Assembly: GCF_000317895.1 (NCBI RefSeq)
Contig: NC_019567.1
Span: 1,426,001-1,490,000, forward strand
Source: Bdellovibrio bacteriovorus str. Tiberius
Lineage (GTDB): Bacteria; Bdellovibrionota; Bdellovibrionia; Bdellovibrionales; Bdellovibrionaceae
Direction of reading: 5' to 3'
DNA length: 64,000 bases
Part shown: positions 1 through 64,000 of the stretch, piece after piece
Layout of the letters: each line of letters opens with the position of its first letter
Position numbering within the stretch: the first letter of the stretch is position 1
Program-made: the position numbers and the translations under genes
Notes under the pieces: generated by a model
The model's database searches: none
Told to the model about the DNA's origin: nothing
The model's input: the letters and a program-made list of their open reading frames with translations, nothing else

Positions 1-2825
1 GGGAAGCCCACGTCATAGGCTGGTGCCTGGCAGGCGACCATTGTGACGGTCAGGCCGCCCAGCGCTATGCCTCCGCCTGTAACAAACCCCAAACTCGTCC
101 ATGAAGCAGGGCAGGCCATCATTGGAATAATTGAATTGGCGGGAATCAAAGCCGGTGTCGTCGGGCTTTGACAAAGCTTTGCGCTGCCACTGCCTGCGGG
201 GGCCTGAATAGTGGGACCAGTGGGGCCTGCTCCGATTTGCTCTGTCCAACCAGTAGGGCAAGATTGGAAAACCATTTGTGAATTTGCCGGAACCGGAAGT
301 CCGCTTCCCACAGAAACCCAACTGCCTCCGACGCAAACCTGAAACTTGCCTGTGGCGGAGTGATATTGGATTGTACCTGCACTTGCGGCATCACAGGAAC
401 CTGCGGCGATACGAATCGAGCCGTTGATGTCCATAGTGGCTTTCGGATTTGTGGTCCCGATACCGATCGCACCGCTATAATCGATTCTCATTTTTTCGGT
501 AAGTGTGCCGCCAATTCCCGTGCGAATGATATAAGCTCCGCGCTCGTTACCTGCGGTCGCGGAACTCCAGACAGCGCCGGCATCAGCGGCTAATGTTGAA
601 ACTCCCGCATCGTTGGTTAAGTGGAACTGCTGAACAGCTCCGAACCCAGTATCAGCAGTGCCGCCACTGGCGGTGGCAAAAATACGAATCGGACCTGTTG
701 AAATCGAGTTGTTGGTGCTGCCGGTGGTTCTGACATCAAAGCCTGTCGGGCTGGTTGATGCCACTTCAAGTTTCACCCCGGGATTTGTTGCGCCGATACC
801 GACGTTCCCGCCGGGAAGGATGGTCATTGCCGCTGTGTTGTTGGCTTTTAATGTCAGACTTTGATTGTCGTTGGTGCCGATGGACGCGGCCACACCAAAA
901 TTGTTGCCACCATTGGAGTAAAGACCTGTGGCACCTGTGATCGGAAGATCCGAAGAAGCGATCGTTCTGAATGTCGGAGTTGCTGAGCCGGTTGTCGGGC
1001 CCGCCAGGAAAGTATTGGCAGACTGCGCGGCAAAGTTGCTGCCCGAAATCGTGATGCTGGAACAAGCAAACGAATCAGATCCGGAAATCCACACCACCGC
1101 CTGGCCCGCCGTACAACTGCTGGAAGGCCATGGGCTGAGCGAGTTCACATTCAGTAAGTCAGTATAAACAAGTTTGTTCGCGGTCCAAGCCCCGGCATTC
1201 CAGCGCAAGGTCTGACCATTTACAGTTCCGTTAGTGATCGAAATCGCCGGAGTTGTAGAGGCAGTTGCAACAGCCAGTGGGGCTGAAGCCGAAACAGTCG
1301 TCACCGTGCCCGCATTGGGAGTGATCCATTTTAATCCTGTAGCTTCGGCGTTGTCTGCTGCCAGAATCTGTCCATTGCTGCCGACACCCAAGCGGGTGGA
1401 GCCTGTGGCATCCCGGGCAATGATATCACCCTTGGTGGTTAAAGGACTTAAGGCGTTGAATCCCGCGGTTGCCGTGGTTTGGCCCGTTCCACCTTTGTTG
1501 ACAGGAACCGCAGCCGAAAGATTTGCAGGATTGAGATTGGTCACAGCAGATCCATCGACATTCAGGATGACAGCACCCGAGGTGCCACCACCGGTCAGGC
1601 CGGTGCCAGCAATGACGTTGGTAATGGTGCCAGAGTTGCTGGTGTCTGCGGCAGGCGTCCATTTGCCACCAACGAATTTCAGGACCTCGCCCGCCGTTGG
1701 AGCAATTGCATCGACTTCAACACCTTTGATTTTATCAACCACGGTGGCACCTTGAGTGCCGCTGACATCACCGACCAGCGCGCCGGTGAAGCCCGCCGCA
1801 CTTCCACTGATGTTGCCATCGATCTTGGCGCCTGCGATAGTGCCGGTGATCTGGCTTTCTGTGATCTGGATATTATAGCAATCAAACTTGTTGGCCGGGG
1901 TGACGAACACCAGGGATTGCCCCGCGGTACAACTGGTCGGGAACATGGTTGTATCGACTTTGTTTGTGAGCTGGGTTGAAAGGCCCGCAACATCCGTGAT
2001 GGCCAATGAACTTGGCACCCAGGAACTGGTTCCATTGTATTTAAGGACTTGATTGGCTGTTGGCGCTGTCGCGTCCACCGCCACGCTTTGGATTTTTGTG
2101 GCATCGCCAAAGCGCGCATCATTTCCGGCAGCGACACTGCCAGCACCGGTGCCCACCGTGATGCTCAAGGCCGGGATGGAAGCCGTGCCACCCTTAACTA
2201 GGGGAGCCGACACATTGATGTCAATGATGGTGCCAGCACCGCCGGCATCATTTTGACACGCAAAGCTCGTCCCATTGTAAGTCAAATACTGCCCCACGGT
2301 GCAAGATGCCAGGTTGTCTTTTAAAACAAAGTCAGTCGGCAGACTGTCGCCAAGGCGGGCTGATGAATAAGAAAAAGAAGCAAAAGGCACAGAGCGGATT
2401 TCGGAAGGTGGAGTGATGGCTTTCCAACCGGACCCGTCATGGAATTGGACTTTTAAAATGCGTGTTTCATTTTCAGCTGGAGTGTACGTGCCCCCGGCCA
2501 AGCAGGGTAGAGCCACTGAGTTTTTGAAAGTATCCTGAATGCTTGCGGTGGGCCCCGTCGGGAAGCTGCGGGTTCCTGTTCCAATCGGCACGTCGAAGAC
2601 ACCGCCAGAGCCCTGCATGTTAATGCCATTGCGTTGTTCCTGATAGAATGTGCAGTTGCCGGACTGATTTGTGATTGAAAAGGCAAAGCTGACATTGTTG
2701 TATTCCAAAGCAGTTCCATCCACCTTCAGGATGCGTCCCTGATAAGTGAAAGAATCCGGAGCACCCCAGGACTTTGAGCCCGCGAAGACAGTAACGAACA
2801 ATAGGCATATAGTTGATGGCTTCAT
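1..2825 (-). CDS. Mosaic repetitive surface fibre protein (MAT-like adhesin), cut by the left edge
   Basis: The reading frame is open from an ATG at 2825 to the window edge (about 941 codons), so the C-terminus is missing. The first 21 residues are a signal peptide ending near SWG-A. An SFTYQGRIL block follows, then a low-complexity Gly/Thr/Ser/Ala/Asn-rich body of repeats: VDAxAPTAxxVLK twice, SCTxGQxL three times, GIGxTNPxxxxxV twice (GNVGIGATNP, GAIGIGTTNP), and the tail-fibre phrases GTGLTGGGT and KGGTGQTT. Close to the edge there are two PANSxxxxxxCPxxWT units like those of phage tail-collar tips. Such phrases are typical of trimeric phage tail fibres and of the mosaic adhesive trimer proteins described in Bdellovibrio. 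An exported trimeric fibre with a binding tip beyond the edge is the best reading. The family call is from memory of that work. Confidence 0.78.
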   Translation of the reverse strand, partial: MKPSTICLLFVTVFAGSKSWGAPDSFTYQGRILKVDGTALEYNNVSFAFSITNQSGNCTFYQEQRNGINMQGSGGVFDVPIGTGTRSFPTGPTASIQDTFKNSVALPCLAGGTYTPAENETRILKVQFHDGSGWKAITPPSEIRSVPFASFSYSSARLGDSLPTDFVLKDNLASCTVGQYLTYNGTSFACQNDAGGAGTIIDINVSAPLVKGGTASIPALSITVGTGAGSVAAGNDARFGDATKIQSVAVDATAPTANQVLKYNGTSSWVPSSLAITDVAGLSTQLTNKVDTTMFPTSCTAGQSLVFVTPANKFDCYNIQITESQITGTIAGAKIDGNISGSAAGFTGALVGDVSGTQGATVVDKIKGVEVDAIAPTAGEVLKFVGGKWTPAADTSNSGTITNVIAGTGLTGGGTSGAVILNVDGSAVTNLNPANLSAAVPVNKGGTGQTTATAGFNALSPLTTKGDIIARDATGSTRLGVGSNGQILAADNAEATGLKWITPNAGTVTTVSASAPLAVATASTTPAISITNGTVNGQTLRWNAGAWTANKLVYTDLLNVNSLSPWPSSSCTAGQAVVWISGSDSFACSSITISGSNFAAQSANTFLAGPTTGSATPTFRTIASSDLPITGATGLYSNGGNNFGVAASIGTNDNQSLTLKANNTAAMTILPGGNVGIGATNPGVKLEVASTSPTGFDVRTTGSTNNSISTGPIRIFATASGGTADTGFGAVQQFHLTNDAGVSTLAADAGAVWSSATAGNERGAYIIRTGIGGTLTEKMRIDYSGAIGIGTTNPKATMDINGSIRIAAGSCDAASAGTIQYHSATGKFQVCVGGSWVSVGSGLPVPANSQMVFQSCPTGWTEQIGAGPTGPTIQAPAGSGSAKLCQSPTTPALIPANSIIPMMACPASWTSLGFVTGGGIALGGLTVTMVACQAPAYDVGF

Positions 2826-2922
2826 GTTGATGAGATCGGGCTAACATGAAGCTTTCTTGATTCGCGAACGCCGATTAGTGCTCGTGATTACTTAAACAAG
2901 AGCAATTACTGACGAGTCTCCA

Positions 2923-3195
2923 TTATAACTCGAAGTCTTCGGAGGCTTTAAGCCACGAAGACCATTTTTTAGAGTCATATTCCACGTCTAAATGTGGGAC
3001 ACTTTCATGGGCCTCCATGGAAGTGTCAAAGCCGTTGGCCTTTTCATCGCCCTCGCGCAAAGGCGCATGTTCGATGGCAGGGGAGCTGCCTGAAGCAGAA
3101 CCTCTTAAGTCAGATTCCACATTCCATTTTGGACGAGTCAGTATTATTGCCACAATGAAAGCTGCGACGATCAGCACGATATAGCGTTTACGCAT
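2923..3195 (-). CDS. Small membrane-anchored protein of unknown function
   Basis: This 90-residue protein has an N-terminal hydrophobic segment (about residues 5-20, after MRKR) that would anchor it in the inner membrane or serve as a signal sequence. The rest is short, polar and acidic, with no recognisable domain. A strong purine-rich ribosome binding site (GGGGAGAGGGGG) lies just upstream of the ATG, which supports real translation. It lies about 100 bp behind the fibre gene start on the same strand and so could be transcribed with it. I do not recognise the family. Confidence 0.6.
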   Translation of the reverse strand: MRKRYIVLIVAAFIVAIILTRPKWNVESDLRGSASGSSPAIEHAPLREGDEKANGFDTSMEAHESVPHLDVEYDSKKWSSWLKASEDFEL

Positions 3196-3711
3196 GCATC
3201 CCCCTCTCCCCAGGAAAGTCCTATTGCAAGGGTGTGCCGAGTGCTTCGGGGAATATAGCGGGACTACGGGAGCAATAAATTAGACAGTCCCCAGTCCCTA
3301 GACAAGACGTGGGTAATTGCCTGATTCTACGCTGGAAACATCAATGATGGAAAAGCAGATTGACCACTATTTGAACACAGCCGCGACGGAACCAGTCAGT
3401 ACCGGTGTCACGGATGTAGTCATCCCGTTTGTCTTTTCATCGCCTTCTTTTTTGCAGATGGATCGATTCTTTTTAGGCTTCGTGTTCATTCTTTAATTCA
3501 CCCTATACAAGTCAACGTTCAAAAAACAGGTCAATCAAAGCTGCGCCGATAGCGGCGATCAGTGTTGCTAGACATAAAGAGTGTCGATGACTGATACAGT
3601 TGGCAAGTGAAATGTTCCATGGGCTAGGAAAAAGGAACGATGTTTAGATACATATTTGTTTAGTTTGGGAGCAGGAGGATCATATATCGCACTTATTACG
3701 TAGGAGGAACT
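3196..3711. other. Gene-poor stretch
   Basis: About 500 bases without a convincing full gene. On the minus strand it holds the 40-codon reading frame described separately, whose middle resembles the neighbouring 90-residue protein. At the right end is the leader of the NTF2-like gene, with a TAGGAGGA ribosome binding site just before 3712. I saw no clear promoter, terminator or tRNA. Confidence 0.5.
3367..3489 (-). pseudogene. Possible decayed duplicate of the neighbouring 90-residue protein
   Basis: A 40-codon frame on the minus strand contains KEGDEKTNGMTTS, which resembles REGDEKANGFDTS in the protein at 2923-3195. The DNA around the shared part (CTTTTCATCGCC) is also similar. The hydrophobic N-terminus of the neighbour is not present in frame and there is no good ribosome binding site. 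A remnant of a tandem duplication is the simplest reading; chance similarity remains possible because the match is short. Confidence 0.25.
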
Positions 3712-4086
3712 ATGGAAACAAACGCAACAATGAATGTTGGAAAGAAGTTGGTTGAGCTTTGTAAGAAGGGCGACAACATGCAGGCCATCGATGAGCTCTA
3801 TTCGCCCGATATTGAAAGTCATGAGGCGATGGATATGCCAGGCATGCCTGCAAAAATGCGCGGCCTGGAGGCGATTCGCAGAAAGAACAAGGACTTTGAC
3901 GAACAAATGGAAATGCATGGCATCGAAGTGGAAGGTCCTTTCCCCTTCGGAGATCGTTTTGCCGTTCACTATAAAATGGACGCCACGGAAAAAAAGTCCA
4001 ACAAGCGCATTCAAATGGAAGAAGTCGCCCTGTACACGGTGAAGGACGGCAAAATCATCAAAGAAGAGTTCTTCTATACGATGTGA
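3712..4086 (+). CDS. SnoaL/NTF2-like family protein
   Basis: A 124-residue cytoplasmic protein with the layout of small NTF2-like/SnoaL proteins: an N-terminal helix ending in LCKKGD, then AIDELYSPDIESHE, a glycine-rich turn, and beta strands ending in VKDGKIIKEEFFY, a typical C-terminal strand of this fold. These proteins form cone-shaped barrels with a ligand pocket, and their roles range from isomerases to stress proteins. Nothing here fixes the ligand. A strong AGGAGGA ribosome binding site precedes the ATG. It stands alone, with the binding-protein gene about 125 bp downstream. Confidence 0.75.
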   Translation: METNATMNVGKKLVELCKKGDNMQAIDELYSPDIESHEAMDMPGMPAKMRGLEAIRRKNKDFDEQMEMHGIEVEGPFPFGDRFAVHYKMDATEKKSNKRIQMEEVALYTVKDGKIIKEEFFYTM

Positions 4087-4212
4087 GTTTATTCATGTTT
4101 TGATGAAAACACACTGAGTATCAGCAGTGTTCCCGATTAAGTTTGCGAAATCATCAAGACGTCCCAGAGGTGAGAGCTGGTGGATTTGATTCTGCATTTA
4201 TAGAATCAATCT

Positions 4213-5958
4213 GTGAACAAACTAGCTCTTTCCTTTTTCGTATTTCTTATTCTGACTGCCGGGGTCAGTCAGGCCCGCACATACAACGTGGCAGTTCTCT
4301 ATTGGAGCATGAAGATTCCGGGCCAAGTGGCCATGCGCGAAGGATTTGAAGAAGAAGTCACTGCGTACAATAAGGCTAATGAAGAAAACAAAATTAAATT
4401 GACACCCTACGTGGCCGGCGAAGGTCGCGAGGGGCTGCTTAAGCAAATCGAACAGCTGGATCTGGCGGTGAAGTCGGCTCCCGATGCTATCGTCATTCAG
4501 CCCGCAGATATCACCATCCTTAGCCGCGGTGTGCAGGATGCCAACAGTAAAAATATTCCGGTCTTTGTCTATGACCAATACATCATTAATGCGAAGATGA
4601 CATCGTACATCAGCAGCGACAATTATCAGGCGGGCTGGGACAACGGTCTTTATATCGACAGTCAGTTTCCTCCGGATAAAGTTTTAAGAATCGTGCCCTT
4701 TGAATACTTCCGGGTGTCTGCAACCGTAGAACGCATGGACGGTTTCTTTGATGCTCTTCGCAGTCGGGACCGCAAGTTCACGGTGCTGGGGCACTTCGAA
4801 GCGGTAGAGCCTGTGGGCGGGTTGAAGGCCGCTCAGGAATACATGAAAAAATTCAAGCGGGGCAGTGTGGATGTGATCTTCACCAATAATGACGGTGGGG
4901 GATTGATCATCGTCAAAACTTTGTGGGATGACGGGCGCAAGAAACTGATTCATGCCACGGTCGACGGGGATCCTGCCTCTATTGAAAACATCAAGAACAA
5001 AAAAATGACGGTGATTGATTCAGCTCAGTTCTGCGGAGAGCTGGGGCGCGAAACTGCGCGCACGATGATTCAATTTTTCCAAAACGGTAAAGTTGAGCCG
5101 GTGAAATTCATTCCCACATTCCCGGTCACTTTGGAAACCCTGAAAAACTATCCGGGCTGGATGGGGCGTCCGACTGAAAAAGTTCGCTTCCAGTCCTTAC
5201 GTGATCTTCATATCAAAGAGGCCAAGCCAGGCAAACTCAAACGCGGGGCCGTTATCAAAGTGGGGCTGACACCGTCGTGTCCTTATTTATGTGAAATGGG
5301 GCCCGCGGGGTGGTCGGGGTATCTGTACGACATTCTTGAAAGCGCCGCCAAAGCAAACAATCTTAAATTCGAGATCGTCAAGCTGCCCAGTGAGAAACTG
5401 TTGTCGGCTTTGCAGAACCAGCAGGTTCACTTTGTGATCAGTCCTATTTCCAAGGTTCGTTATACTCCGGATGTGCGTATCGTGGGCCCCAAACTGGGGA
5501 TGAGTCTTGCGGGGGCGTTGTTCACTCCGGGAGTAAAACTGCAATTGGTGGATTCTGATTCTTTAGCGGACAAACGCATCGTCTTTGCTCAACTGGCCCA
5601 TGAAAACCCCATGCAGCTGCCGCCATCTGATTTCAACCGTTCACTAAAGATATCAGGTGGCGAGATCGGCGACCGCATGACCAAATTGATCGCCGAAAGA
5701 CGCGTGGATCTTGCTTTGGGGGACTATAATGTTCTTCGCTACAATATGTTGCGCCGCCAACTGCTCAGTTTTGAAATTCAACCGACGTCTTTGGCTGGTT
5801 ATAATGCCCTTGTTCTGGTGGGGCATCCTAAAGATCCTGAGTACGGCGGGCTGCCGCTGATACTGAATCAATGGTTCGATACTCACCGCGCGTCAGGAAA
5901 GTTGGAAAAAATTCTTAAGAAATACAACCTGAAGGACTGGAACATCTTTGCTTTGTAG
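4213..5958 (+). CDS. Chimeric periplasmic binding protein: sugar-type PBP1 domain fused to family-3 solute-binding domain
   Basis: This 581-residue exported protein starts at a GTG and has a signal peptide (residues 1-21, cut near SQA-R). Residues 22-315 read as a sugar-type type 1 binding fold (Peripla_BP_4 style: VAVLYWSMKIPGQVAMREGFEEEV, APDAIVIQPAD, DVIFTNNDGGG, HATVDGDPASIENIKN). Residues about 345-575 read as a separate family-3 solute-binding domain (VIKVGLTPSCPYLCEM, GYLYDILESAAKANNLKFEIV, QNQQVHFVISPISKVRYTP). No permease or ATPase gene is near, and no transmembrane or kinase domain is attached. It may be a sensor or a scavenging protein. No clear ribosome binding site precedes the GTG. 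The secreted repeat protein follows 41 bp downstream and is probably in the same operon. Confidence 0.8.
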   Translation: MNKLALSFFVFLILTAGVSQARTYNVAVLYWSMKIPGQVAMREGFEEEVTAYNKANEENKIKLTPYVAGEGREGLLKQIEQLDLAVKSAPDAIVIQPADITILSRGVQDANSKNIPVFVYDQYIINAKMTSYISSDNYQAGWDNGLYIDSQFPPDKVLRIVPFEYFRVSATVERMDGFFDALRSRDRKFTVLGHFEAVEPVGGLKAAQEYMKKFKRGSVDVIFTNNDGGGLIIVKTLWDDGRKKLIHATVDGDPASIENIKNKKMTVIDSAQFCGELGRETARTMIQFFQNGKVEPVKFIPTFPVTLETLKNYPGWMGRPTEKVRFQSLRDLHIKEAKPGKLKRGAVIKVGLTPSCPYLCEMGPAGWSGYLYDILESAAKANNLKFEIVKLPSEKLLSALQNQQVHFVISPISKVRYTPDVRIVGPKLGMSLAGALFTPGVKLQLVDSDSLADKRIVFAQLAHENPMQLPPSDFNRSLKISGGEIGDRMTKLIAERRVDLALGDYNVLRYNMLRRQLLSFEIQPTSLAGYNALVLVGHPKDPEYGGLPLILNQWFDTHRASGKLEKILKKYNLKDWNIFAL

Positions 5959-5999
5959 CAGTTTTTCGACATATGATTTTCATGGAAAATGGAGTTTCT

Positions 6000-7199
6000 A
6001 TGAAAACACTGGGATTGTCTTTGTTCTTTCTGGCAAGTTCTTCCTGGGCTTTGCCGTCCTATCAAGCGCCGGAAATGCAGGTGCGCGCGCACTATCGCAA
6101 TGCCTACAATCTGCCGCCTTTGACTTACCTGAGCAACACGTCGCCTTCCATCAACAATCACGGTGATGTGACCTTAAAGCTGATGGCCGTGGACGGAACC
6201 CCGAATCAGGCGGTGTGGTTCAAAGCCAAGAATCACAGCAAATGGCAGATCGTTTTTGTGGCGCCGGAAGATCGTTACGTCTCAGATCCCACCGTGAATG
6301 ATCGCGGCGAAATCACTTACAGCTCTTACACGGAAGTGATGAGTGACGGATTGTATGTGTTCGATACAAAATCTGGAACAACTGTCGAAAAACTTTCTGG
6401 TCCTGCCAATAAAATGGTCTACATGGCCTATGTGCAGACCTTGAATGACGGAACTTCGGTGTTCCGGGGGATGGGGACGGAGTTTGACCGTGGCTTCTAT
6501 GAAGTCAACGGCGGCCTGAAAACCATCGCAATGGAAGGTCAGAAAAACTTTGGCACACCTTCAGCGTATTTGTTCAAACCAGCCGTGAATGATCAAAAAC
6601 ACTGGGCCTTCAAAGTTCGTGTGGGTGAGCGCGGTGAAATCGGCAATGAACAATCTGATCAGATCCTGCTGGTGAAGCCAACACCTCAAGGGTATGACAA
6701 GATCATCGTGGCTCAGGACAATAAAAGTGATGTGACTTCTCCGTTCACCGGATTTGGCAACGGAGTGACCATGGCACAAAACGGCCTGGTGGCTTTCGTG
6801 GGGCATGACCAGAGCAACATCAAGTCGCTGATTCTTTGGGAAAACGGCAATCTCACAACCCTGGTCCGTGAAGGACAGAACGGAATTTCTGAACTTGAGC
6901 TGTTTTCGCCGAAAGTGAATTCCAACGGTGTGGTGGCGTTCCGGGCAAAGAATGAAAAGGGCCTGCGTGGAATTTACGTGGTATCAAAGGACGGCATCAA
7001 ACGCCTGATCGGTGAAGGCGACAGCATCCCGACCGATCTGGGGCCGGGGCAGATTCTGCAAAGAAAAGACTTCCCGGGCTTTGCCGGTGATGTCGACATC
7101 AATGAAAAGAATGAAGTGGTCTTTGCCTGCGTGGTGGCGACCACCGACAATCAGATCACCGGGGATGCGGTTTACCGCATTTCCCCGGCGGGTCTTTAA
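6000..7199 (+). CDS. Secreted protein with seven repeats, probable beta-propeller
   Basis: A 399-residue exported protein. I place the start at the ATG at 6000 because a GGAG lies upstream at good spacing and MKTLGLSLFFLASSSWA is a clean signal peptide; an upstream in-frame ATG at 5973 lacks one. The mature part repeats a motif of the form xNxxGxVxFxx seven times: INNHGDVTL, VNDRGEITY, LNDGTSVF, VNDQKHWAF, MAQNGLVAF, VNSNGVVAF and INEKNEVVF. Seven units of about 50 residues suggest a seven-bladed propeller. Function is unknown. It follows the chimeric binding protein in the same direction. Its stop overlaps the convergent downstream gene by four bases. Confidence 0.75.
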   Translation: MKTLGLSLFFLASSSWALPSYQAPEMQVRAHYRNAYNLPPLTYLSNTSPSINNHGDVTLKLMAVDGTPNQAVWFKAKNHSKWQIVFVAPEDRYVSDPTVNDRGEITYSSYTEVMSDGLYVFDTKSGTTVEKLSGPANKMVYMAYVQTLNDGTSVFRGMGTEFDRGFYEVNGGLKTIAMEGQKNFGTPSAYLFKPAVNDQKHWAFKVRVGERGEIGNEQSDQILLVKPTPQGYDKIIVAQDNKSDVTSPFTGFGNGVTMAQNGLVAFVGHDQSNIKSLILWENGNLTTLVREGQNGISELELFSPKVNSNGVVAFRAKNEKGLRGIYVVSKDGIKRLIGEGDSIPTDLGPGQILQRKDFPGFAGDVDINEKNEVVFACVVATTDNQITGDAVYRISPAGL

Positions 7200-8050
7200 C
7201 GGGCACATTCCTGCAACAGGCGGGCACAACGATCCAGAATGGTGGCGCGGATTTTTTCGCGCTGCTCTGAAAATTCGGGATGCTGGCTGGTTTGCACGAT
7301 TTTATAAAGGCTGATAGTTCTGACAAGATCTATCAGCCTTTGTTTTTCCGGCCCCCGTGACAGCGGATACTTCGGGATCTCGCGGTTCAGGGTCACGGCT
7401 TTTTCGACGGCTTCCGTCCAGTCAATCTCGGTCTGGGTTAGATAGATGGTCGGGACAAAGCCGTTTTTTTTGATCGTCTGTTCTTCGTTTTTAAGCTGAG
7501 TGTTCAACCAGCGCAGTTCATTGATGATGGCAGTGAATTCAGCATCATGTTTTTTTCCAAACAGGCCGAATACGGTTTTTTTCCAGGCCGCGCAGAAATC
7601 TTCAAAATCAATGTTTTCGGCTTTTTCAAAATAAGAAGGGTGAGTGATGGAGTGCATGGTTTTGCTTAAGACATCCATTGAAATCACGGCGCTGTCGGTT
7701 TTATGTCCCAAACGCATCAGATTGTGGGCCCAGCTTACAATGTTTGTGACCGAATGGTTGTTGACCAGGCCACTGCGGAAATTCAGATGAAAACCCTCAT
7801 AGACGGCTATGCTCATGGGGCGATCCAGCAGTTGATCCATGTGAGATTTGCGGCGTTCGCTGCGAGCCATCGCAAAGAAACTTTCCAGATGGTCCGAGAA
7901 CTTTTCAAAGGACTCGTTCCACAGGCCTTCATTCTGACAGGTTTTATAAAGTTGAAAGGCTTTGGCAGGAGTTGGCTCGGCCTCTTCCAGAAGGGCATTG
8001 ATTTTTTGTTCCAGTAAACGTGGGAATGAATGCCATAGTTCCTTGATCAT
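7196..8050 (-). CDS. Conserved-looking cytoplasmic protein of unknown function
   Basis: A 284-residue, largely helical, charged protein with no signal peptide, membrane segment or motif I can name. The N-terminal third has a TPR-like feel (AKAFQLYKTCQNEGLWNESFEKF) but I cannot define repeats. Its stop codon shares four bases (TTAA) with the stop of the secreted propeller gene. The ribosome binding site is weak. I make no functional call. Confidence 0.65.
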   Translation of the reverse strand: MIKELWHSFPRLLEQKINALLEEAEPTPAKAFQLYKTCQNEGLWNESFEKFSDHLESFFAMARSERRKSHMDQLLDRPMSIAVYEGFHLNFRSGLVNNHSVTNIVSWAHNLMRLGHKTDSAVISMDVLSKTMHSITHPSYFEKAENIDFEDFCAAWKKTVFGLFGKKHDAEFTAIINELRWLNTQLKNEEQTIKKNGFVPTIYLTQTEIDWTEAVEKAVTLNREIPKYPLSRGPEKQRLIDLVRTISLYKIVQTSQHPEFSEQREKIRATILDRCARLLQECAR

Positions 8051-8223
8051 GGACTAAAGAATAGCACGTCTCTGACAGAGATACTGATTTCCATTTTTTG
8101 TCGAAATATTTGACGATTCCCCTCTGAAAAGCACTTAATGCCACTTCACAAATTACTGCGTGGATCTTTGCCGCTCTTTGATGGGGGATTTAGTATAATA
8201 GTACTGAACAAGGAGGTTGCTCT

Positions 8224-8586
8224 ATGTTGTTTTCTAAACCTTTTAAATCAGTTTGTGCGCTTTCCATGGCGGCATTCATTTCTCAGGCACCCGCAGTGGC
8301 TTTTGCTGAAGTCAACCGCATGATTCCCACCACGACGCTTATTGAAGAGCTGAATCGGGAAGAGGCCACGGCCCAAGTACAGGATTTTTTAAGCCGTGAT
8401 GATGTGCAGGCAGCCCTGATTCAGCGTGGACTTTCACCGGCAGAAGCCTCTGAACGACTGGCCAGCCTTTCGGTGGCCGAGCTGAATGACCTGTCAAAAC
8501 AGGTCCAGGAAGCCAAAGCCGGGGGCGACATTCTGGTGACCATTCTTATTGTGGTTCTGATCATCTTCCTGATTAAGCGAATCTAA
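8224..8586 (+). CDS. PA2779-like small membrane protein
   Basis: A 120-residue protein with an N-terminal signal peptide (cut near AFA-E), a polar helical middle that includes RDDVQAALIQRGLSPAEASERLASL, and a C-terminal transmembrane helix (about residues 101-118, ILVTILIVVLIIFLIKRI). This layout and the following C39-like gene match the PA2779/PA2778 pair known from Pseudomonas and many other proteobacteria. The role of PA2779 is not known. An AAGGAGG ribosome binding site precedes the ATG. The next gene starts two bases after this stop, so the two are surely co-transcribed. Confidence 0.82.
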   Translation: MLFSKPFKSVCALSMAAFISQAPAVAFAEVNRMIPTTTLIEELNREEATAQVQDFLSRDDVQAALIQRGLSPAEASERLASLSVAELNDLSKQVQEAKAGGDILVTILIVVLIIFLIKRI

Positions 8587-8587
8587 G

Positions 8588-9514
8588 ATGAATTTTATCT
8601 GGCAAGTAACTGGAATAGCTTTAATCACTGCGGGGTGTGCCAGCACAACTCCGCAGGTGGATTCGTTGACTCTGTCTTCAGTGATTCCGCAGAAAACAGA
8701 AATTTCCGGCGTGCCGTTCATTGAACAAAGTGAAGGACACTGTGGTCCGGCCACATTGACGATGGCTTTGCAGTGGGCGGGTAACAGCGTCTCGCTGGCG
8801 ACAGTGACTTCGCAGGTCTATACTCCTGGCATGAAGGGCAGTCTGCAAACTGACATGATCAGTGCGGCTCGACGCCAGGGGATGGTGGCTGTGCCGGTCA
8901 CGGGTGTTCAGAACCTGTTGCGCGAAGTGCGCGGCGGGCACCCGGTGATTGTTTTTGAAAACCTGGCGCTCAGCTGGCTTCCGCAGTGGCATTATGCCAT
9001 TGTCTATGGGTTTGATCCCGCCAGCGAAGAAGTGACTATGCACTCAGGTCCTGAATCTGGAAAGCGCTGGGATATCCGCAAGTTTGAACGCTCGTGGAAG
9101 CTGGGGGACTATTGGGGGCTGGTGGTGCTGCCTCCGGGGCAGTTGTCGGTCACAGCATCAGAGCGAGCGCACGTGACGGCTGCCGCAGCCTTAGAGTCTT
9201 TGGGAAAAAACTTGGAAGCTGAAAAGGCCTATCAAAGTATTCTTGCGCGCTGGCCGCAAAGTCTGGCGGCCTATGTGGGGCTGGGGAATATTCATTTTTC
9301 TCGAAAGCAATATTCGCAGGCGATCCGCAACTTGCAGAAAGCCACCTCTTTGCAGCCAGAGTCGGCTGTGGTTTGGTATAACTTAACGATGGCTCAAGCT
9401 GCTTTGGGGCAGATTTCAGAGGCGCGGAAGAGCGCCAAGCAGGCTTTGCGCTTTGCTGCGCCAGAATCAAAAAATCTTTACTCTCAAAATTTGCGGTCCT
9501 ATTTGGATAAATAG
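8588..9514 (+). CDS. PA2778-like C39-type cysteine peptidase lipoprotein with TPR repeats
   Basis: This 308-residue protein begins with a lipoprotein-like signal (ITAGC, Cys17; the -3 position is not ideal). A papain-fold C39-like domain follows: Cys52 in GHCGPATL, His135 in WHYAIVYGF and Asp143 right after it fit the catalytic triad. Residues about 175-305 hold TPR-like repeats (AEKAYQSILARWPQSLAAYVG, QAIRNLQKATSLQPESAVVWY). The family is usually paired with PA2779, as here. Substrate unknown; peptide or bacteriocin processing in the envelope is possible. The upstream stop is only one base from this start, so translation is probably coupled. Confidence 0.85.
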   Translation: MNFIWQVTGIALITAGCASTTPQVDSLTLSSVIPQKTEISGVPFIEQSEGHCGPATLTMALQWAGNSVSLATVTSQVYTPGMKGSLQTDMISAARRQGMVAVPVTGVQNLLREVRGGHPVIVFENLALSWLPQWHYAIVYGFDPASEEVTMHSGPESGKRWDIRKFERSWKLGDYWGLVVLPPGQLSVTASERAHVTAAAALESLGKNLEAEKAYQSILARWPQSLAAYVGLGNIHFSRKQYSQAIRNLQKATSLQPESAVVWYNLTMAQAALGQISEARKSAKQALRFAAPESKNLYSQNLRSYLDK

Positions 9515-9587
9515 TGATTGTTGACAGCCTTTCCGGGGGGCGATGACGGTTTCAGGAAGCTCTTTTACCATGGTGGGGGGAGCTTTC

Positions 9588-12176
9588 ATGCCAGCAGAAC
9601 AGGAAATGAACAATCAGCTGTGGCGTCGTTACAAGACCATTTTTGAATCCAAAATGGTGGGTATCCTTTCGACTGATATGAATGGCCAGATTCTGGATGC
9701 AAACGACTATTTTTTGGAAATGGTCGGTTATGGTCGCGACGATCTGAAAGCCGGAAAATTGAACTGGAAAACACTGACTCATCCCAAGTATCTAGCGCAA
9801 AGCCAGCACGTGGCCGAGCTTTTAAGAACCACGGGATCTGTGCCGGTATTTGAAAAAGAATACATTCACAAAGATGGTCATCTGGTACCGGTGCGGCTGG
9901 GCCTGACAATGTTTGAAGACGGAACCGTGATCACTCTGGTTCAGGACGTCACCCAGCAAAAAGACAGCGAACGAAAGCTTGAAGAGGCCAAAGCTCAATT
10001 GGAGGAACGCGTAGCCGAACGCACCCGGCAACTGGTTGAATCAGAATCATTTCTGGCGGCGATATTTGAAAATATGCCCACGATGGTTTTTGTTAAAGAT
10101 GCCCAGGATCTGCGTTTTGTCCGGTTCAACAAAGCGGGTGAAGATCTGATTGGTATTCCACGGGCGCAGTTGATTGGAAAAAATGACTATGATTTTTTCT
10201 CGAAGGAACAGGCGGACTTTTTCACCTCCAAGGACCGCGATGTTTTGAAAGAATCCCGCGTCGTGGATATTCCTGAAGAGGAAATCAACACCACACGCGG
10301 TGTGCGCTATTTGCACACCCGCAAAATTCCAGTTTTTGACAAGGAAGGCCGTGCCCAGTATTTGCTGGGGGTTTCTGAAGACATCACCGAACTGAAGATG
10401 GCGGAAAAACAGCGGGCCGTTCTGGTCAAAGAGCAGATCGCACGCAGTGCTGCTGAACAGCGCGCCCAGCATATGGGCTTTTTGTCAGACCTGACCTTTG
10501 CGATGACGCAGTCTTTTGATCTGGAAAATATTCTAAAGGCTTTCACCGAAAAATCCATTCCGACACTGGCGGATATCTGCATTGTGGATTTGATGGATGA
10601 AGAGGGTACAGAGATTTCCCACACTCAGGTCGCAGCTAAAGAGCGGGAAGATACCGAGTTCATTCAGCGCTGGCGGGAGCGCTTCCCCATGCGCTGGGAT
10701 GCTCCGTATGGGGCCGCCGAGGTCATGCGCTCCCGCAAAACTGAAATTATCAATGATGTGAATCTGGATCAGTTTTTGAAAGCTGCATTCGGCCCTGAGG
10801 CAGCCATGACTGAACGGCCCATTCACGCCGAAGCCTTTATGACCGTTCCGATTTTACTGCGCGATGAAAAGCCTCTGGGGGCCATCAGTCTGATTTCGAC
10901 TTCCGCCACAAGGCACTTTTCCGCGATAGATCAAAGCATGGCCGAGGAAATCGGCCGTCGTCTGGCGGTATTGATTGAAAACTCGCGGCTTTATTACCGG
11001 GCCCAGGAAGCCAGTCGCGCCAAGACCGCATTTTTAGCCAACGTCAGTCACGAAATTCGCACTCCGTTGGGGGCCATGCTGGGTTTTGCCGAGATTTTGA
11101 AAGAGGATGAAAGCCTGCGGGAAGAACAGAAAGAGGCCGTCGAAACAGTGTTGCGCAACGGACAGCAACTGCTGCACATCGTGGACGAGATTTTGGATAT
11201 TTCGAAAGTGGAGTCTGAACGGATTCAGATTGAAAGCATCGTTTTTGATCTGCCGGATCTTTTGCGGGATGTGATACACCTGCTGCGCGGGCGCGCCGAA
11301 GAAAAGGGCATCGAATTAAGGCTTCGTTTGGGGGATTTGCCGAAAAAGATCAAGTCTGATCCCACAAGACTTCGTCAGATCCTGATCAATGTGATCGGTA
11401 ACGCCATCAAGTTCACGGATACGGGATACGTCGAGATGGAAGCTCGCTCACGCAATGGCAAACGTCGTGACGGGCGTCAGCGCATCGAGTTTCTGGTTAC
11501 TGATACGGGAATTGGGATTTCAGCCGAACAACGCAACAACCTGTTTCAGCCTTTTTCCCAAGCGGACAGCTCGACCACGCGCCGCTTTGGTGGAACGGGC
11601 CTTGGCCTGTTTCTTTCTCGCAAGCTTGCACGGCTGTTGGGCGGGGACGTGATCTTAAACACCAGCTCCGCCGGGATCGGCAGCAGTTTCCTGATTTCAA
11701 TTTTAGGCAAGGAAGTGACTGGAATTCAGGGGACAGATCATCGCAAAAAGAGCGAAGACGCGGTGGTCGTGTCGGCCAAACAGGTTGAAAGCATTTTGGT
11801 GGTGGACGATGCCGTGGACAATCGCGAGCTGTTCAGACGATTCATTGTTCGCGCCGGAGTTCCGGAAAACCGTATCGAGACCGCAGAAAATGGTGCCGAA
11901 GCCGTGCGCAAGGCCCTGGACAAACCCTACAGTCTGATTCTGATGGACATTCAAATGCCCGAGATGGACGGATTCCAGGCGCTGAAAAAACTGCGCACAC
12001 AAGGTTATCGGGGACCTATCGTCGCATTGACTGCCCATGCGATGAAGGGCGATCGCGAAAAATGCCTGGCTGCGGGGTTTGACGGCTATTTGCAAAAACC
12101 TTTGGATCGGACAGAATTGAAGCGGGTGTTAAGTCTGGATTTTCCAAAGCCGAAGTCGCCTGAGGCCGAGCTTTAG
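9588..12176 (+). CDS. Soluble hybrid sensor histidine kinase (PAS-PAS-GAF-HK-REC)
   Basis: An 862-residue cytoplasmic kinase. Order: PAS (about 10-125), a short coiled coil, PAS (150-275), GAF-like domain (300-470), HisKA with His488 in VSHEIRTPLG, HATPase with an N box (Asn601/605), a DTGIGI G1 box and GGTGLGL G2 box, and a C-terminal receiver with acidic pair Asp740/741, phospho-acceptor Asp787 (LMDIQMPEMDG) and Lys837. All catalytic residues are present. No membrane segment is visible, so it should sense an internal signal, perhaps a PAS-bound cofactor. I prefer the ATG at 9588, with GGGGGAG five bases upstream, over one at 9543. No partner regulator is adjacent. It converges on the second hybrid kinase with a four-base stop overlap. 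Confidence 0.92.
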   Translation: MPAEQEMNNQLWRRYKTIFESKMVGILSTDMNGQILDANDYFLEMVGYGRDDLKAGKLNWKTLTHPKYLAQSQHVAELLRTTGSVPVFEKEYIHKDGHLVPVRLGLTMFEDGTVITLVQDVTQQKDSERKLEEAKAQLEERVAERTRQLVESESFLAAIFENMPTMVFVKDAQDLRFVRFNKAGEDLIGIPRAQLIGKNDYDFFSKEQADFFTSKDRDVLKESRVVDIPEEEINTTRGVRYLHTRKIPVFDKEGRAQYLLGVSEDITELKMAEKQRAVLVKEQIARSAAEQRAQHMGFLSDLTFAMTQSFDLENILKAFTEKSIPTLADICIVDLMDEEGTEISHTQVAAKEREDTEFIQRWRERFPMRWDAPYGAAEVMRSRKTEIINDVNLDQFLKAAFGPEAAMTERPIHAEAFMTVPILLRDEKPLGAISLISTSATRHFSAIDQSMAEEIGRRLAVLIENSRLYYRAQEASRAKTAFLANVSHEIRTPLGAMLGFAEILKEDESLREEQKEAVETVLRNGQQLLHIVDEILDISKVESERIQIESIVFDLPDLLRDVIHLLRGRAEEKGIELRLRLGDLPKKIKSDPTRLRQILINVIGNAIKFTDTGYVEMEARSRNGKRRDGRQRIEFLVTDTGIGISAEQRNNLFQPFSQADSSTTRRFGGTGLGLFLSRKLARLLGGDVILNTSSAGIGSSFLISILGKEVTGIQGTDHRKKSEDAVVVSAKQVESILVVDDAVDNRELFRRFIVRAGVPENRIETAENGAEAVRKALDKPYSLILMDIQMPEMDGFQALKKLRTQGYRGPIVALTAHAMKGDREKCLAAGFDGYLQKPLDRTELKRVLSLDFPKPKSPEAEL

Positions 12177-14311
12177 TTCAGCGGTCCCTGCACTCGGGTC
12201 AGGATATCATTCAAGAGATTCATATCAACGGGCTTGCTTAAGTATCCGTCAAAGCCATACTCCATGGACTTTTTCTGTCCTTCAACGCTTGCTTGGGCGG
12301 TCAAAGCCACAATCGGTCGCTTGTAGCCCTTGTTGCGCAGGTGGGTGGTGGCCTTATACCCGTCCATCACAGGCATTTTAATATCCATCAGGATCACATC
12401 AAACGGGCGGGCCATGGCTTTGTTGACGGCCTCTTCGCCGTTTTCCGCGGTGTCGACATCGGCACCCTGCTTTTGCAGATAGCGGTTCATCAGCAGACGC
12501 AGGTCTTCTGAATCATCCACCACCAGCACACGACGGTCTTTCAGGAATCCGGTTTCTTTGGCGATTTTCACGCGGTCTAAAGTCTGAACTTTTTGTTTCG
12601 AAGGCGCCACCAGTTTCAAGTCGTGAACCGGTCCCACATTCAGGGACAGTTCAAAGGTGCTGCCTTTACCCGGCGCGGAAGTGACCAGTCGCAAACGTCC
12701 GTTCATCATGCGCGCGAGACGTTCAGAAAGCGCCAGTCCCAACCCCGAGCCCTGCACCCGTTGAACTTCCGCGCTTTCACCACGAACAAAGGGCTGGAAC
12801 AGATTGTTTTGTGTGGCTTCGTCCATCCCCATTCCGGTATCAGTCACACAGATGGTAAGATGTCCGGTGTTGTTCGTGTCAGAATAAAAAGCCACGCGCA
12901 CCGTGATGGTGCCTTGATGGGTGAACTTCACGGCGTTGGACAAAAGATTGATCAGCACCTGCCGAAAGCGGACAGAGTCAGAATCGATGATCTCGGGAAT
13001 CTGGGATTCATAGTAAATCTGGATGTCATGTTTTTGATCCTCCAGCGCCGAACGAATGACACTCAAAGAGTCCTCCAGTTCACGCGCCGGATTCATCGGG
13101 GCTTTTTGAATATACAAACGATTGGTTTCGATCTTGGAAAGATCCAGCAGATCATTGACCAGCGAGGCCATGAAATTTCCCTGACGGTGAATGGACTGCA
13201 CATCCCGGCGGCTTTGATCATCCAGGTGAGGGTTGCGCAACAGGGTGTCAGCAAACCCCAGGATCGCAGCCAGTGGAGTGCGAATTTCGTGGCTGGCATT
13301 GGCAAGCAAAACGGATTTGGCGTTGTTGGCAGCTTCGTGCAGGTCACGTTCACGGCGCAAAAGTTCTTCGTTGCGTTTGGTGGTGATGTCCCAGGCGATC
13401 CCGGTGGCGCGATAAGGCACATTGTCCGAGTTGCGATAGAAGCGGCCTTTCAGAGCCACGTGACGGGCGGAACCAAACCTGTCGGTCAGGATGGCTTCCG
13501 TATCCAGCTCCAGGGTGGTACTGCGGTTTTCTTTCAGCAGGGTCTTCAGCTGTTCGGTACCCTGCGGGAACAAAGCCGCGTTGCCTTCGCAGTGCAAGCT
13601 GTCGGTGACCATGTCCCAGTCCCAGGTCAAAGCATCGGAAGACGCCATGGACATGCGCAGATGCTCTTCATTTTTTTGCAGCTTCGTATCCAGAGTCAGA
13701 AGCTTGATGATCGCCTGATTCAGGTTTTTACCCATGACAATCATCAGCCCGCAGTAAACCATCACCAGCATGCCCACCAGCAGATGGTGCTGCTGTCCTG
13801 AAGTCACGTAGCCAATTCCCCAGCCCAGCATCGCGGGCGCCACAACACACATCATTGCCACGCGGGATGACACATAGGTGATCATGGCTCCAGCTGACAT
13901 GGAGCACACCAGCAGCGCTGTCAGAATTTGCTGAGTGGTGGATCCGTAGGGCGCAACCAATCCCACAGCCGCCCAGCAAAGACCCGACACCAGCAGCAGT
14001 CCGCACATGGTGCGATGCCAGAAATGGGTTTCATCCACATGGCGCAACGTGGGTTTCACCCGGTTCCAGCGATACAGCATCGACAGGCGGATCAGCACCG
14101 AAGTGAACAGCACAGACACCCAGGTGATTGAAAACGCATGGGAGACATTGTTCCAGGAGATATACAAAAAGGCCGCGGCATTGGCGAAAATGACGATCAC
14201 GCCATTGATGTTCTGGCGATAGATAAGATCAATCTTGCGAACAGCCAAATCCAGGGATTCGTAATTGGAATTGTTCGAAGTGAGGGATGGAAGATCCGTT
14301 TTGTTCGCCAT
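12173..14311 (-). CDS. Membrane-bound hybrid sensor histidine kinase
   Basis: A 712-residue kinase. The first 200 residues carry five to seven hydrophobic segments with little between them, so sensing is probably in or at the membrane. A PAS-like region (about 212-310) leads to HisKA with His341 in ASHEIRTPLA, an HATPase domain (NLLSNAVKFT; DTGMGM; GSGLGLALS) and a receiver with Asp599/600, phospho-acceptor Asp643 (LMDIKMPVMDG) and Lys693. It has the same HK-REC core as the convergent kinase at 9588-12176 but a quite different sensory half. No separate response regulator is nearby, so output must pass through a distant phosphotransfer protein. Confidence 0.92.
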   Translation of the reverse strand: MANKTDLPSLTSNNSNYESLDLAVRKIDLIYRQNINGVIVIFANAAAFLYISWNNVSHAFSITWVSVLFTSVLIRLSMLYRWNRVKPTLRHVDETHFWHRTMCGLLLVSGLCWAAVGLVAPYGSTTQQILTALLVCSMSAGAMITYVSSRVAMMCVVAPAMLGWGIGYVTSGQQHHLLVGMLVMVYCGLMIVMGKNLNQAIIKLLTLDTKLQKNEEHLRMSMASSDALTWDWDMVTDSLHCEGNAALFPQGTEQLKTLLKENRSTTLELDTEAILTDRFGSARHVALKGRFYRNSDNVPYRATGIAWDITTKRNEELLRRERDLHEAANNAKSVLLANASHEIRTPLAAILGFADTLLRNPHLDDQSRRDVQSIHRQGNFMASLVNDLLDLSKIETNRLYIQKAPMNPARELEDSLSVIRSALEDQKHDIQIYYESQIPEIIDSDSVRFRQVLINLLSNAVKFTHQGTITVRVAFYSDTNNTGHLTICVTDTGMGMDEATQNNLFQPFVRGESAEVQRVQGSGLGLALSERLARMMNGRLRLVTSAPGKGSTFELSLNVGPVHDLKLVAPSKQKVQTLDRVKIAKETGFLKDRRVLVVDDSEDLRLLMNRYLQKQGADVDTAENGEEAVNKAMARPFDVILMDIKMPVMDGYKATTHLRNKGYKRPIVALTAQASVEGQKKSMEYGFDGYLSKPVDMNLLNDILTRVQGPLN

Positions 14312-14361
14312 TTGACTGTGATATTACAAGGGCGAGGTTTTTTAGGCAAATTGCATCGGCT

Positions 14362-15081
14362 TCATGTTGGCGGTTGCCAAGAGAACAGCTTGTGAATTTG
14401 ATCCCATTTCTCGCAGGGCGGAGCTTCGATGACGACTCTGTTTCCGTTCCACGGACTGTCCATTTCGATCTTGGTCGCCTTTAAACACAGTCCTTTGATG
14501 TCTAAAGTGTCTCTGAAGAAGCGATTGTGGTGCGAATCACCGTGTTCGATGTCCCCCAGCAGAGGGTGCGCAATGCGGTCAAAATGACGTCGAATCTGAT
14601 GCCAGCGGCCAGTGACAGGATGAGCCTGCACCAGAGAGTAGCGTGAAGTCGGATATTTTTTACCTACCGCATAGGGAAGTTCCACCTGCGCCAGACTGTG
14701 GAACACCGTTTGGGCTTCGACAATGCTTTGTCCTTCGTCGACTTCCAGAGGCAAATCAATGCTGCCGGATTCAGGCACAAAACCGCGAACCACGGCATGA
14801 TAGGTTTTGTGCATGCGGCGTTCAGCAAAAAGAAAATTCAGCTCGCGCGCGTCCTGGCGGCTCATGGCAAACAGAACAATCCCGCTGGTCGGCGCGTCCA
14901 GACGGTGCACCGGAAAGACATCTTTTCGGAACATCTTGCGCAGATGCCACAGACAAATACGTTCTTTGGGAACGGGATAAGGGGACAGTTCGGGCGGGTG
15001 CACGAAGAATCCAGACGGTTTGTCGATCGCAAAAAAGTTTTCATCCTGATAGATGATTTTCAAGGGGCTTTCACTGCTCAT
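14362..15081 (-). CDS. truC: RluA-family pseudouridine synthase, TruC-like
   Basis: A 239-residue enzyme of the RluA family, with the catalytic Asp62 in VHRLDAPTSGIVLFA and the substrate-binding HQIRRHF block. The stretch after it, HPLLGDIEHGDSHHNR, is typical of TruC, which converts uridine 65 of tRNA to pseudouridine. The symbol rests on this similarity from memory. The gene overlaps the upstream YaeQ-like gene by four bases (ATGA), so the two are translated together. Confidence 0.82.
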   Translation of the reverse strand: MSSESPLKIIYQDENFFAIDKPSGFFVHPPELSPYPVPKERICLWHLRKMFRKDVFPVHRLDAPTSGIVLFAMSRQDARELNFLFAERRMHKTYHAVVRGFVPESGSIDLPLEVDEGQSIVEAQTVFHSLAQVELPYAVGKKYPTSRYSLVQAHPVTGRWHQIRRHFDRIAHPLLGDIEHGDSHHNRFFRDTLDIKGLCLKATKIEMDSPWNGNRVVIEAPPCEKWDQIHKLFSWQPPT

Positions 15082-15632
15082 GCCGGGTCTTTCAGATAAT
15101 ACCTTTTGAATTCCGTATTCAGAATTTCTTCACCGCGGGTGACGGTCAGGGCCCCCTCCTGCACCATCAGGCTGAAACGAAACTCGCGTGAACTTTCTTC
15201 GCCCAGGGCCGTCAGAAATTTGTCATTCAGCTGATAGATTTCAATCTTTTCGGGCTGGTGCACATTTTCTTTTTCGCAGTCGCGCAAAATCTGGGTGGCA
15301 TCTTTGTAAGTGTAGATTTTCACGGCTTGCGAGGCCTTTGAAGCTTTGTGCAGTTTTTTCGGACTGGGATTTCCGATTTCAATCCACAAAAGTGTTCGGC
15401 CGCTGGTGGCATCGCTGTGGCTCAGGGCCGCGGACTCAGGATCGCCCAAACCCTGTGCTGAAAACTCCAGGGCTTCTGAATAATTGCAGGCATAAGCCAG
15501 CGCACGCGTTAGCATATAGGGCATGGACTCGGACGGATGCATCGCCAGACGGAAATCAAGCTGTTCATAAATGCCGCGGTCGATATCGGAAAGATCAATC
15601 CGAAACCGGTACAGTTTAGAGGGTTGTGCCAT
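15078..15632 (-). CDS. yaeQ: YaeQ family protein
   Basis: A protein of about 184 residues. The N-terminus LYRFRIDLSDIDRGIYEQLDF followed by AMHPSES and the later TLLWIEIGNPSPKKLHKASK match the YaeQ family (restriction-endonuclease-like fold, no established reaction). The frame is open further upstream, but alignment with YaeQ starts at MAQPSK, so I use the ATG at 15632; an ATG four codons upstream is also possible. The stop overlaps the TruC-like start by four bases. Confidence 0.85.
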   Translation of the reverse strand: MAQPSKLYRFRIDLSDIDRGIYEQLDFRLAMHPSESMPYMLTRALAYACNYSEALEFSAQGLGDPESAALSHSDATSGRTLLWIEIGNPSPKKLHKASKASQAVKIYTYKDATQILRDCEKENVHQPEKIEIYQLNDKFLTALGEESSREFRFSLMVQEGALTVTRGEEILNTEFKRYYLKDPA

Positions 15633-15711
15633 GGGGCGTAGCATAGGGGTTTTCCCCAGTGAAAGCGAGAAAAGATTGCCCCGAAAGCGGTTTTTTTGCT
15701 TCAATGGCGCT

Positions 15712-16386
15712 ATGAAAATGATGGGACATCGCGGGGCTCGGGACCGGGCACCAGAAAACACTTTGCGTTCTTTTGAGTTTGCTTTGCAATCCGGCGTAGC
15801 CGCCGTGGAATTCGACATTCACGAATCCCAGGACGGGGTGTGGGTGGTTCATCACGACGACACTTTGGATCGCACTACCATCAGCACGGGCCGGGTGGAT
15901 GCCTGCACCTGGAACGAGCTTTCCAATGTTCGCACCAAAGAGGGCGACCTGTTGCCGCGCTTGGAACAGGTTTTGGAACTTTTCAAAGGTGCTCAGACCG
16001 AGTTGCAGATCGAGGTGAAATCGTCGGGGAACTTTAAGGTTCTGGCTGAACTTTTGAAAAATAATTTCCCGTCAGAACGACTGACCGTCATTTCTTTCAA
16101 TCATCGGTGGCTGCGTGAATTCCGTGACCATTCCGCGATCAAGACCACATGTTTGCTGTTTGGTTTGCCGCTGAATCCGGTGCAAATAATGGAAAGTGCC
16201 GGGGCGCAGGGAATATCGCTCAGTGTGAACTGGATTGATCAGCAGTTGGTGGCTGAATGCCATGCAGCGGGATTCACGGTCACGGCGTGGAATGCCAATG
16301 ACGAAGCCACGTTCCAGAAAATGAAGCGCATTGGCGTGGATTGTCTGGGAACAGACGTCCCATTTACCGCCGCGTCGTGGTCTTAA
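15712..16386 (+). CDS. Glycerophosphodiester phosphodiesterase family protein
   Basis: A 224-residue GDPD-type TIM barrel. Near the N-terminus are HRGARD (His6, Arg7), the metal-binding EFDIH and the HHDDTLDRTT block; LQIEVKS and TVTAWNANDEATF follow in the usual order, and the C-terminal GTD marks the last strand. The family hydrolyses glycerophosphodiesters to glycerol 3-phosphate and an alcohol using Ca or Mg. No signal peptide is seen, so it should act in the cytoplasm. The ATG at 15712 is chosen because the HRG motif should lie a few residues from the start. It is divergent from yaeQ. Confidence 0.9.
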   Translation: MKMMGHRGARDRAPENTLRSFEFALQSGVAAVEFDIHESQDGVWVVHHDDTLDRTTISTGRVDACTWNELSNVRTKEGDLLPRLEQVLELFKGAQTELQIEVKSSGNFKVLAELLKNNFPSERLTVISFNHRWLREFRDHSAIKTTCLLFGLPLNPVQIMESAGAQGISLSVNWIDQQLVAECHAAGFTVTAWNANDEATFQKMKRIGVDCLGTDVPFTAASWS

Positions 16387-16424
16387 GACTAGAGCTTTCC
16401 TTCAATTAGAACCTGTGCTCTAGT

Positions 16425-16449
16425 GATCCCCATACAATTTGTGGGGATC
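16425..16449 (+). promoter_or_regulatory. Inverted repeat over the ribosome binding site of the PLP lyase gene
   Basis: GATCCCCA at 16425-16432 and TGGGGATC at 16442-16449 form a perfect eight-base-pair hairpin with a nine-base loop. It ends two bases before the ATG at 16452, and the only ribosome-binding-like purines (TGGGGA) lie in the right arm. It could mask translation initiation as RNA, or be an operator as DNA. Confidence 0.5.
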
Positions 16450-16451
16450 CA

Positions 16452-17732
16452 ATGACCAAGAAAAAAGCGGCCAAATCCAAGTCACCAAGAACTCAAGCCA
16501 TACACGGAGAGTTCCTTTCAAAATCATGGGAGTTCTCTCACCATTTGATTCCGCCGATGACGGCGTCGACGACTTTCCGTCTGGAATCCCTGCAAAGGGG
16601 CGCAGAAGGTTTTAGTACTTTCGGTGCCCAGAAAGGCGAAGAAAAGCCGATCTGGATCTATGACCGTCTGGAAGAACCAACAACAAAAATGCTGGAAGAC
16701 CAATTGGCACTTCTGGAAAAAGGCGAGTGCGCGGTGACCTTCGGCAGCGGTATGGGCGCAATTGCCTCCACCCTGATGTCATTGCTTTCTTCCGGCCAAA
16801 AAGTCATTGCCCATAAAACTTTGTACGGTTGCACTTACAGTCTTTTGACGAACTGGCTGCCGCGTTTGAATATTTCCACGCATCTGATGGACGTGAATGA
16901 CTTTAAAAATCTGGCACTGCAGCTGGCGGACCCGGCCACACGCGTGGTGTACTTTGAATCCGTATCGAATCCTATCCTGGAAATCGCCGATCTGGAAAAG
17001 ATCACGGCGCTGGTGAAAGCGGCCAACAAAAAACGCGGTAAAGACAATCAGATCTACACCGTCGTGGACAACACTTTCGCGACACCGTGGGCACTTCGTC
17101 CGGTGGAATGGAACGTGGACTTTGTGATTCAGAGTCTGACCAAAAATATTTCTGGTTTCGGTACTGAAATGGGCGGGGCGGTGATTGCCCCAAGATCGCA
17201 TGAAAGTATTCTGCGCGTGGCCCGCAAGGATTTTGGCGCGATCATCCACCCTTATTCAGCTTGGCACATTCTGGTGTACGGTATTTCCACCCAAGCGATT
17301 CGCTTTGAACAGCAACAGGCTTCAGCAACGGCTGTGGCAAAATTCCTGGAAGCTCATCCGAAAGTGGCCAGCGTCACGTATCCGGGCCTGAAAAGTCATG
17401 CTCAACATAAACTGGCGAAAAAATACCTGAAATCACCAGAAGGAAAGTTTGCTCCGGGCACGATGATTTCCTTCCAGCTTAAAGGTGACATGAAAAAGTG
17501 TCAGAAGTTTGTCGACGATATCGCCAAAAATTCTTATTCGATCACTTTGGCCGTCAGCTTGGGCCTGACAAAGACTTTGATTGAGGTACCTGGGTTTATG
17601 ACCCACTCGGCGATCCCGGATGACAAACGGGGCGACAGCGGTATTGACCCGCGCGCCATCCGCCTTAGTATCGGTCTTGAAAACGTGAATGACATTATTG
17701 AGGACCTGCACGAGGCCCTCAAAAAAATCTAG
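16452..17732 (+). CDS. Cys/Met metabolism PLP-dependent lyase/sulfhydrylase family enzyme
   Basis: A 426-residue enzyme of the cystathionine gamma-synthase/methionine gamma-lyase fold. Visible landmarks are YDRLEEPTT, FGSGMGAIA, Tyr125 in LYGCTY, Asp206 in VVDNTFATP, the PLP-lysine Lys231 in QSLTKNISGFG and SIGLEN near the C-terminus. The lysine motif is not the usual SATKYLNGH of methionine gamma-lyase, so the exact reaction (lyase or sulfhydrylase) cannot be told. A hairpin covers its ribosome binding site. Its stop shares CTAG with the convergent gene. Confidence 0.88.
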   Translation: MTKKKAAKSKSPRTQAIHGEFLSKSWEFSHHLIPPMTASTTFRLESLQRGAEGFSTFGAQKGEEKPIWIYDRLEEPTTKMLEDQLALLEKGECAVTFGSGMGAIASTLMSLLSSGQKVIAHKTLYGCTYSLLTNWLPRLNISTHLMDVNDFKNLALQLADPATRVVYFESVSNPILEIADLEKITALVKAANKKRGKDNQIYTVVDNTFATPWALRPVEWNVDFVIQSLTKNISGFGTEMGGAVIAPRSHESILRVARKDFGAIIHPYSAWHILVYGISTQAIRFEQQQASATAVAKFLEAHPKVASVTYPGLKSHAQHKLAKKYLKSPEGKFAPGTMISFQLKGDMKKCQKFVDDIAKNSYSITLAVSLGLTKTLIEVPGFMTHSAIPDDKRGDSGIDPRAIRLSIGLENVNDIIEDLHEALKKI

Positions 17733-18355
17733 AATTCGCGGGGAGGACGCTGAGATTCGTCCTTCACATCCAGAGCATAGCTGGTGGCAGTGTCAGAGAT
17801 TTGGTAGCTCATCTCTGGCAGGCCGTCGGCGACATGGCAAAGGCCAATCTCAAATTCGGATTCGAATTCACAATAGATAGTACCGATTTTTTCAAACGGA
17901 GTCACCGGATCCAGTTCTGTGACGTCAGACAAAGCGTCGCGGGTTTGCTGGATTTCTTTTTCCGTGGACAGGCTTAGGTTCTGACTGACTTTGGCGTCAT
18001 TCAAATCCAGATAGACCGAAGTTAATACATACGGGCATGCGCCACGCTGACCCTTCGTCGGAACTTTCACAGTATAGCGGCCGTCTTCCTGGCGCTGGGC
18101 CTTGATGACCAGTGTGCGATCGTGTCCGGCCGGGCTCATGCGGTCTTCAGCAAATTTACAAACAGAAGCATCCATCTTTTTATTGAAGGTGAACGCCGGG
18201 GAATAAAAGGCCATGGCTGAAATTTCGGTGGAAACCGGAGCTTGCCCCTGAATCAGGTGCCTCTCGGCACTGGGTTGCAGGCGTGTTTCTGCCGCCATTG
18301 CGGTGCAGGTCATTAGCAGGGTGAACAGGGTTGGCAGCATTACGGGCAATTTCAT
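17729..18355 (-). CDS. Secreted protein of unknown function
   Basis: A 208-residue protein with a clear signal peptide (MKLPVMLPTLFTLLMTCTAMA, cut near residue 21). The mature part has four cysteines (about 67, 107, 161 and 172), which could form two disulfides, and mixed strand-rich sequence. No known motif. It converges on the PLP lyase gene with a four-base stop overlap. Confidence 0.65.
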   Translation of the reverse strand: MKLPVMLPTLFTLLMTCTAMAAETRLQPSAERHLIQGQAPVSTEISAMAFYSPAFTFNKKMDASVCKFAEDRMSPAGHDRTLVIKAQRQEDGRYTVKVPTKGQRGACPYVLTSVYLDLNDAKVSQNLSLSTEKEIQQTRDALSDVTELDPVTPFEKIGTIYCEFESEFEIGLCHVADGLPEMSYQISDTATSYALDVKDESQRPPREF

Positions 18356-18523
18356 GTTTCATCCTTTGGCTGAAGCCTTAAAATTCATCATGAATGGGAA
18401 ATGCCAAGGCCATGCCACCGGCAGAGTCCTTCCCGTTGGAATTAGAGCCCGGCTCAGGGTTTTTTTGCCCCATGAGTGTGTCAATTTGTTGATCACGGCG
18501 GCCTTTGCGGGCAGGGTGAGGTG

Positions 18524-19138
18524 ATGATCCAGCAACGAAAACGCAAAACCAAAGACCCTTGCCCTGAATGTTTCCTGCACCGGGATTTGTGCCTTTGCAG
18601 TTTGATACCTCAACTGGAATCCCGCACCCGTTTGTGTCTGGTGATTCACGCCAAAGAACTAAAGCGCACCACTAACACCGGTCGTCTGGCGATCAAGTCT
18701 TTGCTTAACAGCGAGATGCGTGTGCGCGGAGACAGTCAGGAGGCTTTGGACCTTTCTGATTTGCTGGTGCCTGAATACCGCACGGTTTTGTTTTTCCCCG
18801 CGGAAGATGCGCGCGAACTGAATGCCGAATTTATGGCCGAAGACCCGCGTCCTTTGCAATTGATTGTGCCGGATGGGAACTGGCGCCAGGCCAGCAAGGT
18901 CAACACCCGCCATCCTGAAATTGCCGGGATTCCGCGAGTGATGATCAGTGCGCCCAATAAATCCCAGCACCACTTGCGGGCGGAAACGACCGAAGAAGGT
19001 ATGGCGACTTTGCAGGCGATTGCGCAGGCTTTTTTGGTGGCGGAAGGCCCCGCAGTCGGTGGGGCCCTGATGGAATTATATCAGGAAAAATTAAAAAGAA
19101 CCTTGATGGGACGGGGAGTTCTGCCGAAGCCGACTTAG
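18524..19138 (+). CDS. DTW-domain tRNA-uridine aminocarboxypropyltransferase family protein
   Basis: A protein of about 204 residues. The N-terminus has the zinc-like cluster CPECFLHRDLCLC, followed by TRLCLVIHAKELKRTTNTGRLA, FPAEDARELN and the signature PDGNWRQASK, where the family's D-T-W reads D-G-N-W. Members such as TapT add the 3-amino-3-carboxypropyl group of SAM to uridine in tRNA. I use the ATG at 18524 because GGGTGAGG sits just upstream. The stop overlaps the convergent halogenase gene by four bases. Confidence 0.85.
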   Translation: MIQQRKRKTKDPCPECFLHRDLCLCSLIPQLESRTRLCLVIHAKELKRTTNTGRLAIKSLLNSEMRVRGDSQEALDLSDLLVPEYRTVLFFPAEDARELNAEFMAEDPRPLQLIVPDGNWRQASKVNTRHPEIAGIPRVMISAPNKSQHHLRAETTEEGMATLQAIAQAFLVAEGPAVGGALMELYQEKLKRTLMGRGVLPKPT

Positions 19139-20736
19139 ACGTCGGCTTCCATGATCCAGGTGTCAGTGTCATTGAAGAGCTGCTCCAGGATCTCATCTTC
19201 AAACAGATGATCCCCTTTGAACAATTCAAACAGTGACAGGGAACGGCTGGTCAATTCTTGATAGGACTTCAGTTTGCCGAAGTATTCTTCCTTGCTCATT
19301 TCCGGTGCGGCCAGAGGTTTGTGAACTTCTTTTTGTCCGAAAATCAAAGTGTCATAACTGTAGCTGTTAAAGACCAGTGCCTCTGTCGCCGTGAACTGAG
19401 AGTTGGATCCAAAGTTCCCTGCGCTTAGAGGTGGTCTTTGATTGAACAGGTCCATGATGGTTTGTGCGTGTCCGATGTTGGTCTTTTCACGGCAGTGCTT
19501 CCAGAACGGAGTGTCCAGTTTCTTGTTGAACTTATAGTGCATGCCCACAAACCAGCGGAAAGTGTCCCACGTCACCGCGATTTCATTGTTGATACCCGAG
19601 ATGGAAATCTGATCGTCCAGGGTTTTAGGCATCAAACGGCACAAAACATTGATGCTGTGAACAGCCGTCTGAATGGCAGTGGATTCCAAAGGCTCAATAA
19701 ACCCGTAAGAGTTCCCCAAAGAAAACACGTTTTTCACCCAGGCTTGAGTATGACGACCCGAACGGAATTCAACCATTTTGTATTTTTCAAAATGACCGAA
19801 GCGGGCGCGGGCTTCAGCCAAAGCAGTTTCCTCGTCACAGAACTTGGACGAGAACACATAACCATAGTGGTCTTCAGTGCGCATCGGGATCTTCCAGCAC
19901 CAGCCATTGTTCATGGTAATCACAGATGTGTAGCAATCCACGACATCTTTGTTGGGCAGATCAAAGGTCAGTGCGCGGTCCGTGACCAAAGTGTCTGTGA
20001 ACGGTGTGAATTCCGTTTTTAGCGCCTGACCCAGAATCTTGGAGCGGAAGCCAGAGCAGTCGATGTACAGATCATAGGAAAGACTGTGACCTTCCTTTGA
20101 TTCCAAAGATGCCACATACCCACGGTCATCCAGTTTCACTTCGTGAACTTCGGCATCCAGAATGTCAATGCCGCGGCTTTTGACCTCCTTGTTCAGGAAG
20201 CGGATCAGGTTCTTGTTGTCGATGTGGTAGGAAAACGGAATGCTTGCCAGGAATGAAGTCAAAGTTCCGTTTTTGTTGCGAATGATCGGAATTTTATTTT
20301 CATTCATCAACACCGATGGCCAGTTGGAATTCTTGATGTCGTTTTCATAGTAGTAGGACTCGTACTGGTGTCCGGCAAAGAAGCTGAAATTGAATTTGTA
20401 ATCACCCGGGCAGCCCCAGTCAAAACGAATACCGAACTTCAACGTCGGCTGGACTTCACGGAAGAAATCCGCCGGGTCGATCTCAAGGCCGCGGTGCAGG
20501 AACGGCACGATCTCGGTGGTGGTGGATTCGCCGACGCCGATGACTGGAATTTTGCTGGACTCAATAACGGTGACTTCAACTTCGGGGTGATACTTTTTAA
20601 GCGCCAGGGCTGCGAGATATCCGGCGGTGCCGCCACCTAAAATGCCGATGGTTTTGATGTCCGTCGGCGGGCATTTTGGAAAGTTCAAATAGCTTAAATC
20701 AAAGGCATTGTCGATATGGTCAGAAAGTGTGTTCAT
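19135..20736 (-). CDS. Flavin-dependent tryptophan-halogenase-type enzyme
   Basis: A 533-residue FAD protein with the GxGxxG-type nucleotide motif GILGGGTAGY (31-40) and the flavin loop GVGESTT (67-73). The diagnostic halogenase residues are present: Lys100 in PTLKFGIRF (equivalent to the HOCl-tunnel lysine), the WxWxIP motif at 279-284 (WCWKIP) and Glu351-Ser352 in EPLEST. Such enzymes chlorinate or brominate an aromatic substrate using reduced FAD, oxygen and halide. No flavin reductase, NRPS or other biosynthetic gene is nearby, so the substrate is unknown. The next gene upstream is divergent. Confidence 0.9.
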   Translation of the reverse strand: MNTLSDHIDNAFDLSYLNFPKCPPTDIKTIGILGGGTAGYLAALALKKYHPEVEVTVIESSKIPVIGVGESTTTEIVPFLHRGLEIDPADFFREVQPTLKFGIRFDWGCPGDYKFNFSFFAGHQYESYYYENDIKNSNWPSVLMNENKIPIIRNKNGTLTSFLASIPFSYHIDNKNLIRFLNKEVKSRGIDILDAEVHEVKLDDRGYVASLESKEGHSLSYDLYIDCSGFRSKILGQALKTEFTPFTDTLVTDRALTFDLPNKDVVDCYTSVITMNNGWCWKIPMRTEDHYGYVFSSKFCDEETALAEARARFGHFEKYKMVEFRSGRHTQAWVKNVFSLGNSYGFIEPLESTAIQTAVHSINVLCRLMPKTLDDQISISGINNEIAVTWDTFRWFVGMHYKFNKKLDTPFWKHCREKTNIGHAQTIMDLFNQRPPLSAGNFGSNSQFTATEALVFNSYSYDTLIFGQKEVHKPLAAPEMSKEEYFGKLKSYQELTSRSLSLFELFKGDHLFEDEILEQLFNDTDTWIMEADV

Positions 20737-20890
20737 GGGTCGGTAATCTGCCTGTGAATTCAGTGATTTGCAACTTCAGAGATAAAGGCCCCCGGTGCAG
20801 GTAAAATGTACCGACACTGTCTTAAAATAGAACAGGCTTTTAGGACCTTCGCCCGTGATATTACCGGACCGAAATTCCGATAAAACACCA

Positions 20891-21541
20891 ATGAAGAAAA
20901 GTCCTTACTGGGTTTACCTCCCTGTTGCCACGTTGTTGTTTGCTGCTTTTTTCTGGGCAGGTAAAAAAAGCCGGTCCGTGCTGCCACCAGCCCGTACCGA
21001 AATCCCGCAAGCCGGGGTGAAGGCAACTGCCGCAAAGACACCGGTGACGGTAGCAGCTTCAACCCCACAGCCTGTGAAAATGGCAACCCCAACCCAATGG
21101 CAGCCCCGCGCGGTGGAAACTCTGAAGGGCGGAGCCCTGTTCAGCGCGCTGTTTGATAAAAAGGTGCTTCAAAATCTGAACCCACAGGATTTGCAAAAAA
21201 TCAGCGGTCTTTTCGCCAAACCATATCCTCGGGTCGAAAAGCATCACCGCGCCGTGATGGTGGAGCGTCTGGGAATACTAAAGGCCCTGGGTCAGCAGGC
21301 CCCCCTGCGTCGGGCACCCAGCTCGGTGATGGCACCGGAGCTTCGCACTTTCTATCGCCAGGTTCTGGAAAATCCGCAAGAAAACTGGATCGTCAAACGT
21401 CAGGTGTTTCGAAATCTGAAGTCGGCTCTGACTCCGTCAGAAAAAGAAGCGTATTACCGCCGTCTGGACACCCGCGTGGTGGCCCTGTCGATCAAATCCG
21501 AAGCTGAAATTGTCGAGGAGGTTCTGCGTGAAAAACGCTAA
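20891..21541 (+). CDS. Membrane-anchored protein, partner gene of the HEARH protein
   Basis: A protein of about 216 residues with one N-terminal membrane helix (WVYLPVATLLFAAFFWAG), a Pro/Thr/Ala-rich linker (about 35-80) and a helical C-terminal domain. I do not recognise the family. The start is uncertain: an in-frame GTG at 20855 has an AGGA nine bases upstream, whereas the ATG at 20891 lacks a good site. Its end overlaps the start of the next gene by 14 bases, and the ribosome binding site of that gene lies inside it, so the two are translationally coupled. Confidence 0.7.
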   Translation: MKKSPYWVYLPVATLLFAAFFWAGKKSRSVLPPARTEIPQAGVKATAAKTPVTVAASTPQPVKMATPTQWQPRAVETLKGGALFSALFDKKVLQNLNPQDLQKISGLFAKPYPRVEKHHRAVMVERLGILKALGQQAPLRRAPSSVMAPELRTFYRQVLENPQENWIVKRQVFRNLKSALTPSEKEAYYRRLDTRVVALSIKSEAEIVEEVLREKR

Positions 21542-23162
21542 GTGGCTTTCTTGGGGACTATTTGGTTTGGTGATAGTGGCGGGCTTTGTTTTCGGCCGCT
21601 GGATGCCGGAAGCTTCAGAATTCAGTCTGGATCTTTCATCTGAATCCGTGCCCAGTGTGAATGTTATTGAAAACCTGGCTTGTCCATCCGAGGAAAAATA
21701 CCACGAGATGGCGCGCAAGGTGTCTTTGGTGATTCCAGAAGGCTCCGAGGCCTGTGATGATTCCTATCGGGCGAAACTGGGAAAGATTCTTTTGTTGATG
21801 GATCAATTGCGCATCGAAGCCCCGGCAGACTGGCTGCCCAGTTTTCAGCACGACCTGGGGGATTTGCTTGGGTATGTCGCCAAGAATTCGCGCAGGTTGA
21901 ATTTGGATCTGAATCAAACAGGCTCCATTGCTTATAACATGTCTTCGGAGCAGTCCATCTATCTGGGCGGATACTTCTTTGGCTCTGAACCGCTCGAAGC
22001 CATTTCGACTCTGATTCATGAGGCCCGGCATTCTGTCAGCTATTCTCCACGACATGTGCAGTGTCGGGGTGGGGACATTCCGTTTTCAACCGGGGGCTGT
22101 GATGCCCGGTTTGGCACGACTGAAAAAGATGCCGGTGCTTACTCTTACGAAGTTCTGTTGCAAGCCGGTCTTGCGATGTACGGCAAAGGCCTGAGCCCGG
22201 CTGACAAAGAATTCATGATGTCTTCGGCACTGACCGTACTGGCCAGCCGCTTTAACGAACTGCCGGTGGAAGTCTCGCAAAAAACCGACGTTTTGCTGGC
22301 CCTGGGGCGTCAGGGGCAAGTGTATGTGGTTGATGCCACCGCAAAATCTTTCAAACCGATTGAAATGAAACTGCGCTCAGCCGGTGAAAAAATTCAGCGT
22401 CTTGGATTTAGTCCGCGCAATAGCGGTTTGATTCTGTTTTCAGATAAAGCGCATGTCTATAGCTGGTCGATCCGCGAAGGTTTCAAGGACTACAACCCCG
22501 AGCTGATCGCGGATATGCCGGTGTGGGATGCCGCTCGAATCACGATTCCAGGCGAAATCAATCGCACCCGGCATACGTTTAAAACGGACGGTGGTATTTA
22601 CAAAGTTTCAAAACTTTTAGCAGGCAAGATGAAATTTGAATTGGTGGATATGATTCCCGCCAAAGACATGACGAATTATCCGGCGTTTGAAAGCTACTTC
22701 CTGGCGCAGTACGGGGACAGTGTGTTTCTGGGGGCTGACGGGGGTGCGTGGCTTTTGGCCCATGATACTTTCTCGTCTGACTGGTTTAAAAAACCGGAAG
22801 GACTGCAGGATTCCCGGGGCTGGCAGCAGGGAACCGGCGGAGTGTTGTATGAGGACTTGTTCCTGCTGACTCGCACAGGCGAACTTCGCGTGGCCAAGTC
22901 TTTCTATGAAGAGCTGGATGAATACAATTCCCGCACGACATACACGACCGAGGCGGTGGACTTTAAGATCCCGGGACGTTCGGTCAAGTATCTGCAAGGT
23001 TTAAAGATTCATGGTCAGTTGAATGACGACGGGCACCTGTTCCTGCGGCCGTATGGCAGGGCAGAGCAAATCGAACTTCAGGGGCCGGACATTGTCGACT
23101 TTGCGATCATCCATAATCCGGCTTTGAAATCCCCGGTCGTTCCTCACTCAAGCCAAAAATAG
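21528..23162 (+). CDS. Exported protein with HEXXH metallopeptidase-like motif
   Basis: A 544-residue protein starting at GTG 21528, six bases after a perfect GAGGAGG. It has an N-terminal membrane helix or signal (residues 3-23). At 161-170 is TLIHEARHSV, an HEXXH zinc motif (His164, Glu165, His168), followed by two cysteines (179, 191) and an acidic helix (TEKDAGAYSYEVLLQ) that could hold a third ligand. Residues about 270-520 look like a beta-rich or propeller domain (GQVYVVDA, GLILFSDKAHVYSWS). It probably acts in the periplasm or outside. Peptidase activity is inferred from the motif only. Confidence 0.72.
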   Translation: MKNAKWLSWGLFGLVIVAGFVFGRWMPEASEFSLDLSSESVPSVNVIENLACPSEEKYHEMARKVSLVIPEGSEACDDSYRAKLGKILLLMDQLRIEAPADWLPSFQHDLGDLLGYVAKNSRRLNLDLNQTGSIAYNMSSEQSIYLGGYFFGSEPLEAISTLIHEARHSVSYSPRHVQCRGGDIPFSTGGCDARFGTTEKDAGAYSYEVLLQAGLAMYGKGLSPADKEFMMSSALTVLASRFNELPVEVSQKTDVLLALGRQGQVYVVDATAKSFKPIEMKLRSAGEKIQRLGFSPRNSGLILFSDKAHVYSWSIREGFKDYNPELIADMPVWDAARITIPGEINRTRHTFKTDGGIYKVSKLLAGKMKFELVDMIPAKDMTNYPAFESYFLAQYGDSVFLGADGGAWLLAHDTFSSDWFKKPEGLQDSRGWQQGTGGVLYEDLFLLTRTGELRVAKSFYEELDEYNSRTTYTTEAVDFKIPGRSVKYLQGLKIHGQLNDDGHLFLRPYGRAEQIELQGPDIVDFAIIHNPALKSPVVPHSSQK

Positions 23163-23278
23163 GCTCTACGTCAGGTCTTGGGCAGGCGGGGCCTTGTCAG
23201 AATTCCTATATCCGAGCTGGCGCCTGTTTTGCGGGGCAAACAATTTGCTTAAATCCTCGCAAAACCCAGGTGAGGCCC

Positions 23279-24052
23279 ATGAGCAAGTTGAACGTGGCAG
23301 GACATTTTAATCTTCCGACGGTGTTGATGGCACTTCTGACGGTGCTGTCTTTTCCGGCCTTTGCCCAGCATTCCTGGGATCAAATTGATTATCGCGCCAA
23401 TCTGTATGACCTGCGGGATTCTGAAATCCGCCGCGGTGACAACATCGATGAATCCAATCGTCAGTTGATGGAAGAAATCCGCAACTTCAAGCCCACAACC
23501 AATGGCCGCGCCGAGGGTGTCACGTACGAGCAGGCTTTGAGGATTGTGCAGATGACCAATCAAAATGACATCACCGGCAATCGTGGGCATTCCAAGTATG
23601 ATCCCGATGGCATTCGTGGTTTCTGCTTCGGGCGGGCCCTGTATGCACATTTGGAACTGCTTCGCCATGGCGTAGATTCGCAAGCGATAAAAAAAGTCTT
23701 TATCGTGGGCCCGATGAAAAACGGGGTGGACTGGCAGTTCCATGTGACGACTGTGGTTCGTGCGAAGGATAAAAATGGCTGGTATGCTGTAGACACATTC
23801 ACTGGCAAGCCGATGCTTCTGGAAGAATGGTTCTCGCGCTTCACGGGATATTCGACTGACAAAAAACTTCGCATGTACGTTACTCGTCCGGCCAAGATCG
23901 GCCCAAGCTCTTGGGAATACAACACCAAACGGGGTGGATTGTTTGATCCTTTTTATAATAGCTACTTCAAAGACATGTTTGAAATGTTCCGTAAAACACG
24001 CGTCAGTTCGTCTGATAAGTTCGTTCAGCGCTGCTCTCAATTGTTCCTGTAA
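23279..24052 (+). CDS. Secreted protein-glutaminase-like (cysteine deamidase) protein
   Basis: A 257-residue secreted protein (signal peptide about 1-29, cut near AFA-Q). Three blocks match a papain-like Cys-His-Asp triad in the order and spacing of protein glutaminase: Cys116 in GFCFGRALYAHLEL, His155 in WQFHVTTVV and Asp172 in WYAVDTFTGKP. The gaps of 39 and 17 residues are close to those I recall for the Chryseobacterium enzyme. Such enzymes turn protein glutamine into glutamate. An AGGTGAGG site precedes the ATG at 23279. It lies among other exported hydrolases; prey proteins are a plausible target. Confidence 0.65.
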   Translation: MSKLNVAGHFNLPTVLMALLTVLSFPAFAQHSWDQIDYRANLYDLRDSEIRRGDNIDESNRQLMEEIRNFKPTTNGRAEGVTYEQALRIVQMTNQNDITGNRGHSKYDPDGIRGFCFGRALYAHLELLRHGVDSQAIKKVFIVGPMKNGVDWQFHVTTVVRAKDKNGWYAVDTFTGKPMLLEEWFSRFTGYSTDKKLRMYVTRPAKIGPSSWEYNTKRGGLFDPFYNSYFKDMFEMFRKTRVSSSDKFVQRCSQLFL

Positions 24053-24168
24053 ACATTAACTGAAATTAATACTGTCCAGGAATTTGACACGGATCAATTC
24101 CTAGGAGTTTTCATAACTCTTTGATAGATTCCCCAGCGGCGATTGATGCCGTTGTAAGGGGAGTCCCT

Positions 24169-25020
24169 GTGTTGAATTCAAAGCTGTTGCTGTCATCCTT
24201 GCTGCTTTTGTCCCTTGTTGCTTGTACGAAGAATGAAGAAACCAATAATGTTGAAATGAACGGTCAAGAGACCTCCATTATTGGTGGCGAAAAGGCCGAT
24301 GCCGCGAATCCAGTGACGGCTTCCACGGTGTCTTTGATTTATAACTATCAGGGAAAACCTTACTCCATCTGCACGGGCACATTGATTTCAAAGAATCTGG
24401 TTTTGACTGCGGCTCACTGTCTGGTGGATCTTCAGGGCGCAGAGATCTTCGTTCATATGGGTGAGGTCCTTCCGACAACGGTTGATGAAACAAAACTTTT
24501 GCGAGTGGCAGAATACGAAACTCACAAGGACTATCACCTGGTCTATGATGACAACGGTTTCCCGGTGACAGGTCGTAACGACGTGGGTTTGATCAAGTTA
24601 TTGTTGGAGGCTCCGGAAAACGCCGTTCCGGTTCCCATTCTGGATGAGTCCGTCGAGCTGAAAGCGGGCGAGACCCTGTTGCTTGCCGGTTATGGATTGC
24701 TGCATGAAATTGAAAATCCGATTCCAGCAACAGGTCTGAACTTTGTGCGTGTGCCATTGGCTAAATTGTGGGAATCGATTCTGGTGACCGATCAGAACAA
24801 TGCCAAAGGTGCTTGTTCTGGTGATTCCGGTGGCCCGGCTTATTTGGAAACTTCCAAAGGACTTGTTGTTGTCGGGATTACTCGCGGGCCGCACGATCTT
24901 GCACCAGACTGCCGTCATTTCGGTGAATACACGAACGCCACTATGTTCAAGACTTTCATTCTTGAAGAAGCTGCGGCGATGGGTGCTGACGCCCCCGTCT
25001 TTACGACCGAGCGTCAGTAA
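24169..25020 (+). CDS. Trypsin-like S1 serine protease lipoprotein
   Basis: A 283-residue protein starting at GTG 24169 (AAGGGGAG upstream). LSLVAC ends in lipobox Cys19. The chymotrypsin fold follows: IIGGEKA (the usual mature N-terminus, about residue 37), TAAHC with His83, RNDVGLIKL with Asp138, and GDSGGPA with Ser220. All three catalytic residues are present. It should be tethered to a membrane after lipidation. The frame is open upstream to a TTG at 24121, but that would bury the lipoprotein signal. Confidence 0.9.
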   Translation: MLNSKLLLSSLLLLSLVACTKNEETNNVEMNGQETSIIGGEKADAANPVTASTVSLIYNYQGKPYSICTGTLISKNLVLTAAHCLVDLQGAEIFVHMGEVLPTTVDETKLLRVAEYETHKDYHLVYDDNGFPVTGRNDVGLIKLLLEAPENAVPVPILDESVELKAGETLLLAGYGLLHEIENPIPATGLNFVRVPLAKLWESILVTDQNNAKGACSGDSGGPAYLETSKGLVVVGITRGPHDLAPDCRHFGEYTNATMFKTFILEEAAAMGADAPVFTTERQ

Positions 25021-25026
25021 TCCGTC

Positions 25027-27123
25027 CTAAAGATTCGTCTGCAGTGTCAAAAAGACGCTGCGGACTTCCCCTGGGTACAGATAGATGTGCCCATACTGAG
25101 TCGGGGATTCCTTCCAGTATTTTCCGTCCGTCAGATTTTCAACAGCCAGGCGCACGACGGTTTTTTCATCTTTCTTCCCAAATTCATAAGAAGCTCCCGC
25201 ATCCCAACGGGTCCATGCTGACAGCATCATGGAATTATCCGCAGTCACCGCACGCTCACCTTCATAGGAAATGCGCGAATTCACTGACAAGCCCTGAAGG
25301 CCCGGGATCAGATAACTCACATGGGCACGGAAAGTATGCTCAGGCAGATTCGTTGGACGCTGGTCATTGACGGCGGCATTCAAAGTGCTGTCCAGGCGAC
25401 GAGCCTTCAGCCACATTGCTGATGCTGTCCATTGCAGACGTCCTGCTTCACCACCCAGTTCTGCCTCAACGCCCTGATGGCGGCTGAGGCCGTCAATTTT
25501 ATAGTCCGGTCTTTGATCCTCCACCTGAGGTCGTTCAATTTGGAAGGCCGCAAGATTCCAAGTGACAGCTTCACCACCGCGCACACCGACTTCGATTTGT
25601 TTGCTGATCACGTCCGGAACAAATTGTCCGGGGTTTGTGTAGCCACTGCGGTTCGGGGTGACATAGGTTTCAACACCTTCACCATAGCTGACATAGGTCA
25701 TCCAAGTCGGGAATTGGTAAGAAAGGGCCATCCACGGCAACACAAAGTTTTCGCGATAATCGGTGGCTCGGGACGCATCGGTGCGAACACTGCTGCGATG
25801 AACATCACTGAAGCGAAGCCCCAGCCACGCACCCCAAGGCCCAAATTTGGCGGAATCAAAGGCAAACAGTTCGTTCACTTCAGAATCTCTGTTGGTATTT
25901 TCATCTGTCAGGGCAGGATCTGCCGGAAGCTTCGCCGTGCCCTGCACATTGCCCGCACCCACTGGGTTGTAAGCCTGTTTGTCATAGCGTTCACGGGATA
26001 CATGTCCCAGATATCCGATATTGATGTCGTGGGAAACAGACCATGTTTCCGCTTTGATTTGCAGGGAGGTCTTGACGGCCTGAGTGCTGCGGCGTTCGTT
26101 TTCACTTCGGAAGTCGTACATGTCGAAAGTGCCGTCAGAACAATAGCGGTCATAATTGTTTTCAGCCGAGCAGCCAAACGGGTATGCCAGACGGTCGTCG
26201 GTGTGCAGTTCTTGTGCGCCCGCGGCAGTATGCCAGATCAGATTCTGGTTAAATCGGTGAGTGTACTTCAAGCTGCCGGTCAGACCGGTGAAAACCACCG
26301 GCTGGGACCAGCTTTGATTGTTCAGGTTCAAGCGCGGATCAGATGCAGATGGCAGATCATTGCCCAAAAGACTGAACGCCGCTTGGGTCGGCTGGGATTT
26401 TTTGGACCATTCGATGTCTGACTCAAATAATTGACCTTCGGAAATGCGCCAGCTGTTGGCCAAAGCCAGGACACTTCGTTCACCTTTGCTGTCTTCCACT
26501 GCGGGGCTTAAGTTTTCATGGGCCACATTCAGGCGATAACCGAACTGTTCATAGCCTTTGACCGGGCCAGCGGCATCGGCGGCGATCAGCCAGTCCCCAT
26601 AACTTCCAACTTCGGTTTCAAGCAGCAGTTGGTGACGCGCAGTCGGGCGTTTGACGACATAATTGACCATGCCTCCGGGCGAGCTTGCACCGGTCTGCAG
26701 GCCATTCAGTCCTTTCAGCACCTCAAGACGCTCTTTGTTTTCCAAAGGAATGGATGTTTGCGTATTGATCGGCAGGCCTTCACGCAGGAAGTTTGCGCGA
26801 TTGTCCAGGGTAAACCCGCGAATGGACAGATAGTCCCAGTATCCCGAAGCGTTGTAGCTGTCGGTGACGGACGCTTCAATGAGAGTGATATCAGACAGAC
26901 GGTGAATGCGGTTTTCACGCAAAGTCTTGTCACTGATTTGGGAGGAAGAAAGCGGCAGATTTTGTGCGGGAACATCGGGGAAACCAAAAGCCTCCAGAGG
27001 TTCCTGAACCTGATCATCCTGAACAGTGATGGTGTTGATCTCGGTCGGTGCGTTTTGTGCGTGCAGACCCTGGCTGGTCAGCAGAGCTGTCATGGCAGTG
27101 AGGATTGATACGTGCTTTTTCAT
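25027..27123 (-). CDS. TonB-dependent outer-membrane receptor under thiamin (TPP) control
   Basis: A 698-residue outer membrane receptor. After the signal peptide (MKKHVSILTAMTALLTSQGLHA) there is a TonB box region (INTITV), a plug domain (SDKTLRENRIHRLSDITLIE, SIRGF, ERLEVLKGLNGLQTGASSPGGMVNYVVKRP) and a strand-rich barrel ending in VRSVFLTLQTNL. The sequence resembles siderophore receptors, but a TPP riboswitch lies in its leader, so the substrate is more probably thiamin, a precursor or a phosphate ester. The ATG at 27123 has AAAGGAAGG before it; upstream in-frame codons belong to the leader. No thiamin transporter gene is adjacent. Confidence 0.9.
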   Translation of the reverse strand: MKKHVSILTAMTALLTSQGLHAQNAPTEINTITVQDDQVQEPLEAFGFPDVPAQNLPLSSSQISDKTLRENRIHRLSDITLIEASVTDSYNASGYWDYLSIRGFTLDNRANFLREGLPINTQTSIPLENKERLEVLKGLNGLQTGASSPGGMVNYVVKRPTARHQLLLETEVGSYGDWLIAADAAGPVKGYEQFGYRLNVAHENLSPAVEDSKGERSVLALANSWRISEGQLFESDIEWSKKSQPTQAAFSLLGNDLPSASDPRLNLNNQSWSQPVVFTGLTGSLKYTHRFNQNLIWHTAAGAQELHTDDRLAYPFGCSAENNYDRYCSDGTFDMYDFRSENERRSTQAVKTSLQIKAETWSVSHDINIGYLGHVSRERYDKQAYNPVGAGNVQGTAKLPADPALTDENTNRDSEVNELFAFDSAKFGPWGAWLGLRFSDVHRSSVRTDASRATDYRENFVLPWMALSYQFPTWMTYVSYGEGVETYVTPNRSGYTNPGQFVPDVISKQIEVGVRGGEAVTWNLAAFQIERPQVEDQRPDYKIDGLSRHQGVEAELGGEAGRLQWTASAMWLKARRLDSTLNAAVNDQRPTNLPEHTFRAHVSYLIPGLQGLSVNSRISYEGERAVTADNSMMLSAWTRWDAGASYEFGKKDEKTVVRLAVENLTDGKYWKESPTQYGHIYLYPGEVRSVFLTLQTNL

Positions 27124-27187
27124 AGCCTTCCTTTGGCAGGTCGGCAGGATAGAAAGGGGCCTTTTGGGGATGGGCCGGTTCTTTCTG

Positions 27188-27280
27188 TTCTTGCTTCCCT
27201 GCGCGAGCATTATCTCTATCAGGTTCAAAGGGTTATTCTCAGTCGGTGAATTCACCAACACCCCTAGCGTCAGGTCAGCG
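27188..27280 (-). ncRNA. TPP riboswitch (THI box)
   Basis: Read on the minus strand, the region has the conserved THI-box blocks in order: GGGGTG (27259-27264), a P3 hairpin GGTGAATTCACC, CTGAGA (27237-27242), ACCC then TTTGAACCTGAT (27218-27229), GATAATGC, and GCGCAGGGAAGC (27193-27204). It ends about 65 bases before the receptor ATG. In that interval CCTTT could pair with AAAGG of the ribosome binding site, suggesting control of translation initiation by thiamin pyrophosphate. Confidence 0.93.
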
Positions 27281-27389
27281 TTATGATTGAGGAGTCCGCC
27301 CAGGTCAAATTCTTTTTGGAAACAGCGGAGGTCGGGCGTTATTTTCATTAATTCCGTTTATTTCCACGAACCCATGCTAAGCTTTATAT

Positions 27390-28490
27390 ATGAATATAAA
27401 TCAAACCCTGCTTCGCGAGTTCGTTATCAAGGGATTGGTCTCTTATAAAAAAGAATTGCGCGGGCCTTTCTTGCAGGATTTTCGGCAGCAGTTTGCCAGC
27501 CTGAATCCGGAAGAAGTGGCCGAGGCTTTTATTGACGTCACCTTTCTGGGATCCGCTTTGACCTTTCTGCAAGGGGAGCAGTGGAATCTGAAAAAGGATC
27601 CGGCCACCAGTTCCGAGAACTATCATCGCTTCACAGAACAGACCTTTGCCTCCAATCTTTTGTCTTTGAACTATCTGCAGGACACTCTGCAAAACATGAA
27701 TGAAAAGGAACTGCGCCGAACGGCCGAGCTTTGCGAAGAGCTGGAGCGTCTGTTGTTGTCCCACGTTCAGTCAGGAAACCAAGAACATCAAAACCGCTTT
27801 GTGGCCAGATCCCTGCAGTTGATGGAAAATGTCTTTGCTCATGAAAACGCACTTTCATTGCAGGGAAATACGCAGGCGCGGTCCCTGGCGCTTTCTCTGT
27901 ATCGCACATTCGATGGCCTGGATCAGATCTTTGGTTTGAACTATAACGCCGATGTGGGAATGAAGACGGACGTGAACGGCACCGAAAGACTGTATGAAGG
28001 CGCGGGCCTGGGTGTGCAGTCTTCGTATTCAACTTTGCTGACGGCTTTGCGGGAAGTGCGGGCATCACAAGGAATACGTTTTATTGATCTGGGATCTGGT
28101 TATGGACGGGTGGGTCTGGTTGTAGGCGTGTTAAGGCCGGATATTGATTTTATCGGATACGAGTACGTCAAACACCGCGTGGATATTTCCAATGAATCCA
28201 CGGCCAAATTCGGTTTGCAGGATCACGTGCACTTTTTCACGCAGGATCTTTCCGAAAAAGACTTCCGCATCCCCGATGCCGAGGTCTACTACATGTTTGA
28301 TCCGTTCAGCAAGGACACCTATCAGCATGTCTTGAGTCAATTGGTAGAAGTTTCGCGCCGTCAAAGAATTGTCGTGGTCACCAAGGGCAACGCGCGACTG
28401 TGGCTGAAAGAAATCGCCGAACGCGAAGGCTGGTTGCCGGGTCAGGAATTTGACTGCGGCAATCTGTCATTGTTCCGTTCGCGCGAATAG
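27390..28490 (+). CDS. SAM-dependent class I methyltransferase
   Basis: A 366-residue protein. The N-terminal half is helical and unfamiliar. Residues about 210-365 form a Rossmann methyltransferase domain: motif I FIDLGSGYGRVGL, the acidic end of strand 2 in FIGYEY, DHVHFFTQDL and AEVYYMFDPFS. The substrate cannot be told from sequence. The ribosome binding site is weak. Its stop codon abuts that of the convergent dbpA gene with no base between. Confidence 0.82.
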   Translation: MNINQTLLREFVIKGLVSYKKELRGPFLQDFRQQFASLNPEEVAEAFIDVTFLGSALTFLQGEQWNLKKDPATSSENYHRFTEQTFASNLLSLNYLQDTLQNMNEKELRRTAELCEELERLLLSHVQSGNQEHQNRFVARSLQLMENVFAHENALSLQGNTQARSLALSLYRTFDGLDQIFGLNYNADVGMKTDVNGTERLYEGAGLGVQSSYSTLLTALREVRASQGIRFIDLGSGYGRVGLVVGVLRPDIDFIGYEYVKHRVDISNESTAKFGLQDHVHFFTQDLSEKDFRIPDAEVYYMFDPFSKDTYQHVLSQLVEVSRRQRIVVVTKGNARLWLKEIAEREGWLPGQEFDCGNLSLFRSRE

Positions 28491-29879
28491 TTACTTTACA
28501 AATTTAACCTGGAACTTTTGACCTTTGATGCGACCGTCACGCAGCTTTTGCATGGCGCCGTCCGCAACTTTCGCAGACACCGCCACGAAAGAAATCTTGT
28601 CCTGAATTTCGATTTTACCCACATCCGCAGAAGTCAAACCACCGGCAGCTCCGGTCAGGGCCCCCAGAATGTCGCCGGGACGCAGCTTGTCCTTGCGGCC
28701 TCCCGAGATCGAGATGGTTTTCATCGGAGCTTCTTTCAGGGTTTTGTTCAAACCATACTGATTTTTAAAACCCAGGGACGGACGGGCGAATTTGCCACCG
28801 GTCAGTTCTTCAAACTGGCCCAGTTTCAGCGTGTCTTTAGGGTCAGCAATCGTGACTGCCACGCCGGTTTTGCCAGCTCGGCCGGTACGACCGATACGGT
28901 GAACATAGATTTCCGGGGACAGAGGCAGGTCAAAGTTAATAACCAGTTCCAGATTGTCGATATCAAGACCGCGCGCTGCCACGTCGGTGGCAACCAGTAT
29001 ACGGTGGGATCCGTTGCGGAACATCGCCATCACGCGATCACGTTCACGCTGTTCCATGTCTCCATGCAGGCAGCCGCTGGCAGCTCCCAGGTCATTCAGG
29101 CGTTCTGCGATTTCCGCCACGGCATTTTTGGTGTTGCAGAAGATGATGGTGGAATCGGACGGATGCTGTTGCAAAATGCGCATCAGCACATTGGTTTTGT
29201 CATCGTCTTCGCTGTCGTAAACCAGTTGTTCGATCAGGTTTTGCTCTTCATCCTCGATGATCACCTGTTGGGCGTGGCGCTGGTACTTGCGGGAAAGATG
29301 TTCGATGGATTCCGGGAAGGTCGCAGAAAACAAGACGGTCTGGCGTGATCCTGGCAGGTCGCGCATCACGGTTTTGATTTCATCGGCAAAACCCATATCC
29401 AGCATTTTGTCAGCTTCATCCAGGACCACGGTTTTCACCGCAGAAAGATCAATGCGGCTGCGGCCGACAAAGTCGGCCAGACGGCCTGGAGTGCCGACGA
29501 CAATCTGCACACCGTTTTCCAAAGCGTCCGCTTGTTCACGGCCGGATTGGCCTCCGGTCATCGCCAGAACTTTCAAGCCCGGCAGACGACGGCCCAGTTT
29601 GCGGATTTCGGTGACAACCTGACTTGCCAGCTCGCGGGTCGGGCACAGAATCAGGGCTTGCAGTTCTGGCAGGTCGATCTGGATTTTGTTCAGGATCGGA
29701 AGTGAGAACGCCGCGGTTTTTCCACTGCCGGTTTTGGCCTGACCGATCAGGTCCTTGCCCGCCAGAAGCAGCGGGATGCTTTCCTGCTGGATGGGTGTCA
29801 GTGTCTCAAAACCCAGTTCCTGAACAACAGCCAGCAGTTCGGGGGACAGGGGAAGAGATGAGAATTGATTTTGCGACAC
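28491..29879 (-). CDS. dbpA: DEAD-box RNA helicase DbpA
   Basis: A 462-residue helicase with all core motifs: Q motif (TPIQ), AKTGSGKT, PTRELA, GG, TPGR, DEAD in VLDEADKMLDMGF, SAT, the C-terminal VATDVAARGLDI and HRIGRTGRAG. The last 75 residues (GGRKDKLRPGDILGALTG, ADVGKIEIQDKISFVAV) are the DbpA RNA-binding domain that recognises hairpin 92 of 23S rRNA. It acts in large-subunit assembly. The frame is open far upstream, but the real start is a GTG at 29879 with GAGGTG before it, giving the usual DbpA length. Confidence 0.95.
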   Translation of the reverse strand: MSQNQFSSLPLSPELLAVVQELGFETLTPIQQESIPLLLAGKDLIGQAKTGSGKTAAFSLPILNKIQIDLPELQALILCPTRELASQVVTEIRKLGRRLPGLKVLAMTGGQSGREQADALENGVQIVVGTPGRLADFVGRSRIDLSAVKTVVLDEADKMLDMGFADEIKTVMRDLPGSRQTVLFSATFPESIEHLSRKYQRHAQQVIIEDEEQNLIEQLVYDSEDDDKTNVLMRILQQHPSDSTIIFCNTKNAVAEIAERLNDLGAASGCLHGDMEQRERDRVMAMFRNGSHRILVATDVAARGLDIDNLELVINFDLPLSPEIYVHRIGRTGRAGKTGVAVTIADPKDTLKLGQFEELTGGKFARPSLGFKNQYGLNKTLKEAPMKTISISGGRKDKLRPGDILGALTGAAGGLTSADVGKIEIQDKISFVAVSAKVADGAMQKLRDGRIKGQKFQVKFVK

Positions 29880-30014
29880 AGGCACCTCGGGAAAATGAAA
29901 AATATTTAGGTAGCAGGCAGGGCATTTAATGTCGAGTCCTGAATGGAAATACGAAAAAATGACCCGCCCCAGATTTAGGTACCCCCTCCTGCAGTTTTGT
30001 GGCATCACTGCGCC

Positions 30015-30851
30015 ATGGTTCAAATCGGTCAAATCAATAAACTTAAAGTCGTCAAAACAATGGAATACGGGGTCTTTCTGGATGGTGGAAGTGACGGGGA
30101 AATCCTGTTGCCGGCGCGCTATCAACCCGAAAAATGTGAAGTCGGTGACGAACTGGAAGTTTTTGTCTGCTTTGACTCTGAAGACCGTCTGGTGGCCATG
30201 ACGGAAATTCCCTTTGCGATGGTGGGAACTTTCGGTTTGCTGAAAGTGAAATCCATTGAGCGTGTCGGCGCTTTTTTGGACTGGGGCCTGCCGAAGGATT
30301 TGTTCCTGCCATTCAGCGAACAAACCCGTGATCTGAAGATTGGTCAGAACGTGCTGGTGTATCTGTATCTGGATAACACTGACAGAATTTCTTCTTCCAT
30401 GCGACTGGATCGTTTTATCGACAAAGAATCCGGAAATTACGAAGCCGGTCAAAGTGTGGATCTGCTGATCGCAGCCAAAACGGATTTGGGATACAAGGCC
30501 ATCATCAATGGTCGTCACTGGGGCATGCTGTATGCGAATGAAGTATTTCAGCAGCTGGAATACGGTCAGCGTCTGAAAGGTTTTATCAAGCAGGTGCGTG
30601 ACGATGGCAAAATCGATTTGCGTCTGAACGAAGCCGGTCACAAAGCCACGGCTGATATTGGCGAACGCATTATGGAGTTGTTGAAATCCAAAGGCGGCTT
30701 CCTGCCGATCACCGACAAAACAGATCCGGAAGCCATCTATGACCTGTTCGGAGTCAGCAAAAAAAAGTACAAAATTGCTCTGGGCGGGCTGTATAAAAAG
30801 CGCCTGATCACGGTCCATGATGACGGCATCCGCCTGGTGGATGGCCGCTAA
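30015..30851 (+). CDS. cvfB: CvfB-family S1-like RNA-binding protein
   Basis: A 278-residue protein made of S1-like beta barrels (about 3-65, 68-135, 145-215) and a C-terminal winged helix (LPITDKTDPEAIYDLFGVSKKKYKIALGGLYKKRLI). The block GVFLDGG, GAFLDWGLPKDLFLP and GRHWGMLYANEVF is typical of CvfB/YitL. These proteins bind RNA; in Staphylococcus CvfB affects virulence gene expression, but no general reaction is known. It is divergent from dbpA. Confidence 0.87.
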   Translation: MVQIGQINKLKVVKTMEYGVFLDGGSDGEILLPARYQPEKCEVGDELEVFVCFDSEDRLVAMTEIPFAMVGTFGLLKVKSIERVGAFLDWGLPKDLFLPFSEQTRDLKIGQNVLVYLYLDNTDRISSSMRLDRFIDKESGNYEAGQSVDLLIAAKTDLGYKAIINGRHWGMLYANEVFQQLEYGQRLKGFIKQVRDDGKIDLRLNEAGHKATADIGERIMELLKSKGGFLPITDKTDPEAIYDLFGVSKKKYKIALGGLYKKRLITVHDDGIRLVDGR

Positions 30852-31173
30852 ACGGCCGCCACGGGGCTTCCGGGCCCCCTGATAGGTCTAGACCTCTTAC
30901 AGGGTGGGTTTTTACAGCCCAAACCCATCTTTGCCACTTAAGTTATTGATTTCACAATATTTTGTTTGTTTTTGCGCGCTGCCGCCATTGCCTGAGTGTT
31001 CGCAGCTTTCAACGAAATAATGCTCATTTAGGTTATTCTCATTTTAATTGCTTCCCCTTTTCCGAGAAATTCGCTAGAAATTCTCTAGCAAGAATTTAGT
31101 CTCTGGAGAGTTTTCGGGCATAGGGCCCAAGACCTCTTAAGAGCTTCCCAAAAGCAAATCTTAGGAGGTTTAT
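30852..31173. other. Intergenic region with hairpins and RRM-gene leader
   Basis: No gene. Behind cvfB lie three small structures: GGGGC/GCCCC at 30863-30878, a perfect 12-base palindrome AGGTCTAGACCT at 30884-30895, and TGGGTTT/AAACCCA at 30905-30927. None has a U tract, so none is a clear intrinsic terminator. The right half is the AT-rich upstream region and leader of the RRM gene, including the hairpin at 31067-31097 and a CTCTTAAGAG palindrome near 31133-31142. Confidence 0.5.
31067..31097 (+). promoter_or_regulatory. Hairpin in the leader of the RRM gene
   Basis: AAATTC-GCTAGA at 31067-31078 pairs with TCTAGC at 31084-31089 and GAATTT at 31092-31097, giving a twelve-pair stem with a two-base bulge and a five-base loop. 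It lies about 80 bases before the ATG. Leaders of cold-induced RNA-binding protein genes are often structured, so it may control stability or translation; a DNA operator is the alternative. Confidence 0.4.
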
Positions 31174-31524
31174 ATGGGTAAAAAAATCTACGTTGGAAAT
31201 CTTTCTTATTCTTTGGATGATCAGTCTTTGGCTGACACTTTCGCTGAATTCGGAAATGTTGAATCTGCACGCATCGTGATCGATCGTGAAACTGGTCGTT
31301 CTAAAGGTTTCGCTTTCGTTGAAATGTCTACTGACGACGAAGCAGCAACTGCAATCGCTAAATTGAACGGCGTTGAGTTGATGGGTCGCGCGATGAACGT
31401 ATCTGAAGCTAAACCAATGGCTCCTCGTGAGAACCGTGGTGGCTTCGGTGGCGGTCGCGGCGGTGGCGGCGGCGGTAACCGTGGTGGCGGCTTCGGCGGC
31501 GGCAACCGTGGTGGTCGTTTCTAA
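31174..31524 (+). CDS. RRM RNA-binding protein with glycine/arginine-rich tail
   Basis: A 116-residue protein: one RRM (about 3-80) with RNP2 IYVGNL (5-10) and RNP1 KGFAFVEM (44-51), then a tail of Gly, Arg, Asn and Phe (90-116). Such single-RRM proteins bind single-stranded RNA and, in cyanobacteria and some proteobacteria, are induced by cold. A perfect AGGAGG precedes the ATG, and codons look like those of a highly expressed gene. It has its own terminator and a long structured leader. Confidence 0.93.
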   Translation: MGKKIYVGNLSYSLDDQSLADTFAEFGNVESARIVIDRETGRSKGFAFVEMSTDDEAATAIAKLNGVELMGRAMNVSEAKPMAPRENRGGFGGGRGGGGGGNRGGGFGGGNRGGRF

Positions 31525-31545
31525 TTTAAGATTTTAATCTTAGTG

Positions 31546-31578
31546 AAAAGGGCGGAAAGAAATTTCCGCCCTTTTTTT
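31546..31578 (+). terminator. Intrinsic terminator of the RRM gene
   Basis: AAAGGGCGGAAA (31547-31558) and TTTCCGCCCTTT (31563-31574) form a perfect twelve-pair stem with a GAAA loop, followed by a T run. Confidence 0.93.
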
Positions 31579-31736
31579 ATTTCTGAATCCTGTCTTTTCT
31601 GTCGATGCTTCAGTCAGCTTACACTTTCCCCTGAATTCACAAATTCCACATCCACTCTAAGTTCCCGATTTCAGTCACCTCAGCAGTTTTGATTTATTGG
31701 CGCTGTCTTTGCTTTAAAATCTGCAGGAGGAACGGC

Positions 31737-32288
31737 ATGACCACACTGGGTATTCGTGTCTCATTTTTGTTCTTGTTTGCTCTGGCGCTGGCGGCCTGTG
31801 GGGGTGGCGGCGGTGCGGGCGGTGTACTGCCAGCCGGGGGTGATTCCAGCGAACAGGAATCCTCTGGAGAAAGCAACGGCTCCGAATGTGGAACCATGGT
31901 GGACATGGCCTGCGAAGTCCTTGTGGCGGTCAACCAAGAACGCACCAGCCGCGGTCTGAATGCGCTGACGGCCCTGCCAGCCTGTGTGGCGGAAGCCCAG
32001 GCCCATGCCGATGATATGGTGGCGCGAAACTTCTTCGCCCATGACAGTCCGACAGAAAGCACCTCGCAGCGTTTTGCACGGTTTGCTCTGTCGGGAAGTT
32101 ATTGGGGAGAAAATATCGCGGCCGGGTATTCAACCGCCGCTCAAGTGATGGCGGGATGGATGAGCTCCACGGGGCATCGTAATAAAATCTTAAGTTCCAA
32201 CTTTCGCACCATGGGTGTGGGGATCGCTGCTAATTCACAAGGCATGCTTCACTGGGTTCAATGTTTTTCAGGTAAGTCCGCGCTCTAA
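31737..32288 (+). CDS. CAP-domain (SCP/PR-1-like) lipoprotein
   Basis: A 183-residue lipoprotein (LALAAC, then a Gly-rich and Ser/Glu-rich linker) with a CAP domain from about residue 60: VNQERTSRGL, AQAHADDMVARNFFAHDSP, YWGENIAAGYST and MAGWMSSTGHRNKIL, including the His and Glu residues of the CAP cavity. Bacterial members are exported and mostly of unknown function. AGGAGG lies six bases before the ATG at 31737. Confidence 0.9.
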   Translation: MTTLGIRVSFLFLFALALAACGGGGGAGGVLPAGGDSSEQESSGESNGSECGTMVDMACEVLVAVNQERTSRGLNALTALPACVAEAQAHADDMVARNFFAHDSPTESTSQRFARFALSGSYWGENIAAGYSTAAQVMAGWMSSTGHRNKILSSNFRTMGVGIAANSQGMLHWVQCFSGKSAL

Positions 32289-32347
32289 ATCTGGAGCCAA
32301 AATTTCTGGCACTCTTCTTGAAATGATTCTCTCATGACTTCCGTTAA

Positions 32348-33489
<1,142 letters not shown>

Positions 33490-33614
33490 AATTTTCCCCT
33501 CGAATAGATGTATAACTAAGCCTAGGTCAAATCTGGTAAATTACAAGGTATTCTATTTTGGAGATTCCTCAAAACCGCCTTAACTTAATTTGATATTTTC
33601 GCGGGAGGAATTTT

Positions 33615-34157
33615 ATGTTTAAAGCCCTTAGTAAAGCACTGGTACTAACCCTTGTGGGGGCCAGTTCTGTGTATGCACAGCAAGACCCGGTTGCTATCAT
33701 CATCCGCAACGCCAAGGGCGAGCAGGTGGGGAATGCGACACTGACGGATGTAACCAACGGGATGCGCATTCAGATGGAGCTAAAAAACCTTCCGCCCGGG
33801 GAAAAAGCCTTTCACATTCATGAAAAGGGCCTCTGCACGGCTCCTGATTTCAAATCAGCCGGTGCCCATTTTAATCCGGACAAAAAGAAGCACGGCCATA
33901 AAAGCAAAGGCGGGCCGCATGCCGGGGATTTCAATAATATTGTGGTGAAAGATGACGGAACGGCCTCAGTGGATGTTGTTAACCCGATGCTCACCGTACG
34001 TGAAGGAAAACATTCGGTGATCTCCAAAGAAGGGACCTCGATCGTGATTCATGCTAAGGCGGATGATTATAAATCCCAGCCCGCAGGCGAAGCCGGAGAC
34101 CGGATCGCCTGTGGAGAGATTAAAACTCCGCCGGATACAAAACCTGTTATCAAATAA
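33615..34157 (+). CDS. sodC: Periplasmic Cu/Zn superoxide dismutase
   Basis: A 180-residue exported enzyme (signal peptide cut near YAQ-Q). Metal ligands are in place: His67 and His69 in FHIHEKG, bridging His85 in GAHFNP, His93, His102 and Asp105 in GPHAGDF, and His146 in VIHAKADD. Cys74 and Cys166 make the family disulfide. It converts superoxide to oxygen and peroxide outside the cytoplasm. A GGGAGGA site precedes the ATG. Its stop abuts that of the convergent L,D-transpeptidase-like gene. Confidence 0.95.
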
Positions 34158-34904
34158 TTACTTGGCAAAGGCGTAAATCAAACTTCCGCCTTTAAGCATG
34201 CCAATGACTTTGTCACGCAGATGGTTGGCCACGGCCGGGCAGCCCCAGCTGCGACCTTGAATCACACTTGATTCTTTCACATAGCTTGCTCCGTGAATCA
34301 CCACGGCGCGAGCGCGGGCTTTGGAATTCGTGCTGGAAAGACCATCCAACTTCAAAGACAAACCATGTTTGCCAGTGTAAGTTTCTGCCGCCAGGTAGTA
34401 ACCCAAAGAGCTGGCATTGGAGCCGGACTTGTTACTGAATTTGTCAGCGTAGCCGTCGTGGTTGGCATCAGATCCTTTGCCGTGAGCTGTATGGATCGCG
34501 GTCACTTCACCCGTGGACATATTAATGATAAAGAAGCGGGCTTGAGTTGAACGTTTGCCGAAATCGATCAGGGACATGTACTTTTTGTTTTTGATACGGG
34601 ATTGGTTTTTCTCGAAGTAAACAACGGCTTCTGCCAATGCTTTGGAATTGATCAGTCTTTTTGGATCCAGATGATCATAGTTTTTTAGAATTGCTTCGCT
34701 TTCAGTCGCCGTGGTGGTGCCTTCGTTTGTTGCCGTTTCAGTTTCTTCGGCTGTGGATTTATCAACTGTGTCTGTATCAGGAATTGTCTGCTCCATCTCG
34801 GTGTCGTCCGGAAGGACTTCGGCGGAGCTGTAGTCTTGGCCTGCGCAGGCGGTCATGGAAAGGAAAGCGGCCAATACCAGGGATTTTTTAGAGATTAGAT
34901 TCAT
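34158..34904 (-). CDS. YkuD_2-type murein L,D-transpeptidase-family lipoprotein
   Basis: A 248-residue protein with a lipoprotein-like signal (SMTAC, Cys20), an acidic Thr/Glu-rich linker (about 25-72) and a catalytic-type domain: FFIINMSTGEVTAIHTAHGKGSD, then VVIHGASYV and GRSWGCPAV, the His and Cys of the L,D-transpeptidase site. Members cross-link or trim peptidoglycan. In a predator it could act on its own wall or on the prey wall; the sequence does not say. I use the ATG at 34904, which puts the signal at the N-terminus. Confidence 0.85.
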   Translation of the reverse strand: MNLISKKSLVLAAFLSMTACAGQDYSSAEVLPDDTEMEQTIPDTDTVDKSTAEETETATNEGTTTATESEAILKNYDHLDPKRLINSKALAEAVVYFEKNQSRIKNKKYMSLIDFGKRSTQARFFIINMSTGEVTAIHTAHGKGSDANHDGYADKFSNKSGSNASSLGYYLAAETYTGKHGLSLKLDGLSSTNSKARARAVVIHGASYVKESSVIQGRSWGCPAVANHLRDKVIGMLKGGSLIYAFAK

Positions 34905-35226
34905 CGATCCTCCGTGAAAGATGCTGTGTGTTCTTCGACAGATGCTAGCTGACACGAGGTGTTCGTCGGAAAAATTGTTACCGCGACATAATTTTTAGGA
35001 CCTTGTGCGTGGGCGAATCTGGAATGGATTCGGATTTCTCAATTCCTTCGTTCAGTGAACAAACGAAAGTGAACTTGTAAAGTCCTGCTGGGGCTTAAGA
35101 TGCAGTAAGGGAGCGGGTTTGCGGTTTTCTTATTTTTTTGAAGGAGTACTATGAGTGTATGAACTCTGGATGAATGAAAGTTAGAAATAACCGAAGCATC
35201 AAAGAGTCCAAAGAGGACCGTGAATA

Positions 35227-35245
35227 GGATCAATTGAATTGATCC
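35227..35245. repeat. Perfect 19-base dyad
   Basis: GGATCAATT at 35227-35235 and AATTGATCC at 35237-35245 flank a single G. It could be an operator or a small RNA stem. Confidence 0.55.
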
Positions 35246-35363
35246 CTCACTAAAAGGAGCTCAAACAATATAGTTGTTTCTTAGATGAAAAAAATAGAGT
35301 GTGCTTTTGAGTGACTCTGATTCTATTCAAAAAAGAACAATTCGTTTTTCTCCAGATCCTCTG

Positions 35364-35398
35364 TGCCCATGTGTTTTACACGTGGGCATTATTTTTTT
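35364..35398 (+). terminator. Intrinsic terminator with no visible gene upstream
   Basis: TGCCCATGTG pairs with CACGTGGGCA across a short TTTTA loop (one G-U pair), followed by TTATTTTTTT. Confidence 0.8.
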
Positions 35399-35444
35399 AA
35401 GCATCTGCCTTTACAATGGACTCCGTCGTCACAAAGGAGTTCTT

Positions 35445-35810
35445 ATGCATATCTGCGGTTGGTTTGAAATTCCCGTCAAAGACATGGGGCGCGCCATGAA
35501 ATTCTATGAACAGTCTTTTGATGTCTCGTTCACGTTAAGTGAAATGGGTCCAGTAAAGATGGCGATGTTTCCGATGAAGGAAAAAGAGCCGGGGGCCACC
35601 GGGGCTCTGGTGCAGGGGGCCGATTACAAGCCTTCCCATGACGGCTGTTTGCTTTATTTCAGTGTGAACAGCATCGAAGACTGCCTGAAAAAGATCAAAG
35701 ACAAGGGGGGTAAAACCCTGACCGATAAAAAGAGCATCGGCCAGTACGGGTTTATTGCGACCTTCGAGGACACTGAAGGCAATAAAGTGGCTTTGCACGC
35801 TAAAAACTAG
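35445..35810 (+). CDS. VOC (glyoxalase/bleomycin resistance) family protein
   Basis: A 121-residue protein with the two beta-alpha-beta-beta-beta halves of the VOC fold: GWFEIPVKDMGRAMKFYEQSFD, and LLYFSVNSIEDCLKKIKDKGG followed by GFIATFEDTEGNKVALHAKN. The family includes glyoxalases and antibiotic-binding proteins; the small set of metal-site residues is not enough for a function. AAAGGAG precedes the ATG at 35445. Confidence 0.9.
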   Translation: MHICGWFEIPVKDMGRAMKFYEQSFDVSFTLSEMGPVKMAMFPMKEKEPGATGALVQGADYKPSHDGCLLYFSVNSIEDCLKKIKDKGGKTLTDKKSIGQYGFIATFEDTEGNKVALHAKN

Positions 35811-35817
35811 TTTAATT

Positions 35818-35842
35818 GAAAGCCAAGTAAGACTGGCTTTTA
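35818..35842 (+). terminator. Probable terminator of the VOC gene
   Basis: AAAGCCA and TGGCTTT form a seven-pair stem with an eight-base loop, followed by a short T run. It is weak compared with the terminator at 31546. Confidence 0.5.
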
Positions 35843-35885
35843 TGACACTTGCAAACGGTGAGGGGCTTCGGGTAGAAGTCCCCTC

Positions 35886-36332
35886 ATGAAAACACTTTTG
35901 ATTTCTGCTTTTATTCTTTCCTTGTCCCTGAATGCAGGGGCTGCCGTTTCTAAACTTGTCTGCGTACCGGGTTACGAGCCAATGCGTGCCGAAGCTGTGA
36001 TTGAAGTCATCTTCAACCGTGCCATTGATCCGCTGAAGCCTGTCATCGGCAGCTATAATCTGGGTGCGGTATTGAAGCTTCATGACAAAATCACGGGTCA
36101 GACTTACACGCGTTCTGATGTTGTGCTTGTTCCAGCAACATCCATGGATGATGTGAATCTGCGTGGTGGCGCTGGCGGCATGGTGCACATCCGTGTCAGC
36201 CCGGTTTTGAAAAACGGCGCATTCATGGGGCGTTACACCGGCGATCTTTTCATCAATGATCTGGATTCCCGCAATTACTACAATCTGACCGGCACCACGC
36301 AAGAGCCGGGAATTGTTTGCGAAACCCGTTAA
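35886..36332 (+). CDS. Secreted protein of unknown function
   Basis: A 148-residue protein with a signal peptide (MKTLLISAFILSLSLNAGA) and a strand-rich mature part containing two cysteines near its ends (VCVPG, IVCETR) that could pair. No family recognised. The ribosome binding site is weak. Confidence 0.65.
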   Translation: MKTLLISAFILSLSLNAGAAVSKLVCVPGYEPMRAEAVIEVIFNRAIDPLKPVIGSYNLGAVLKLHDKITGQTYTRSDVVLVPATSMDDVNLRGGAGGMVHIRVSPVLKNGAFMGRYTGDLFINDLDSRNYYNLTGTTQEPGIVCETR

Positions 36333-36418
36333 AAGTCCGCTAGAGCGTCCTGTTCCGGGATGGTTCCATTCTGCCTCCATAGTCCTTTTCTATTCTTGAA
36401 AAGGACGAGGAGGTCCTT

Positions 36419-36727
36419 ATGTTTAAAACTCTGCAAAAACAATTGATCGCGACTCTGATGTTGGTGGCTACCACTTCCGCACACACCACGTGGGCACAGG
36501 AAAAGTCCCACGAGGCCCTGCGCGAGGCATTCCGTGCCTGTCACGAAGAGCTGGGCATTGAACAGCCTGAACCCGGCCAAAGACCTCAGGCCCCCGATGA
36601 TGAGACCCGCGCCAAGATTGATGCCTGCCTGAAAGAAAAGGGCTTCGAAGCACCGCCTAAGTTTGGCCGTGGTGGCGGTCCGGGCAAAGGCCGTCCGGAG
36701 CGTTCTGCTTCCGCCGGTGTTCAATAG
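36419..36727 (+). CDS. Small exported protein
   Basis: A 102-residue protein with a signal peptide cut near TWA-Q, two cysteines (FRACHEELG, IDACLKEKG) and a Gly/Arg-rich C-terminus (FGRGGGPGKGRPERS). GAGGAGG precedes the ATG. Function unknown. Confidence 0.65.
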   Translation: MFKTLQKQLIATLMLVATTSAHTTWAQEKSHEALREAFRACHEELGIEQPEPGQRPQAPDDETRAKIDACLKEKGFEAPPKFGRGGGPGKGRPERSASAGVQ

Positions 36728-36812
36728 TCAAAATGAGACCGTGAAGGGATTCTTGGATTTTTGTGGGTTACACTAAGGTCCAAGAGTCCACAGGAACTTT
36801 TTGGGAGGGCTT

Positions 36813-36965
36813 ATGAAAACACTGGATAGATGCTCACTGCGCGTGGGGCAGGAATTGGTGATCAGGGAATCTGAGCGGGGCGATGATCTGCATCGCGGGG
36901 ATCGCTTTCTGGTGTGGCCGGAAGAAACCTCTAACGGCCACTTTGATGTCCAGTATCTGCGTTAG
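36813..36965 (+). CDS. Fifty-residue small protein
   Basis: An ATG at 36813, eight bases after GGGAGG-type purines, opens a 50-codon frame ending in TAG at 36963-36965. The protein (MKTLDRCSLRVGQELVI, then HRGDRFLVWPEETSNG) has no signal peptide and reads like a compact beta-strand protein. Its stop overlaps the stop of the TolC-like gene by four bases, the same pattern as six other convergent pairs here, which supports it being a real gene. Confidence 0.6.
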   Translation: MKTLDRCSLRVGQELVIRESERGDDLHRGDRFLVWPEETSNGHFDVQYLR

Positions 36966-38311
36966 TTGCCGCAGACCTCATCCAGGGTCACCTGATATTT
37001 TTCAGGGTTGAATACGCGGCCCAATTTGCCTTTGATGCCGCCAGAACCACGGCGTTCGATTTCACAGTCTTCCACTTTCGCGAACTGTTCAGAAATCATG
37101 ATACGGTGAAGGCTGATACGCAAAGTGTTCAAAGCCGTCTGGGCTTTGATTTTGTTTGTCACAGAGCTTGTCAGGCCGTTGGAAGCCTCAAGCACGTGCA
37201 ACAAGTCGGTCATGCCCAGTTTATAGCGCAGAACTTCTGCATCATAAACTTTCACCAGATTGGCGTGGGCCAAAGCTGCGGCATTGTACTGCTTTTGGGC
37301 TTCCATCAAAGAACCCAAAGTCACTTCAATCAGGTTGGCTTGTTCAAATTGCAGCTCTTGCTTGCGCAATTTCAGCTGTTCGATGTTCAAGTTGCTGATT
37401 TTCAAGTTGGGGAAGTAAGCAAAACCAAAGTTCACAGAACCCGAGTGCTCAAGACCGCCCATGGATCCATTCATGCGGGATGCGCCCAGGGAATGGCCAC
37501 CCAGGAAGCTGAAAGCCTTGCTCCACTTGTTGTATTGAGCAGAGGTGATCATGGCAGCCATCTGGCGGCTTTCCGGGGATTTTTCGTGCACTTGAGTCAG
37601 CAAAGACTGCGGGGACCAGTTTTCAACCGGGGAAACCGCAACCGCCGCGTCTTCAAAAACGATTTCGGTTGTCAGGGACAGGCCCAGCAATTCGCGGATC
37701 GCCGCTTTTTCCTGAAGAACCAGTTCGTCCACTTGAGACAACTGAACCAGAGCCATCTGGGTTTGAGCTTGAGCTTGCAGGTATTCTTCTTCGCGGATCA
37801 TGCCCAGCTGAGCGGGCAGGCGCAGTTGTTCTTCAATGGCTTTCAGATTTTCATATTGCAGAGCCAGGATGCCACGCAGTTCGATATCACCCAGAATCGT
37901 CACGTAGATGGAGTAAGCAGAAGAATAGCCGTTCAGCTGAGCGATGTAGTGAGACATGCCCTGTGCTTTCAGCAGGTAGGTATTTTCTTTCAGGTCCATC
38001 CAGTTGGAAGGCATCAGGAAAGGCAACAGGAAAGAAACCGTGTTCAATGCAAATGAAGGCCCGCTGGAAATAGCGCCCCCCAGATTCACGGAAGGCAGCA
38101 GGTTCCCACGCGCCACATTCACGCGCTCTTTGGCCTGGTGAACGTTGTTCAGGGAGATCGCGATTCCCACATTGCGATCCAGGAACATGCGGCGAAGGGT
38201 GTCGGGATTAACTTTAACAACGGTGTTGTTTTGAGCCGTGGTTTTGGGTGCGGCAAAGGCCGTTGAAGATGTAACAAAAACTGCCAGCAAAAGTGCTGCA
38301 AATATTTTCAT
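36962..38311 (-). CDS. TolC-family outer-membrane protein
   Basis: A 449-residue exported protein (signal peptide about 1-20) with the long helices of the TolC/OEP family: VHQAKERVNVARGNLLPSVNL, QLRLPAQLGMIREEEYLQAQAQ, and the second-half repeat AHANLVKVYDAEVLRYKLGMTDLLHVLEA. TolC proteins form the trimeric outer channel of efflux and type I secretion systems. No inner-membrane pump or adaptor gene is nearby. GGAGGGATTC precedes the ATG at 38311; the longer frame upstream is not needed. Confidence 0.87.
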   Translation of the reverse strand: MKIFAALLLAVFVTSSTAFAAPKTTAQNNTVVKVNPDTLRRMFLDRNVGIAISLNNVHQAKERVNVARGNLLPSVNLGGAISSGPSFALNTVSFLLPFLMPSNWMDLKENTYLLKAQGMSHYIAQLNGYSSAYSIYVTILGDIELRGILALQYENLKAIEEQLRLPAQLGMIREEEYLQAQAQTQMALVQLSQVDELVLQEKAAIRELLGLSLTTEIVFEDAAVAVSPVENWSPQSLLTQVHEKSPESRQMAAMITSAQYNKWSKAFSFLGGHSLGASRMNGSMGGLEHSGSVNFGFAYFPNLKISNLNIEQLKLRKQELQFEQANLIEVTLGSLMEAQKQYNAAALAHANLVKVYDAEVLRYKLGMTDLLHVLEASNGLTSSVTNKIKAQTALNTLRISLHRIMISEQFAKVEDCEIERRGSGGIKGKLGRVFNPEKYQVTLDEVCGN

Positions 38312-38553
38312 GAATCCCTCCGAAATGAACCCTGAAAGATGTATTTCCAGGCGCAATCCTTGTCAAACGGAGTGTTGTATGGAGTACGAAGTAGCCTCGG
38401 ATTTGGGGTGATTTGTTTACGGTTGGCACGCTGCCCCGACAGGATCTCGGGTTTCTCGGCTCAAGTTGATATGGAAATTTTTGAAAAGTTTAATGTTCGG
38501 ACCCATGTGCTACCATAGGGAAAATAAAGAAGCCGATTTCTAGGAGTTGTACG

Positions 38554-38919
38554 TTGGAAGATCAGAAGTCGTTTCAGTATAGTTTTAACCAGAAAAATAA
38601 AATGCTGGTGGTGAGCTTCTCTGGCGAGATCAACACCCCGGTTTTGCCGGCCCTGGAGGCTTGCCGTCAGGAGCTGCTGGCCAAACGCGAAGTCAGTTGT
38701 GTCGTGCTGTACTTTCAGGATGTCGAGTCCATCAGTGCCGACGCCATCCCGTGGCTGGCGCAGGTGCAAAGGGAGATCCGCCTGAAGCCTGCCGAAATCA
38801 GGTTGTGTTCGTTGCGTGAAAACCTGCGCGAACGCCTGGTGCGCATGGGAGTCATCCGGGGGTTGGAAGTTGCTGAGGATTTGAAGACCGCGCTTTTGTC
38901 CTTCAGCCGCGCAGGCTGA
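38554..38919 (+). CDS. STAS-domain protein (anti-sigma-factor antagonist type)
   Basis: A 121-residue single-domain protein starting at TTG 38554 after AGGAG. LVVSFSGEINTPVLPALEACRQELL and CVVLYFQDVESISADAIPWLAQVQREI follow the STAS fold; the position that is a phosphorylatable Ser or Thr in SpoIIAA is in the DVESISADA loop. It probably signals through a binding partner (kinase or anti-sigma factor), none of which is adjacent. The cytochrome gene follows 17 bases on. Confidence 0.82.
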   Translation: MEDQKSFQYSFNQKNKMLVVSFSGEINTPVLPALEACRQELLAKREVSCVVLYFQDVESISADAIPWLAQVQREIRLKPAEIRLCSLRENLRERLVRMGVIRGLEVAEDLKTALLSFSRAG

Positions 38920-38936
38920 CGTGCTAGTGTGAGCTC

Positions 38937-39581
38937 ATGAATAACTACAGCTTCAAAAAGTATCAGCCATTAAGTTTGCGTCTTTGGCACTGGTTCAATG
39001 CTCTGGTGATTCTGGGGCTTTTGGGGACCGCATTTTTGCGCAAATCCTTTCTTAGCTGGCGCACGAACGCCGCTTTAATCGAAAGTAAAATGCAGGAGGC
39101 AGGCGCCGCCATCACGCCGGATCTGGCCAAGGATATCGCCATTGGCATTCGCACGCCTATGTGGGACTGGCACTATGTGCTGGGATTCACTTTGGGGGGG
39201 CTGATGCTGGTGCGGGTGTTGGTGGGAATTTTTGCGGTTAAAAAATGCCCGGCTACGCATGCGGCGCAAAGCGCCTGGAATCTGCGTAAAGTCCCGGCAG
39301 GGCAGAAGGCCAATGCACTTCACTATACGATTGTTAAGACGGGTTATGCGCTGTTTTATCTGGTCACCGTTTTTATGGTGGTGTCTGGTGTGGTGATGTA
39401 TTTTAAAACCGAGCTGGGTATCAGCAAAGAAGCTCTGAATCCGGTTAAAGAATTCCACGAACTGATGATGTGGTTCTTTACTGCATTTGTTGTTGGGCAT
39501 ATTCTGGGTTTGGTCATCGCGGAAAACCGTCAGGACAAGGGACTGGTTTCAGATATGATTCATGGTGGTCCGAAAGACTGA
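38937..39581 (+). CDS. Cytochrome b561-type membrane protein
   Basis: A 214-residue membrane protein with four hydrophobic helices (about 14-34, 79-100, 129-156, 173-194). Histidines in the helices (His18 in LWHWFN, His79, His129, His174, His188) are candidates for two b-type haems. Such proteins move electrons between quinones and a periplasmic partner such as a hydrogenase or a dehydrogenase; none is nearby. It probably shares a transcript with the STAS gene. Confidence 0.85.
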   Translation: MNNYSFKKYQPLSLRLWHWFNALVILGLLGTAFLRKSFLSWRTNAALIESKMQEAGAAITPDLAKDIAIGIRTPMWDWHYVLGFTLGGLMLVRVLVGIFAVKKCPATHAAQSAWNLRKVPAGQKANALHYTIVKTGYALFYLVTVFMVVSGVVMYFKTELGISKEALNPVKEFHELMMWFFTAFVVGHILGLVIAENRQDKGLVSDMIHGGPKD

Positions 39582-39642
39582 TTTTCTGTTTCGCGGGTTG
39601 CAAACACTTAAGGTTGCGCACCCGCACTGTGATTGCCTTGCC

Positions 39643-39657
39643 GATCAGCGCCTGATC
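39643..39657. promoter_or_regulatory. Dyad just upstream of the DUF4423 regulator gene
   Basis: GATCAG and CTGATC flank CGC, ending ten bases before the ATG at 39668. It is well placed to be an operator for autoregulation by the HTH protein. Confidence 0.45.
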
Positions 39658-39667
39658 TGATCTTGGC

Positions 39668-40450
39668 ATGAACACCAAAAACTTTGTCGATGTCCTGAAA
39701 GATCACTACAAAGAAAAACGCGCCGGTGACCGTCATTTTTCCCAGCGGGCTTACGCGCGTTATATCGGGATTGATGACTCCCGCCTGTCAAAAATCCTGC
39801 GCGGCAAACGTCCCATCCATCCCGAACTGGTCGAAGCGATCGGGCGCAAGATTCAACTGAGCGACCAGGCCATTGAAGCTTTCAAAAAAGCCGAGTTGCA
39901 GAAATACCGACGCCACACCCGGCGCGCGAAAAACAATATGGTGAAGCTTCAGAAGATCCCTCTGGAGACTTTTAAGATCATCTCCGATCCCCAGCACTAT
40001 CACATTTTGGAGCTATTAAAGCTGAAAAGCTTTCAGCCGGATGTGCAATGGGTGGCTGTGGTGATGGGGATCCCGGTTTCTCAGGCGCAGGAGTGTATTG
40101 ACCGGTTGCAGGCCGTGGGCTTGCTGCGGATAGAAAACGATGGCACCTGGATCGACATCTCGGACGGATTCACCACGGATATTTTAAGTGATGTGGCGGC
40201 GTCCGAAGCGCACCGCCGTTTTCAGAAGGCGGTGTTGTTGCGTTCTGTACAGGCCTTGCAGGACCTGTCACTGGGGCATCGTGATCAGTCTTCGATTCTG
40301 GTGGCAACAGATTCGCGCAAATTGCACGAAGCCAAACAAATGATCAAAGCATTCCGGCGCAAGCTGGGTCTTTTTCTGTCCGAAAGCGAAACCAAGGATC
40401 AGGTGTTTCAGTTGAGCCTGTCGTTATATCCGCTGAACAAGGAGGAATAG
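39668..40450 (+). CDS. TIGR02147/DUF4423-type transcriptional regulator
   Basis: A 260-residue protein. The N-terminal 65 residues form a helix-turn-helix (HFSQRAYARYIGIDDSRLSKILRGKR), and the rest has the DUF4423 layout: a winged-helix-like part (HYHILELLKLKSFQPD, AQECIDRLQAVGLLRIENDG) and a C-terminal domain (RSVQALQDLSLGHRDQSSILVA). The family occurs mainly in Bdellovibrio relatives and Fibrobacter and is thought to regulate transcription. It overlaps the next gene by one base and probably controls it. Confidence 0.85.
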   Translation: MNTKNFVDVLKDHYKEKRAGDRHFSQRAYARYIGIDDSRLSKILRGKRPIHPELVEAIGRKIQLSDQAIEAFKKAELQKYRRHTRRAKNNMVKLQKIPLETFKIISDPQHYHILELLKLKSFQPDVQWVAVVMGIPVSQAQECIDRLQAVGLLRIENDGTWIDISDGFTTDILSDVAASEAHRRFQKAVLLRSVQALQDLSLGHRDQSSILVATDSRKLHEAKQMIKAFRRKLGLFLSESETKDQVFQLSLSLYPLNKEE

Positions 40451-41088
40451 TGAAAGCCCTGCTGGTACTTGCCATTTCTTTGACGCTGTTGAGTTTTTCC
40501 GCTCATGCCTATCGCGAAAGCAATGGCGGCAAGGGTGTGCTGACAGATCGGGGAGTGGTGCTGCTGGATCTTTATGAAGCGTCCGTTGATCAGCCCTTCT
40601 TTGGCGGTTCTTATTCTGAAAAAACTTATTGGGACTTGCGCGTGAATCTTCCCAAGGACTTTCCGGTACAGTTGATTGCGCGGAAGCTGGCGGACCTGGA
40701 GCGATTTTCCCCGGAACTGCATTTGCTGCTGGTGTTGTCTTTGAATGATTTACGCTGGGAATTCACCCGAAATGAACTTCAGATGACGACGGATCTTGAA
40801 AAACTTCCGGACGTGGATCCGGCGAAGCTGGTTCAACTGGCTGTGCGGAAAAAGAATCAGATTTTTATCCACCGCCCATTGTGGAATATCATGTCGACGG
40901 ATCAACAGGCAGCGCTGGTTGTGCACGAGATACTTTATCACCACTTTGATGCGCGGTCGGCCAGCACGGTCAGTCTGCCGGTGCGAAAGTTTGTAGGGGT
41001 GCTGTTTTCAGATCGTTCCTACAGCCAGTTGATGCAGGATCCGGAACTTCAGCATCAGTGGCGTAAGATTTTGTTATTTGCAAATTGA
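40450..41088 (+). CDS. Secreted protein with HEILYHH motif
   Basis: A 212-residue exported protein (signal peptide cut near AHA-Y) starting at GTG 40450, whose first base is the last base of the upstream TAG. GGAGG lies just before. AALVVHEILYHHFD resembles a metal-binding helix but the spacing (HEXXXHH) is not the usual HEXXH, so I do not call it a protease. The C-terminus (REF-like FVGVLFSD) recurs in other Bdellovibrio exported proteins, as I recall. Its end overlaps the convergent gene by 15 bases. Confidence 0.7.
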   Translation: MKALLVLAISLTLLSFSAHAYRESNGGKGVLTDRGVVLLDLYEASVDQPFFGGSYSEKTYWDLRVNLPKDFPVQLIARKLADLERFSPELHLLLVLSLNDLRWEFTRNELQMTTDLEKLPDVDPAKLVQLAVRKKNQIFIHRPLWNIMSTDQQAALVVHEILYHHFDARSASTVSLPVRKFVGVLFSDRSYSQLMQDPELQHQWRKILLFAN

Positions 41089-41835
41089 TAGTTCACTGAC
41101 AATTTTTTTGGTCCACTTGTATTTCTGTTTGCGGCCTTGAGGTCGCAGAACCTCCCAGTGGGATGATCTGCTGAACAATTCGCCTTTGCCGGCAAACTGC
41201 ATATCAAGCAAGTGCAGGCCGCATTTCAAAGAACTTTCCGGTTTTTCGCCGTCGCCATTTTTACAGCCGATTTCAGGGCCATGACCGTGTCGACCTTCAC
41301 TTTCGTAAGAGGCTTCCGCGCCGCGATGAAGCTGCAATATACCCACGGCGGTTCCATTGGGACCCTTCGCGGTGTGAGAGCCCACTCCGCACGTGCTTTC
41401 ACCCAGAACCATGACATTCATGATGGCGACAAAGATCACTTTCTTTTCCTCCGGACCCAATTGAGGGAAGGCCGGGCACAGGCTGACCAGGTCAGGGGTG
41501 CCGTCAAACAAGTTCGGATACTCGCGTTCATTCAGGATGTTCAGAATATGCTGACCCCAGCGGCCATATCCCGCATTGGTGACCATGTTGCTGCAGGCCT
41601 CGGCAACCTTGCGGTCTTTCTGTTTGTTGTAGTTGTATTTGTAGATGTCTTTATAGGATTGATCGCCGCCCACGGCGGAACGAAGGGCGCGGATCTGATC
41701 CACGGATTTGTCGCCACGGTCTTCACAGCCAAGGCAGACGCCCCGGGCTCCGTCGGATCGCAATGTCTTGCGGGTCTCCGCAAAGGCCGGCAGTCCCAGA
41801 CTAAATATGATTAGTGCCGTTAAGAATTGTCTCAT
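41074..41835 (-). CDS. Exported lysozyme-like (transglycosylase) protein
   Basis: A 253-residue protein with a signal peptide cut near AFA-E. Residues about 130-195 have the pattern of a lysozyme-like fold: a helix VLGESTCG with a candidate catalytic Glu, then TAVGILQLHR, which resembles the SLT motif GLMQ. It ends LSICK. It resembles the lipoprotein at 43995-44810, which sits on the other side of the helicase gene. Peptidoglycan cleavage is inferred from the fold only. The ATG at 41835 follows GGAGACATT. Confidence 0.72.
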   Translation of the reverse strand: MRQFLTALIIFSLGLPAFAETRKTLRSDGARGVCLGCEDRGDKSVDQIRALRSAVGGDQSYKDIYKYNYNKQKDRKVAEACSNMVTNAGYGRWGQHILNILNEREYPNLFDGTPDLVSLCPAFPQLGPEEKKVIFVAIMNVMVLGESTCGVGSHTAKGPNGTAVGILQLHRGAEASYESEGRHGHGPEIGCKNGDGEKPESSLKCGLHLLDMQFAGKGELFSRSSHWEVLRPQGRKQKYKWTKKIVSELSICK

Positions 41836-41886
41836 AATGTCTCCGAAACATTGCAAAGCAAGCATGATGCCGGAGTCTCAAAACGA

Positions 41887-41913
41887 AAAGAGCAGACTCT
41901 TAGAGTCTGCTCT
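41887..41913 (-). terminator. Terminator of the DEAD-box helicase gene
   Basis: GAGCAGACTC (41891-41900) and GAGTCTGCTC (41904-41913) form a perfect ten-pair stem with a three-base loop. Read on the minus strand it is followed by TTTTCGTTTT. Confidence 0.85.
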
Positions 41914-41976
41914 TGTTCAGAAATATCACACTGTCGTGACAAAACTGCGCTGTCTCAGAACGAGACAATGATGTTA

Positions 41977-43818
41977 TTAGTCGCGGAACTGACGTTTAGG
42001 ACCACGGAAGCGTTTGATGCCTGGGTGGTCACCACGACGCTCTGGACGGTCTGTCTCGGAACGCTGAGGGCGCTCAGAACGCTCACTGCGTTCAGCGCGA
42101 GGCGGACGAGAGTCGCTGTTGCCGGAAGCACGGTAAGAACGCTCGGAACGCTCTGCGCGTTCAGCACGTTCGCTGCGCTCAGGACGTTCAGTTCTTTCCG
42201 GGCGGTCACGGAAAACCGGTCTTTCAGTTCTTTCTGCACGCACTTCGCCTCCGTTGAACTCAGCGCGAGCACCTTCAGAACGGAAGCCACGGGCAGGGGC
42301 GCTGGCGCCACGGCCGCCACCGAATGGACGGCGGGCACGGGAATCGTCACGGTCATCACGACGATCACCACCACGGCCGCGAGAGAAGCGGTTGTCGTTT
42401 GGATCACGTGGCAACAATTCACGAGGAACGCGGTCGCCCATGTAGTCCAGCATCAGATCTTTCTTCACGAACACGTTCGGGAAGTAAGCCGCGATAAAGC
42501 GACCCAGAAGCTCTTCTTTGGAAAGCTCTTTGAAGTTGATGTCTTCAGCCTGGATCAGATCCTGGATCAGGTCCATCGCCAGTTGCAATGGCACGGATTC
42601 AGCGTCCATTGTGCTGACTTTATCCATAACGTCTTTGATTTTCAGACCAGCCACTTCATCAGCAGAAGGAACAACACCTTTGGTCAAAACGGCTTTCGTG
42701 TTTTGCATCACACGGCGAAGAAGAGTCAGTTGCTCTGGATTCACCAAAGTGATTGCAGTTCCTTTTTGACCATTACGACCGGTACGGCCGATACGGTGAA
42801 CGTAAGATTCAGAATCCCAAGGCAAAGAGTGATTCACAACGTGAGTCAGATCCTTGATGTCCAGACCGCGGGCAGCAACGTCTGTTGCCACGATCACTTT
42901 CACCTGACGCTGTTTGAATTTCTTCAAAGTCGCTTCACGTTCCTGCTGGGACTTGTCACCGTGCAGAGAATCCGCCGGGAATCCACGCTGGGTCAGAATG
43001 TCAGCAAGCTCTGCCACTTCCATTTTCGTCTGGCAGAAAATGATGCCATAGAATTCCGGAGCAGTTTGCAGCAAGCGTGCAATCACTTCTGTTTTGTAGG
43101 AGTTTTTAACTGTGTAGTAGATCTGCTCGATAGTGTCAGCAGTGCCGCCCACTTTGTTCACAGATACAGTTTCAGGGTTTTCAAGGTAAGTGGAAGTCAA
43201 ACGACGAACTTCAGAAGACATGGTTGCAGAGAACAACCACGTACGGCAAGCCGCACGTACAGAGTCAGAATCTTCCGGCTGAGTTGCAGAAAGAATTGTT
43301 TCCAGAGCTTCTTTGAAACCCATGGAAAGCATTTCGTCAGCTTCATCCAGAACGACAGTTTTAACGCTCTGAAGTTTGATCATTTTCTGTTCAAGGAAAT
43401 CAACCAGACGGCCCGGAGTCGCCACAACAATGTGCGCGCCACGTTTAACACCGTCGATCTGTGTGCGGTAAGAAGCGCCACCGTAGATGGTTACTACGCG
43501 AACGCCTTTTTTCTTACCCAGCAAAGTCAGCTGTTCTGCCACTTGCAGAGCCAGCTCACGCGTTGGGCTCAGGACAAGAGCCTGAGTGTCTTTGGTGGTG
43601 CTGTCGATGTTTTCAATCAGCGGGATACCGAAGGCAGCGGTTTTACCCGTACCAGTGGATGCCAGACCGATAAAGTCATTGGCACCAGCCAGCAGAATCG
43701 GCAAAGCCTGACGCTGGATCGGAGTTGGAGTGGTGAAGCCCATGTCTGCCATCGCAGCCATTACGGGTGCACTCAGTCCAAAGTTTTCAAAATTATCTAC
43801 GGTTGTTAACGGAGTCAT
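41977..43818 (-). CDS. DEAD-box RNA helicase, DeaD/CsdA-like
   Basis: A 613-residue helicase with Q motif (TPIQ), ASTGTGKT, PTRELA, TPGR, DEAD in VLDEADEMLSMGF, SAT, VATDVAARGLDI and HRIGRTGR. After about residue 370 comes a helical region and then a basic, repetitive tail (about 490-613) rich in ERxERPERSER and RGGD units, which should bind RNA. DeaD-like helicases help ribosome assembly and mRNA turnover in the cold. It has its own terminator and is flanked by two lysozyme-like genes on the same strand. Confidence 0.92.
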   Translation of the reverse strand: MTPLTTVDNFENFGLSAPVMAAMADMGFTTPTPIQRQALPILLAGANDFIGLASTGTGKTAAFGIPLIENIDSTTKDTQALVLSPTRELALQVAEQLTLLGKKKGVRVVTIYGGASYRTQIDGVKRGAHIVVATPGRLVDFLEQKMIKLQSVKTVVLDEADEMLSMGFKEALETILSATQPEDSDSVRAACRTWLFSATMSSEVRRLTSTYLENPETVSVNKVGGTADTIEQIYYTVKNSYKTEVIARLLQTAPEFYGIIFCQTKMEVAELADILTQRGFPADSLHGDKSQQEREATLKKFKQRQVKVIVATDVAARGLDIKDLTHVVNHSLPWDSESYVHRIGRTGRNGQKGTAITLVNPEQLTLLRRVMQNTKAVLTKGVVPSADEVAGLKIKDVMDKVSTMDAESVPLQLAMDLIQDLIQAEDINFKELSKEELLGRFIAAYFPNVFVKKDLMLDYMGDRVPRELLPRDPNDNRFSRGRGGDRRDDRDDSRARRPFGGGRGASAPARGFRSEGARAEFNGGEVRAERTERPVFRDRPERTERPERSERAERAERSERSYRASGNSDSRPPRAERSERSERPQRSETDRPERRGDHPGIKRFRGPKRQFRD

Positions 43819-43910
43819 TAGAGACCTTTCAGGTAATAGGAAGTGGTCTCAAATAAAAAACACCATATGTGCATTGATACCGCACTGCTTGCGGCAGATC
43901 CAAGCCCACT

Positions 43911-43945
43911 TCAAAAAGATGCGCCAAGATAGTCGATCTTGGCGC
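43911..43945 (-). terminator. Terminator of the lysozyme-like lipoprotein gene
   Basis: GCGCCAAGAT (43921-43930) and ATCTTGGCGC (43936-43945) form a perfect ten-pair stem with a five-base loop. On the minus strand it is followed by CTTTTTG. Confidence 0.8.
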
Positions 43946-43994
43946 GAAAAGCTTTATATATTTTTAATATTTCCGAATTTCCGAGAATAATGAA

Positions 43995-44810
43995 CTATTT
44001 GCACAAGGGAAGGGTCTTGACGATAGCCGCGATGTTGTTGATTTGTTGGTACTTTCCGCCGGATTTGATCACCGCCCAATACACCCCTGAACTTACGACA
44101 ATACGACCTTTACTTTTGATTTGGCCAGCCATGATGCCGACTCCGCAGTGCAGGTTGATATAGGGATCCAAAATGGTTTTCTTTGGATCGGTGGCAGCCA
44201 GGTTTTTATCCTTTTGCCAGTCGAATTTGCAATAGCGCGCCCATTGTACGTCTTGATAGGAAAGCTGCAAAAGCCCCTCGGAATACACCGCCTTGCCGGT
44301 AACCGGGTCCGATCCCATGGTGGTTTCCTGCATGCGCGACACGGGACTGTAGGCGCTCTCATATTTTGCGATGGCGACAAAAAGCTGAGCCCAGGCATTG
44401 GCTCGTTGGTTGTTGTCCAGAGTGTTGTATTTCGGGCAGAACGTGGTGATGTCATCAGCACCGGGAAGCAGGCTGCTCCATTCGTTCAGGATAAGCTCTT
44501 GCAGAAATTTGGACCATTCGGTGCGCTCGGGGTATTTGGTGCTTTCCCAAGCCAGGGCCTGCATCTTGTAGCCGGGCTCTGGTTCAGGCTCTGGGGTCGG
44601 CGTTGGTGTGGGTGTCACACCGGTGTCTGTATCATCACCCGGATCGGTGCTGCCGGGATCAGTGACCCCTGCACTTTGGTTTGAATCATCCAGACTGGTG
44701 ACTGGAAATTGACTGGAATTTGCACAACCTGTGAACAGAACAACGAGTGAAATCAAGGCGGCACCGATTGTATTGTTTTTAACTGCTGTGTGGTTCTTTG
44801 TTGCGATCAT
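43995..44810 (-). CDS. Lysozyme-like (transglycosylase) lipoprotein
   Basis: A 271-residue lipoprotein (LFTGC, Cys29) with a Thr/Pro/Asp/Glu linker (about 45-80) and a lysozyme-like domain: FVAIAKYESAYSP with a candidate catalytic Glu, then SEGLLQLSYQD. It ends LPLCK. The region LFVAIAKYES...GLLQLS aligns with IFVAIMNVMVLGES...GILQLH of the protein at 41074-41835, so the two appear to be diverged paralogues. Substrate is inferred to be peptidoglycan. Confidence 0.78.
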   Translation of the reverse strand: MIATKNHTAVKNNTIGAALISLVVLFTGCANSSQFPVTSLDDSNQSAGVTDPGSTDPGDDTDTGVTPTPTPTPEPEPEPGYKMQALAWESTKYPERTEWSKFLQELILNEWSSLLPGADDITTFCPKYNTLDNNQRANAWAQLFVAIAKYESAYSPVSRMQETTMGSDPVTGKAVYSEGLLQLSYQDVQWARYCKFDWQKDKNLAATDPKKTILDPYINLHCGVGIMAGQIKSKGRIVVSSGVYWAVIKSGGKYQQINNIAAIVKTLPLCK

Positions 44811-45022
44811 GTGTAACCCCCGCAGCCTTACCAGAGCAACGTCGGGACCATGTGAGGCGGGTCTATATTTGGCGAAGTCCTTGATATCTCTTAGGGATTT
44901 GGACCAGAAAATTCCCGAATTTGTGATTTTTTGTGTAGACTCTGAGTGGTGCTAAAAAAGAAGGCAGATTTTCCCGAAATTTTTGAAGCCTTCAGAAGCA
45001 AAAAAAGTTATACGAAGGACCT

Positions 45023-46654
45023 ATGATTCATTTATCAAATATCACCAAGCAGCAGGGTAACAAAGTCCTCTATCGCAACGGATCTTTCCAGATCAATGCC
45101 GGAGAGAAAATCGGTCTGGTCGGCCCCAACGGCGCCGGTAAAACCACCATCTTCCGCATCATTATGGGCGAAGAGGGCATCGACGGCGGCACTATTTCCA
45201 AATCGGATCGCACTGTGATCGGTTACTTCTCCCAGAACATCGAAGAGATGAAGGGGAAGTCCGCTATCGAAGAAGTCAAATCTGCGGTGGGCAACATCGG
45301 CGACATGCAAGTGCGCATGCAGGAATGTGAAGCCAAGCTTGCGGACCCGGATTTGGATCCGGATGAAATGATGAAGATTCTGGAGGTCTACGGTGAACTG
45401 CAGGGCGAATTCGAACGCCTGGGTGGTTATGACCTTGAATCCCGCGCTGCGGAAATCCTGACCGGTCTTGGTATCGGTCCGGATGATTATCATCGCCCCA
45501 GCGAAAGCTTCTCGGGCGGTTGGAAAATGCGTATTGCTTTGGCAAAGATCTTGGCATTGAACCCAGAAGTTTTGCTGATGGATGAGCCGACGAATCACTT
45601 GGACGTGGAATCCATCGTCTGGCTGGAAGAGTGGCTGGTGAACTTCAAGGGCGCGATCCTGATGACAAGTCACGATCGTGACTTCATGAACCGCCTGGTT
45701 GGCAAGATCGTCGAGATCGCCAATAAAACCATTACGGTTTACGGTGGCAACTATGACTTCTACGAAAAAGAGCGGGACATCAGAAAAGAACAGCTGATTG
45801 CTGCAGCAAAACGTCAAGAGGACATGCTGGCAAAGGAAGAGGAATTCATTGCCCGCTTTGCGGCCCGTGCTTCCCACGCAGCGCAAGTGCAGTCCCGTGT
45901 GAAGAAACTTGAAAAAATCGATCGTATTGAAGTTCCGGATGAGGAAGCTGAAATCAAGTTTGAATGGCCGGTGCCTGCGCGTGGCGGGGATGAGGTTGTG
46001 AAGCTGGAAGGCCTTTCCAAAATCTGGACACGTGATGACGGCAAGGAAAAGCTTGTCTTTTCTGGTGCCAATGCGCTGGTGAAACGTCAGGACCGTATTG
46101 CGGTTGTAGGTGTGAACGGTGCGGGTAAATCCACATTGCTTAAAATCATCGCGGGTCACGCTGAAGCCACCGAAGGAAAAATGACTTTGGGTGCTTCTAT
46201 CAGTCTGGGGTACTTCTCTCAGAATTCTTTGGATGTTCTTGATCCGAAAATGACAATTGTTGACGAGGTTCACTCTCGCATTCCGAATGCCGGGATGGGC
46301 ACGGTGCGAAGCCTGCTGGGTGCTTTCAAATTCTCGGGTGAAGAAGCCGAGAAAAAGATCTCGATCCTGTCGGGTGGTGAAAAGTCCCGTGTGGTTCTGG
46401 CCTGCATTCTGGCGCAGCCGGTGAATTTGCTGATTCTGGATGAGCCGACGAATCACTTGGACATCAAATCCCGTGAATTGCTTCTTGATGCGATCAAGAA
46501 CTTCCCGGGCACAGTGATGATCGTATCGCATGATCGTCACTTCCTGCGCGAAGTGACCACCCGAGTGTTTGAAGTCGACAAGAATCAGATTCGCATCTAT
46601 GACGGCGACTACGAATACTATCACCACAAAAAACAGCAAGAGCAGATGGCTTAA
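45023..46654 (+). CDS. ABC-F family ATPase
   Basis: A 543-residue soluble protein with two ABC domains. The first has Walker A GPNGAGKT (34-41), signature FSGGWKMR (163-170) and Walker B with catalytic Glu188 (MDEPTNHLD); the second has GVNGAGKS (363-370), LSGGEKSR and LDEPTNHLD. Between them (about 245-320) is the charged linker typical of ABC-F proteins. They act on the ribosome E site to relieve stalling or give antibiotic protection. A GAAGGA site precedes the ATG. The hydrolase gene overlaps its stop by one base. Confidence 0.93.
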   Translation: MIHLSNITKQQGNKVLYRNGSFQINAGEKIGLVGPNGAGKTTIFRIIMGEEGIDGGTISKSDRTVIGYFSQNIEEMKGKSAIEEVKSAVGNIGDMQVRMQECEAKLADPDLDPDEMMKILEVYGELQGEFERLGGYDLESRAAEILTGLGIGPDDYHRPSESFSGGWKMRIALAKILALNPEVLLMDEPTNHLDVESIVWLEEWLVNFKGAILMTSHDRDFMNRLVGKIVEIANKTITVYGGNYDFYEKERDIRKEQLIAAAKRQEDMLAKEEEFIARFAARASHAAQVQSRVKKLEKIDRIEVPDEEAEIKFEWPVPARGGDEVVKLEGLSKIWTRDDGKEKLVFSGANALVKRQDRIAVVGVNGAGKSTLLKIIAGHAEATEGKMTLGASISLGYFSQNSLDVLDPKMTIVDEVHSRIPNAGMGTVRSLLGAFKFSGEEAEKKISILSGGEKSRVVLACILAQPVNLLILDEPTNHLDIKSRELLLDAIKNFPGTVMIVSHDRHFLREVTTRVFEVDKNQIRIYDGDYEYYHHKKQQEQMA

Positions 46655-47454
46655 TGACTGGCAAAATCCTGGATCTGAAAAGTTTCAAAATCCCGCTGGG
46701 AAAACTGTCCCCGCTTGAAACTTTTCGCACCCGCCAGGGGGATGTTCTGTCTTATCGTGTTTACCCCGCATGGTCGGACAATTTGATTGTTCTGTATCAT
46801 GGGGTGGGCAGTGACAGCAGGTACATGTGTGTACTGGCTTCCGCCATGGCCCAAGCTGGCCTTGGAACCGTTGTGACCCCGGATCTGCGCGGTCACGGTG
46901 CCAGCTTGAATGCGGCAGATCCCCAATCGCAGCATCAATTTGAAATCGATCTTGAAGAGCTTGTCATTCACATTAAAATGACCCGCGCGGTTTCGCGCAT
47001 AGTACTGGCCGGGCACTCGTTGGGTGGCGGCTTCGTATTGCGTGTGGCGGTGTCTGACATCCGCAAGCAGTTCGCCAAATTCCTGGCGATCTCGCCGTAT
47101 CTGCCGCCCAGCTTGAATGTTTTCCGTGAGGACTTCGGCGGATGGATTTCACCTGATGGCAATGGCGGTTTTAAAGTCAACATGCCAGCGGAATTCATCA
47201 GTGGTCAGGAAAAGCTGACTTACAGTGCGGCTTATCTGGCGGCAGTGACGCCGTCGGAAAATATCATGGCGGATCTTCAGAAGATGCAGCCACCGGTGCA
47301 AGTCGTGGTGGCCGATCAGGATGAACTCATCATCCCGCAGCGCCATGTGGATCTTTTTACTGAGGCCGGAGCGAACATTCGTAGGGTGGAAGGCTTAAAT
47401 CACCTCACAATTGTCTCGAAACCGGATGTCTGGCTGTCACAAATTTCACTTTGA
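46654..47454 (+). CDS. Alpha/beta hydrolase (monoacylglycerol-lipase-like)
   Basis: A 266-residue cytoplasmic hydrolase: oxyanion strand LYHGVGSDS, DLRGHGAS, nucleophile Ser122 in GHSLGGG, acid Asp221 or Asp223 in VADQDELI, and His250 in GLNHLTI. The fold and the DLRGHG motif recall monoacylglycerol lipases, but the substrate is not certain. Start and upstream stop overlap (TAATG), so it is translated with the ABC-F gene. Confidence 0.88.
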   Translation: MTGKILDLKSFKIPLGKLSPLETFRTRQGDVLSYRVYPAWSDNLIVLYHGVGSDSRYMCVLASAMAQAGLGTVVTPDLRGHGASLNAADPQSQHQFEIDLEELVIHIKMTRAVSRIVLAGHSLGGGFVLRVAVSDIRKQFAKFLAISPYLPPSLNVFREDFGGWISPDGNGGFKVNMPAEFISGQEKLTYSAAYLAAVTPSENIMADLQKMQPPVQVVVADQDELIIPQRHVDLFTEAGANIRRVEGLNHLTIVSKPDVWLSQISL

Positions 47455-47575
47455 GCCGTCAGTATTACGATTTATCCCCCAGGTGGGGAATTTACTGCAA
47501 CCCCCTTTAGCTCTATCAAAGTCCTGCCGAAAAGTTATACGAAATAACCAAAATAATTGAACGTAGGTGGTGGTT

Positions 47576-47845
47576 ATGAATACGGAGCTTGGCGCATTTG
47601 CGCTCAGGCAGGTGCTTGCCTCAACAGCAGTGTTAGGCCCGATCCTGATCTTGATCGGCCTTTGTTACTTCCTCTTTAACCAAAGCAGAAGAAGCGTGAC
47701 CTTATACATAGGCACGGGCTTGATTCTGACCGTCATCGGAGTCGCTTGTTTGTACTCCGAACTTCGCAGCGAAGACTCAAGAGTCCACAACGATGCGGCC
47801 ATCGAACAGGTCGAAGTCATCGCTGAGGAAGCTGTTCGGAAGTAG
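47576..47845 (+). CDS. Small two-helix membrane protein
   Basis: An 89-residue protein with two hydrophobic segments (about 15-34 and 43-62), then a short acidic tail. No family recognised. GTAGGTGG precedes the ATG. The last three codons and the TAG lie inside the left arm of the large palindromic repeat that follows. Confidence 0.65.
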   Translation: MNTELGAFALRQVLASTAVLGPILILIGLCYFLFNQSRRSVTLYIGTGLILTVIGVACLYSELRSEDSRVHNDAAIEQVEVIAEEAVRK

Positions 47846-48018
47846 TTCCTGAATTGCCTTGTCCGTCTTAGCGCGGGGATTTGCTTGCGAACTTGGCCAG
47901 TCCCAGCGCTGCGGGGGACGCCGTCCGGGCGCCGACAAAGCCCCCTTCGCGCTGGCACTGTCCAAGCTCACCAGCAAATTTGCGTTGTCCCAATCAATTC
48001 AGAAACTACTTCCGAACA
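47833..48018. repeat. Large imperfect palindromic repeat I
   Basis: The outer 24 bases (47833-47856 and 47995-48018) are inverted copies with one mismatch. Inside, further blocks match in inverted order (for example TTGGCCAGT against TTGGACAGT, and AGCGC with GGGGG near the centre), so the whole 186 bases can fold into one long hairpin. The left arm contains the stop codon of the membrane-protein gene. The core at 47921-47940 recurs, inverted, in repeat II with 18 of 20 bases alike. Confidence 0.75.
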
Positions 48019-48138
48019 TCTCATCACAAAGAAATCGGTTCAAAGGCATATCGTCGTTTACCTGCGCTCAAAAACAATGCGCTTCGAAGTTCTGCCGTAC
48101 TTGGCACCGAACATCGCGTGCCTGCGCAGTTAAGAATC

Positions 48139-48351
48139 CACTGATTGTTAGATATTTCCGAATGGAACAATTTGGATGGGGACTTGAGGGAGCCCGCCGC
48201 AGCGGTCTTTGCCGGCGCCCGGATGGCGCGAACTCGGCCCCGAAGGGGACGAGCGGCAACTGAGTCCGGATGGCGTACCGTGGAGGCGGGATCCCTCAAG
48301 ACCCCAGCCAAACCCCGCGCCACCCGGCAACTGACGAACCCACAATCAGTG
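48139..48351. repeat. Large imperfect palindromic repeat II
   Basis: CACTGATTGT (48139-48148) and ACAATCAGTG (48342-48351) are perfect inverted ends. Further in, a block of 36 bases starting TTTGGATGGGGACTTGAGGG pairs with its counterpart near 48281-48316 at about 30 positions, and the apex CTCGGCCCC/GGGGACGAG (48233-48253) closes the hairpin. The right end contains the stop codon of potD. It shares the 20-base core with repeat I. Between the two repeats (48019-48138) I see no gene. Confidence 0.75.
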
Positions 48352-49392
48352 AGTTTTAATTTCTGTCCAAGAGTCTTCGAAGAGCTTGTTTTTCTCGCCT
48401 TGGTCCTGGATTCGTTCTAGTTTTTTTAGAGTCGCTTCATCCGGGAACAGTGCGCTGTTGTTTTGCATTTCTTTTGGCAGGGATGCTTTGGTGTTTTTCA
48501 GGACAGGACCGCCCAAGATTGTTTTTACTCGGTTGATTTCTGCCTGTTCACTTAGCAGGAAGTTGATCAGCTTGTGGGCGGCTTCGGGGTGTTTGGCGCC
48601 TTTGATGATGACCAGGTTGTCGATGGTGAAGGTTCCGCCTTCGGTAGGGATGATGTATTCGATTTTGCCTGGGGACTTGTCTGCGGCTTGAAGGGCGTCC
48701 GAGGAATAGGTCTGGGCGGCAGCGACTTCCTTGTTGTTCAGGATGTCGATGGTGTCAGAGGCGAACATTTTTACGTTCTTTTTTGCCTTCAGCAGTGTGT
48801 CTTTGGCTTTTTTGATTTCTTCAGGGTTGGTGCTGTTCACGCTGAAGCCGTTCATTTTCAGGGCGGCGCCCAGGGTTTCGCGCACGTCATCCAAAAGGGC
48901 GAATTTGCCTTTCAGCTGTGGGTTTTCCAGAAGATCTTTCCAGCTTTTGATCGGGCCTTTGTAAAGATCGCGGTTCACGGCGATACCCGCAGTTGTCCAG
49001 ATGTACGGTAACGAAAACTTGTTCTCGGGATCGTAGTTCTGTTTCAGGAACTGAGGATCAATCAGGGTTTTGTTTGAAATCTGATCTTGCTTCAGTGTTT
49101 CCAGCAGATTCATTTTGGACATGACTTCAACCATATAGTCGGAAGGCACGGCCACGTCGATGCCGGAAGACCCCATCTGAACTTTTGCCAGCAGTTCTTC
49201 ATTCGAGGAATAGTTGGAGATATTGATCTTGATGCCGGTTTCTTTCTCGAACTGAGCCTGCAGTTCCGGGGAAAGATAGTTGCCCCAGATGGACAGGTTG
49301 ACTTCTTTGGCTTCAGAAACTTCAGCAGACTTTTTTGTACATCCCGCCAGCAACCCACAAAGAGCCAGGCCGGCCATCAATATTCTCGACAT
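48346..49392 (-). CDS. potD: Polyamine ABC transporter binding lipoprotein, PotD-like
   Basis: A 348-residue lipoprotein (LLAGC, Cys18) of the spermidine/putrescine-binding family: VNLSIWGNYLSPELQAQFEKETG, GIDVAVPSDYMVEVM, LPYIWTTAGIAVNRD and GTFTIDNLVIIKGAKHPEAAHKLINFLL. It should capture polyamines for the PotABC transporter next door. Unusually the gene is inverted relative to potABC, with only 29 bases between the two start codons. AAGGA precedes its ATG. The stop codon is inside palindromic repeat II. Confidence 0.92.
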   Translation of the reverse strand: MSRILMAGLALCGLLAGCTKKSAEVSEAKEVNLSIWGNYLSPELQAQFEKETGIKINISNYSSNEELLAKVQMGSSGIDVAVPSDYMVEVMSKMNLLETLKQDQISNKTLIDPQFLKQNYDPENKFSLPYIWTTAGIAVNRDLYKGPIKSWKDLLENPQLKGKFALLDDVRETLGAALKMNGFSVNSTNPEEIKKAKDTLLKAKKNVKMFASDTIDILNNKEVAAAQTYSSDALQAADKSPGKIEYIIPTEGGTFTIDNLVIIKGAKHPEAAHKLINFLLSEQAEINRVKTILGGPVLKNTKASLPKEMQNNSALFPDEATLKKLERIQDQGEKNKLFEDSWTEIKTH

Positions 49393-49421
49393 TTTTTTAT
49401 TTCCTTCTTATTGTTAGAAGC

Positions 49422-50300
49422 ATGTTGGAACTTCTGAATATCGGCAAGAGTTTTTCCAGTCAAACGGCCCTGAAGGGAATCAACCTTTCCATTGGGGAAG
49501 GGGAGTTCTTTTCTCTGTTGGGTCCAAGTGGATGTGGAAAGACAACACTTCTTCGTATCATTGCCGGTCTTGAAGGCGCCACTTCCGGGCAGATTCTGCT
49601 GGATGGTCAGCGCGTGGATCATCTTCCCGCTCAAAAACGTCCCTTTAACATGGTCTTTCAGCGCTATGCTCTTTTCCCGCACATGACGGTGGGGGAAAAC
49701 ATCGCCTATGGTCTGCGCCTGAAAGGTTTGGGTAAAGATCAGATCGAGGCCAAGGTGGCTGAAGTGCTGGCCTTGGTGGACATGGGTGAATTCCGTGACC
49801 GCAAGCCTGAAACGTTGTCCGGCGGGCAGTCCCAGCGTGTGGCCGTGGCCCGAGCTTTGGTGAATGAACCCCGCGTGCTTTTGCTGGATGAACCTTTGTC
49901 GGCGCTGGATTACCGCATGCGTGAACACATGCAAAAGGAACTGCGCGCTTTGCAACAAAAGCTGGGTTTGACCTTCATCTGTGTGACCCACGATCAGGAA
50001 GAAGCTTTGGCGCTGTCCGACCGTATCGGCATCATGAGCCGTGGGGTTTTGGAACAAGTCAGTTCACCGCGCGAGATTTACGAAAATCCTGAAACCATCT
50101 TTGCCTCTCAATTTGTGGAATCCACCAGCTTGTTGCGCGGGGAACTGGTGGAGGTCAGTGAGGATCTGGCCACCATTCGTCTGGGTGATGGCAGTCTTAT
50201 CAAAGGTAAAATCAACGTGCCACCGGATCAGATCCGTCTGGGCATGAGCATCGAAGCCTACGTTCGCCGTGCCATGGTCTTTGGCGAGCGTGAAAAGTGA
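49422..50300 (+). CDS. potA: Polyamine ABC transporter ATPase, PotA-like
   Basis: A 292-residue ATPase: Walker A GPSGCGKT (34-41), Q loop in FQRYALFPHMTV, signature LSGGQSQR, Walker B LLLDEPLSALD, and a C-terminal TOBE-type regulatory domain (about 230-290). It overlaps potB by four bases (GTGA). The ribosome binding site is weak. I use the ATG at 49422; the frame upstream would run into the divergent potD leader. Confidence 0.94.
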   Translation: MLELLNIGKSFSSQTALKGINLSIGEGEFFSLLGPSGCGKTTLLRIIAGLEGATSGQILLDGQRVDHLPAQKRPFNMVFQRYALFPHMTVGENIAYGLRLKGLGKDQIEAKVAEVLALVDMGEFRDRKPETLSGGQSQRVAVARALVNEPRVLLLDEPLSALDYRMREHMQKELRALQQKLGLTFICVTHDQEEALALSDRIGIMSRGVLEQVSSPREIYENPETIFASQFVESTSLLRGELVEVSEDLATIRLGDGSLIKGKINVPPDQIRLGMSIEAYVRRAMVFGEREK

Positions 50301-51130
50301 AATTAAGAGATTTGTTCCTTCTGCCGGCGGGGTTGTGGTTTGTGGTCTTTGTGCTGCTGCCGCTGATCATCGTCGGCATTGTGAGTTTCGCCACCCGTGG
50401 AACTTACGGTGGTATTGAGTGGTCGTGGACCATAGCGAACTATGTGCGTGCTTTTTCACCGACCTATCTGGGGATTTTTGCTGAAAGCTTCAGGCTGGCC
50501 CTGATCACGACCGGGATTTGTCTGGTTTTGGGAGTGATGGTTTCCTGGTCCATGGCGACTTCTTCCACACGTTTGCGCCAGCTTTATCTCATGGCCATCG
50601 TCCTGCCGTTTTTGACCAATCTGGTGATTCGTATTTATGCCATCCGTCTTTTTGTCGGAGCCGACGGCCCGTTGCAGGCCGGGCTGACATTGCTGGGAAT
50701 TCCCTTTGATGCGTTTGCACTGACTCAGAACAAGTGGCTGGTGCTTTACGGGATGGTCACGACTTATTTGCCGTTCATGGTGCTGCCTTTGTACGGCGCT
50801 TTTGAAAAGTTTGATTTTTCATTGGTGGAGGCGGCTCAGGATCTGGGTGCCGATGTCTGGAAAATTCTTTTCACGGTGATTTTGCCGAATCTGAAAAAAG
50901 CCCTTTGGGCGGGATCTTTGCTGGTGTTCATTCCTTCATTGGGTGAATACGTGATCCCGGATCTTTTGGGTGGCGCCAAGAATATGCTTTATGGAAATCT
51001 GATCACCGAGCAATTTTTGAAAGCCCGCGATTGGCCTTTCGGGGCGGCGTTGTCGGTCCTGATGATGGTGCTGTTGCTGGTGCTGGCATTGGTGTTCAGA
51101 ATGTGGGAGGCGCGCCGTGCCCGCGATTGA
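50297..51130 (+). CDS. potB: Polyamine ABC transporter permease, PotB-like
   Basis: A 277-residue inner-membrane permease with six hydrophobic helices. The EAA loop motif that docks the ATPase is EAAQDLGADVWKILFTVILP. It starts at GTG 50297 within the potA stop and overlaps potC by 14 bases, so the three genes form one operon. Confidence 0.93.
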   Translation: MKLRDLFLLPAGLWFVVFVLLPLIIVGIVSFATRGTYGGIEWSWTIANYVRAFSPTYLGIFAESFRLALITTGICLVLGVMVSWSMATSSTRLRQLYLMAIVLPFLTNLVIRIYAIRLFVGADGPLQAGLTLLGIPFDAFALTQNKWLVLYGMVTTYLPFMVLPLYGAFEKFDFSLVEAAQDLGADVWKILFTVILPNLKKALWAGSLLVFIPSLGEYVIPDLLGGAKNMLYGNLITEQFLKARDWPFGAALSVLMMVLLLVLALVFRMWEARRARD

Positions 51131-51956
51131 ACGAAGCCGTCCTCAGGCGCCCAGACTGGCGAAAATCGTTTTGTGGGTGACGCTGCTTTTGCTGCACACA
51201 CCGATTCTGGTCATGATTCTGGGGGCGCTGATTGAAAAGACGCCGGATTCCTGGAGCTGGACACTGCGCTGGTTTAGCGAAGTCGTCAATGATCAGGCCT
51301 TGATGGATGCCTTGCAGAACAGCGTGCTGGTCGGTGTGACAGCAAGTCTGCTTTCAACGGTGATTGGCACCAGTGCCGCGGTGGGGTTGCACCGTTCAGC
51401 GGGGGGCTGGCGCTGGGCAGTCGAAGGATTGTCGGTGGTTTCGCTGGTATTTCCTGAAATCGTTTTTGCGCTTTCATTGTTGTCGTTGTTCTTTATTTTG
51501 CAGTTTGAGCTGGGGCTGACAACGGTGGTGATTGCCCATGTCAGTTTCAGTATTTCCTATGTGATGATGACGGTCGGGGCACGGCTTGCGACAATGGATC
51601 GCAGCCTTGAAGACGCCGCCCGCGATCTCGGGGCCACCGAGTGGCAGACCTATCGTTCGGTGGTGTTTCCGTTGCTGGTGCCGTCGATCATCGGCGGCGG
51701 GGCTTTAAGTTTTCTGTTGTCGTTTGATGACTTCCTGATCACGTATTTTGTGAATGGAGTGGGGCAGGACACGCTGCCCGTCAAGCTTTACACGGCAATG
51801 AAACTGGGGGTCAGCCCCAAGCTGAATGCGCTTTCCAGCCTGATGTTTGTTATGACTTTGCTGGCGCTGATTTTCTTCTTCCGTTCTTCCGCGTTCCGTG
51901 TTTTCTTTGAAGCGCGGGGGAAGCATGAATCCAAATCAGAAAAAGAAAATCCTTAG
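51117..51956 (+). CDS. potC: Polyamine ABC transporter permease, PotC-like
   Basis: A 279-residue permease with about six membrane helices and the EAA loop EDAARDLGATEWQTYRSVVFP. It pairs with PotB to form the channel. Starts at GTG 51117. The MFS gene begins 32 bases inside its 3' end in another frame, so all are probably one transcript. Confidence 0.93.
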   Translation: MPAIERSRPQAPRLAKIVLWVTLLLLHTPILVMILGALIEKTPDSWSWTLRWFSEVVNDQALMDALQNSVLVGVTASLLSTVIGTSAAVGLHRSAGGWRWAVEGLSVVSLVFPEIVFALSLLSLFFILQFELGLTTVVIAHVSFSISYVMMTVGARLATMDRSLEDAARDLGATEWQTYRSVVFPLLVPSIIGGGALSFLLSFDDFLITYFVNGVGQDTLPVKLYTAMKLGVSPKLNALSSLMFVMTLLALIFFFRSSAFRVFFEARGKHESKSEKENP

Positions 51957-53181
51957 CTGGGCCTTTTATGACTGGGCCAACAGTGGTTACGCGACAACTG
52001 TTATGGCCGCTTTTTTTCCGGTCTTCTTGAAACAATACTGGAGCGTCGGTACGGACGCCGTTGTTTCCACAGCCCGTTTGGGTGTCACTATTTCCGTTTC
52101 AAGTCTGGCCATTGCACTGCTAAGCCCCACTCTGGGGGTGATCGCGGATATGAAAGGCTATAAAAAGCTTTTCTGCATGCTCTTCACTTTGATTGGTGTT
52201 GTGGGATGCGCGTGGATGGGGTTCATTCCGCAAGGGGACTGGGTCAGTGCGTTGTGGGCCTATGGTATCACTCTGGCGGCTTTCAATGCAGCCAGCGTCT
52301 TTTATGATTCGCTTTTGCCTTACGTGGCTGAACACAAGTACATGGATTTTGCGTCCTCACTCGGATACTCGCTGGGTTATTTGGGGGGCGGGGTGCTGCT
52401 GCTGCTGAATGTGCTGATGGCGCTTTATCCTCTAAGTTTTGGTATTCCGGATGCGACCGTGGCGACCAAGCTGTCGTTCATGATTGTGTCGGTATGGTGG
52501 CTGGCGTTTTCTTTGCCATTGATGAAGAACGTGCCAGAGCCTGCAGGTGAAAGATCCGTGAAGGGTATCGGAGCATTGACGATGGAAAGCCTGCGCACGT
52601 TGACGGGGACCCTGAAAGCCCTGATGAGAGAGCGCAATCTGTTTATGTTCATGGTGGCTTACTGGTTGTATATCGACGGAGTTTACACCGTGATGACCAT
52701 GGCTGTGGATTATGGAATCTCGATCGGTTTTGAATCCAAGGATTTGATTGCAGCCCTTTTGATCACGCAGTTTATCGGCTTCCCTTGTGCGTATTTCTTT
52801 GGGACTTTGACCAAGCGCTGGGGCGCGAAGATGCCTATTTTGGTTTGCATCGTGGTGTACGGAGTGACCGTGATTGCCGCCACCCAGATGAAGACGGCGA
52901 CGCATTTCTATCTGCTGGCGACCGTGATAGGTCTGGTGCAGGGTGGGGTGCAATCGCTCAGCCGTTCCATGTTTGGTCGTATGATCCCGAAAGAGGCCAG
53001 TGGCGAGTACTTTGGGTTGTTCAACCTGGTCGGCCGCTTTGCCTCTATTTTGGGCCCTCTGGTGGTGGCAGCTGGCGCCATGCTTAGCGGCAGCTCCCGC
53101 TGGGGCATGGTCGGATTGTTGATCCTATTCGTTTCTGGGGGCATTCTGCTGGCCATGGTGAAAGAGCCTCGCGAAGCTTAA
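51925..53181 (+). CDS. UMF1-type MFS transporter
   Basis: A 418-residue membrane protein with about twelve helices. WAFYDWANSGYATTVMAAFFPVFLKQYW near the N-terminus and the MFS loop LGVIADMKGYKK are typical of the UMF1/Atg22 group, whose bacterial substrates are unknown. The start ATG at 51925 has GGGGGAAG before it and lies inside potC. Linkage to potABC suggests, but does not prove, a role with polyamines or amino acids. Confidence 0.88.
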   Translation: MNPNQKKKILSWAFYDWANSGYATTVMAAFFPVFLKQYWSVGTDAVVSTARLGVTISVSSLAIALLSPTLGVIADMKGYKKLFCMLFTLIGVVGCAWMGFIPQGDWVSALWAYGITLAAFNAASVFYDSLLPYVAEHKYMDFASSLGYSLGYLGGGVLLLLNVLMALYPLSFGIPDATVATKLSFMIVSVWWLAFSLPLMKNVPEPAGERSVKGIGALTMESLRTLTGTLKALMRERNLFMFMVAYWLYIDGVYTVMTMAVDYGISIGFESKDLIAALLITQFIGFPCAYFFGTLTKRWGAKMPILVCIVVYGVTVIAATQMKTATHFYLLATVIGLVQGGVQSLSRSMFGRMIPKEASGEYFGLFNLVGRFASILGPLVVAAGAMLSGSSRWGMVGLLILFVSGGILLAMVKEPREA

Positions 53182-53246
53182 TCCTTTTTACCGAGGCCCC
53201 AAAAAGGGGTGGACTTTGACGGGGGTTCGCTGGATAACCCTCCGAT

Positions 53247-53837
53247 ATGACTTACAATCCTCGCGATCACTACTTCAGAAAAGCAAAGCAGGAAAACTTT
53301 GCGGCTCGTTCCGTCTTCAAACTTGAAGAGATCGACCAGAAATTCAAAATGTTCAAGCCCGGTCAGGTGGTACTTGATCTGGGGGCTTCTCCGGGATCCT
53401 GGTCACAGTATGCTTCCAAGATGGCAGGCGAAAGAGGCCGTGTCCTGGGTGTGGACCTGAGCCCCGTGACCGTGAAATTGAAGAACGCTGTTTTCATCCA
53501 AGCCGATCTTCGCGATTTGAATTTGGAAGACATCTTCAAAGAACATGGTTTCGTACCTCCCTTTGATATCGTGATGTCAGACATGGCACCAAAGACCACG
53601 GGCATTCGCATGACCGATCAGGCAAGGTCCATGGAACTTTGTGAGCTGGCTTTGGACGTCGCTCGTCGCTTCCTGAAAAAAGACGGGCATTTCGTGTGCA
53701 AGCTCTTCCACAGTGATGACTTCGGCAAACTTCGTGATGAAATGAAAAAGACCTTCGCCAAAGTTGAAGCGGTGAAGCCGGACTCCACCCGCAAGATTTC
53801 CAAAGAGATCTTCCTCGTAGGCCTTAGTAAAAAATGA
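53247..53837 (+). CDS. rlmE: 23S rRNA 2'-O-methyltransferase RlmE (FtsJ)
   Basis: A 196-residue methyltransferase with motif I VLDLGASPGSWSQ and the catalytic tetrad of the family: Lys25 (RSVFKL), Asp112 (MSDMAPKTTG), Lys152 (CKLFH) and Glu187 (SKEIFL). It methylates the ribose of U2552 in 23S rRNA, a late step of large-subunit maturation. Its stop overlaps the next start by four bases (ATGA). Confidence 0.95.
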   Translation: MTYNPRDHYFRKAKQENFAARSVFKLEEIDQKFKMFKPGQVVLDLGASPGSWSQYASKMAGERGRVLGVDLSPVTVKLKNAVFIQADLRDLNLEDIFKEHGFVPPFDIVMSDMAPKTTGIRMTDQARSMELCELALDVARRFLKKDGHFVCKLFHSDDFGKLRDEMKKTFAKVEAVKPDSTRKISKEIFLVGLSKK

Positions 53838-54511
53838 TTCAGATCGTATTTGAGAATACTCACTTTATCATCTGTGACAAACTGGCAGGTGTGCTTTCCA
53901 CACCCAGCCGCTTTGAAGAAGATGATGCCCGTCTGTGCCTGGGAACAGCGTTGCAGAAGGAAAAGGGGATTCAGATTTATCCGGTGAACCGACTGGATTT
54001 CGAAGTGTCAGGCCTGGTGGTTTATGCCAAGACCGCAGACGCCCATCGCAAAGCCAATGCGTGGTTTGAACACAAGACCGTAAAAAAAACTTATCGCGCT
54101 TTGACCACCGGTCAGAGCTACGCGCACATTCCCGCCAACGTTCCGAATGAAAAACTGAAACTCAGCCCGCAAGTGGGGAACACATTTGAGTGGCGCTGTC
54201 GTTTGCTGCGTGGAAAGCGTCGGGCGTATGAAAGCCCTCAAGGCAAGGAATGCCTTACTGTCGCGGCTTTCCGGGGCATGCAGGGTGAATATCAGGTCTG
54301 GGATTTGAATCCTGTTACTGGACGTTCGCACCAATTGCGTTTTGATTTAAGTCGCCATGGGTTTCCGATTGTGGGCGACACACTTTATGGATCAACTGTG
54401 GAGCTTTCTGCCAATCGCATCGCTCTTCGCTCGTACAGAATTGATTTTGCGAACGCAAATGGAGCCGCAGCTCTAGGCTTGCCGGAGTTCATTGAGATCT
54501 CTTCGTCGTAG
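53834..54511 (+). CDS. RluA-family pseudouridine synthase
   Basis: A 225-residue synthase with catalytic Asp55 in VNRLDFEVSGLVVYAK and the substrate block VTGRSHQLRFDLSRHGFPIVGDTLYG. The first residues of the fold are there but no S4 domain. The target uridine (tRNA or rRNA) cannot be told; linkage to rlmE hints at rRNA. Confidence 0.9.
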   Translation: MIQIVFENTHFIICDKLAGVLSTPSRFEEDDARLCLGTALQKEKGIQIYPVNRLDFEVSGLVVYAKTADAHRKANAWFEHKTVKKTYRALTTGQSYAHIPANVPNEKLKLSPQVGNTFEWRCRLLRGKRRAYESPQGKECLTVAAFRGMQGEYQVWDLNPVTGRSHQLRFDLSRHGFPIVGDTLYGSTVELSANRIALRSYRIDFANANGAAALGLPEFIEISSS

Positions 54512-54536
54512 TTTCTGTGTGGCTTTGCAAAATGTC

Positions 54537-54572
54537 ATGTATGGCAATACATATAAAAATCGTTTGCACGAT
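54537..54572. promoter_or_regulatory. Two dyads upstream of the MarR gene
   Basis: ATGTAT-GGCA-ATACAT (54537-54552) and ATCGT-TTGC-ACGAT (54559-54572) lie 27 to 63 bases before the ATG. Their centres are about 21 bases apart, two helix turns. They are good candidates for MarR autoregulatory operators. Confidence 0.45.
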
Positions 54573-54599
54573 CTCTACGAATAGTACTTAATTGATTTC

Positions 54600-55088
54600 A
54601 TGAGTAATACTTATTCCGAGTACAGGTCCGAGGTGGGTGAAGTCATGGACTATATCCGCCATATCTTCAAAGCCCTTCGCGTGTCTTCCAGTCAGTTCGA
54701 GAAAGATCTAGGTTTGAGTGCCGCACAGATTTTTGTGATGAAGAAACTCAAAGAAGAACCAGGGCTTTCCATCAATGACCTGGCATTGAGGACCACCACG
54801 CATCAAAGCTCCGTTTCTGTGGTGGTCAAGAAGCTCGAAGAGCAAGGCCTTGTATCCCGCACTATCTCGAAAGAAGACTCCCGTAAAGTGGTTGTATCGC
54901 TCACTCCCTCCGGTCTGGAAAAACTCAGCGAAATCCCCCGCACCATTCAAGAACACATGATTGAAACCCTTCAGAATATGCCACCGGAAAAAACCGCGTC
55001 TTTGGCAATTCTGATGCGTGAATTCGTCACCGAAGCCGGTATTGTGGAAGCCCCAGCGCCGATGTTTGGTGAAGACAACGGCCGCTAG
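54600..55088 (+). CDS. MarR-family transcriptional regulator
   Basis: A 162-residue winged-helix protein: LSAAQIFVMKKLKEEPGLSINDLALRT, recognition helix HQSSVSVVVKKLEEQGLVSR and wing KEDSRKVVVSLTPSGLE. MarR proteins are dimeric repressors that respond to small aromatic compounds or oxidants. No obvious target gene is adjacent; two dyads upstream suggest autoregulation. There is no clear ribosome binding site. Its stop shares CTAG with the convergent HD gene. Confidence 0.92.
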   Translation: MSNTYSEYRSEVGEVMDYIRHIFKALRVSSSQFEKDLGLSAAQIFVMKKLKEEPGLSINDLALRTTTHQSSVSVVVKKLEEQGLVSRTISKEDSRKVVVSLTPSGLEKLSEIPRTIQEHMIETLQNMPPEKTASLAILMREFVTEAGIVEAPAPMFGEDNGR

Positions 55089-55726
55089 ATTTCCCTTTTG
55101 ATCTGATCCAGATATGTTCTGATGAAGGCGACACGATGTTCGCCTTCTTTTTTTGCGGTGGGTGTGTTCAGGTGATCCACCAGTTTGAACAGTTTCAAAA
55201 AGAAATGATCAATCCCATAACTTTTGTCATCCAGTTCGCGGCCTTCAGCCCACGGGTCTTCTTCGGCATAGAAGGGGCGGCTGAGCTGGGTCGTCACGGC
55301 AAAGCAGCGAGCGATGCCAATGGCCCCCAGGCTGTCCAGACGGTCAGCATCCTGAACGATGCGCGCTTCCAGGGTTTCGGGCTTAATGGCGGCGCTATAG
55401 CTGTGTGCCTCGATGGCGTGGCGGATGTCATTGAAGTATTCTTCCGGGTATTGCACCGACTTCAGATATTCAATCGCCGCTTCTCCGGAAAGCTTTGAAG
55501 CGTACGGCCTGCGCGGGTCATTTTTGGGAACGTTGATATAATCATGAAAGAACGCTGCGGGCATCACGACTTCCCAGCGGGCGTGTTCGGCCTGACACAA
55601 CTGCTTGGCAGTGTGTACGACACGCATAATATGAAGATAGTCATGCGCAGGATCCGAGCTCGGGTAAAGAACCCGGGCCTTGTTGCTGAACATGTGATGC
55701 CAGTGTTTTTCCTGAAATGCACTCAT
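55085..55726 (-). CDS. HD-domain phosphohydrolase, YedJ-like
   Basis: A 213-residue HD protein with the metal ligands His28 (DPAHDYLHIMRV), His61-Asp62 (FFHDYIN) and Asp128 (QDADRLDSLGAIGI). The layout and the later FFLKLFKLVDHLNTPTAKK match the YedJ group of HD hydrolases. The substrate is probably a nucleotide or another phosphate ester. Confidence 0.9.
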   Translation of the reverse strand: MSAFQEKHWHHMFSNKARVLYPSSDPAHDYLHIMRVVHTAKQLCQAEHARWEVVMPAAFFHDYINVPKNDPRRPYASKLSGEAAIEYLKSVQYPEEYFNDIRHAIEAHSYSAAIKPETLEARIVQDADRLDSLGAIGIARCFAVTTQLSRPFYAEEDPWAEGRELDDKSYGIDHFFLKLFKLVDHLNTPTAKKEGEHRVAFIRTYLDQIKREI

Positions 55727-55741
55727 GGCTTGAATTTTAAG

Positions 55742-56572
55742 CTAGGGTTCGGTGACTCTCACCATGGGACCGGTGAGTTTGTCAAAATACGCTGTCAGTG
55801 GTTGATCTGAATAACCATCAACGTGATCGAAGGTCACAAAGCCATATCCCTGGTTGCCCCATTTTGGACCCCACGAGTTTTTAAACATAAACACTTTTTG
55901 TTCGTCGTCATATCCAACAATCAAAACAGCGTGGCCGCCGCAGTTGATTTTACCGCTGTCACAGTCAGCATTGATTTGCGGGCTGAACGTGAAAGTGCCT
56001 TTTTGGTCGTTGATGTGGGACAGGGATACCTTCAAAGTCACAACCACCGGGCGCTTGGCATCCAGTTCCTGGATGAAAAGTTCTGACCAGGGTTTGCGCA
56101 CCCACATCTGGGTGATGATTTTGGTGCGAATACTGCGATAGTCGACACGGGTGACTTGTTGCTGGCGCAGATCAAAGAAGCTGGTTTGCTCGGGAGTGAA
56201 GGGCTTGGTGAAATCCAGGCTGCTTTCCTGATAAGGCAGGTCTTTTTCCAGATACAGGTTGTTGCCGTTGGAAAAATTCAAAAGCAATTGATAGGTGTTA
56301 CCGAACTCCACCTCAGGACGCCACGGGGACTGCACCTTGTGGCGATAGATTTCGTACTCTTCCGAAATGTCATAGTCCTGGCCGGTGAAGCCTTTGATGG
56401 TGGATTCAATCAATGCCGACACGGCAAAATACGCACAAGTGTCGCGGCGTTTTTGATCTTTGACCTCGGTTTGCAGTGGGCGCAGGTCCACTTGTTTGGC
56501 CAGGGCCATTTCCAAAAAGAATGAGCACAGCAGGCCCAGCGTCAACAAAAGACGGGTTACTAACAACTTCAC
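55742..56572 (-). CDS. Secreted papain-family (C1A) cysteine protease
   Basis: A 276-residue exported protein starting at GTG 56572 (CCGGAGTGATT upstream; signal peptide about 1-25). The papain residues are all present: oxyanion Gln40 (VKDQKRRDTCAYF), Cys46, His214 (CGGHAVLIVGYDD) and Asn232 (FKNSWGPKWGNQGYG). There is no long propeptide, so it may be active as soon as exported. Such proteases are rare enough in bacteria to suggest a specific job; prey protein digestion fits the organism. Confidence 0.88.
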   Translation of the reverse strand: MKLLVTRLLLTLGLLCSFFLEMALAKQVDLRPLQTEVKDQKRRDTCAYFAVSALIESTIKGFTGQDYDISEEYEIYRHKVQSPWRPEVEFGNTYQLLLNFSNGNNLYLEKDLPYQESSLDFTKPFTPEQTSFFDLRQQQVTRVDYRSIRTKIITQMWVRKPWSELFIQELDAKRPVVVTLKVSLSHINDQKGTFTFSPQINADCDSGKINCGGHAVLIVGYDDEQKVFMFKNSWGPKWGNQGYGFVTFDHVDGYSDQPLTAYFDKLTGPMVRVTEP

Positions 56573-56836
56573 AATCACTCCGGTGTAAAGGGATTCAACC
56601 CCGATTGCCAAAGCAAGCCTCCTGCCAGCTGTAAAGCGCCACGGTGCAGGGGATGCCCTTTAAATCACCCCTTTAGAGTAAAAACGACAGGATTCACCGC
56701 TTTTTAGACACTGAATTATGGTCTGTATTTGTCTTGGGTTTGTCCCTGATATCACCGGGTTGGAGGGCAAAAACAGTTGATCATTTGGCAATCCAAATAC
56801 ATGCTGAGTCCCAACTCTTTTTGTACGTGTAGGTTT

Positions 56837-57586
56837 ATGAGTATGTCCCGCTTTTTGGTATTGCTGGGGGTGTGGTGGTTTGCCATGTCGGCCCGGGCAG
56901 AAAAAATTGTCTTTGCCACCTATGATGATATTCCGCCGAAGGTTTATCGCGAAGGAACGGAGCTCAAAGGCACCTACATCGAAATTATCCGTGAAATCTG
57001 CAAACGCATGAATGTCGAACCGGTGTTTGAAACTTACCCCTGGCCCCGGGCCGAAGTGATGACTGAAACCGGCAAAGTCGATGCCTTGTTTCCGCCATTC
57101 ATGACCGACGAACGCAAAAAAGTTTATTACTTCACCGAAGAGCCGGTCACATACACCCGCAACATGGCTTTCGCTCTGAAAAAGCGCAAGGTGAAGGTCA
57201 CCGGCCTTGAGGACTTCAAAAAACTGACGGTCGGGGTGAATGACCGTTATTCCTATGGGCCGGTCTTTGATGCCTTCAAGAAAAAGCTGCGCCTGGATCA
57301 CAGCACCACTCAAGAGATGCTGGTGAAAAAGCTCAGCGCCTCAGATGTGAAGCGTGTTGATGTGGTCATCGCATCTGAAGAAGCCTTCTGGTTTCTGGTC
57401 AAGAGGATGGGGTACAAGGACGTGTTTGAACAGGTTTATGTTGTTTCGGAAAACCCGTCCTATGTGGTCTTTTCAAAAGCGGCGGGCAAAAGCCATCAGC
57501 AGATGGCAGAGCGATTCAATAAAACTCTGGTACAGTTTAAAAAAGAAGGCGGAGTCAAAAGGATCAATGATAAGTATCTGAAGTGA
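56837..57586 (+). CDS. Family-3 periplasmic solute-binding protein
   Basis: A 249-residue exported protein (signal peptide cut near ARA-E): KIVFATYDDIPPKVYREGTELKGTYIEII, VDALFPPFMTDERKKVYYFTE and LTVGVNDRYSYGPVFDAFKK follow the type 2 binding-protein fold for polar amino acids. No permease is adjacent; Bdellovibrio relatives have many such orphan proteins. The start could be either of two ATGs (56837, 56843). Confidence 0.87.
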   Translation: MSMSRFLVLLGVWWFAMSARAEKIVFATYDDIPPKVYREGTELKGTYIEIIREICKRMNVEPVFETYPWPRAEVMTETGKVDALFPPFMTDERKKVYYFTEEPVTYTRNMAFALKKRKVKVTGLEDFKKLTVGVNDRYSYGPVFDAFKKKLRLDHSTTQEMLVKKLSASDVKRVDVVIASEEAFWFLVKRMGYKDVFEQVYVVSENPSYVVFSKAAGKSHQQMAERFNKTLVQFKKEGGVKRINDKYLK

Positions 57587-57588
57587 TT

Positions 57589-57909
57589 TCAGTCCGGCTC
57601 GGGCAGATTGATCAGATTGTTCTGCCAAGGGGCGGGTTCCCACAATTCGACCCGCTGGCCCTGGGGATCCTGAATCCAGGCAAAAGATCCAAAGTCATTT
57701 TCTATCACCTGATCCTCGATTTGAATGCCCTTTCCGGCAAGTTCATTCAAGAGCACCTTCAATCCGTCGACCTGAAAATGCACATCCGAGTCTTTGGCTG
57801 ACGGCGTGAAGTCACGCGTGTCAATGTCGCGGGCGTTGCTGGTGATATGTCCGCCGAATGTGGATCGGTGCCAGTCAGAAATTCGCTGTGTTTGAGATTC
57901 ATGTGCCAT
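57589..57909 (-). pseudogene. Truncated VOC-family gene
   Basis: The frame encodes the C-terminal half of a VOC protein (VHFQVDGLKVLLNELAGKGIQ, FGSFAWIQDPQGQRVELWEP), but the first beta-alpha-beta-beta-beta unit is missing: before the possible ATG at 57909 there is no VOC-like sequence in any frame and no ribosome binding site. The family normally needs both units for a metal or ligand site. It is probably a 5'-deleted remnant; a short functional protein that pairs with another VOC chain is the alternative. Confidence 0.6.
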
Positions 57910-57977
57910 GGATTTATTCTGGCCAAAGCACCAAGCCCCCGCAATGACGAGGGCGGGGGTGTGCGAACAAGCACTAA

Positions 57978-58478
57978 CTAGTTGTTGGCCGGCTGCCGCA
58001 AAGACTTGCACCAGTCTGGATGACTTTTAGTACCACCGTCATAGGCGTAAGCAAGATTGTTCTTTAGCAGGATGTCTGCCAGGGATCTGCCGTCAACCAT
58101 CACGTCTGCCAGAATGCGGAAATACTTGTCGCGCTGAACATTGTGCAGCTCAACGTTTTTGGCATTTTTCAGGGTGCTGGTCACAAGGTTACGGGCAATG
58201 CGCCCGGCTTCCTTTTCGCATTTATTTTTCGTTTTCACTTCGGGTGTGTCGATGCCAAAGACGCGGACGCTGATCTTTTTTCCGATCAGGGCCGGGACGT
58301 TGGGAATATTCACGGTCAGGGTGTCGCCGTCATAGTTCTTCAGAACCTCCACACAGCGGAAGGTCTTTTCATCATGTTCACAGGAGGCTTTGATGGTCGC
58401 GACCTCGCGGGCTTGAAGACGTTCAGAGCAGGCGGTGATCATCAGGGGCAGAAGCAGAATCAATGCAGGTTTCAACAT
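57978..58478 (-). CDS. Staphylococcal-nuclease-like lipoprotein
   Basis: A 166-residue lipoprotein (MITAC, Cys17) with an SNase-like OB fold: YDGDTLTVNI (Asp metal ligands), VRVFGIDTPEV (Arg, Asp and Glu of the active site) and YFRILADVMVDG with the second Arg. It should cut DNA or RNA outside the cytoplasm. It follows the subtilisin gene by 36 bases on the same strand, so both may be produced together to digest prey material. Confidence 0.9.
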   Translation of the reverse strand: MLKPALILLLPLMITACSERLQAREVATIKASCEHDEKTFRCVEVLKNYDGDTLTVNIPNVPALIGKKISVRVFGIDTPEVKTKNKCEKEAGRIARNLVTSTLKNAKNVELHNVQRDKYFRILADVMVDGRSLADILLKNNLAYAYDGGTKSHPDWCKSLRQPANN

Positions 58479-58514
58479 GGGTTTATTGTAGCGTCCTTTT
58501 GTGATCGCTAGCAA

Positions 58515-59426
58515 CTATTCCAGATTCAATTCCGCCTGCAGGTTTGAAATGCGAGTCTGAGAACGGATTTTCCTGGATAGCTGGCGATCTTTGACACCAC
58601 TTTTCACCAGGGCTTTTTTAACGCCTTCCGGATTCAGGGCTTCCCAGGGGCGGTTCAGCATCAACGAGGCGGCAAGGCCACTGACCCACGCTGTCGCCTG
58701 GGATGTGCCGCTCATATAGCCATACTTGCCTCCAGGAAGGGCTGAAAACACATTCTTTCCCGGAGCCGCGATATCCACCGATCCCGTGCCGAAGTTGCTG
58801 GAGGCCAGCAGGCGTTTTTGCGAATCCATGGCGGCCACGGAAATAATGTTGTTCAGCTTGTATCCCGCAGGATAGTAGCCCACCAGGTCGGTATTGCGTC
58901 CTTCATTGCCGGCGGCAGCGACAAATAGAATGCCCTGTTCCTGGGCGTCGCGAATGGCTGCCTCTTCCATGGGGCTTCTTTCGTCGCCACCGCCGGAATA
59001 GTTGATAATATCCGCTTTCATCTTTATGGCATAACGAATGGCCTTTACAGTGTTCATAAGGTTGTCGTTTGCCGGAATCGACGGATCATAATATTTCAAA
59101 ATCATGAACTTCACGCGCGACGAACGGGTGCGCTGCTGGATGATACCCGCCACGTGGGTGCCGTGGCCGTGGTTGTCGGTCAGGTCATTGTTATTGGAAA
59201 CAAAATTCCATCCATGGAGGTCATCGGCATATCCATTGCCATCATCATCTTTCATATTGTCTTTTTCGCGGGGGTTCACCCACAGGTTATTGCGAAGCAG
59301 AGGATGGTTTACATCCACGCCGGTGTCGATGATCGCCACGACAATATCCTTTTCTGAATTCTCTTGAGAGTATGAATTCATCGAGGCCCCCAGAACTGTA
59401 GTGATTAAAAACAGAATTGCTTTCAT
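58515..59426 (-). CDS. Secreted subtilisin-like (S8) serine protease
   Basis: A 303-residue exported protease with no long propeptide. The catalytic triad is Asp34 (VVAIIDTGVD), His88 (HGHGTHVAG) and Ser242 (MSGTSQATAW), with oxyanion Asn174 (AAAGNEG). The metal-rich loop REKDNMKDDDGNGYADD resembles the calcium loop of this group. It should be secreted and degrade proteins. No terminator lies between it and the nuclease gene. Confidence 0.93.
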   Translation of the reverse strand: MKAILFLITTVLGASMNSYSQENSEKDIVVAIIDTGVDVNHPLLRNNLWVNPREKDNMKDDDGNGYADDLHGWNFVSNNNDLTDNHGHGTHVAGIIQQRTRSSRVKFMILKYYDPSIPANDNLMNTVKAIRYAIKMKADIINYSGGGDERSPMEEAAIRDAQEQGILFVAAAGNEGRNTDLVGYYPAGYKLNNIISVAAMDSQKRLLASSNFGTGSVDIAAPGKNVFSALPGGKYGYMSGTSQATAWVSGLAASLMLNRPWEALNPEGVKKALVKSGVKDRQLSRKIRSQTRISNLQAELNLE

Positions 59427-59523
59427 GCTGAAGTGCTAAAGCAAGCATGAAGCCAACACGGGGAGTGTGTTGATTGAATCTGAACTGGAAATTCGCTGCG
59501 AGTGTTCAGAAAAATCTGAACAT

Positions 59524-59554
59524 AAAAAAAGCCCGAACAATTGTTCAGGCTTTT
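59524..59554 (-). terminator. Terminator of the diguanylate cyclase gene
   Basis: GCC-GAAC pairs with GTTC-GGC around AATT with one mismatch; on the minus strand the stem is followed by a run of seven T. Confidence 0.88.
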
Positions 59555-59602
59555 CTGGTCACCACAGTTCTATTGACGACTGTCTAAAAGTTGGACAGCC
59601 CC

Positions 59603-60715
59603 TTAGGCCACACGTTTGATCTGAGAACCCTTGGATACAGTGTATTTGTTGCGTCCGGTTTGCTTGGATTCATACAAGGCCTCATCCGCGCGCTTGTACA
59701 AAGCATCGGCCTTTTCGCCCGGCAGCACTTCGGCAATGCCCAGGGAAACGGTGAAGCGGATTTCAAACTTTTCGTGAACAAAGACCTCTTTGCGGATGCG
59801 GTTCATGGCTTCCTCCGCCATGCGAACGGCGGCCTGGGCATCACAACCCGGCAGGATCACCGCGAATTCCTCACCACCCAGGCGGGCAATGAAGTCCTCT
59901 TCGCGCGAGAAGCTTTCCTGGATCAGACGCACGCATTCCTGCAGGACAAAGTCACCAATGTCATGGCCGTAGGAATCGTTGATCTTTTTAAAGAAGTCGA
60001 TATCCATAATGATCAACGTCATCGGGTCTTTGTCGATTTCATGCAACTGCAGATAACGGCGGATTTGCTCGTCATAGCTTCTGCGGTTGTGAGCCCCGGT
60101 CAGGTGGTCTTTTCTCATGGTGGTGTTGGCCTCCATAAGCTGTTTTTTGACCGTGGTCAGGTTCTTTTTGATCGCCTCCATGCGTTTGGAGCGGCGTTCG
60201 TTATGAGTGCTTTGATGCTTCAGATAGAAATTGATGAATTCGCGCGACTTGGCACGCAGCTCTTCAATAGAGTTGGACTCGACCGCTTCACGCAGCTGTT
60301 CCAGACTCTGGTTGATGTCACCGCTGGCCGAAGCTTCGGCGTCGACCTCTTCGCTTAGGTGGTCGGCAAATTCCCAGATGATGCGTTTAAAATCATCAAA
60401 GGTGTTTTGTACATAGCTGTATTCATCAATGCGATAGCTGGAAATAAACTGACGGATTTCAAACAGCACACGCTCGGTGTCCGCATGATCCTGCTTCACC
60501 AGTGATTTTGAGAAATTATCCAGCTTGTTGCGCACTTTGCGCACCGAGTGGTTTTGAATTTCAAAAAGGTGCTTGTTCATAACGTCGAGAATGAAGAGCA
60601 GTGTCGCGCGCTCTTCGCTCATGGCTGGAACTTCCTTGGGCTTTTCAGTGCCACCATTGTTCGAGCCCCAGTCCATGTCAAACTGATCAACTAGTTTTTT
60701 CACCCACTGTTTCAA
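59603..60715 (-). CDS. Diguanylate cyclase with helical N-terminal domain
   Basis: A 370-residue cytoplasmic protein. I place the start at TTG 60715, six bases after AGGAGG; the longer frame beginning at GTG 60733 would put that site inside the gene. The N-terminal 190 residues are helical and charged, with no domain I can name. The GGDEF domain has the active GGEEF motif (280-284), MDIDFFKKINDSYGH, and an RxxD inhibitory site (Arg271-Asp274) five residues before GGEEF, so product inhibition by cyclic di-GMP is expected. It has its own terminator. Confidence 0.93.
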   Translation of the reverse strand: MKQWVKKLVDQFDMDWGSNNGGTEKPKEVPAMSEERATLLFILDVMNKHLFEIQNHSVRKVRNKLDNFSKSLVKQDHADTERVLFEIRQFISSYRIDEYSYVQNTFDDFKRIIWEFADHLSEEVDAEASASGDINQSLEQLREAVESNSIEELRAKSREFINFYLKHQSTHNERRSKRMEAIKKNLTTVKKQLMEANTTMRKDHLTGAHNRRSYDEQIRRYLQLHEIDKDPMTLIIMDIDFFKKINDSYGHDIGDFVLQECVRLIQESFSREEDFIARLGGEEFAVILPGCDAQAAVRMAEEAMNRIRKEVFVHEKFEIRFTVSLGIAEVLPGEKADALYKRADEALYESKQTGRNKYTVSKGSQIKRVA

Positions 60716-60943
60716 CTCAAGCCTCCTGGCCACGGATACAACACTTTATTATCGGACTTATTGGGCGTTGTTTGAAGATGGGAAGGGTGTTTTTTGGTGG
60801 TTCTGTCTCACCTTGAAACACGAAAAAAAACATTTAATTCTATTTACATTGCAACTGTGTTGCTTTTTAGCATTTTCGTCGAGGTCCTGCTCCAGCCTGA
60901 AGCGGAAAATTACTATGATATCCGCATTCAAAGGAGCTGTCTT

Positions 60944-62509
60944 ATGGGAAGAAGTGCAGAGTTGAGCGGACCGAATCTAAGCAGAGGCGTGGACTTAAAC
61001 GAGCTGCGCGAAGATAAAAGTCTGCTGGGTTATGTGGGTGAAGATCCAGTGATCCTGGTTCGCCACGATGAAGAGTACTTTGCCATTGGTGCAACCTGTT
61101 CCCACTATGGGGGGCCTCTTGCTGAAGGTTTGGTGGTTGGAGAAACTGTACACTGTCCCTGGCACCATGCCTGTTTTGACCTGCGCACCGGCGAAGCGCT
61201 GAAGGCGCCGGCTTTGAATCCCGTTTCGGCCTACAATGTGGAAATGCGAGGCGGTAAGGTGTTCGTCACTGGAAAAAAAGAAAGCACCGTGCGCCCGCGC
61301 GAATGGAGTGAATCTCAGCGATATGTCATTGTGGGTTCGGGCGCTTCGGGGACCGCAGCCGCGATCATGCTGCGCAAGCAGGGCTTTATCGGATCCATCA
61401 CTATCATCAGCGAAGACAAGTCTTTGCCGTATGATCGTCCGAATCTGTCCAAGGACTATCTGGCCGGGAATGTGCCTGAAGACTGGGTGCCTTTGGAAAC
61501 AGAGGAATTTTATCAGACCCACAAAATTCATTTTGAACTTTCAACGAAGGCGGAAAAGATCGATGCGCACCGGCGCAGTGTGTTTCTTTCAAATGGAAAG
61601 ACTTTGCGCTATGACCGGCTGCTCTTGGCAACGGGTGGGGAGCCGATTCATCCACCGATTCCAGGTATTAAGCAAGATCATGTGTTCTATCTGCGCACTT
61701 TGCAGGATTGTCAGCGCATCATCGGTCGCACCTCGTGGGCGCAAAAAGTGGTGATTGTGGGTGCCGGTTTTATCGGTCTTGAAGTCGCCGCAGCTCTGCG
61801 CCAGCGTAATCTGGAAGTGCACGTGGTGGCGCCAGAGGAAATGCCCCTGTTAAAGGTCGTCGGTGTTCACGTCGGAAGTGTGCTGCACAAACTGCACGAA
61901 GAACACGGCGTAATCTTCCATCTGGGGCACACGATAAAGGAAATTCGCCAGCGCAGTGTGCTGCTGGATGATGGCCAAAGTGTGGACTGTGACTTCGTGA
62001 TTGTTGGAACGGGGATTCGGCCCAACACCCAGCTGGCCGAGCAGGCTGGGTGCTGGGTTGAAAATGGTGTGCTGGTGAATGAGTACCTTGAAACCAGTGT
62101 GCCTGGAATCTTTGCTGCCGGTGATATCGCAAGGTGGCCCGATCCCCACAGTCAGCGCTCGATCCGGGTGGAACACTGGGAGGTCGCTGAACGCCAGGGT
62201 CAAACGGCGGCCCTAAACATGATGGGCGATCGGGTGAAGTTTCAGGATGTGCCGTTCTTCTGGACACAACACTATGATCTGAGTCTGGGATATGTCGGGC
62301 ATTCGGATCGCTTTGATCGAATGGATGTGATGGGTGATCTCGGTAGCCGGGACTTTGCCGTGGCCTATTATGAAGATCAGAAGGTGGCGGCGGTGTTAAC
62401 TCTGGGACGGGATCGGGAAAGTCTTTTGGTTGAGGAAGCTATCGGCCAGTTTGACGAAAAAAAGATCCATGAAATCTTTAATCAGCACGAGCGCAATCAT
62501 CATCCCTAA
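60944..62509 (+). CDS. Rieske-ferredoxin fused to FAD/NAD(P) reductase
   Basis: A 521-residue fusion. The N-terminal 110 residues are a Rieske [2Fe-2S] domain with Cys52-x-His54 (TCSHYGG) and Cys71-xx-His74 (CPWHHACFD). From about residue 125 there is an FAD-dependent pyridine nucleotide reductase (VIVGSGASGTAAA, VVIVGAGFIGLEVAAAL, FAAGDIARWPD) with a dimer-domain-like C-terminus. The order is that of AIFM3-type proteins and of ferredoxin reductases with their ferredoxin attached. The partner oxygenase or cytochrome is not here. AAGGAG precedes the ATG at 60944; an upstream frame reaching 60794 is not needed. Confidence 0.92.
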   Translation: MGRSAELSGPNLSRGVDLNELREDKSLLGYVGEDPVILVRHDEEYFAIGATCSHYGGPLAEGLVVGETVHCPWHHACFDLRTGEALKAPALNPVSAYNVEMRGGKVFVTGKKESTVRPREWSESQRYVIVGSGASGTAAAIMLRKQGFIGSITIISEDKSLPYDRPNLSKDYLAGNVPEDWVPLETEEFYQTHKIHFELSTKAEKIDAHRRSVFLSNGKTLRYDRLLLATGGEPIHPPIPGIKQDHVFYLRTLQDCQRIIGRTSWAQKVVIVGAGFIGLEVAAALRQRNLEVHVVAPEEMPLLKVVGVHVGSVLHKLHEEHGVIFHLGHTIKEIRQRSVLLDDGQSVDCDFVIVGTGIRPNTQLAEQAGCWVENGVLVNEYLETSVPGIFAAGDIARWPDPHSQRSIRVEHWEVAERQGQTAALNMMGDRVKFQDVPFFWTQHYDLSLGYVGHSDRFDRMDVMGDLGSRDFAVAYYEDQKVAAVLTLGRDRESLLVEEAIGQFDEKKIHEIFNQHERNHHP

Positions 62510-62536
62510 AAAAGAAACCCCCGGGATCTCCGGGGG
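62508..62536 (-). terminator. Terminator of the OsmC-family gene
   Basis: CCCCCGG (62518-62524) and CCGGGGG (62530-62536) form a seven-pair stem with a GATCT loop. On the minus strand it is followed by TTTCTTTTTT. It lies between convergent genes and may serve both. Confidence 0.8.
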
Positions 62537-62547
62537 TGTTTAGCAGA

Positions 62548-63000
62548 CTAGTGTGCGGATGCAGAAGGGGAGCGAAGCTCGTGGAAGTCGATTTCTAAAG
62601 AAATTTCTGCCTTGAGCACCTTTGAAACCGGACAGTTGGCCTTGGCATCCTGAGCAATGGTTTCAAAGAGTTTGCGATCAATGCCCGGCACCAGCGCACG
62701 CAGCTTCAGCTTGGAAGACGTGATGGAAAATCCTTCGCCGGACTTTTCCAGGCTCACTGTCGCAGAGACATCCAGCGATTCCGCATTGAATCCTTTTTTG
62801 GCGAGGGCTCCAGAAAGGGCCATGGAAAAGCAGCCGGCGTGAGCTGCGCCAATCAGTTCTTCGGGGTTGGTCCCCATGCCATTTTCAAAACGATCCGAAA
62901 AGGAATAGGGAAGATTCTTAAGGGCGCCGCTTTCTGTGGACAGTTCGCCGCTACCATGTTGAAGATTTCCCTGCCAGTGAGCTGAACCTTTGCGTTGCAT
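62548..63000 (-). CDS. OsmC/Ohr-family peroxiredoxin
   Basis: A 150-residue protein of the OsmC fold: GTNPEELIGAAHAGCFSMALS contains the first active-site Cys and KANCPVSKVL the second. The family reduces organic hydroperoxides through this Cys pair. The ATG at 63000 begins MQRKGSAHWQGN, where the fold starts; the upstream frame to 63072 is not expected. A purine-rich GGAGG lies just upstream. Confidence 0.93.
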   Translation of the reverse strand: MQRKGSAHWQGNLQHGSGELSTESGALKNLPYSFSDRFENGMGTNPEELIGAAHAGCFSMALSGALAKKGFNAESLDVSATVSLEKSGEGFSITSSKLKLRALVPGIDRKLFETIAQDAKANCPVSKVLKAEISLEIDFHELRSPSASAH

Positions 63001-63122
63001 TGCAACCTCCTTTGTTCGAGGAAAGCATAAGATGTTTAATCGTCCTTCGCCTAGTGCTCCGACAAAATGCATTTTTACGATTGTTAGGTGACAGAAGGAT
63101 TCCCGCCACGCATAGTGGATCT

Positions 63123-64000
63123 ATGAACAAAACAAAAATAGCAAAAATTGCGTTTCCGATAGCGGCACTTTTGTGCTTTTTCCCCTTTGTCTCTTCCGCA
63201 GCGGCCTTGGTTCTGGGCGTCTTGCTGGCTGTTTTTTTGGGTAATCCTTATGTCGATAAAACCCGCAGCTATACTCATCATCTGTTAAGTCTTTCTGTGA
63301 TCGGTCTGGGGGCCGGGATGGATTTGATGGTCGTGGGTCGAGTGGGTTTTCAGGGCATCGGCTACACTGTGGTGGGGATCTCTTTCACTTTGCTTTTGGG
63401 GATGGTGATCGGGCGCATGCTTAAGATCGAACGTGATACTTCTACATTGATCACGGTGGGCACCGCGATCTGTGGGGGCAGTGCGATTGCGGCGGTGGCT
63501 CCTACAATTCGCGCCAAGTCTCATGAAGTATCCGTGGCATTGGGTACGGTGTTCATGCTGAATGCCTGTGCATTGGTGATCTTTCCTTGGATTGGTCATT
63601 TGCTGAATCTGACGCAGACCCAGTTTGGTCTTTGGAGTGCCTTGGCAATTCACGACACCAGCTCTGTGGTGGGTTCAACATTGCAATATGGGCCAGAGTC
63701 TTTGCAAGTGGGAACCACGGTAAAACTGGCACGCGCGTTGTGGATTGTTCCGGTGACGTTCTTGATTGGTTTGTTCTATTTCCGCGGTCAAAAAGTGGAA
63801 GGTGGTGCCGGCAAGGCGAAAAAGCCCTGGTTCATTCTGGGCTTTTTGATCGCAGCCGCCCTGGTGACCTGGATTCCCGAACTGCGCCCGGTGGGCCACG
63901 TGGTTGAAACCGTGGCGAAACGCGCTTTGGTAGTGACGTTGTTCCTGATCGGTGCCAACCTGACGAAGGAAACCCTGAAAAGCGTCGGCATCAAACCGTT
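63123..64000 (+). CDS. YeiH/UPF0324-type membrane transporter, cut by the right edge
   Basis: The frame is open to the window edge (292 codons seen), so the C-terminus is missing. It has about eight or nine hydrophobic helices with the phrases LSVIGLGAGMDLMVV, VGTAICGGSAIAAVAPTI, FMLNACALVIFPWIGHLL, LAIHDTSSVVGSTLQYG and LFLIGANLTKETLK, typical of the putative sulfate exporter family that includes YeiH. Its substrate is not proven. No clear ribosome binding site precedes the ATG at 63123. Confidence 0.85.
   Translation, partial: MNKTKIAKIAFPIAALLCFFPFVSSAAALVLGVLLAVFLGNPYVDKTRSYTHHLLSLSVIGLGAGMDLMVVGRVGFQGIGYTVVGISFTLLLGMVIGRMLKIERDTSTLITVGTAICGGSAIAAVAPTIRAKSHEVSVALGTVFMLNACALVIFPWIGHLLNLTQTQFGLWSALAIHDTSSVVGSTLQYGPESLQVGTTVKLARALWIVPVTFLIGLFYFRGQKVEGGAGKAKKPWFILGFLIAAALVTWIPELRPVGHVVETVAKRALVVTLFLIGANLTKETLKSVGIKP

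Follow-up and report, generated by a model that had tools for sequence, protein, structure and literature searches.

What does a TonB-dependent receptor that resembles siderophore receptors carry across the outer membrane when its gene lies directly behind a TPP riboswitch? This question is raised by a locus in the predator Bdellovibrio bacteriovorus str. Tiberius, which lies in the 64,000-nucleotide stretch of contig NC_019567.1 that we analyzed (positions 1,426,001 to 1,490,000, here called the window). Based on searches of the window, of the complete genome and of related genomes, the receptor very probably brings thiamin compounds through the outer membrane under repression by TPP. Its substrate is most likely TMP and/or TPP, and it would work by way of a ThiB-family inner-membrane importer and the thiamin-monophosphate kinase ThiL.

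A Single TPP Riboswitch Precedes the Receptor Gene

To identify structured RNA elements, we searched the window with cmscan, which returned one over-threshold Rfam match in the whole 64,000 nt, a TPP riboswitch (RF00059) with a score of 63.9 bits against a cut-off of 54.3 (E 3.2e-10). The alignment is full-length and spans model positions 1-105 of 105, which confirms the full THI box that the first-pass annotation had read in the leader. That annotation had also suggested a search for other TPP-controlled genes; run over the 3.99-Mb genome, this search found exactly one TPP element at its threshold, the one before the receptor gene. The features of the locus and of the genes linked to it are collected in Table 1.

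We aligned 17 homologous aptamers (12 from the genus, one from a Bdellovibrio MAG and four from Burkholderiales). The named helices contain a standard pair in 93.8% of cells, six of the eight P3 pairs are changed on both sides, and the CUGAGA and ACCUGA stretches are invariant; 14 of the 17 aptamers leave the outer pair of P1 open. The covariation score of 0.300 compares with a shuffled mean of 0.112, with 0 of 500 shuffles as high, and slid alignments, used as a control, score 0.037-0.092. The count of pairs changed on both sides (seven), taken alone, is not above shuffles (206 of 500). The full-length model match and the conserved core and helices with their covariation identify the element as a TPP riboswitch. 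Binding of TPP to this predicted aptamer would be expected to change the expression of the gene behind it.

Table 1. Features of the receptor locus (window coordinates) and of the linked genes elsewhere in the genome (genome coordinates)
Feature	Position	Strand	Basis
TPP riboswitch aptamer (THI element), complete	27179..27275	-	RF00059; single copy in genome; covariation in 17 homologues
Linker from aptamer to start codon, 55 nt, proposed expression platform	27124..27178	-	Gap, folding and duplex tests; function inferred
Proposed hairpin covering ribosome site	27125..27145	-	Predicted; hairpin p 0.132, duplex p 0.246 vs. shuffles
Shine-Dalgarno-like AAAGGAAGG	27126..27134	-	Read from sequence
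TonB-dependent outer-membrane receptor P0001, 698 aa plus stop	25027..27123	-	Plug, TIGR01783, fold relatives, riboswitch link
Plug domain, residues 53-151	26671..26967	-	PF07715, 9.4e-12; coordinates converted from residues
Most conserved loop region, residues 311-345, two cysteines, proposed outward-facing	26089..26193	-	17-receptor alignment and model strand order
Thiamin-monophosphate kinase ThiL	genome 964738-965670		Equivalog model, 260.9 bits vs. cut-off 184.15
ThiB-family ABC importer (binding protein, permease, ATPase)	genome 576872-579976		Operon behind endonuclease III and DoxX genes

A Probable Translational Off-Switch in the Leader

The receptor gene starts at ATG 27123, 55 nt past the aptamer, with AAAGGAAGG directly upstream. 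The start chosen by the open reading frame tool, ATG 27348, lies upstream of the aptamer and was rejected because its frame reads through the aptamer. In the linker, a predicted hairpin would cover the ribosome site, and its 5' side can alternatively pair with the 3' strand of the aptamer, although the statistics for this single leader are weak (Table 1). A consensus scan found no terminator-like site on the minus strand between the aptamer and the start codon, and hence no support for a terminator-type platform; the same kind of scan found no sigma-70-like promoter in 27000-27500.

Among the 12 genus leaders, nine, including those of three close relatives (G000, G065 and G069), have a linker of 30-66 nt before the start codon, with a predicted hairpin that covers the Shine-Dalgarno sequence in whole or in part. 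In eight of these nine, the best duplex between the linker and the aptamer 3' strand overlaps the 5' side of the hairpin; the statistics vary widely across the nine, with p from 0.002 to 0.67 for the hairpin and from 0.018 to 0.36 for the duplex. Shine-Dalgarno accessibility, compared between the free and the aptamer-constrained fold, shows little change in most of 17 leaders. The predicted structures suggest that the layout is probably that of a translational off-switch, in which the ribosome site would be hidden when TPP is bound. The start codon lies inside the aptamer tail in the other three genus members (G057, G083 and G139) and in the MAG, so that there the aptamer itself can hide the start. 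The presence of two layouts for one gene in one genus suggests that the expression platform changes faster than the aptamer.

The Receptor Protein

The protein passes the TIGR01783 model ("TonB-siderophor") by a small margin, at 235 bits against a cut-off of 223.5, and the resemblance to siderophore receptors that had been noted from the sequence is thus real. Its nearest solved relatives by sequence include the enantio-pyochelin receptor FemA, FoxA and FhuA, and the fold search agrees: Foldseek matches the receptor model to TonB receptors. The model, which was built from six sequences, contains 22 barrel strands and has a mean pLDDT of 60.7, with the plug region under 50. The Plug domain, together with a 22-stranded barrel as predicted in this modest-quality model, identifies the protein as a TonB-dependent receptor.

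Alignment of 17 receptors reveals 111 invariant positions. Within the barrel, invariant residues make up 74 of 328 positions in the outer half and loops and 14 of 204 in the inner half and turns (Fisher p 1e-6), a contrast that was drawn without a control family and that takes its outer and inner assignments from the same model (mean pLDDT 60.7). The most conserved loop region carries the block DRLAYPFGC...DRYCSDGTFDMYDFRSENERR (residues 310-345), which may form part of the ligand site and would be the first place to look for it.

The Element and the Receptor Travel Together

To examine how widely this arrangement occurs, we used one set of 144 genomes of the phylum Bdellovibrionota, 13 of them from the genus, in the searches for TPP elements, the receptor, ThiC, TPK (by Pfam), PnuT, ThiL, ThiE and the ThiB family. 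TPP elements occur in 58 of the 144 genomes (51 over the cut-off), and the receptor, at E 1e-50 or better, in 12, all of which are among the 13 of the genus. These 12 genomes have one TPP element each, and in 12 of 12 it stands directly before the receptor. The thirteenth genus genome, G061, contains neither element nor receptor. Within 1.5-kb flanks, the genes that flank the receptor in the window (trypsin-like and methyltransferase) adjoin it in three of the 12 genomes, its own included, and the DEAD-box gene alone adjoins it in a fourth; because the neighbors differ, the element-receptor pair is kept without its neighborhood.

A single scan of named genomes revealed six further relatives, namely a Bdellovibrio MAG with 55% identity, which is the closest named relative, and five Burkholderiales loci with 42-46%. 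More relatives may exist, because the scan depends on short near-exact peptide matches. All six have a TPP element, five over the cut-off and one (L005, at 3443-3582) below it, the latter found by a permissive search with 34.5 bits, E 1.2e-4 and an extra hairpin. The pair is therefore constant in 18 of the 18 family members seen, across Bdellovibrio and Burkholderiales, and the tree of the receptors has no resolved branching between the two groups at the base of the family. The first-pass annotation had seen in the receptor a way for a predator to take up vitamin B1 from prey debris, a setting that fits a closest named relative from Bdellovibrio. The genomes of the Burkholderiales relatives contain two TPP elements each in three cases (L003, L004 and L007) and one in two (L002 and L006). 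Pfam identifies the gene behind two of these second elements (L155 and L158) as ThiC, and the third (L153) was judged by eye; these second elements suggest that the receptor also serves thiamin makers, as a salvage gate.

Thiamin Enzymes and Importers in the Genus

We searched the 13 genus genomes for the enzymes of thiamin synthesis and activation. Neither ThiC nor the PnuT family was found in any of the 13, the window's genome included. TPK was found by Pfam in 0 of 13; a profile built from 12 TPKs of the phylum, which recovered all eight Pfam-positive controls outside the profile as well as the one in G114 that Pfam missed, also found none of the 13 at 1e-3 and gave one match in G080 at E 0.045. 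E. coli ThiK has no homologue in the window's genome and weak partial matches in four of the 13 (best E 0.0018, in G080). All 13 genomes give a weak ThiE match (E 2e-6 to 8e-4), but only the one in G115, which is partial, exceeds the cut-off (28.3 against 27 bits). In the window's genome no ThiE passes the cut-off, and the weak match of 23.4 bits is a protein of the nitronate monooxygenase family (PF03060, 4.7e-49). Based on the set searched (ThiC, ThiE, TPK, ThiK and the PnuT importer), the predator genome seems unable to make vitamin B1.

ThiL is the exception. The window's genome encodes a protein that is ThiL by its equivalog score (Table 1); it matches the solved structures 1vqv and 3c9r, which we take to be Aquifex ThiL, at 1.8e-42 and 2.6e-42, and its GDD, SDGL and GGEDY motifs, presumably catalytic, align to those of solved ThiL. 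Among the 13 genus genomes, ThiL passes its cut-off in the 12 that carry the receptor and the element and in no other. The best NCBIfam match of a divergent protein in G061 is thiL, at 115.3 bits against 184.15, and the protein seems to be without GDD at the aligned place; this thiL-like protein, below the cut-off as it is, weakens the idea that G061 has lost receptor and ThiL cleanly and together. Since G061 is without element, receptor and ThiL over the cut-off, at least one member of the genus manages without the system.

For the inner membrane, every one of the 13 genus genomes encodes a ThiB-family protein that exceeds the TIGR01254 cut-off, including G061, which retains the ThiB-family operon. 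The binding protein of the window's genome scores 207.9 against 93.4 bits with this model, which describes a wider thiamine-binding subfamily, and its best solved match is the E. coli thiamin-binding protein 2qry (8.3e-51). The equivalog scores fall short of those required for ThiBPQ, with 198.8 of 317.15 bits for thiB and, far below the cut-off, 48.9 of 395.1 for thiP and 113 of 245.05 for thiQ; because all three proteins fall under these cut-offs, the substrate of the importer is uncertain and we use the name ThiB-family. No TPP element was found at this operon in the window's genome. Elsewhere in the phylum, G053 and G133 have an orthologous-looking order of endonuclease III, DoxX and transporter, and G029 has DoxX plus transporter, each with a TPP riboswitch before the binding protein. 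TPP control in Bdellovibrio seems to sit at the outer membrane rather than at the ThiB-family operon.

Proposed Function and Substrate

An importer of thiamin compounds, as the first-pass annotation had proposed, is supported at the level of gene content: 12 of 13 genus genomes and six of six further relatives have the element together with the receptor, the synthesis genes searched were not found, and a ThiB-family importer and ThiL were. Also in favor are the TPP control of the orthologous-looking importer operon in G053 and G133, the genes behind the other 52 TPP elements of the phylum (six TonB receptors and 36 ThiB-, ThiM-, ThiC-, PnuT- or symporter-like genes) and the concentration of invariant residues in the outer half of the barrel. 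Against this reading we count the siderophore model that the receptor passes, the binding protein, permease and ATPase, none of which reaches its equivalog cut-off (thiB, thiP and thiQ), G061, which is without the system, and the Shine-Dalgarno accessibility that changes little in most leaders. Because ThiC, ThiE, TPK, PnuT and ThiK were not found while the ThiB-family importer and ThiL were, TMP or ready-made TPP is favored over free thiamin as the substrate, a point that the first-pass annotation did not make. In Bacteroides thetaiotaomicron cells, according to excerpts of PMC5613172, TPP predominates, with TMP at 9-14% and free thiamin at about 2-16% of the total; with TPP as the main form inside cells, a predator inside its prey should meet mainly phosphorylated forms. 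We tentatively suggest that the true specificity of the receptor is for phosphorylated thiamin (TMP and/or TPP). Joined to this, and put forward with the same reserve, is the view that Bdellovibrio may have given up both making vitamin B1 and activating free thiamin, that it could harvest the cofactor of its prey in phosphorylated form, and that its TPP regulon may have shrunk to one outer-membrane gate.

We propose that at high cytosolic TPP the leader would bind TPP and hide the ribosome site, so that little receptor would be made, and that a fall in cytosolic TPP would allow receptor synthesis. TMP and/or TPP set free from the prey would then cross the outer membrane through the receptor, be handed to the ThiB-family periplasmic protein and enter through its ABC transporter. 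In the cytosol, ThiL would convert TMP to TPP, or TPP would be used directly, which leaves one cytosolic step among the enzymes searched.

The chief rival to phosphorylated thiamin is free thiamin, imported as is thought for OMthi of Bacteroides, with an unrecognized kinase that makes TMP and ThiL that finishes the pathway. OMthi is likewise a TPP-controlled TonB receptor, and its mutants need more thiamine (excerpts of PMC5613172); moreover, TPK, which acts on free thiamin, occurs in four of the six genomes of a second receptor lineage described below (G045, G071, G106 and G114). The genus itself, however, yielded no TPK by Pfam or, at 1e-3, by the profile, with the single G080 match at E 0.045, and ThiK has its weak partial matches in only four of 13 genomes and none in the window's genome. 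We regard import of free thiamin as a serious but rather doubtful possibility.

The protein could also be an ordinary ferric-siderophore receptor that came under a TPP riboswitch for another reason, as its TIGR01783 score and its nearest solved relatives, which are siderophore receptors, might suggest. P0001 nevertheless falls far under the cut-offs of the equivalog models for named siderophore receptors, and the constancy of the pair in all 18 family members, across Bdellovibrio and Burkholderiales, also argues against this explanation, which we consider improbable. Salvage synthesis from an imported precursor, HMP or thiazole, has some support in G104 of the same family, where the TPP element stands before ThiM, ThiE, ThiL, a ThiD-like gene and a CytX-type HMP transporter. 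It is most improbable in view of the ThiE searches, in which the window's genome offers only the nitronate monooxygenase family protein and one genus genome in 13 (G115) a partial match just over the cut-off.

Comparison with Known Systems

TPP-controlled TonB receptors are already known, as excerpts of two papers describe for Bacteroides OMthi (PMC5613172) and Caldithrix (PMC5317091). OMthi of B. thetaiotaomicron (BT2390) is, like P0001, a TonB receptor behind a TPP riboswitch, and work with mutants has shown that it helps thiamine-limited growth; its partners there are PnuT and the pyrophosphorylating enzyme Tnr3, in a bacterium that produces its own thiamine (PMC5613172, in the same excerpts). 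Bdellovibrio differs in that PnuT and TPK were not found and that ThiL and a ThiB-family importer are present instead. The receptor may therefore work like OMthi, by analogy of the riboswitch-receptor arrangement rather than by a comparison with the BT2390 sequence, and we do not file it as an OMthi system because our searches of the 13 genus genomes gave neither of its partners, PnuT and TPK/Tnr3. Caldithrix abyssi resembles Bdellovibrio in its TPP element before a TonB receptor (PMC5317091). Receptors of the FhuA/FoxA/FemA type (TIGR01783) share fold and overall sequence family with P0001; they are named iron-chelate receptors, whereas the gene for P0001 stands behind a TPP riboswitch.

For the organism itself, a metabolic model of B. 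bacteriovorus has an incomplete thiamine pathway, and the excerpts of that paper name no importer for the pathway (PMC7529429). The main text of a B. bacteriovorus transcriptome paper contains no match for TPP, thiamin or TonB (PMC3627812), and a search of titles and abstracts in the open-licence literature gave no report of a TPP-controlled receptor in Bdellovibrio among the matches listed. New here are the lineage of the receptor, its setting in a predator, the TPP regulon of a single gene and the inventory of ThiL without TPK. If true, the proposal would explain how a predator with a broken B1 pathway gets an essential cofactor. It would also assign a substrate to a protein that automatic annotation would label a siderophore receptor, and provide a case in which the TonB-dependent uptake of a phosphorylated cofactor in intact form can be tested. 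A TPP-repressed gene in a predator is also a candidate native control switch, and such tools are sought for this organism.

A Second Lineage of TPP-Controlled Receptors in the Phylum

The 144 phylum genomes contain 64 listed TPP elements, 12 from the genus and 52 others. The genes downstream of these 52 comprise 20 sodium-symporter-like, eight ThiB-like, six TonB receptor, four ThiM-like, three ThiC-like and one PnuT-like gene, and a further 10 that BLAST against the seeds left unclassed. Pfam analysis of nine of these 10 gave two ABC_cobalt permeases, one DUF2608, one SBP_bac_5 and five without a family; the tenth (G030) was left out because of its doubtful frame.

Six genomes (G045, G071, G085, G106, G114 and G118) carry a second lineage of TPP-controlled TonB receptors. 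Four of the six were compared, and these are 25-48% identical among themselves over nearly their full length and match P0001 in short stretches (best E 0.023). The second lineage is like P0001 in that the receptor stands directly behind the TPP element, and unlike it in its remote sequence, in the long branch that parts the two lineages in the tree (a branch that the program flags as unsafe) and in its start codon, which lies mostly inside the aptamer tail. These observations suggest that TPP control of TonB receptors probably arose or was acquired at least twice in the phylum. Within the second lineage, G085 and G118 have ThiL over the cut-off and no TPK that we could find, whereas G045, G071, G106 and G114 show the reverse, TPK but no ThiL that exceeds the cut-off, a split that fits a wider rule for TPP-controlled receptors.

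TPP-linked receptors and transporters

TPP riboswitches also directly precede TonB receptors of a second lineage, in other Bdellovibrionota families; further such receptors occur in genomes G106 and G114, and P0001, the 698-aa receptor of the window, aligns with this lineage in short stretches only. Riboswitch-linked permeases of the ABC_cobalt family (from genomes G039 and G111) call to mind YkoE-type thiamin transporters. The element before the SBP_bac_5 gene scores 52.4 bits, below the RF00059 cut-off of 54.3.

Other TPP-linked and thiamin-related genes

The DUF2608 protein carries what we take to be a HAD-phosphatase-like motif, and might be a phosphatase trimming thiamin phosphates prior to uptake. 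Five ORFs directly behind TPP riboswitches had no match in Pfam and are candidates for unknown thiamin genes.

The divergent ThiL-like protein belongs to G061, which alone among the 13 genus genomes lacks the receptor; similar proteins lie in a gene cluster (L164) of genome G121. The PilZ-domain gene overlapping thiL (thiamin-monophosphate kinase) in the window's genome raises a possible c-di-GMP link. The weak match to TIGR01254, the wider thiamine-binding subfamily model, is some other solute-binding protein.

Coordinates of the features discussed, and of a flavoprotein gene in the window
Feature	Locus	Position	Strand	Remarks
Second-lineage TonB receptor	L089	5587-7623		directly behind TPP riboswitch
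Same	L092	5623-7569		same
Same	L093	7395-9461		same
Same	L096	5688-7736		same
ABC_cobalt permease (Pfam)	L142	1580-2173		behind TPP riboswitch
Same	L146	3756-4346		same
SBP_bac_5 binding protein (Pfam)	L131 (G113)	1575-3035		behind TPP-like element
DUF2608 protein (Pfam)	L136 (G040:C23)	3795-4556		right behind TPP riboswitch
ORF without Pfam match	L088	6607-7023		directly behind TPP riboswitch
Same	L110	1578-2738		same
Same	L119	1605-2102		same
Same	L144	4293-4655		same
Same	L147	1597-1959		same
Divergent ThiL-like protein	L161 (G061)	1946-2968		115.3 bits (cut-off 184.15)
PilZ-domain protein gene	L083	9123-9788 (genome 964122-964787)		overlaps thiL 3' end
TIGR01254 match, weak	window	48481-49275 (genome 1474481-1475275)	-	28.9 bits
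Tryptophan-halogenase family flavoprotein	window	19135-20736	-	PF04820, 5e-144

Follow-up and report, generated by a model that had tools for sequence, protein, structure and literature searches.

Two large palindromes lie side by side between convergent genes of Bdellovibrio bacteriovorus str. Tiberius, and the outer arm of each contains the stop codon of the flanking gene. What kind of sequence takes this form, and how did the ends of two genes come to lie within it? The window that we analysed is a stretch of 64,000 nucleotides (positions 1,426,001–1,490,000 of a genome that is a single contig of 3.99 Mb). To the left of the twin palindromes, P1 and P2, is a plus-strand gene for a 92-amino-acid protein that has no Pfam family (open reading frame 47567–47845), and to the right is a minus-strand gene for a solute-binding protein (open reading frame 48346–49392). 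A sequence-only reading had described two imperfect palindromes of 186 and 213 bases, a core common to both in opposite orientation and a stop codon in each outer arm, and its description was accurate on all of these points (Table 1). The calculated fold energies are −96.9 kcal/mol for P1 (z = −6.5) and −113.7 kcal/mol for P2 (z = −6.1), and no shuffled sequence equalled either. An inverted-repeat search returned arms of 27 nt that are 93% alike in P1 and of 36 nt that are 83% alike in P2. The short common core, TTTGTCGGCGCCCGGACGGCG in P1 (47919–47939, minus strand) and TTTGCCGGCGCCCGGATGGCG in P2 (48208–48228, plus strand), is identical at 19 of 21 positions; no such match is expected by chance within the window.

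Table 1. Features of the twin palindromes, in window coordinates
Feature	Position	Strand or family orientation	Description or basis
P1	47833–48018 (186 bp)	minus	element copy, collapsed core
P2	48139–48351 (213 bp)	plus	element copy, full core
Genus-wide conserved core within P2	48201–48281	+	sequence comparison, model search
3′ end of the 92-aa gene (GTTCGGAAGTAG; stop TAG, 47843–47845), in P1 left arm	47834–47845	+	ORF list, sequence
Inverted copy of the 92-aa gene end, exact (12/12), in P1 right arm	48006–48017	-	sequence
3′ end of the solute-binding protein gene (stop TGA, 48346–48348), in and just past P2 right arm	48342–48359	-	ORF list, sequence
Imperfect inverted copy of the solute-binding protein gene end, in and just past P2 left arm	48130–48149	+	sequence

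Both members of the twin are worn copies of a repeat family. A search with the P2 core recovers additional copies, both elsewhere in this genome and in other genomes of the genus. A covariance model, R1, built from 29 copies and used for the family searches, has 347 matches in 23 of 24 genus genomes (0–32 per genome, 15 in this one), and in the window it matches P1 at 47895–47966 (minus, 22.8 bits) and P2 at 48181–48299 (plus, 84.6 bits). Because further copies and variation between genomes both exist, the earlier suggestion of a palindromic element family stands. Weaker sets of R1 matches come from beyond the genus: from three further genera in its taxonomic family, a second family in the class and a more remote family in the phylum. 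Two of the distant loci (L259 and L276) were mis-cut at contig edges in this comparison; most of the others share the plan of a core with NGGAN-type hairpin loops inside a long stem that pairs almost perfectly and is unrelated in sequence. An exact pattern, too strict to bound the range of the family, occurs in only two Bdellovibrio records among named genomes. We rejected a phage origin, as there is no match in phage records or, for the exact pattern, in viral contigs. A literature search, which reached few subscription journals, returned no description of the family, and this family of approximately 200-base elements is apparently undescribed so far.

Some copies are clustered. One distant relative (G271) has neighbouring copies with similar arms (C15:4120 and 4822; C25:17551, 20625 and 20759), which perhaps reflect recent local spread. 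A second dispersed repeat of approximately 80 nt, beginning ACGGAGGCGTGCTCCAAGCACGTCGGAGAGAAGGAGAAGCCCCGACAACGCAG, lies near G000:C1 2597525, in the right flank of L128, and in many other places; it has many matches at 80–93% identity in G000, G005, G015 and G023.

The family core is approximately 75–80 nt long and has five helices: a closing stem, an inner stem with two hairpins inside it, and one more hairpin, which is short. The long stem surrounds this core. The median length of the longest perfect run in this stem is 20 bp, and that of the palindromic span, for which arm length was bounded in the measurement, is 221 bp. The search for a common outer boundary returned motifs that are weakly conserved on the right in family orientation (CAAATCC and CTCGAAGC). 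P1 lacks 45 bp of the core relative to its orthologue in G005, in which it is P2 that lacks approximately 47 bp instead; the collapse in P1 falls between repeated CCGGAYGGCG segments. The 20-base core that was first noticed is the remainder that is common to one full and one collapsed copy. Collapse between two repeated NGGAYGGCG segments recurs (window 47895–47966; L033 1850–1921), and the member of the twin that is affected differs between species.

It had been proposed that the palindromes replaced the gene ends. On comparison with element-free relatives, we rejected this reading. The solute-binding protein gene is present in 15 genomes and adjoins the element in four: as the twin in G000, G005 and G023, and as a single copy in the corresponding intergenic position of G017. 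At most of the element-free loci, the two genes lie tail to tail and hardly any spacer separates them. The solute-binding protein ends in WTEIKTH* here and in WTEVKTH* at the empty site of G015, and it is the far arm that carries the inverted copy of the gene end. Because the ending of this protein is kept in empty-site genomes, we take the coding arms in the window as the originals; for the 92-amino-acid protein, the ending of which varies, we infer the same.

A second locus has a similar arrangement. The element is absent next to groEL in G008, G015, G000, G023 and G020 (the last with a different left neighbour) and present in G001 and G018. In these two genomes it is accompanied by a second, inverted version of the end of groEL that includes the stop codon and terminator and can be traced over approximately 120 nt, which shows that gene ends were copied in reverse rather than replaced. 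Orthologous sites are therefore polymorphic for insertion at both the solute-binding protein and the groEL loci. Across the family, inverted repeats in the outer flanks (45–190 nt outside the core) exceed the 99th percentile of a control of mismatched flanks in 23 of 117 copies, where approximately one is expected; between 175 and 300 nt outside the core there is no excess, and most copies have no clear inverted host DNA past the inner stem.

Some empty sites are losses, as the empty allele at site L065/G018 looks like a deletion between AAAATA repeats. Another candidate empty site, in G023 for the copy at G000:C1:1379438, was discarded because a degenerate copy, oppositely oriented, lies there (G023:C1:2536482–2536949). 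Opposite core orientations at one site in two close genomes are as expected from inversion between palindromic arms.

Simple open reading frame calls on both sides of 110 copies identified convergent neighbours for 55, co-directional neighbours for 50 and divergent neighbours for only 5. Minus/plus twins recur, as would fit one copy at each of two convergent genes. This concentration at the 3′ ends of genes is what would be expected of very long intrinsic terminators or bidirectional 3′-end structures, which had also been suggested for the twin. However, a scan for terminator-like sites (a GC-rich hairpin followed by a T-tract) found none at the outer ends of P1 and P2, and the element at the groEL site (L154/L138) sits between two ordinary hairpin-plus-T-run terminators, one on each side. 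The A- or T-runs that are enriched around the family occur in the flanks outside the stem, and termination needs no conserved core of 75 nt. We therefore give hardly any credence to a terminator function as the explanation of the family.

The conservation of the core fold raises a different possibility, a structured RNA family (a 3′ untranslated region element, sponge or small RNA) in which the core folds in the transcript, the long stem protects it and the NGGAN loops are perhaps shown to a CsrA-like protein. Not only the fold but also the unpaired bases of the core are conserved, and the NGGAN loops are retained in distant relatives. Among 105 copies we counted 426 two-sided changes in the core, with only 8 G.T and 3 A.C pairs in 2,598 cells. 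G-U pairs make up 0.3% of the core compared with 10.4% in the RNase P sequences of these genomes, where 105 changes are one-sided and 126, hardly more, are two-sided; although such counts are inflated by relatedness and the core alignment was fitted to the structure, the G.T contrast is still large. Covariation with almost no G-U points to arm-to-arm copying of DNA, and pairing in the core looks to be maintained at the DNA level.

The arms give a more mixed picture. Isolated mismatches in the inner arms, read on the family strand, comprise 33 G.T and 12 A.C; we prefer this count to that of all arm mismatches (184 G.T and 238 A.C), which is dominated by badly aligned outer parts. Together with the conserved unpaired bases of the core, the excess of G.T leaves room for selection on one folded strand, whether RNA or DNA. 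Against an RNA, the stem sequence is unconstrained, no Rfam family matches at threshold (the sub-threshold matches are at chance level) and a scan of the window region, a weak test, found no promoter-like site. On balance, a structured RNA is an unlikely account of the family.

The stems themselves are specific to their sites. Identity between copies is 0.53 in the arms, close to the 0.50 of shuffled arms, and 0.72 in the core. Arm identity is slightly higher within genomes (0.555) than between them (0.525) in pairs that are not independent, which fits spread together with some inner stem, followed by fast divergence. Between sister genomes, stems are rewritten in blocks while core and flanks are kept (L154/L138, L139/L142 and L165/L185). 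In L154/L138, flanks and core are nearly identical and the stems differ, each being self-complementary. In L139/L142, the right arm is identical, core and right flank are identical or nearly so, and a matching left arm is present in one genome only; this is the change of one arm in kept surroundings that template switching leaves, with a direction that is not polarised.

In one case the element lies in a gene leader, 52–56 nt upstream of the start of pilM (L123 at G000:C1:1673180, L195, L153 and L167). The stems of these copies from four genomes are different yet nearly perfectly complementary. The presence of a copy in the pilM leader would suit a structured RNA, and its retention at one place in four species suggests host use there; this copy was possibly adopted as a leader element.

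Mobility could in principle be conferred by RAYT (Y1) transposases acting on REP-like elements. The copies are intergenic hairpins that recur as pairs in opposite orientation, and Y1_Tnp is present in 21 of the 24 genus genomes. However, no Y1 gene adjoins a copy among the copies listed (the closest noted, in G004, is approximately 1.8 kb away), three genomes without a Y1 match (G007, G012 and G016) carry 13, 18 and 7 copies, and the copy numbers of Y1 and the element are uncorrelated (rho = 0.25, P = 0.25). With neither adjacency nor correlation, we rejected the elements as RAYT cargo, and the broader reading as REP-like elements mobilised in this way is quite improbable. The search for an autonomous partner covered Y1; neither a mobilising enzyme nor a target duplication or transposition intermediate came to light.

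We consider it probable that the twin belongs to a family of palindromic DNA elements that can insert but are not autonomous, and that template switching builds their arms and keeps them perfect. This process is known both to create and to maintain perfect stems (PMC8794818). The unit that is recognised and copied would be the core plus some inner stem. At a new site, DNA synthesis may switch strand at the hairpin and run back along the flanking host strand, copying it in reverse. Each arm of the hairpin could afterwards serve as template for the other by quasipalindrome template switching, by which a change in one arm would be written into the opposite arm. Insertions would survive mostly between gene ends. 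From these comparisons we infer the order of insertion events, that template switching is responsible and that the core is mobile.

More tentatively, we propose a snap-back element in which only the core and a little inner stem are mobile. On arrival, replication or repair might copy the neighbouring gene end backwards, so that the palindrome is built from local DNA; an inverted terminator could then pass to the opposing gene, and the stem would be continually rewritten by hairpin-templated synthesis.

The family provides a record, in nature and in replicate, of probable template switching at large hairpins of DNA; its hundreds of copies keep the core while the stem is rewritten. It also carries a warning that strong covariation by itself is no proof of RNA, with the near absence of G-U as a clue. 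Finally, it indicates a route by which tail-to-tail genes can acquire spacing and an inverted terminator.

Several known systems share parts of this description. ERIC-like intergenic palindromes are small, non-autonomous and non-coding, with inverted repeats that resemble one another across copies. MITEs (PMC2229807) likewise resemble our elements in being small, non-autonomous and intergenic, without coding capacity. Unlike in both of these groups, the inverted repeats here differ from copy to copy and the arms can include host DNA; the terminal inverted repeats that define MITEs are alike in all copies and match an autonomous transposon. REP, BIME and REPIN sequences with RAYT also comprise many intergenic palindromic repeats, often in opposite-orientation pairs. 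However, REPs, including GTAG- and CGTC-tagged ones, are 20–40 bp long with stems common within a family (PMC3733652, PMC3116915), whereas the palindromes here measure approximately 150–250 bp (median span 221 bp), have only the core in common, carry site-specific stems and have no adjacent RAYT gene. Hairpin-forming repeats of mitochondria (PMC2800124) and the coding palindromes of Nematomorpha mitochondria (PMC6649704) are likewise long hairpins that occur at many places and differ in sequence; they belong to organelle genomes, and the likeness is by description only. The closest parallel in process is quasipalindrome template switching (PMC8794818, PMC7202029), which yields two-sided changes, perfect stems and inverted copies of nearby DNA. 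That is a mutational process, whereas the family described here consists of elements with a conserved core.
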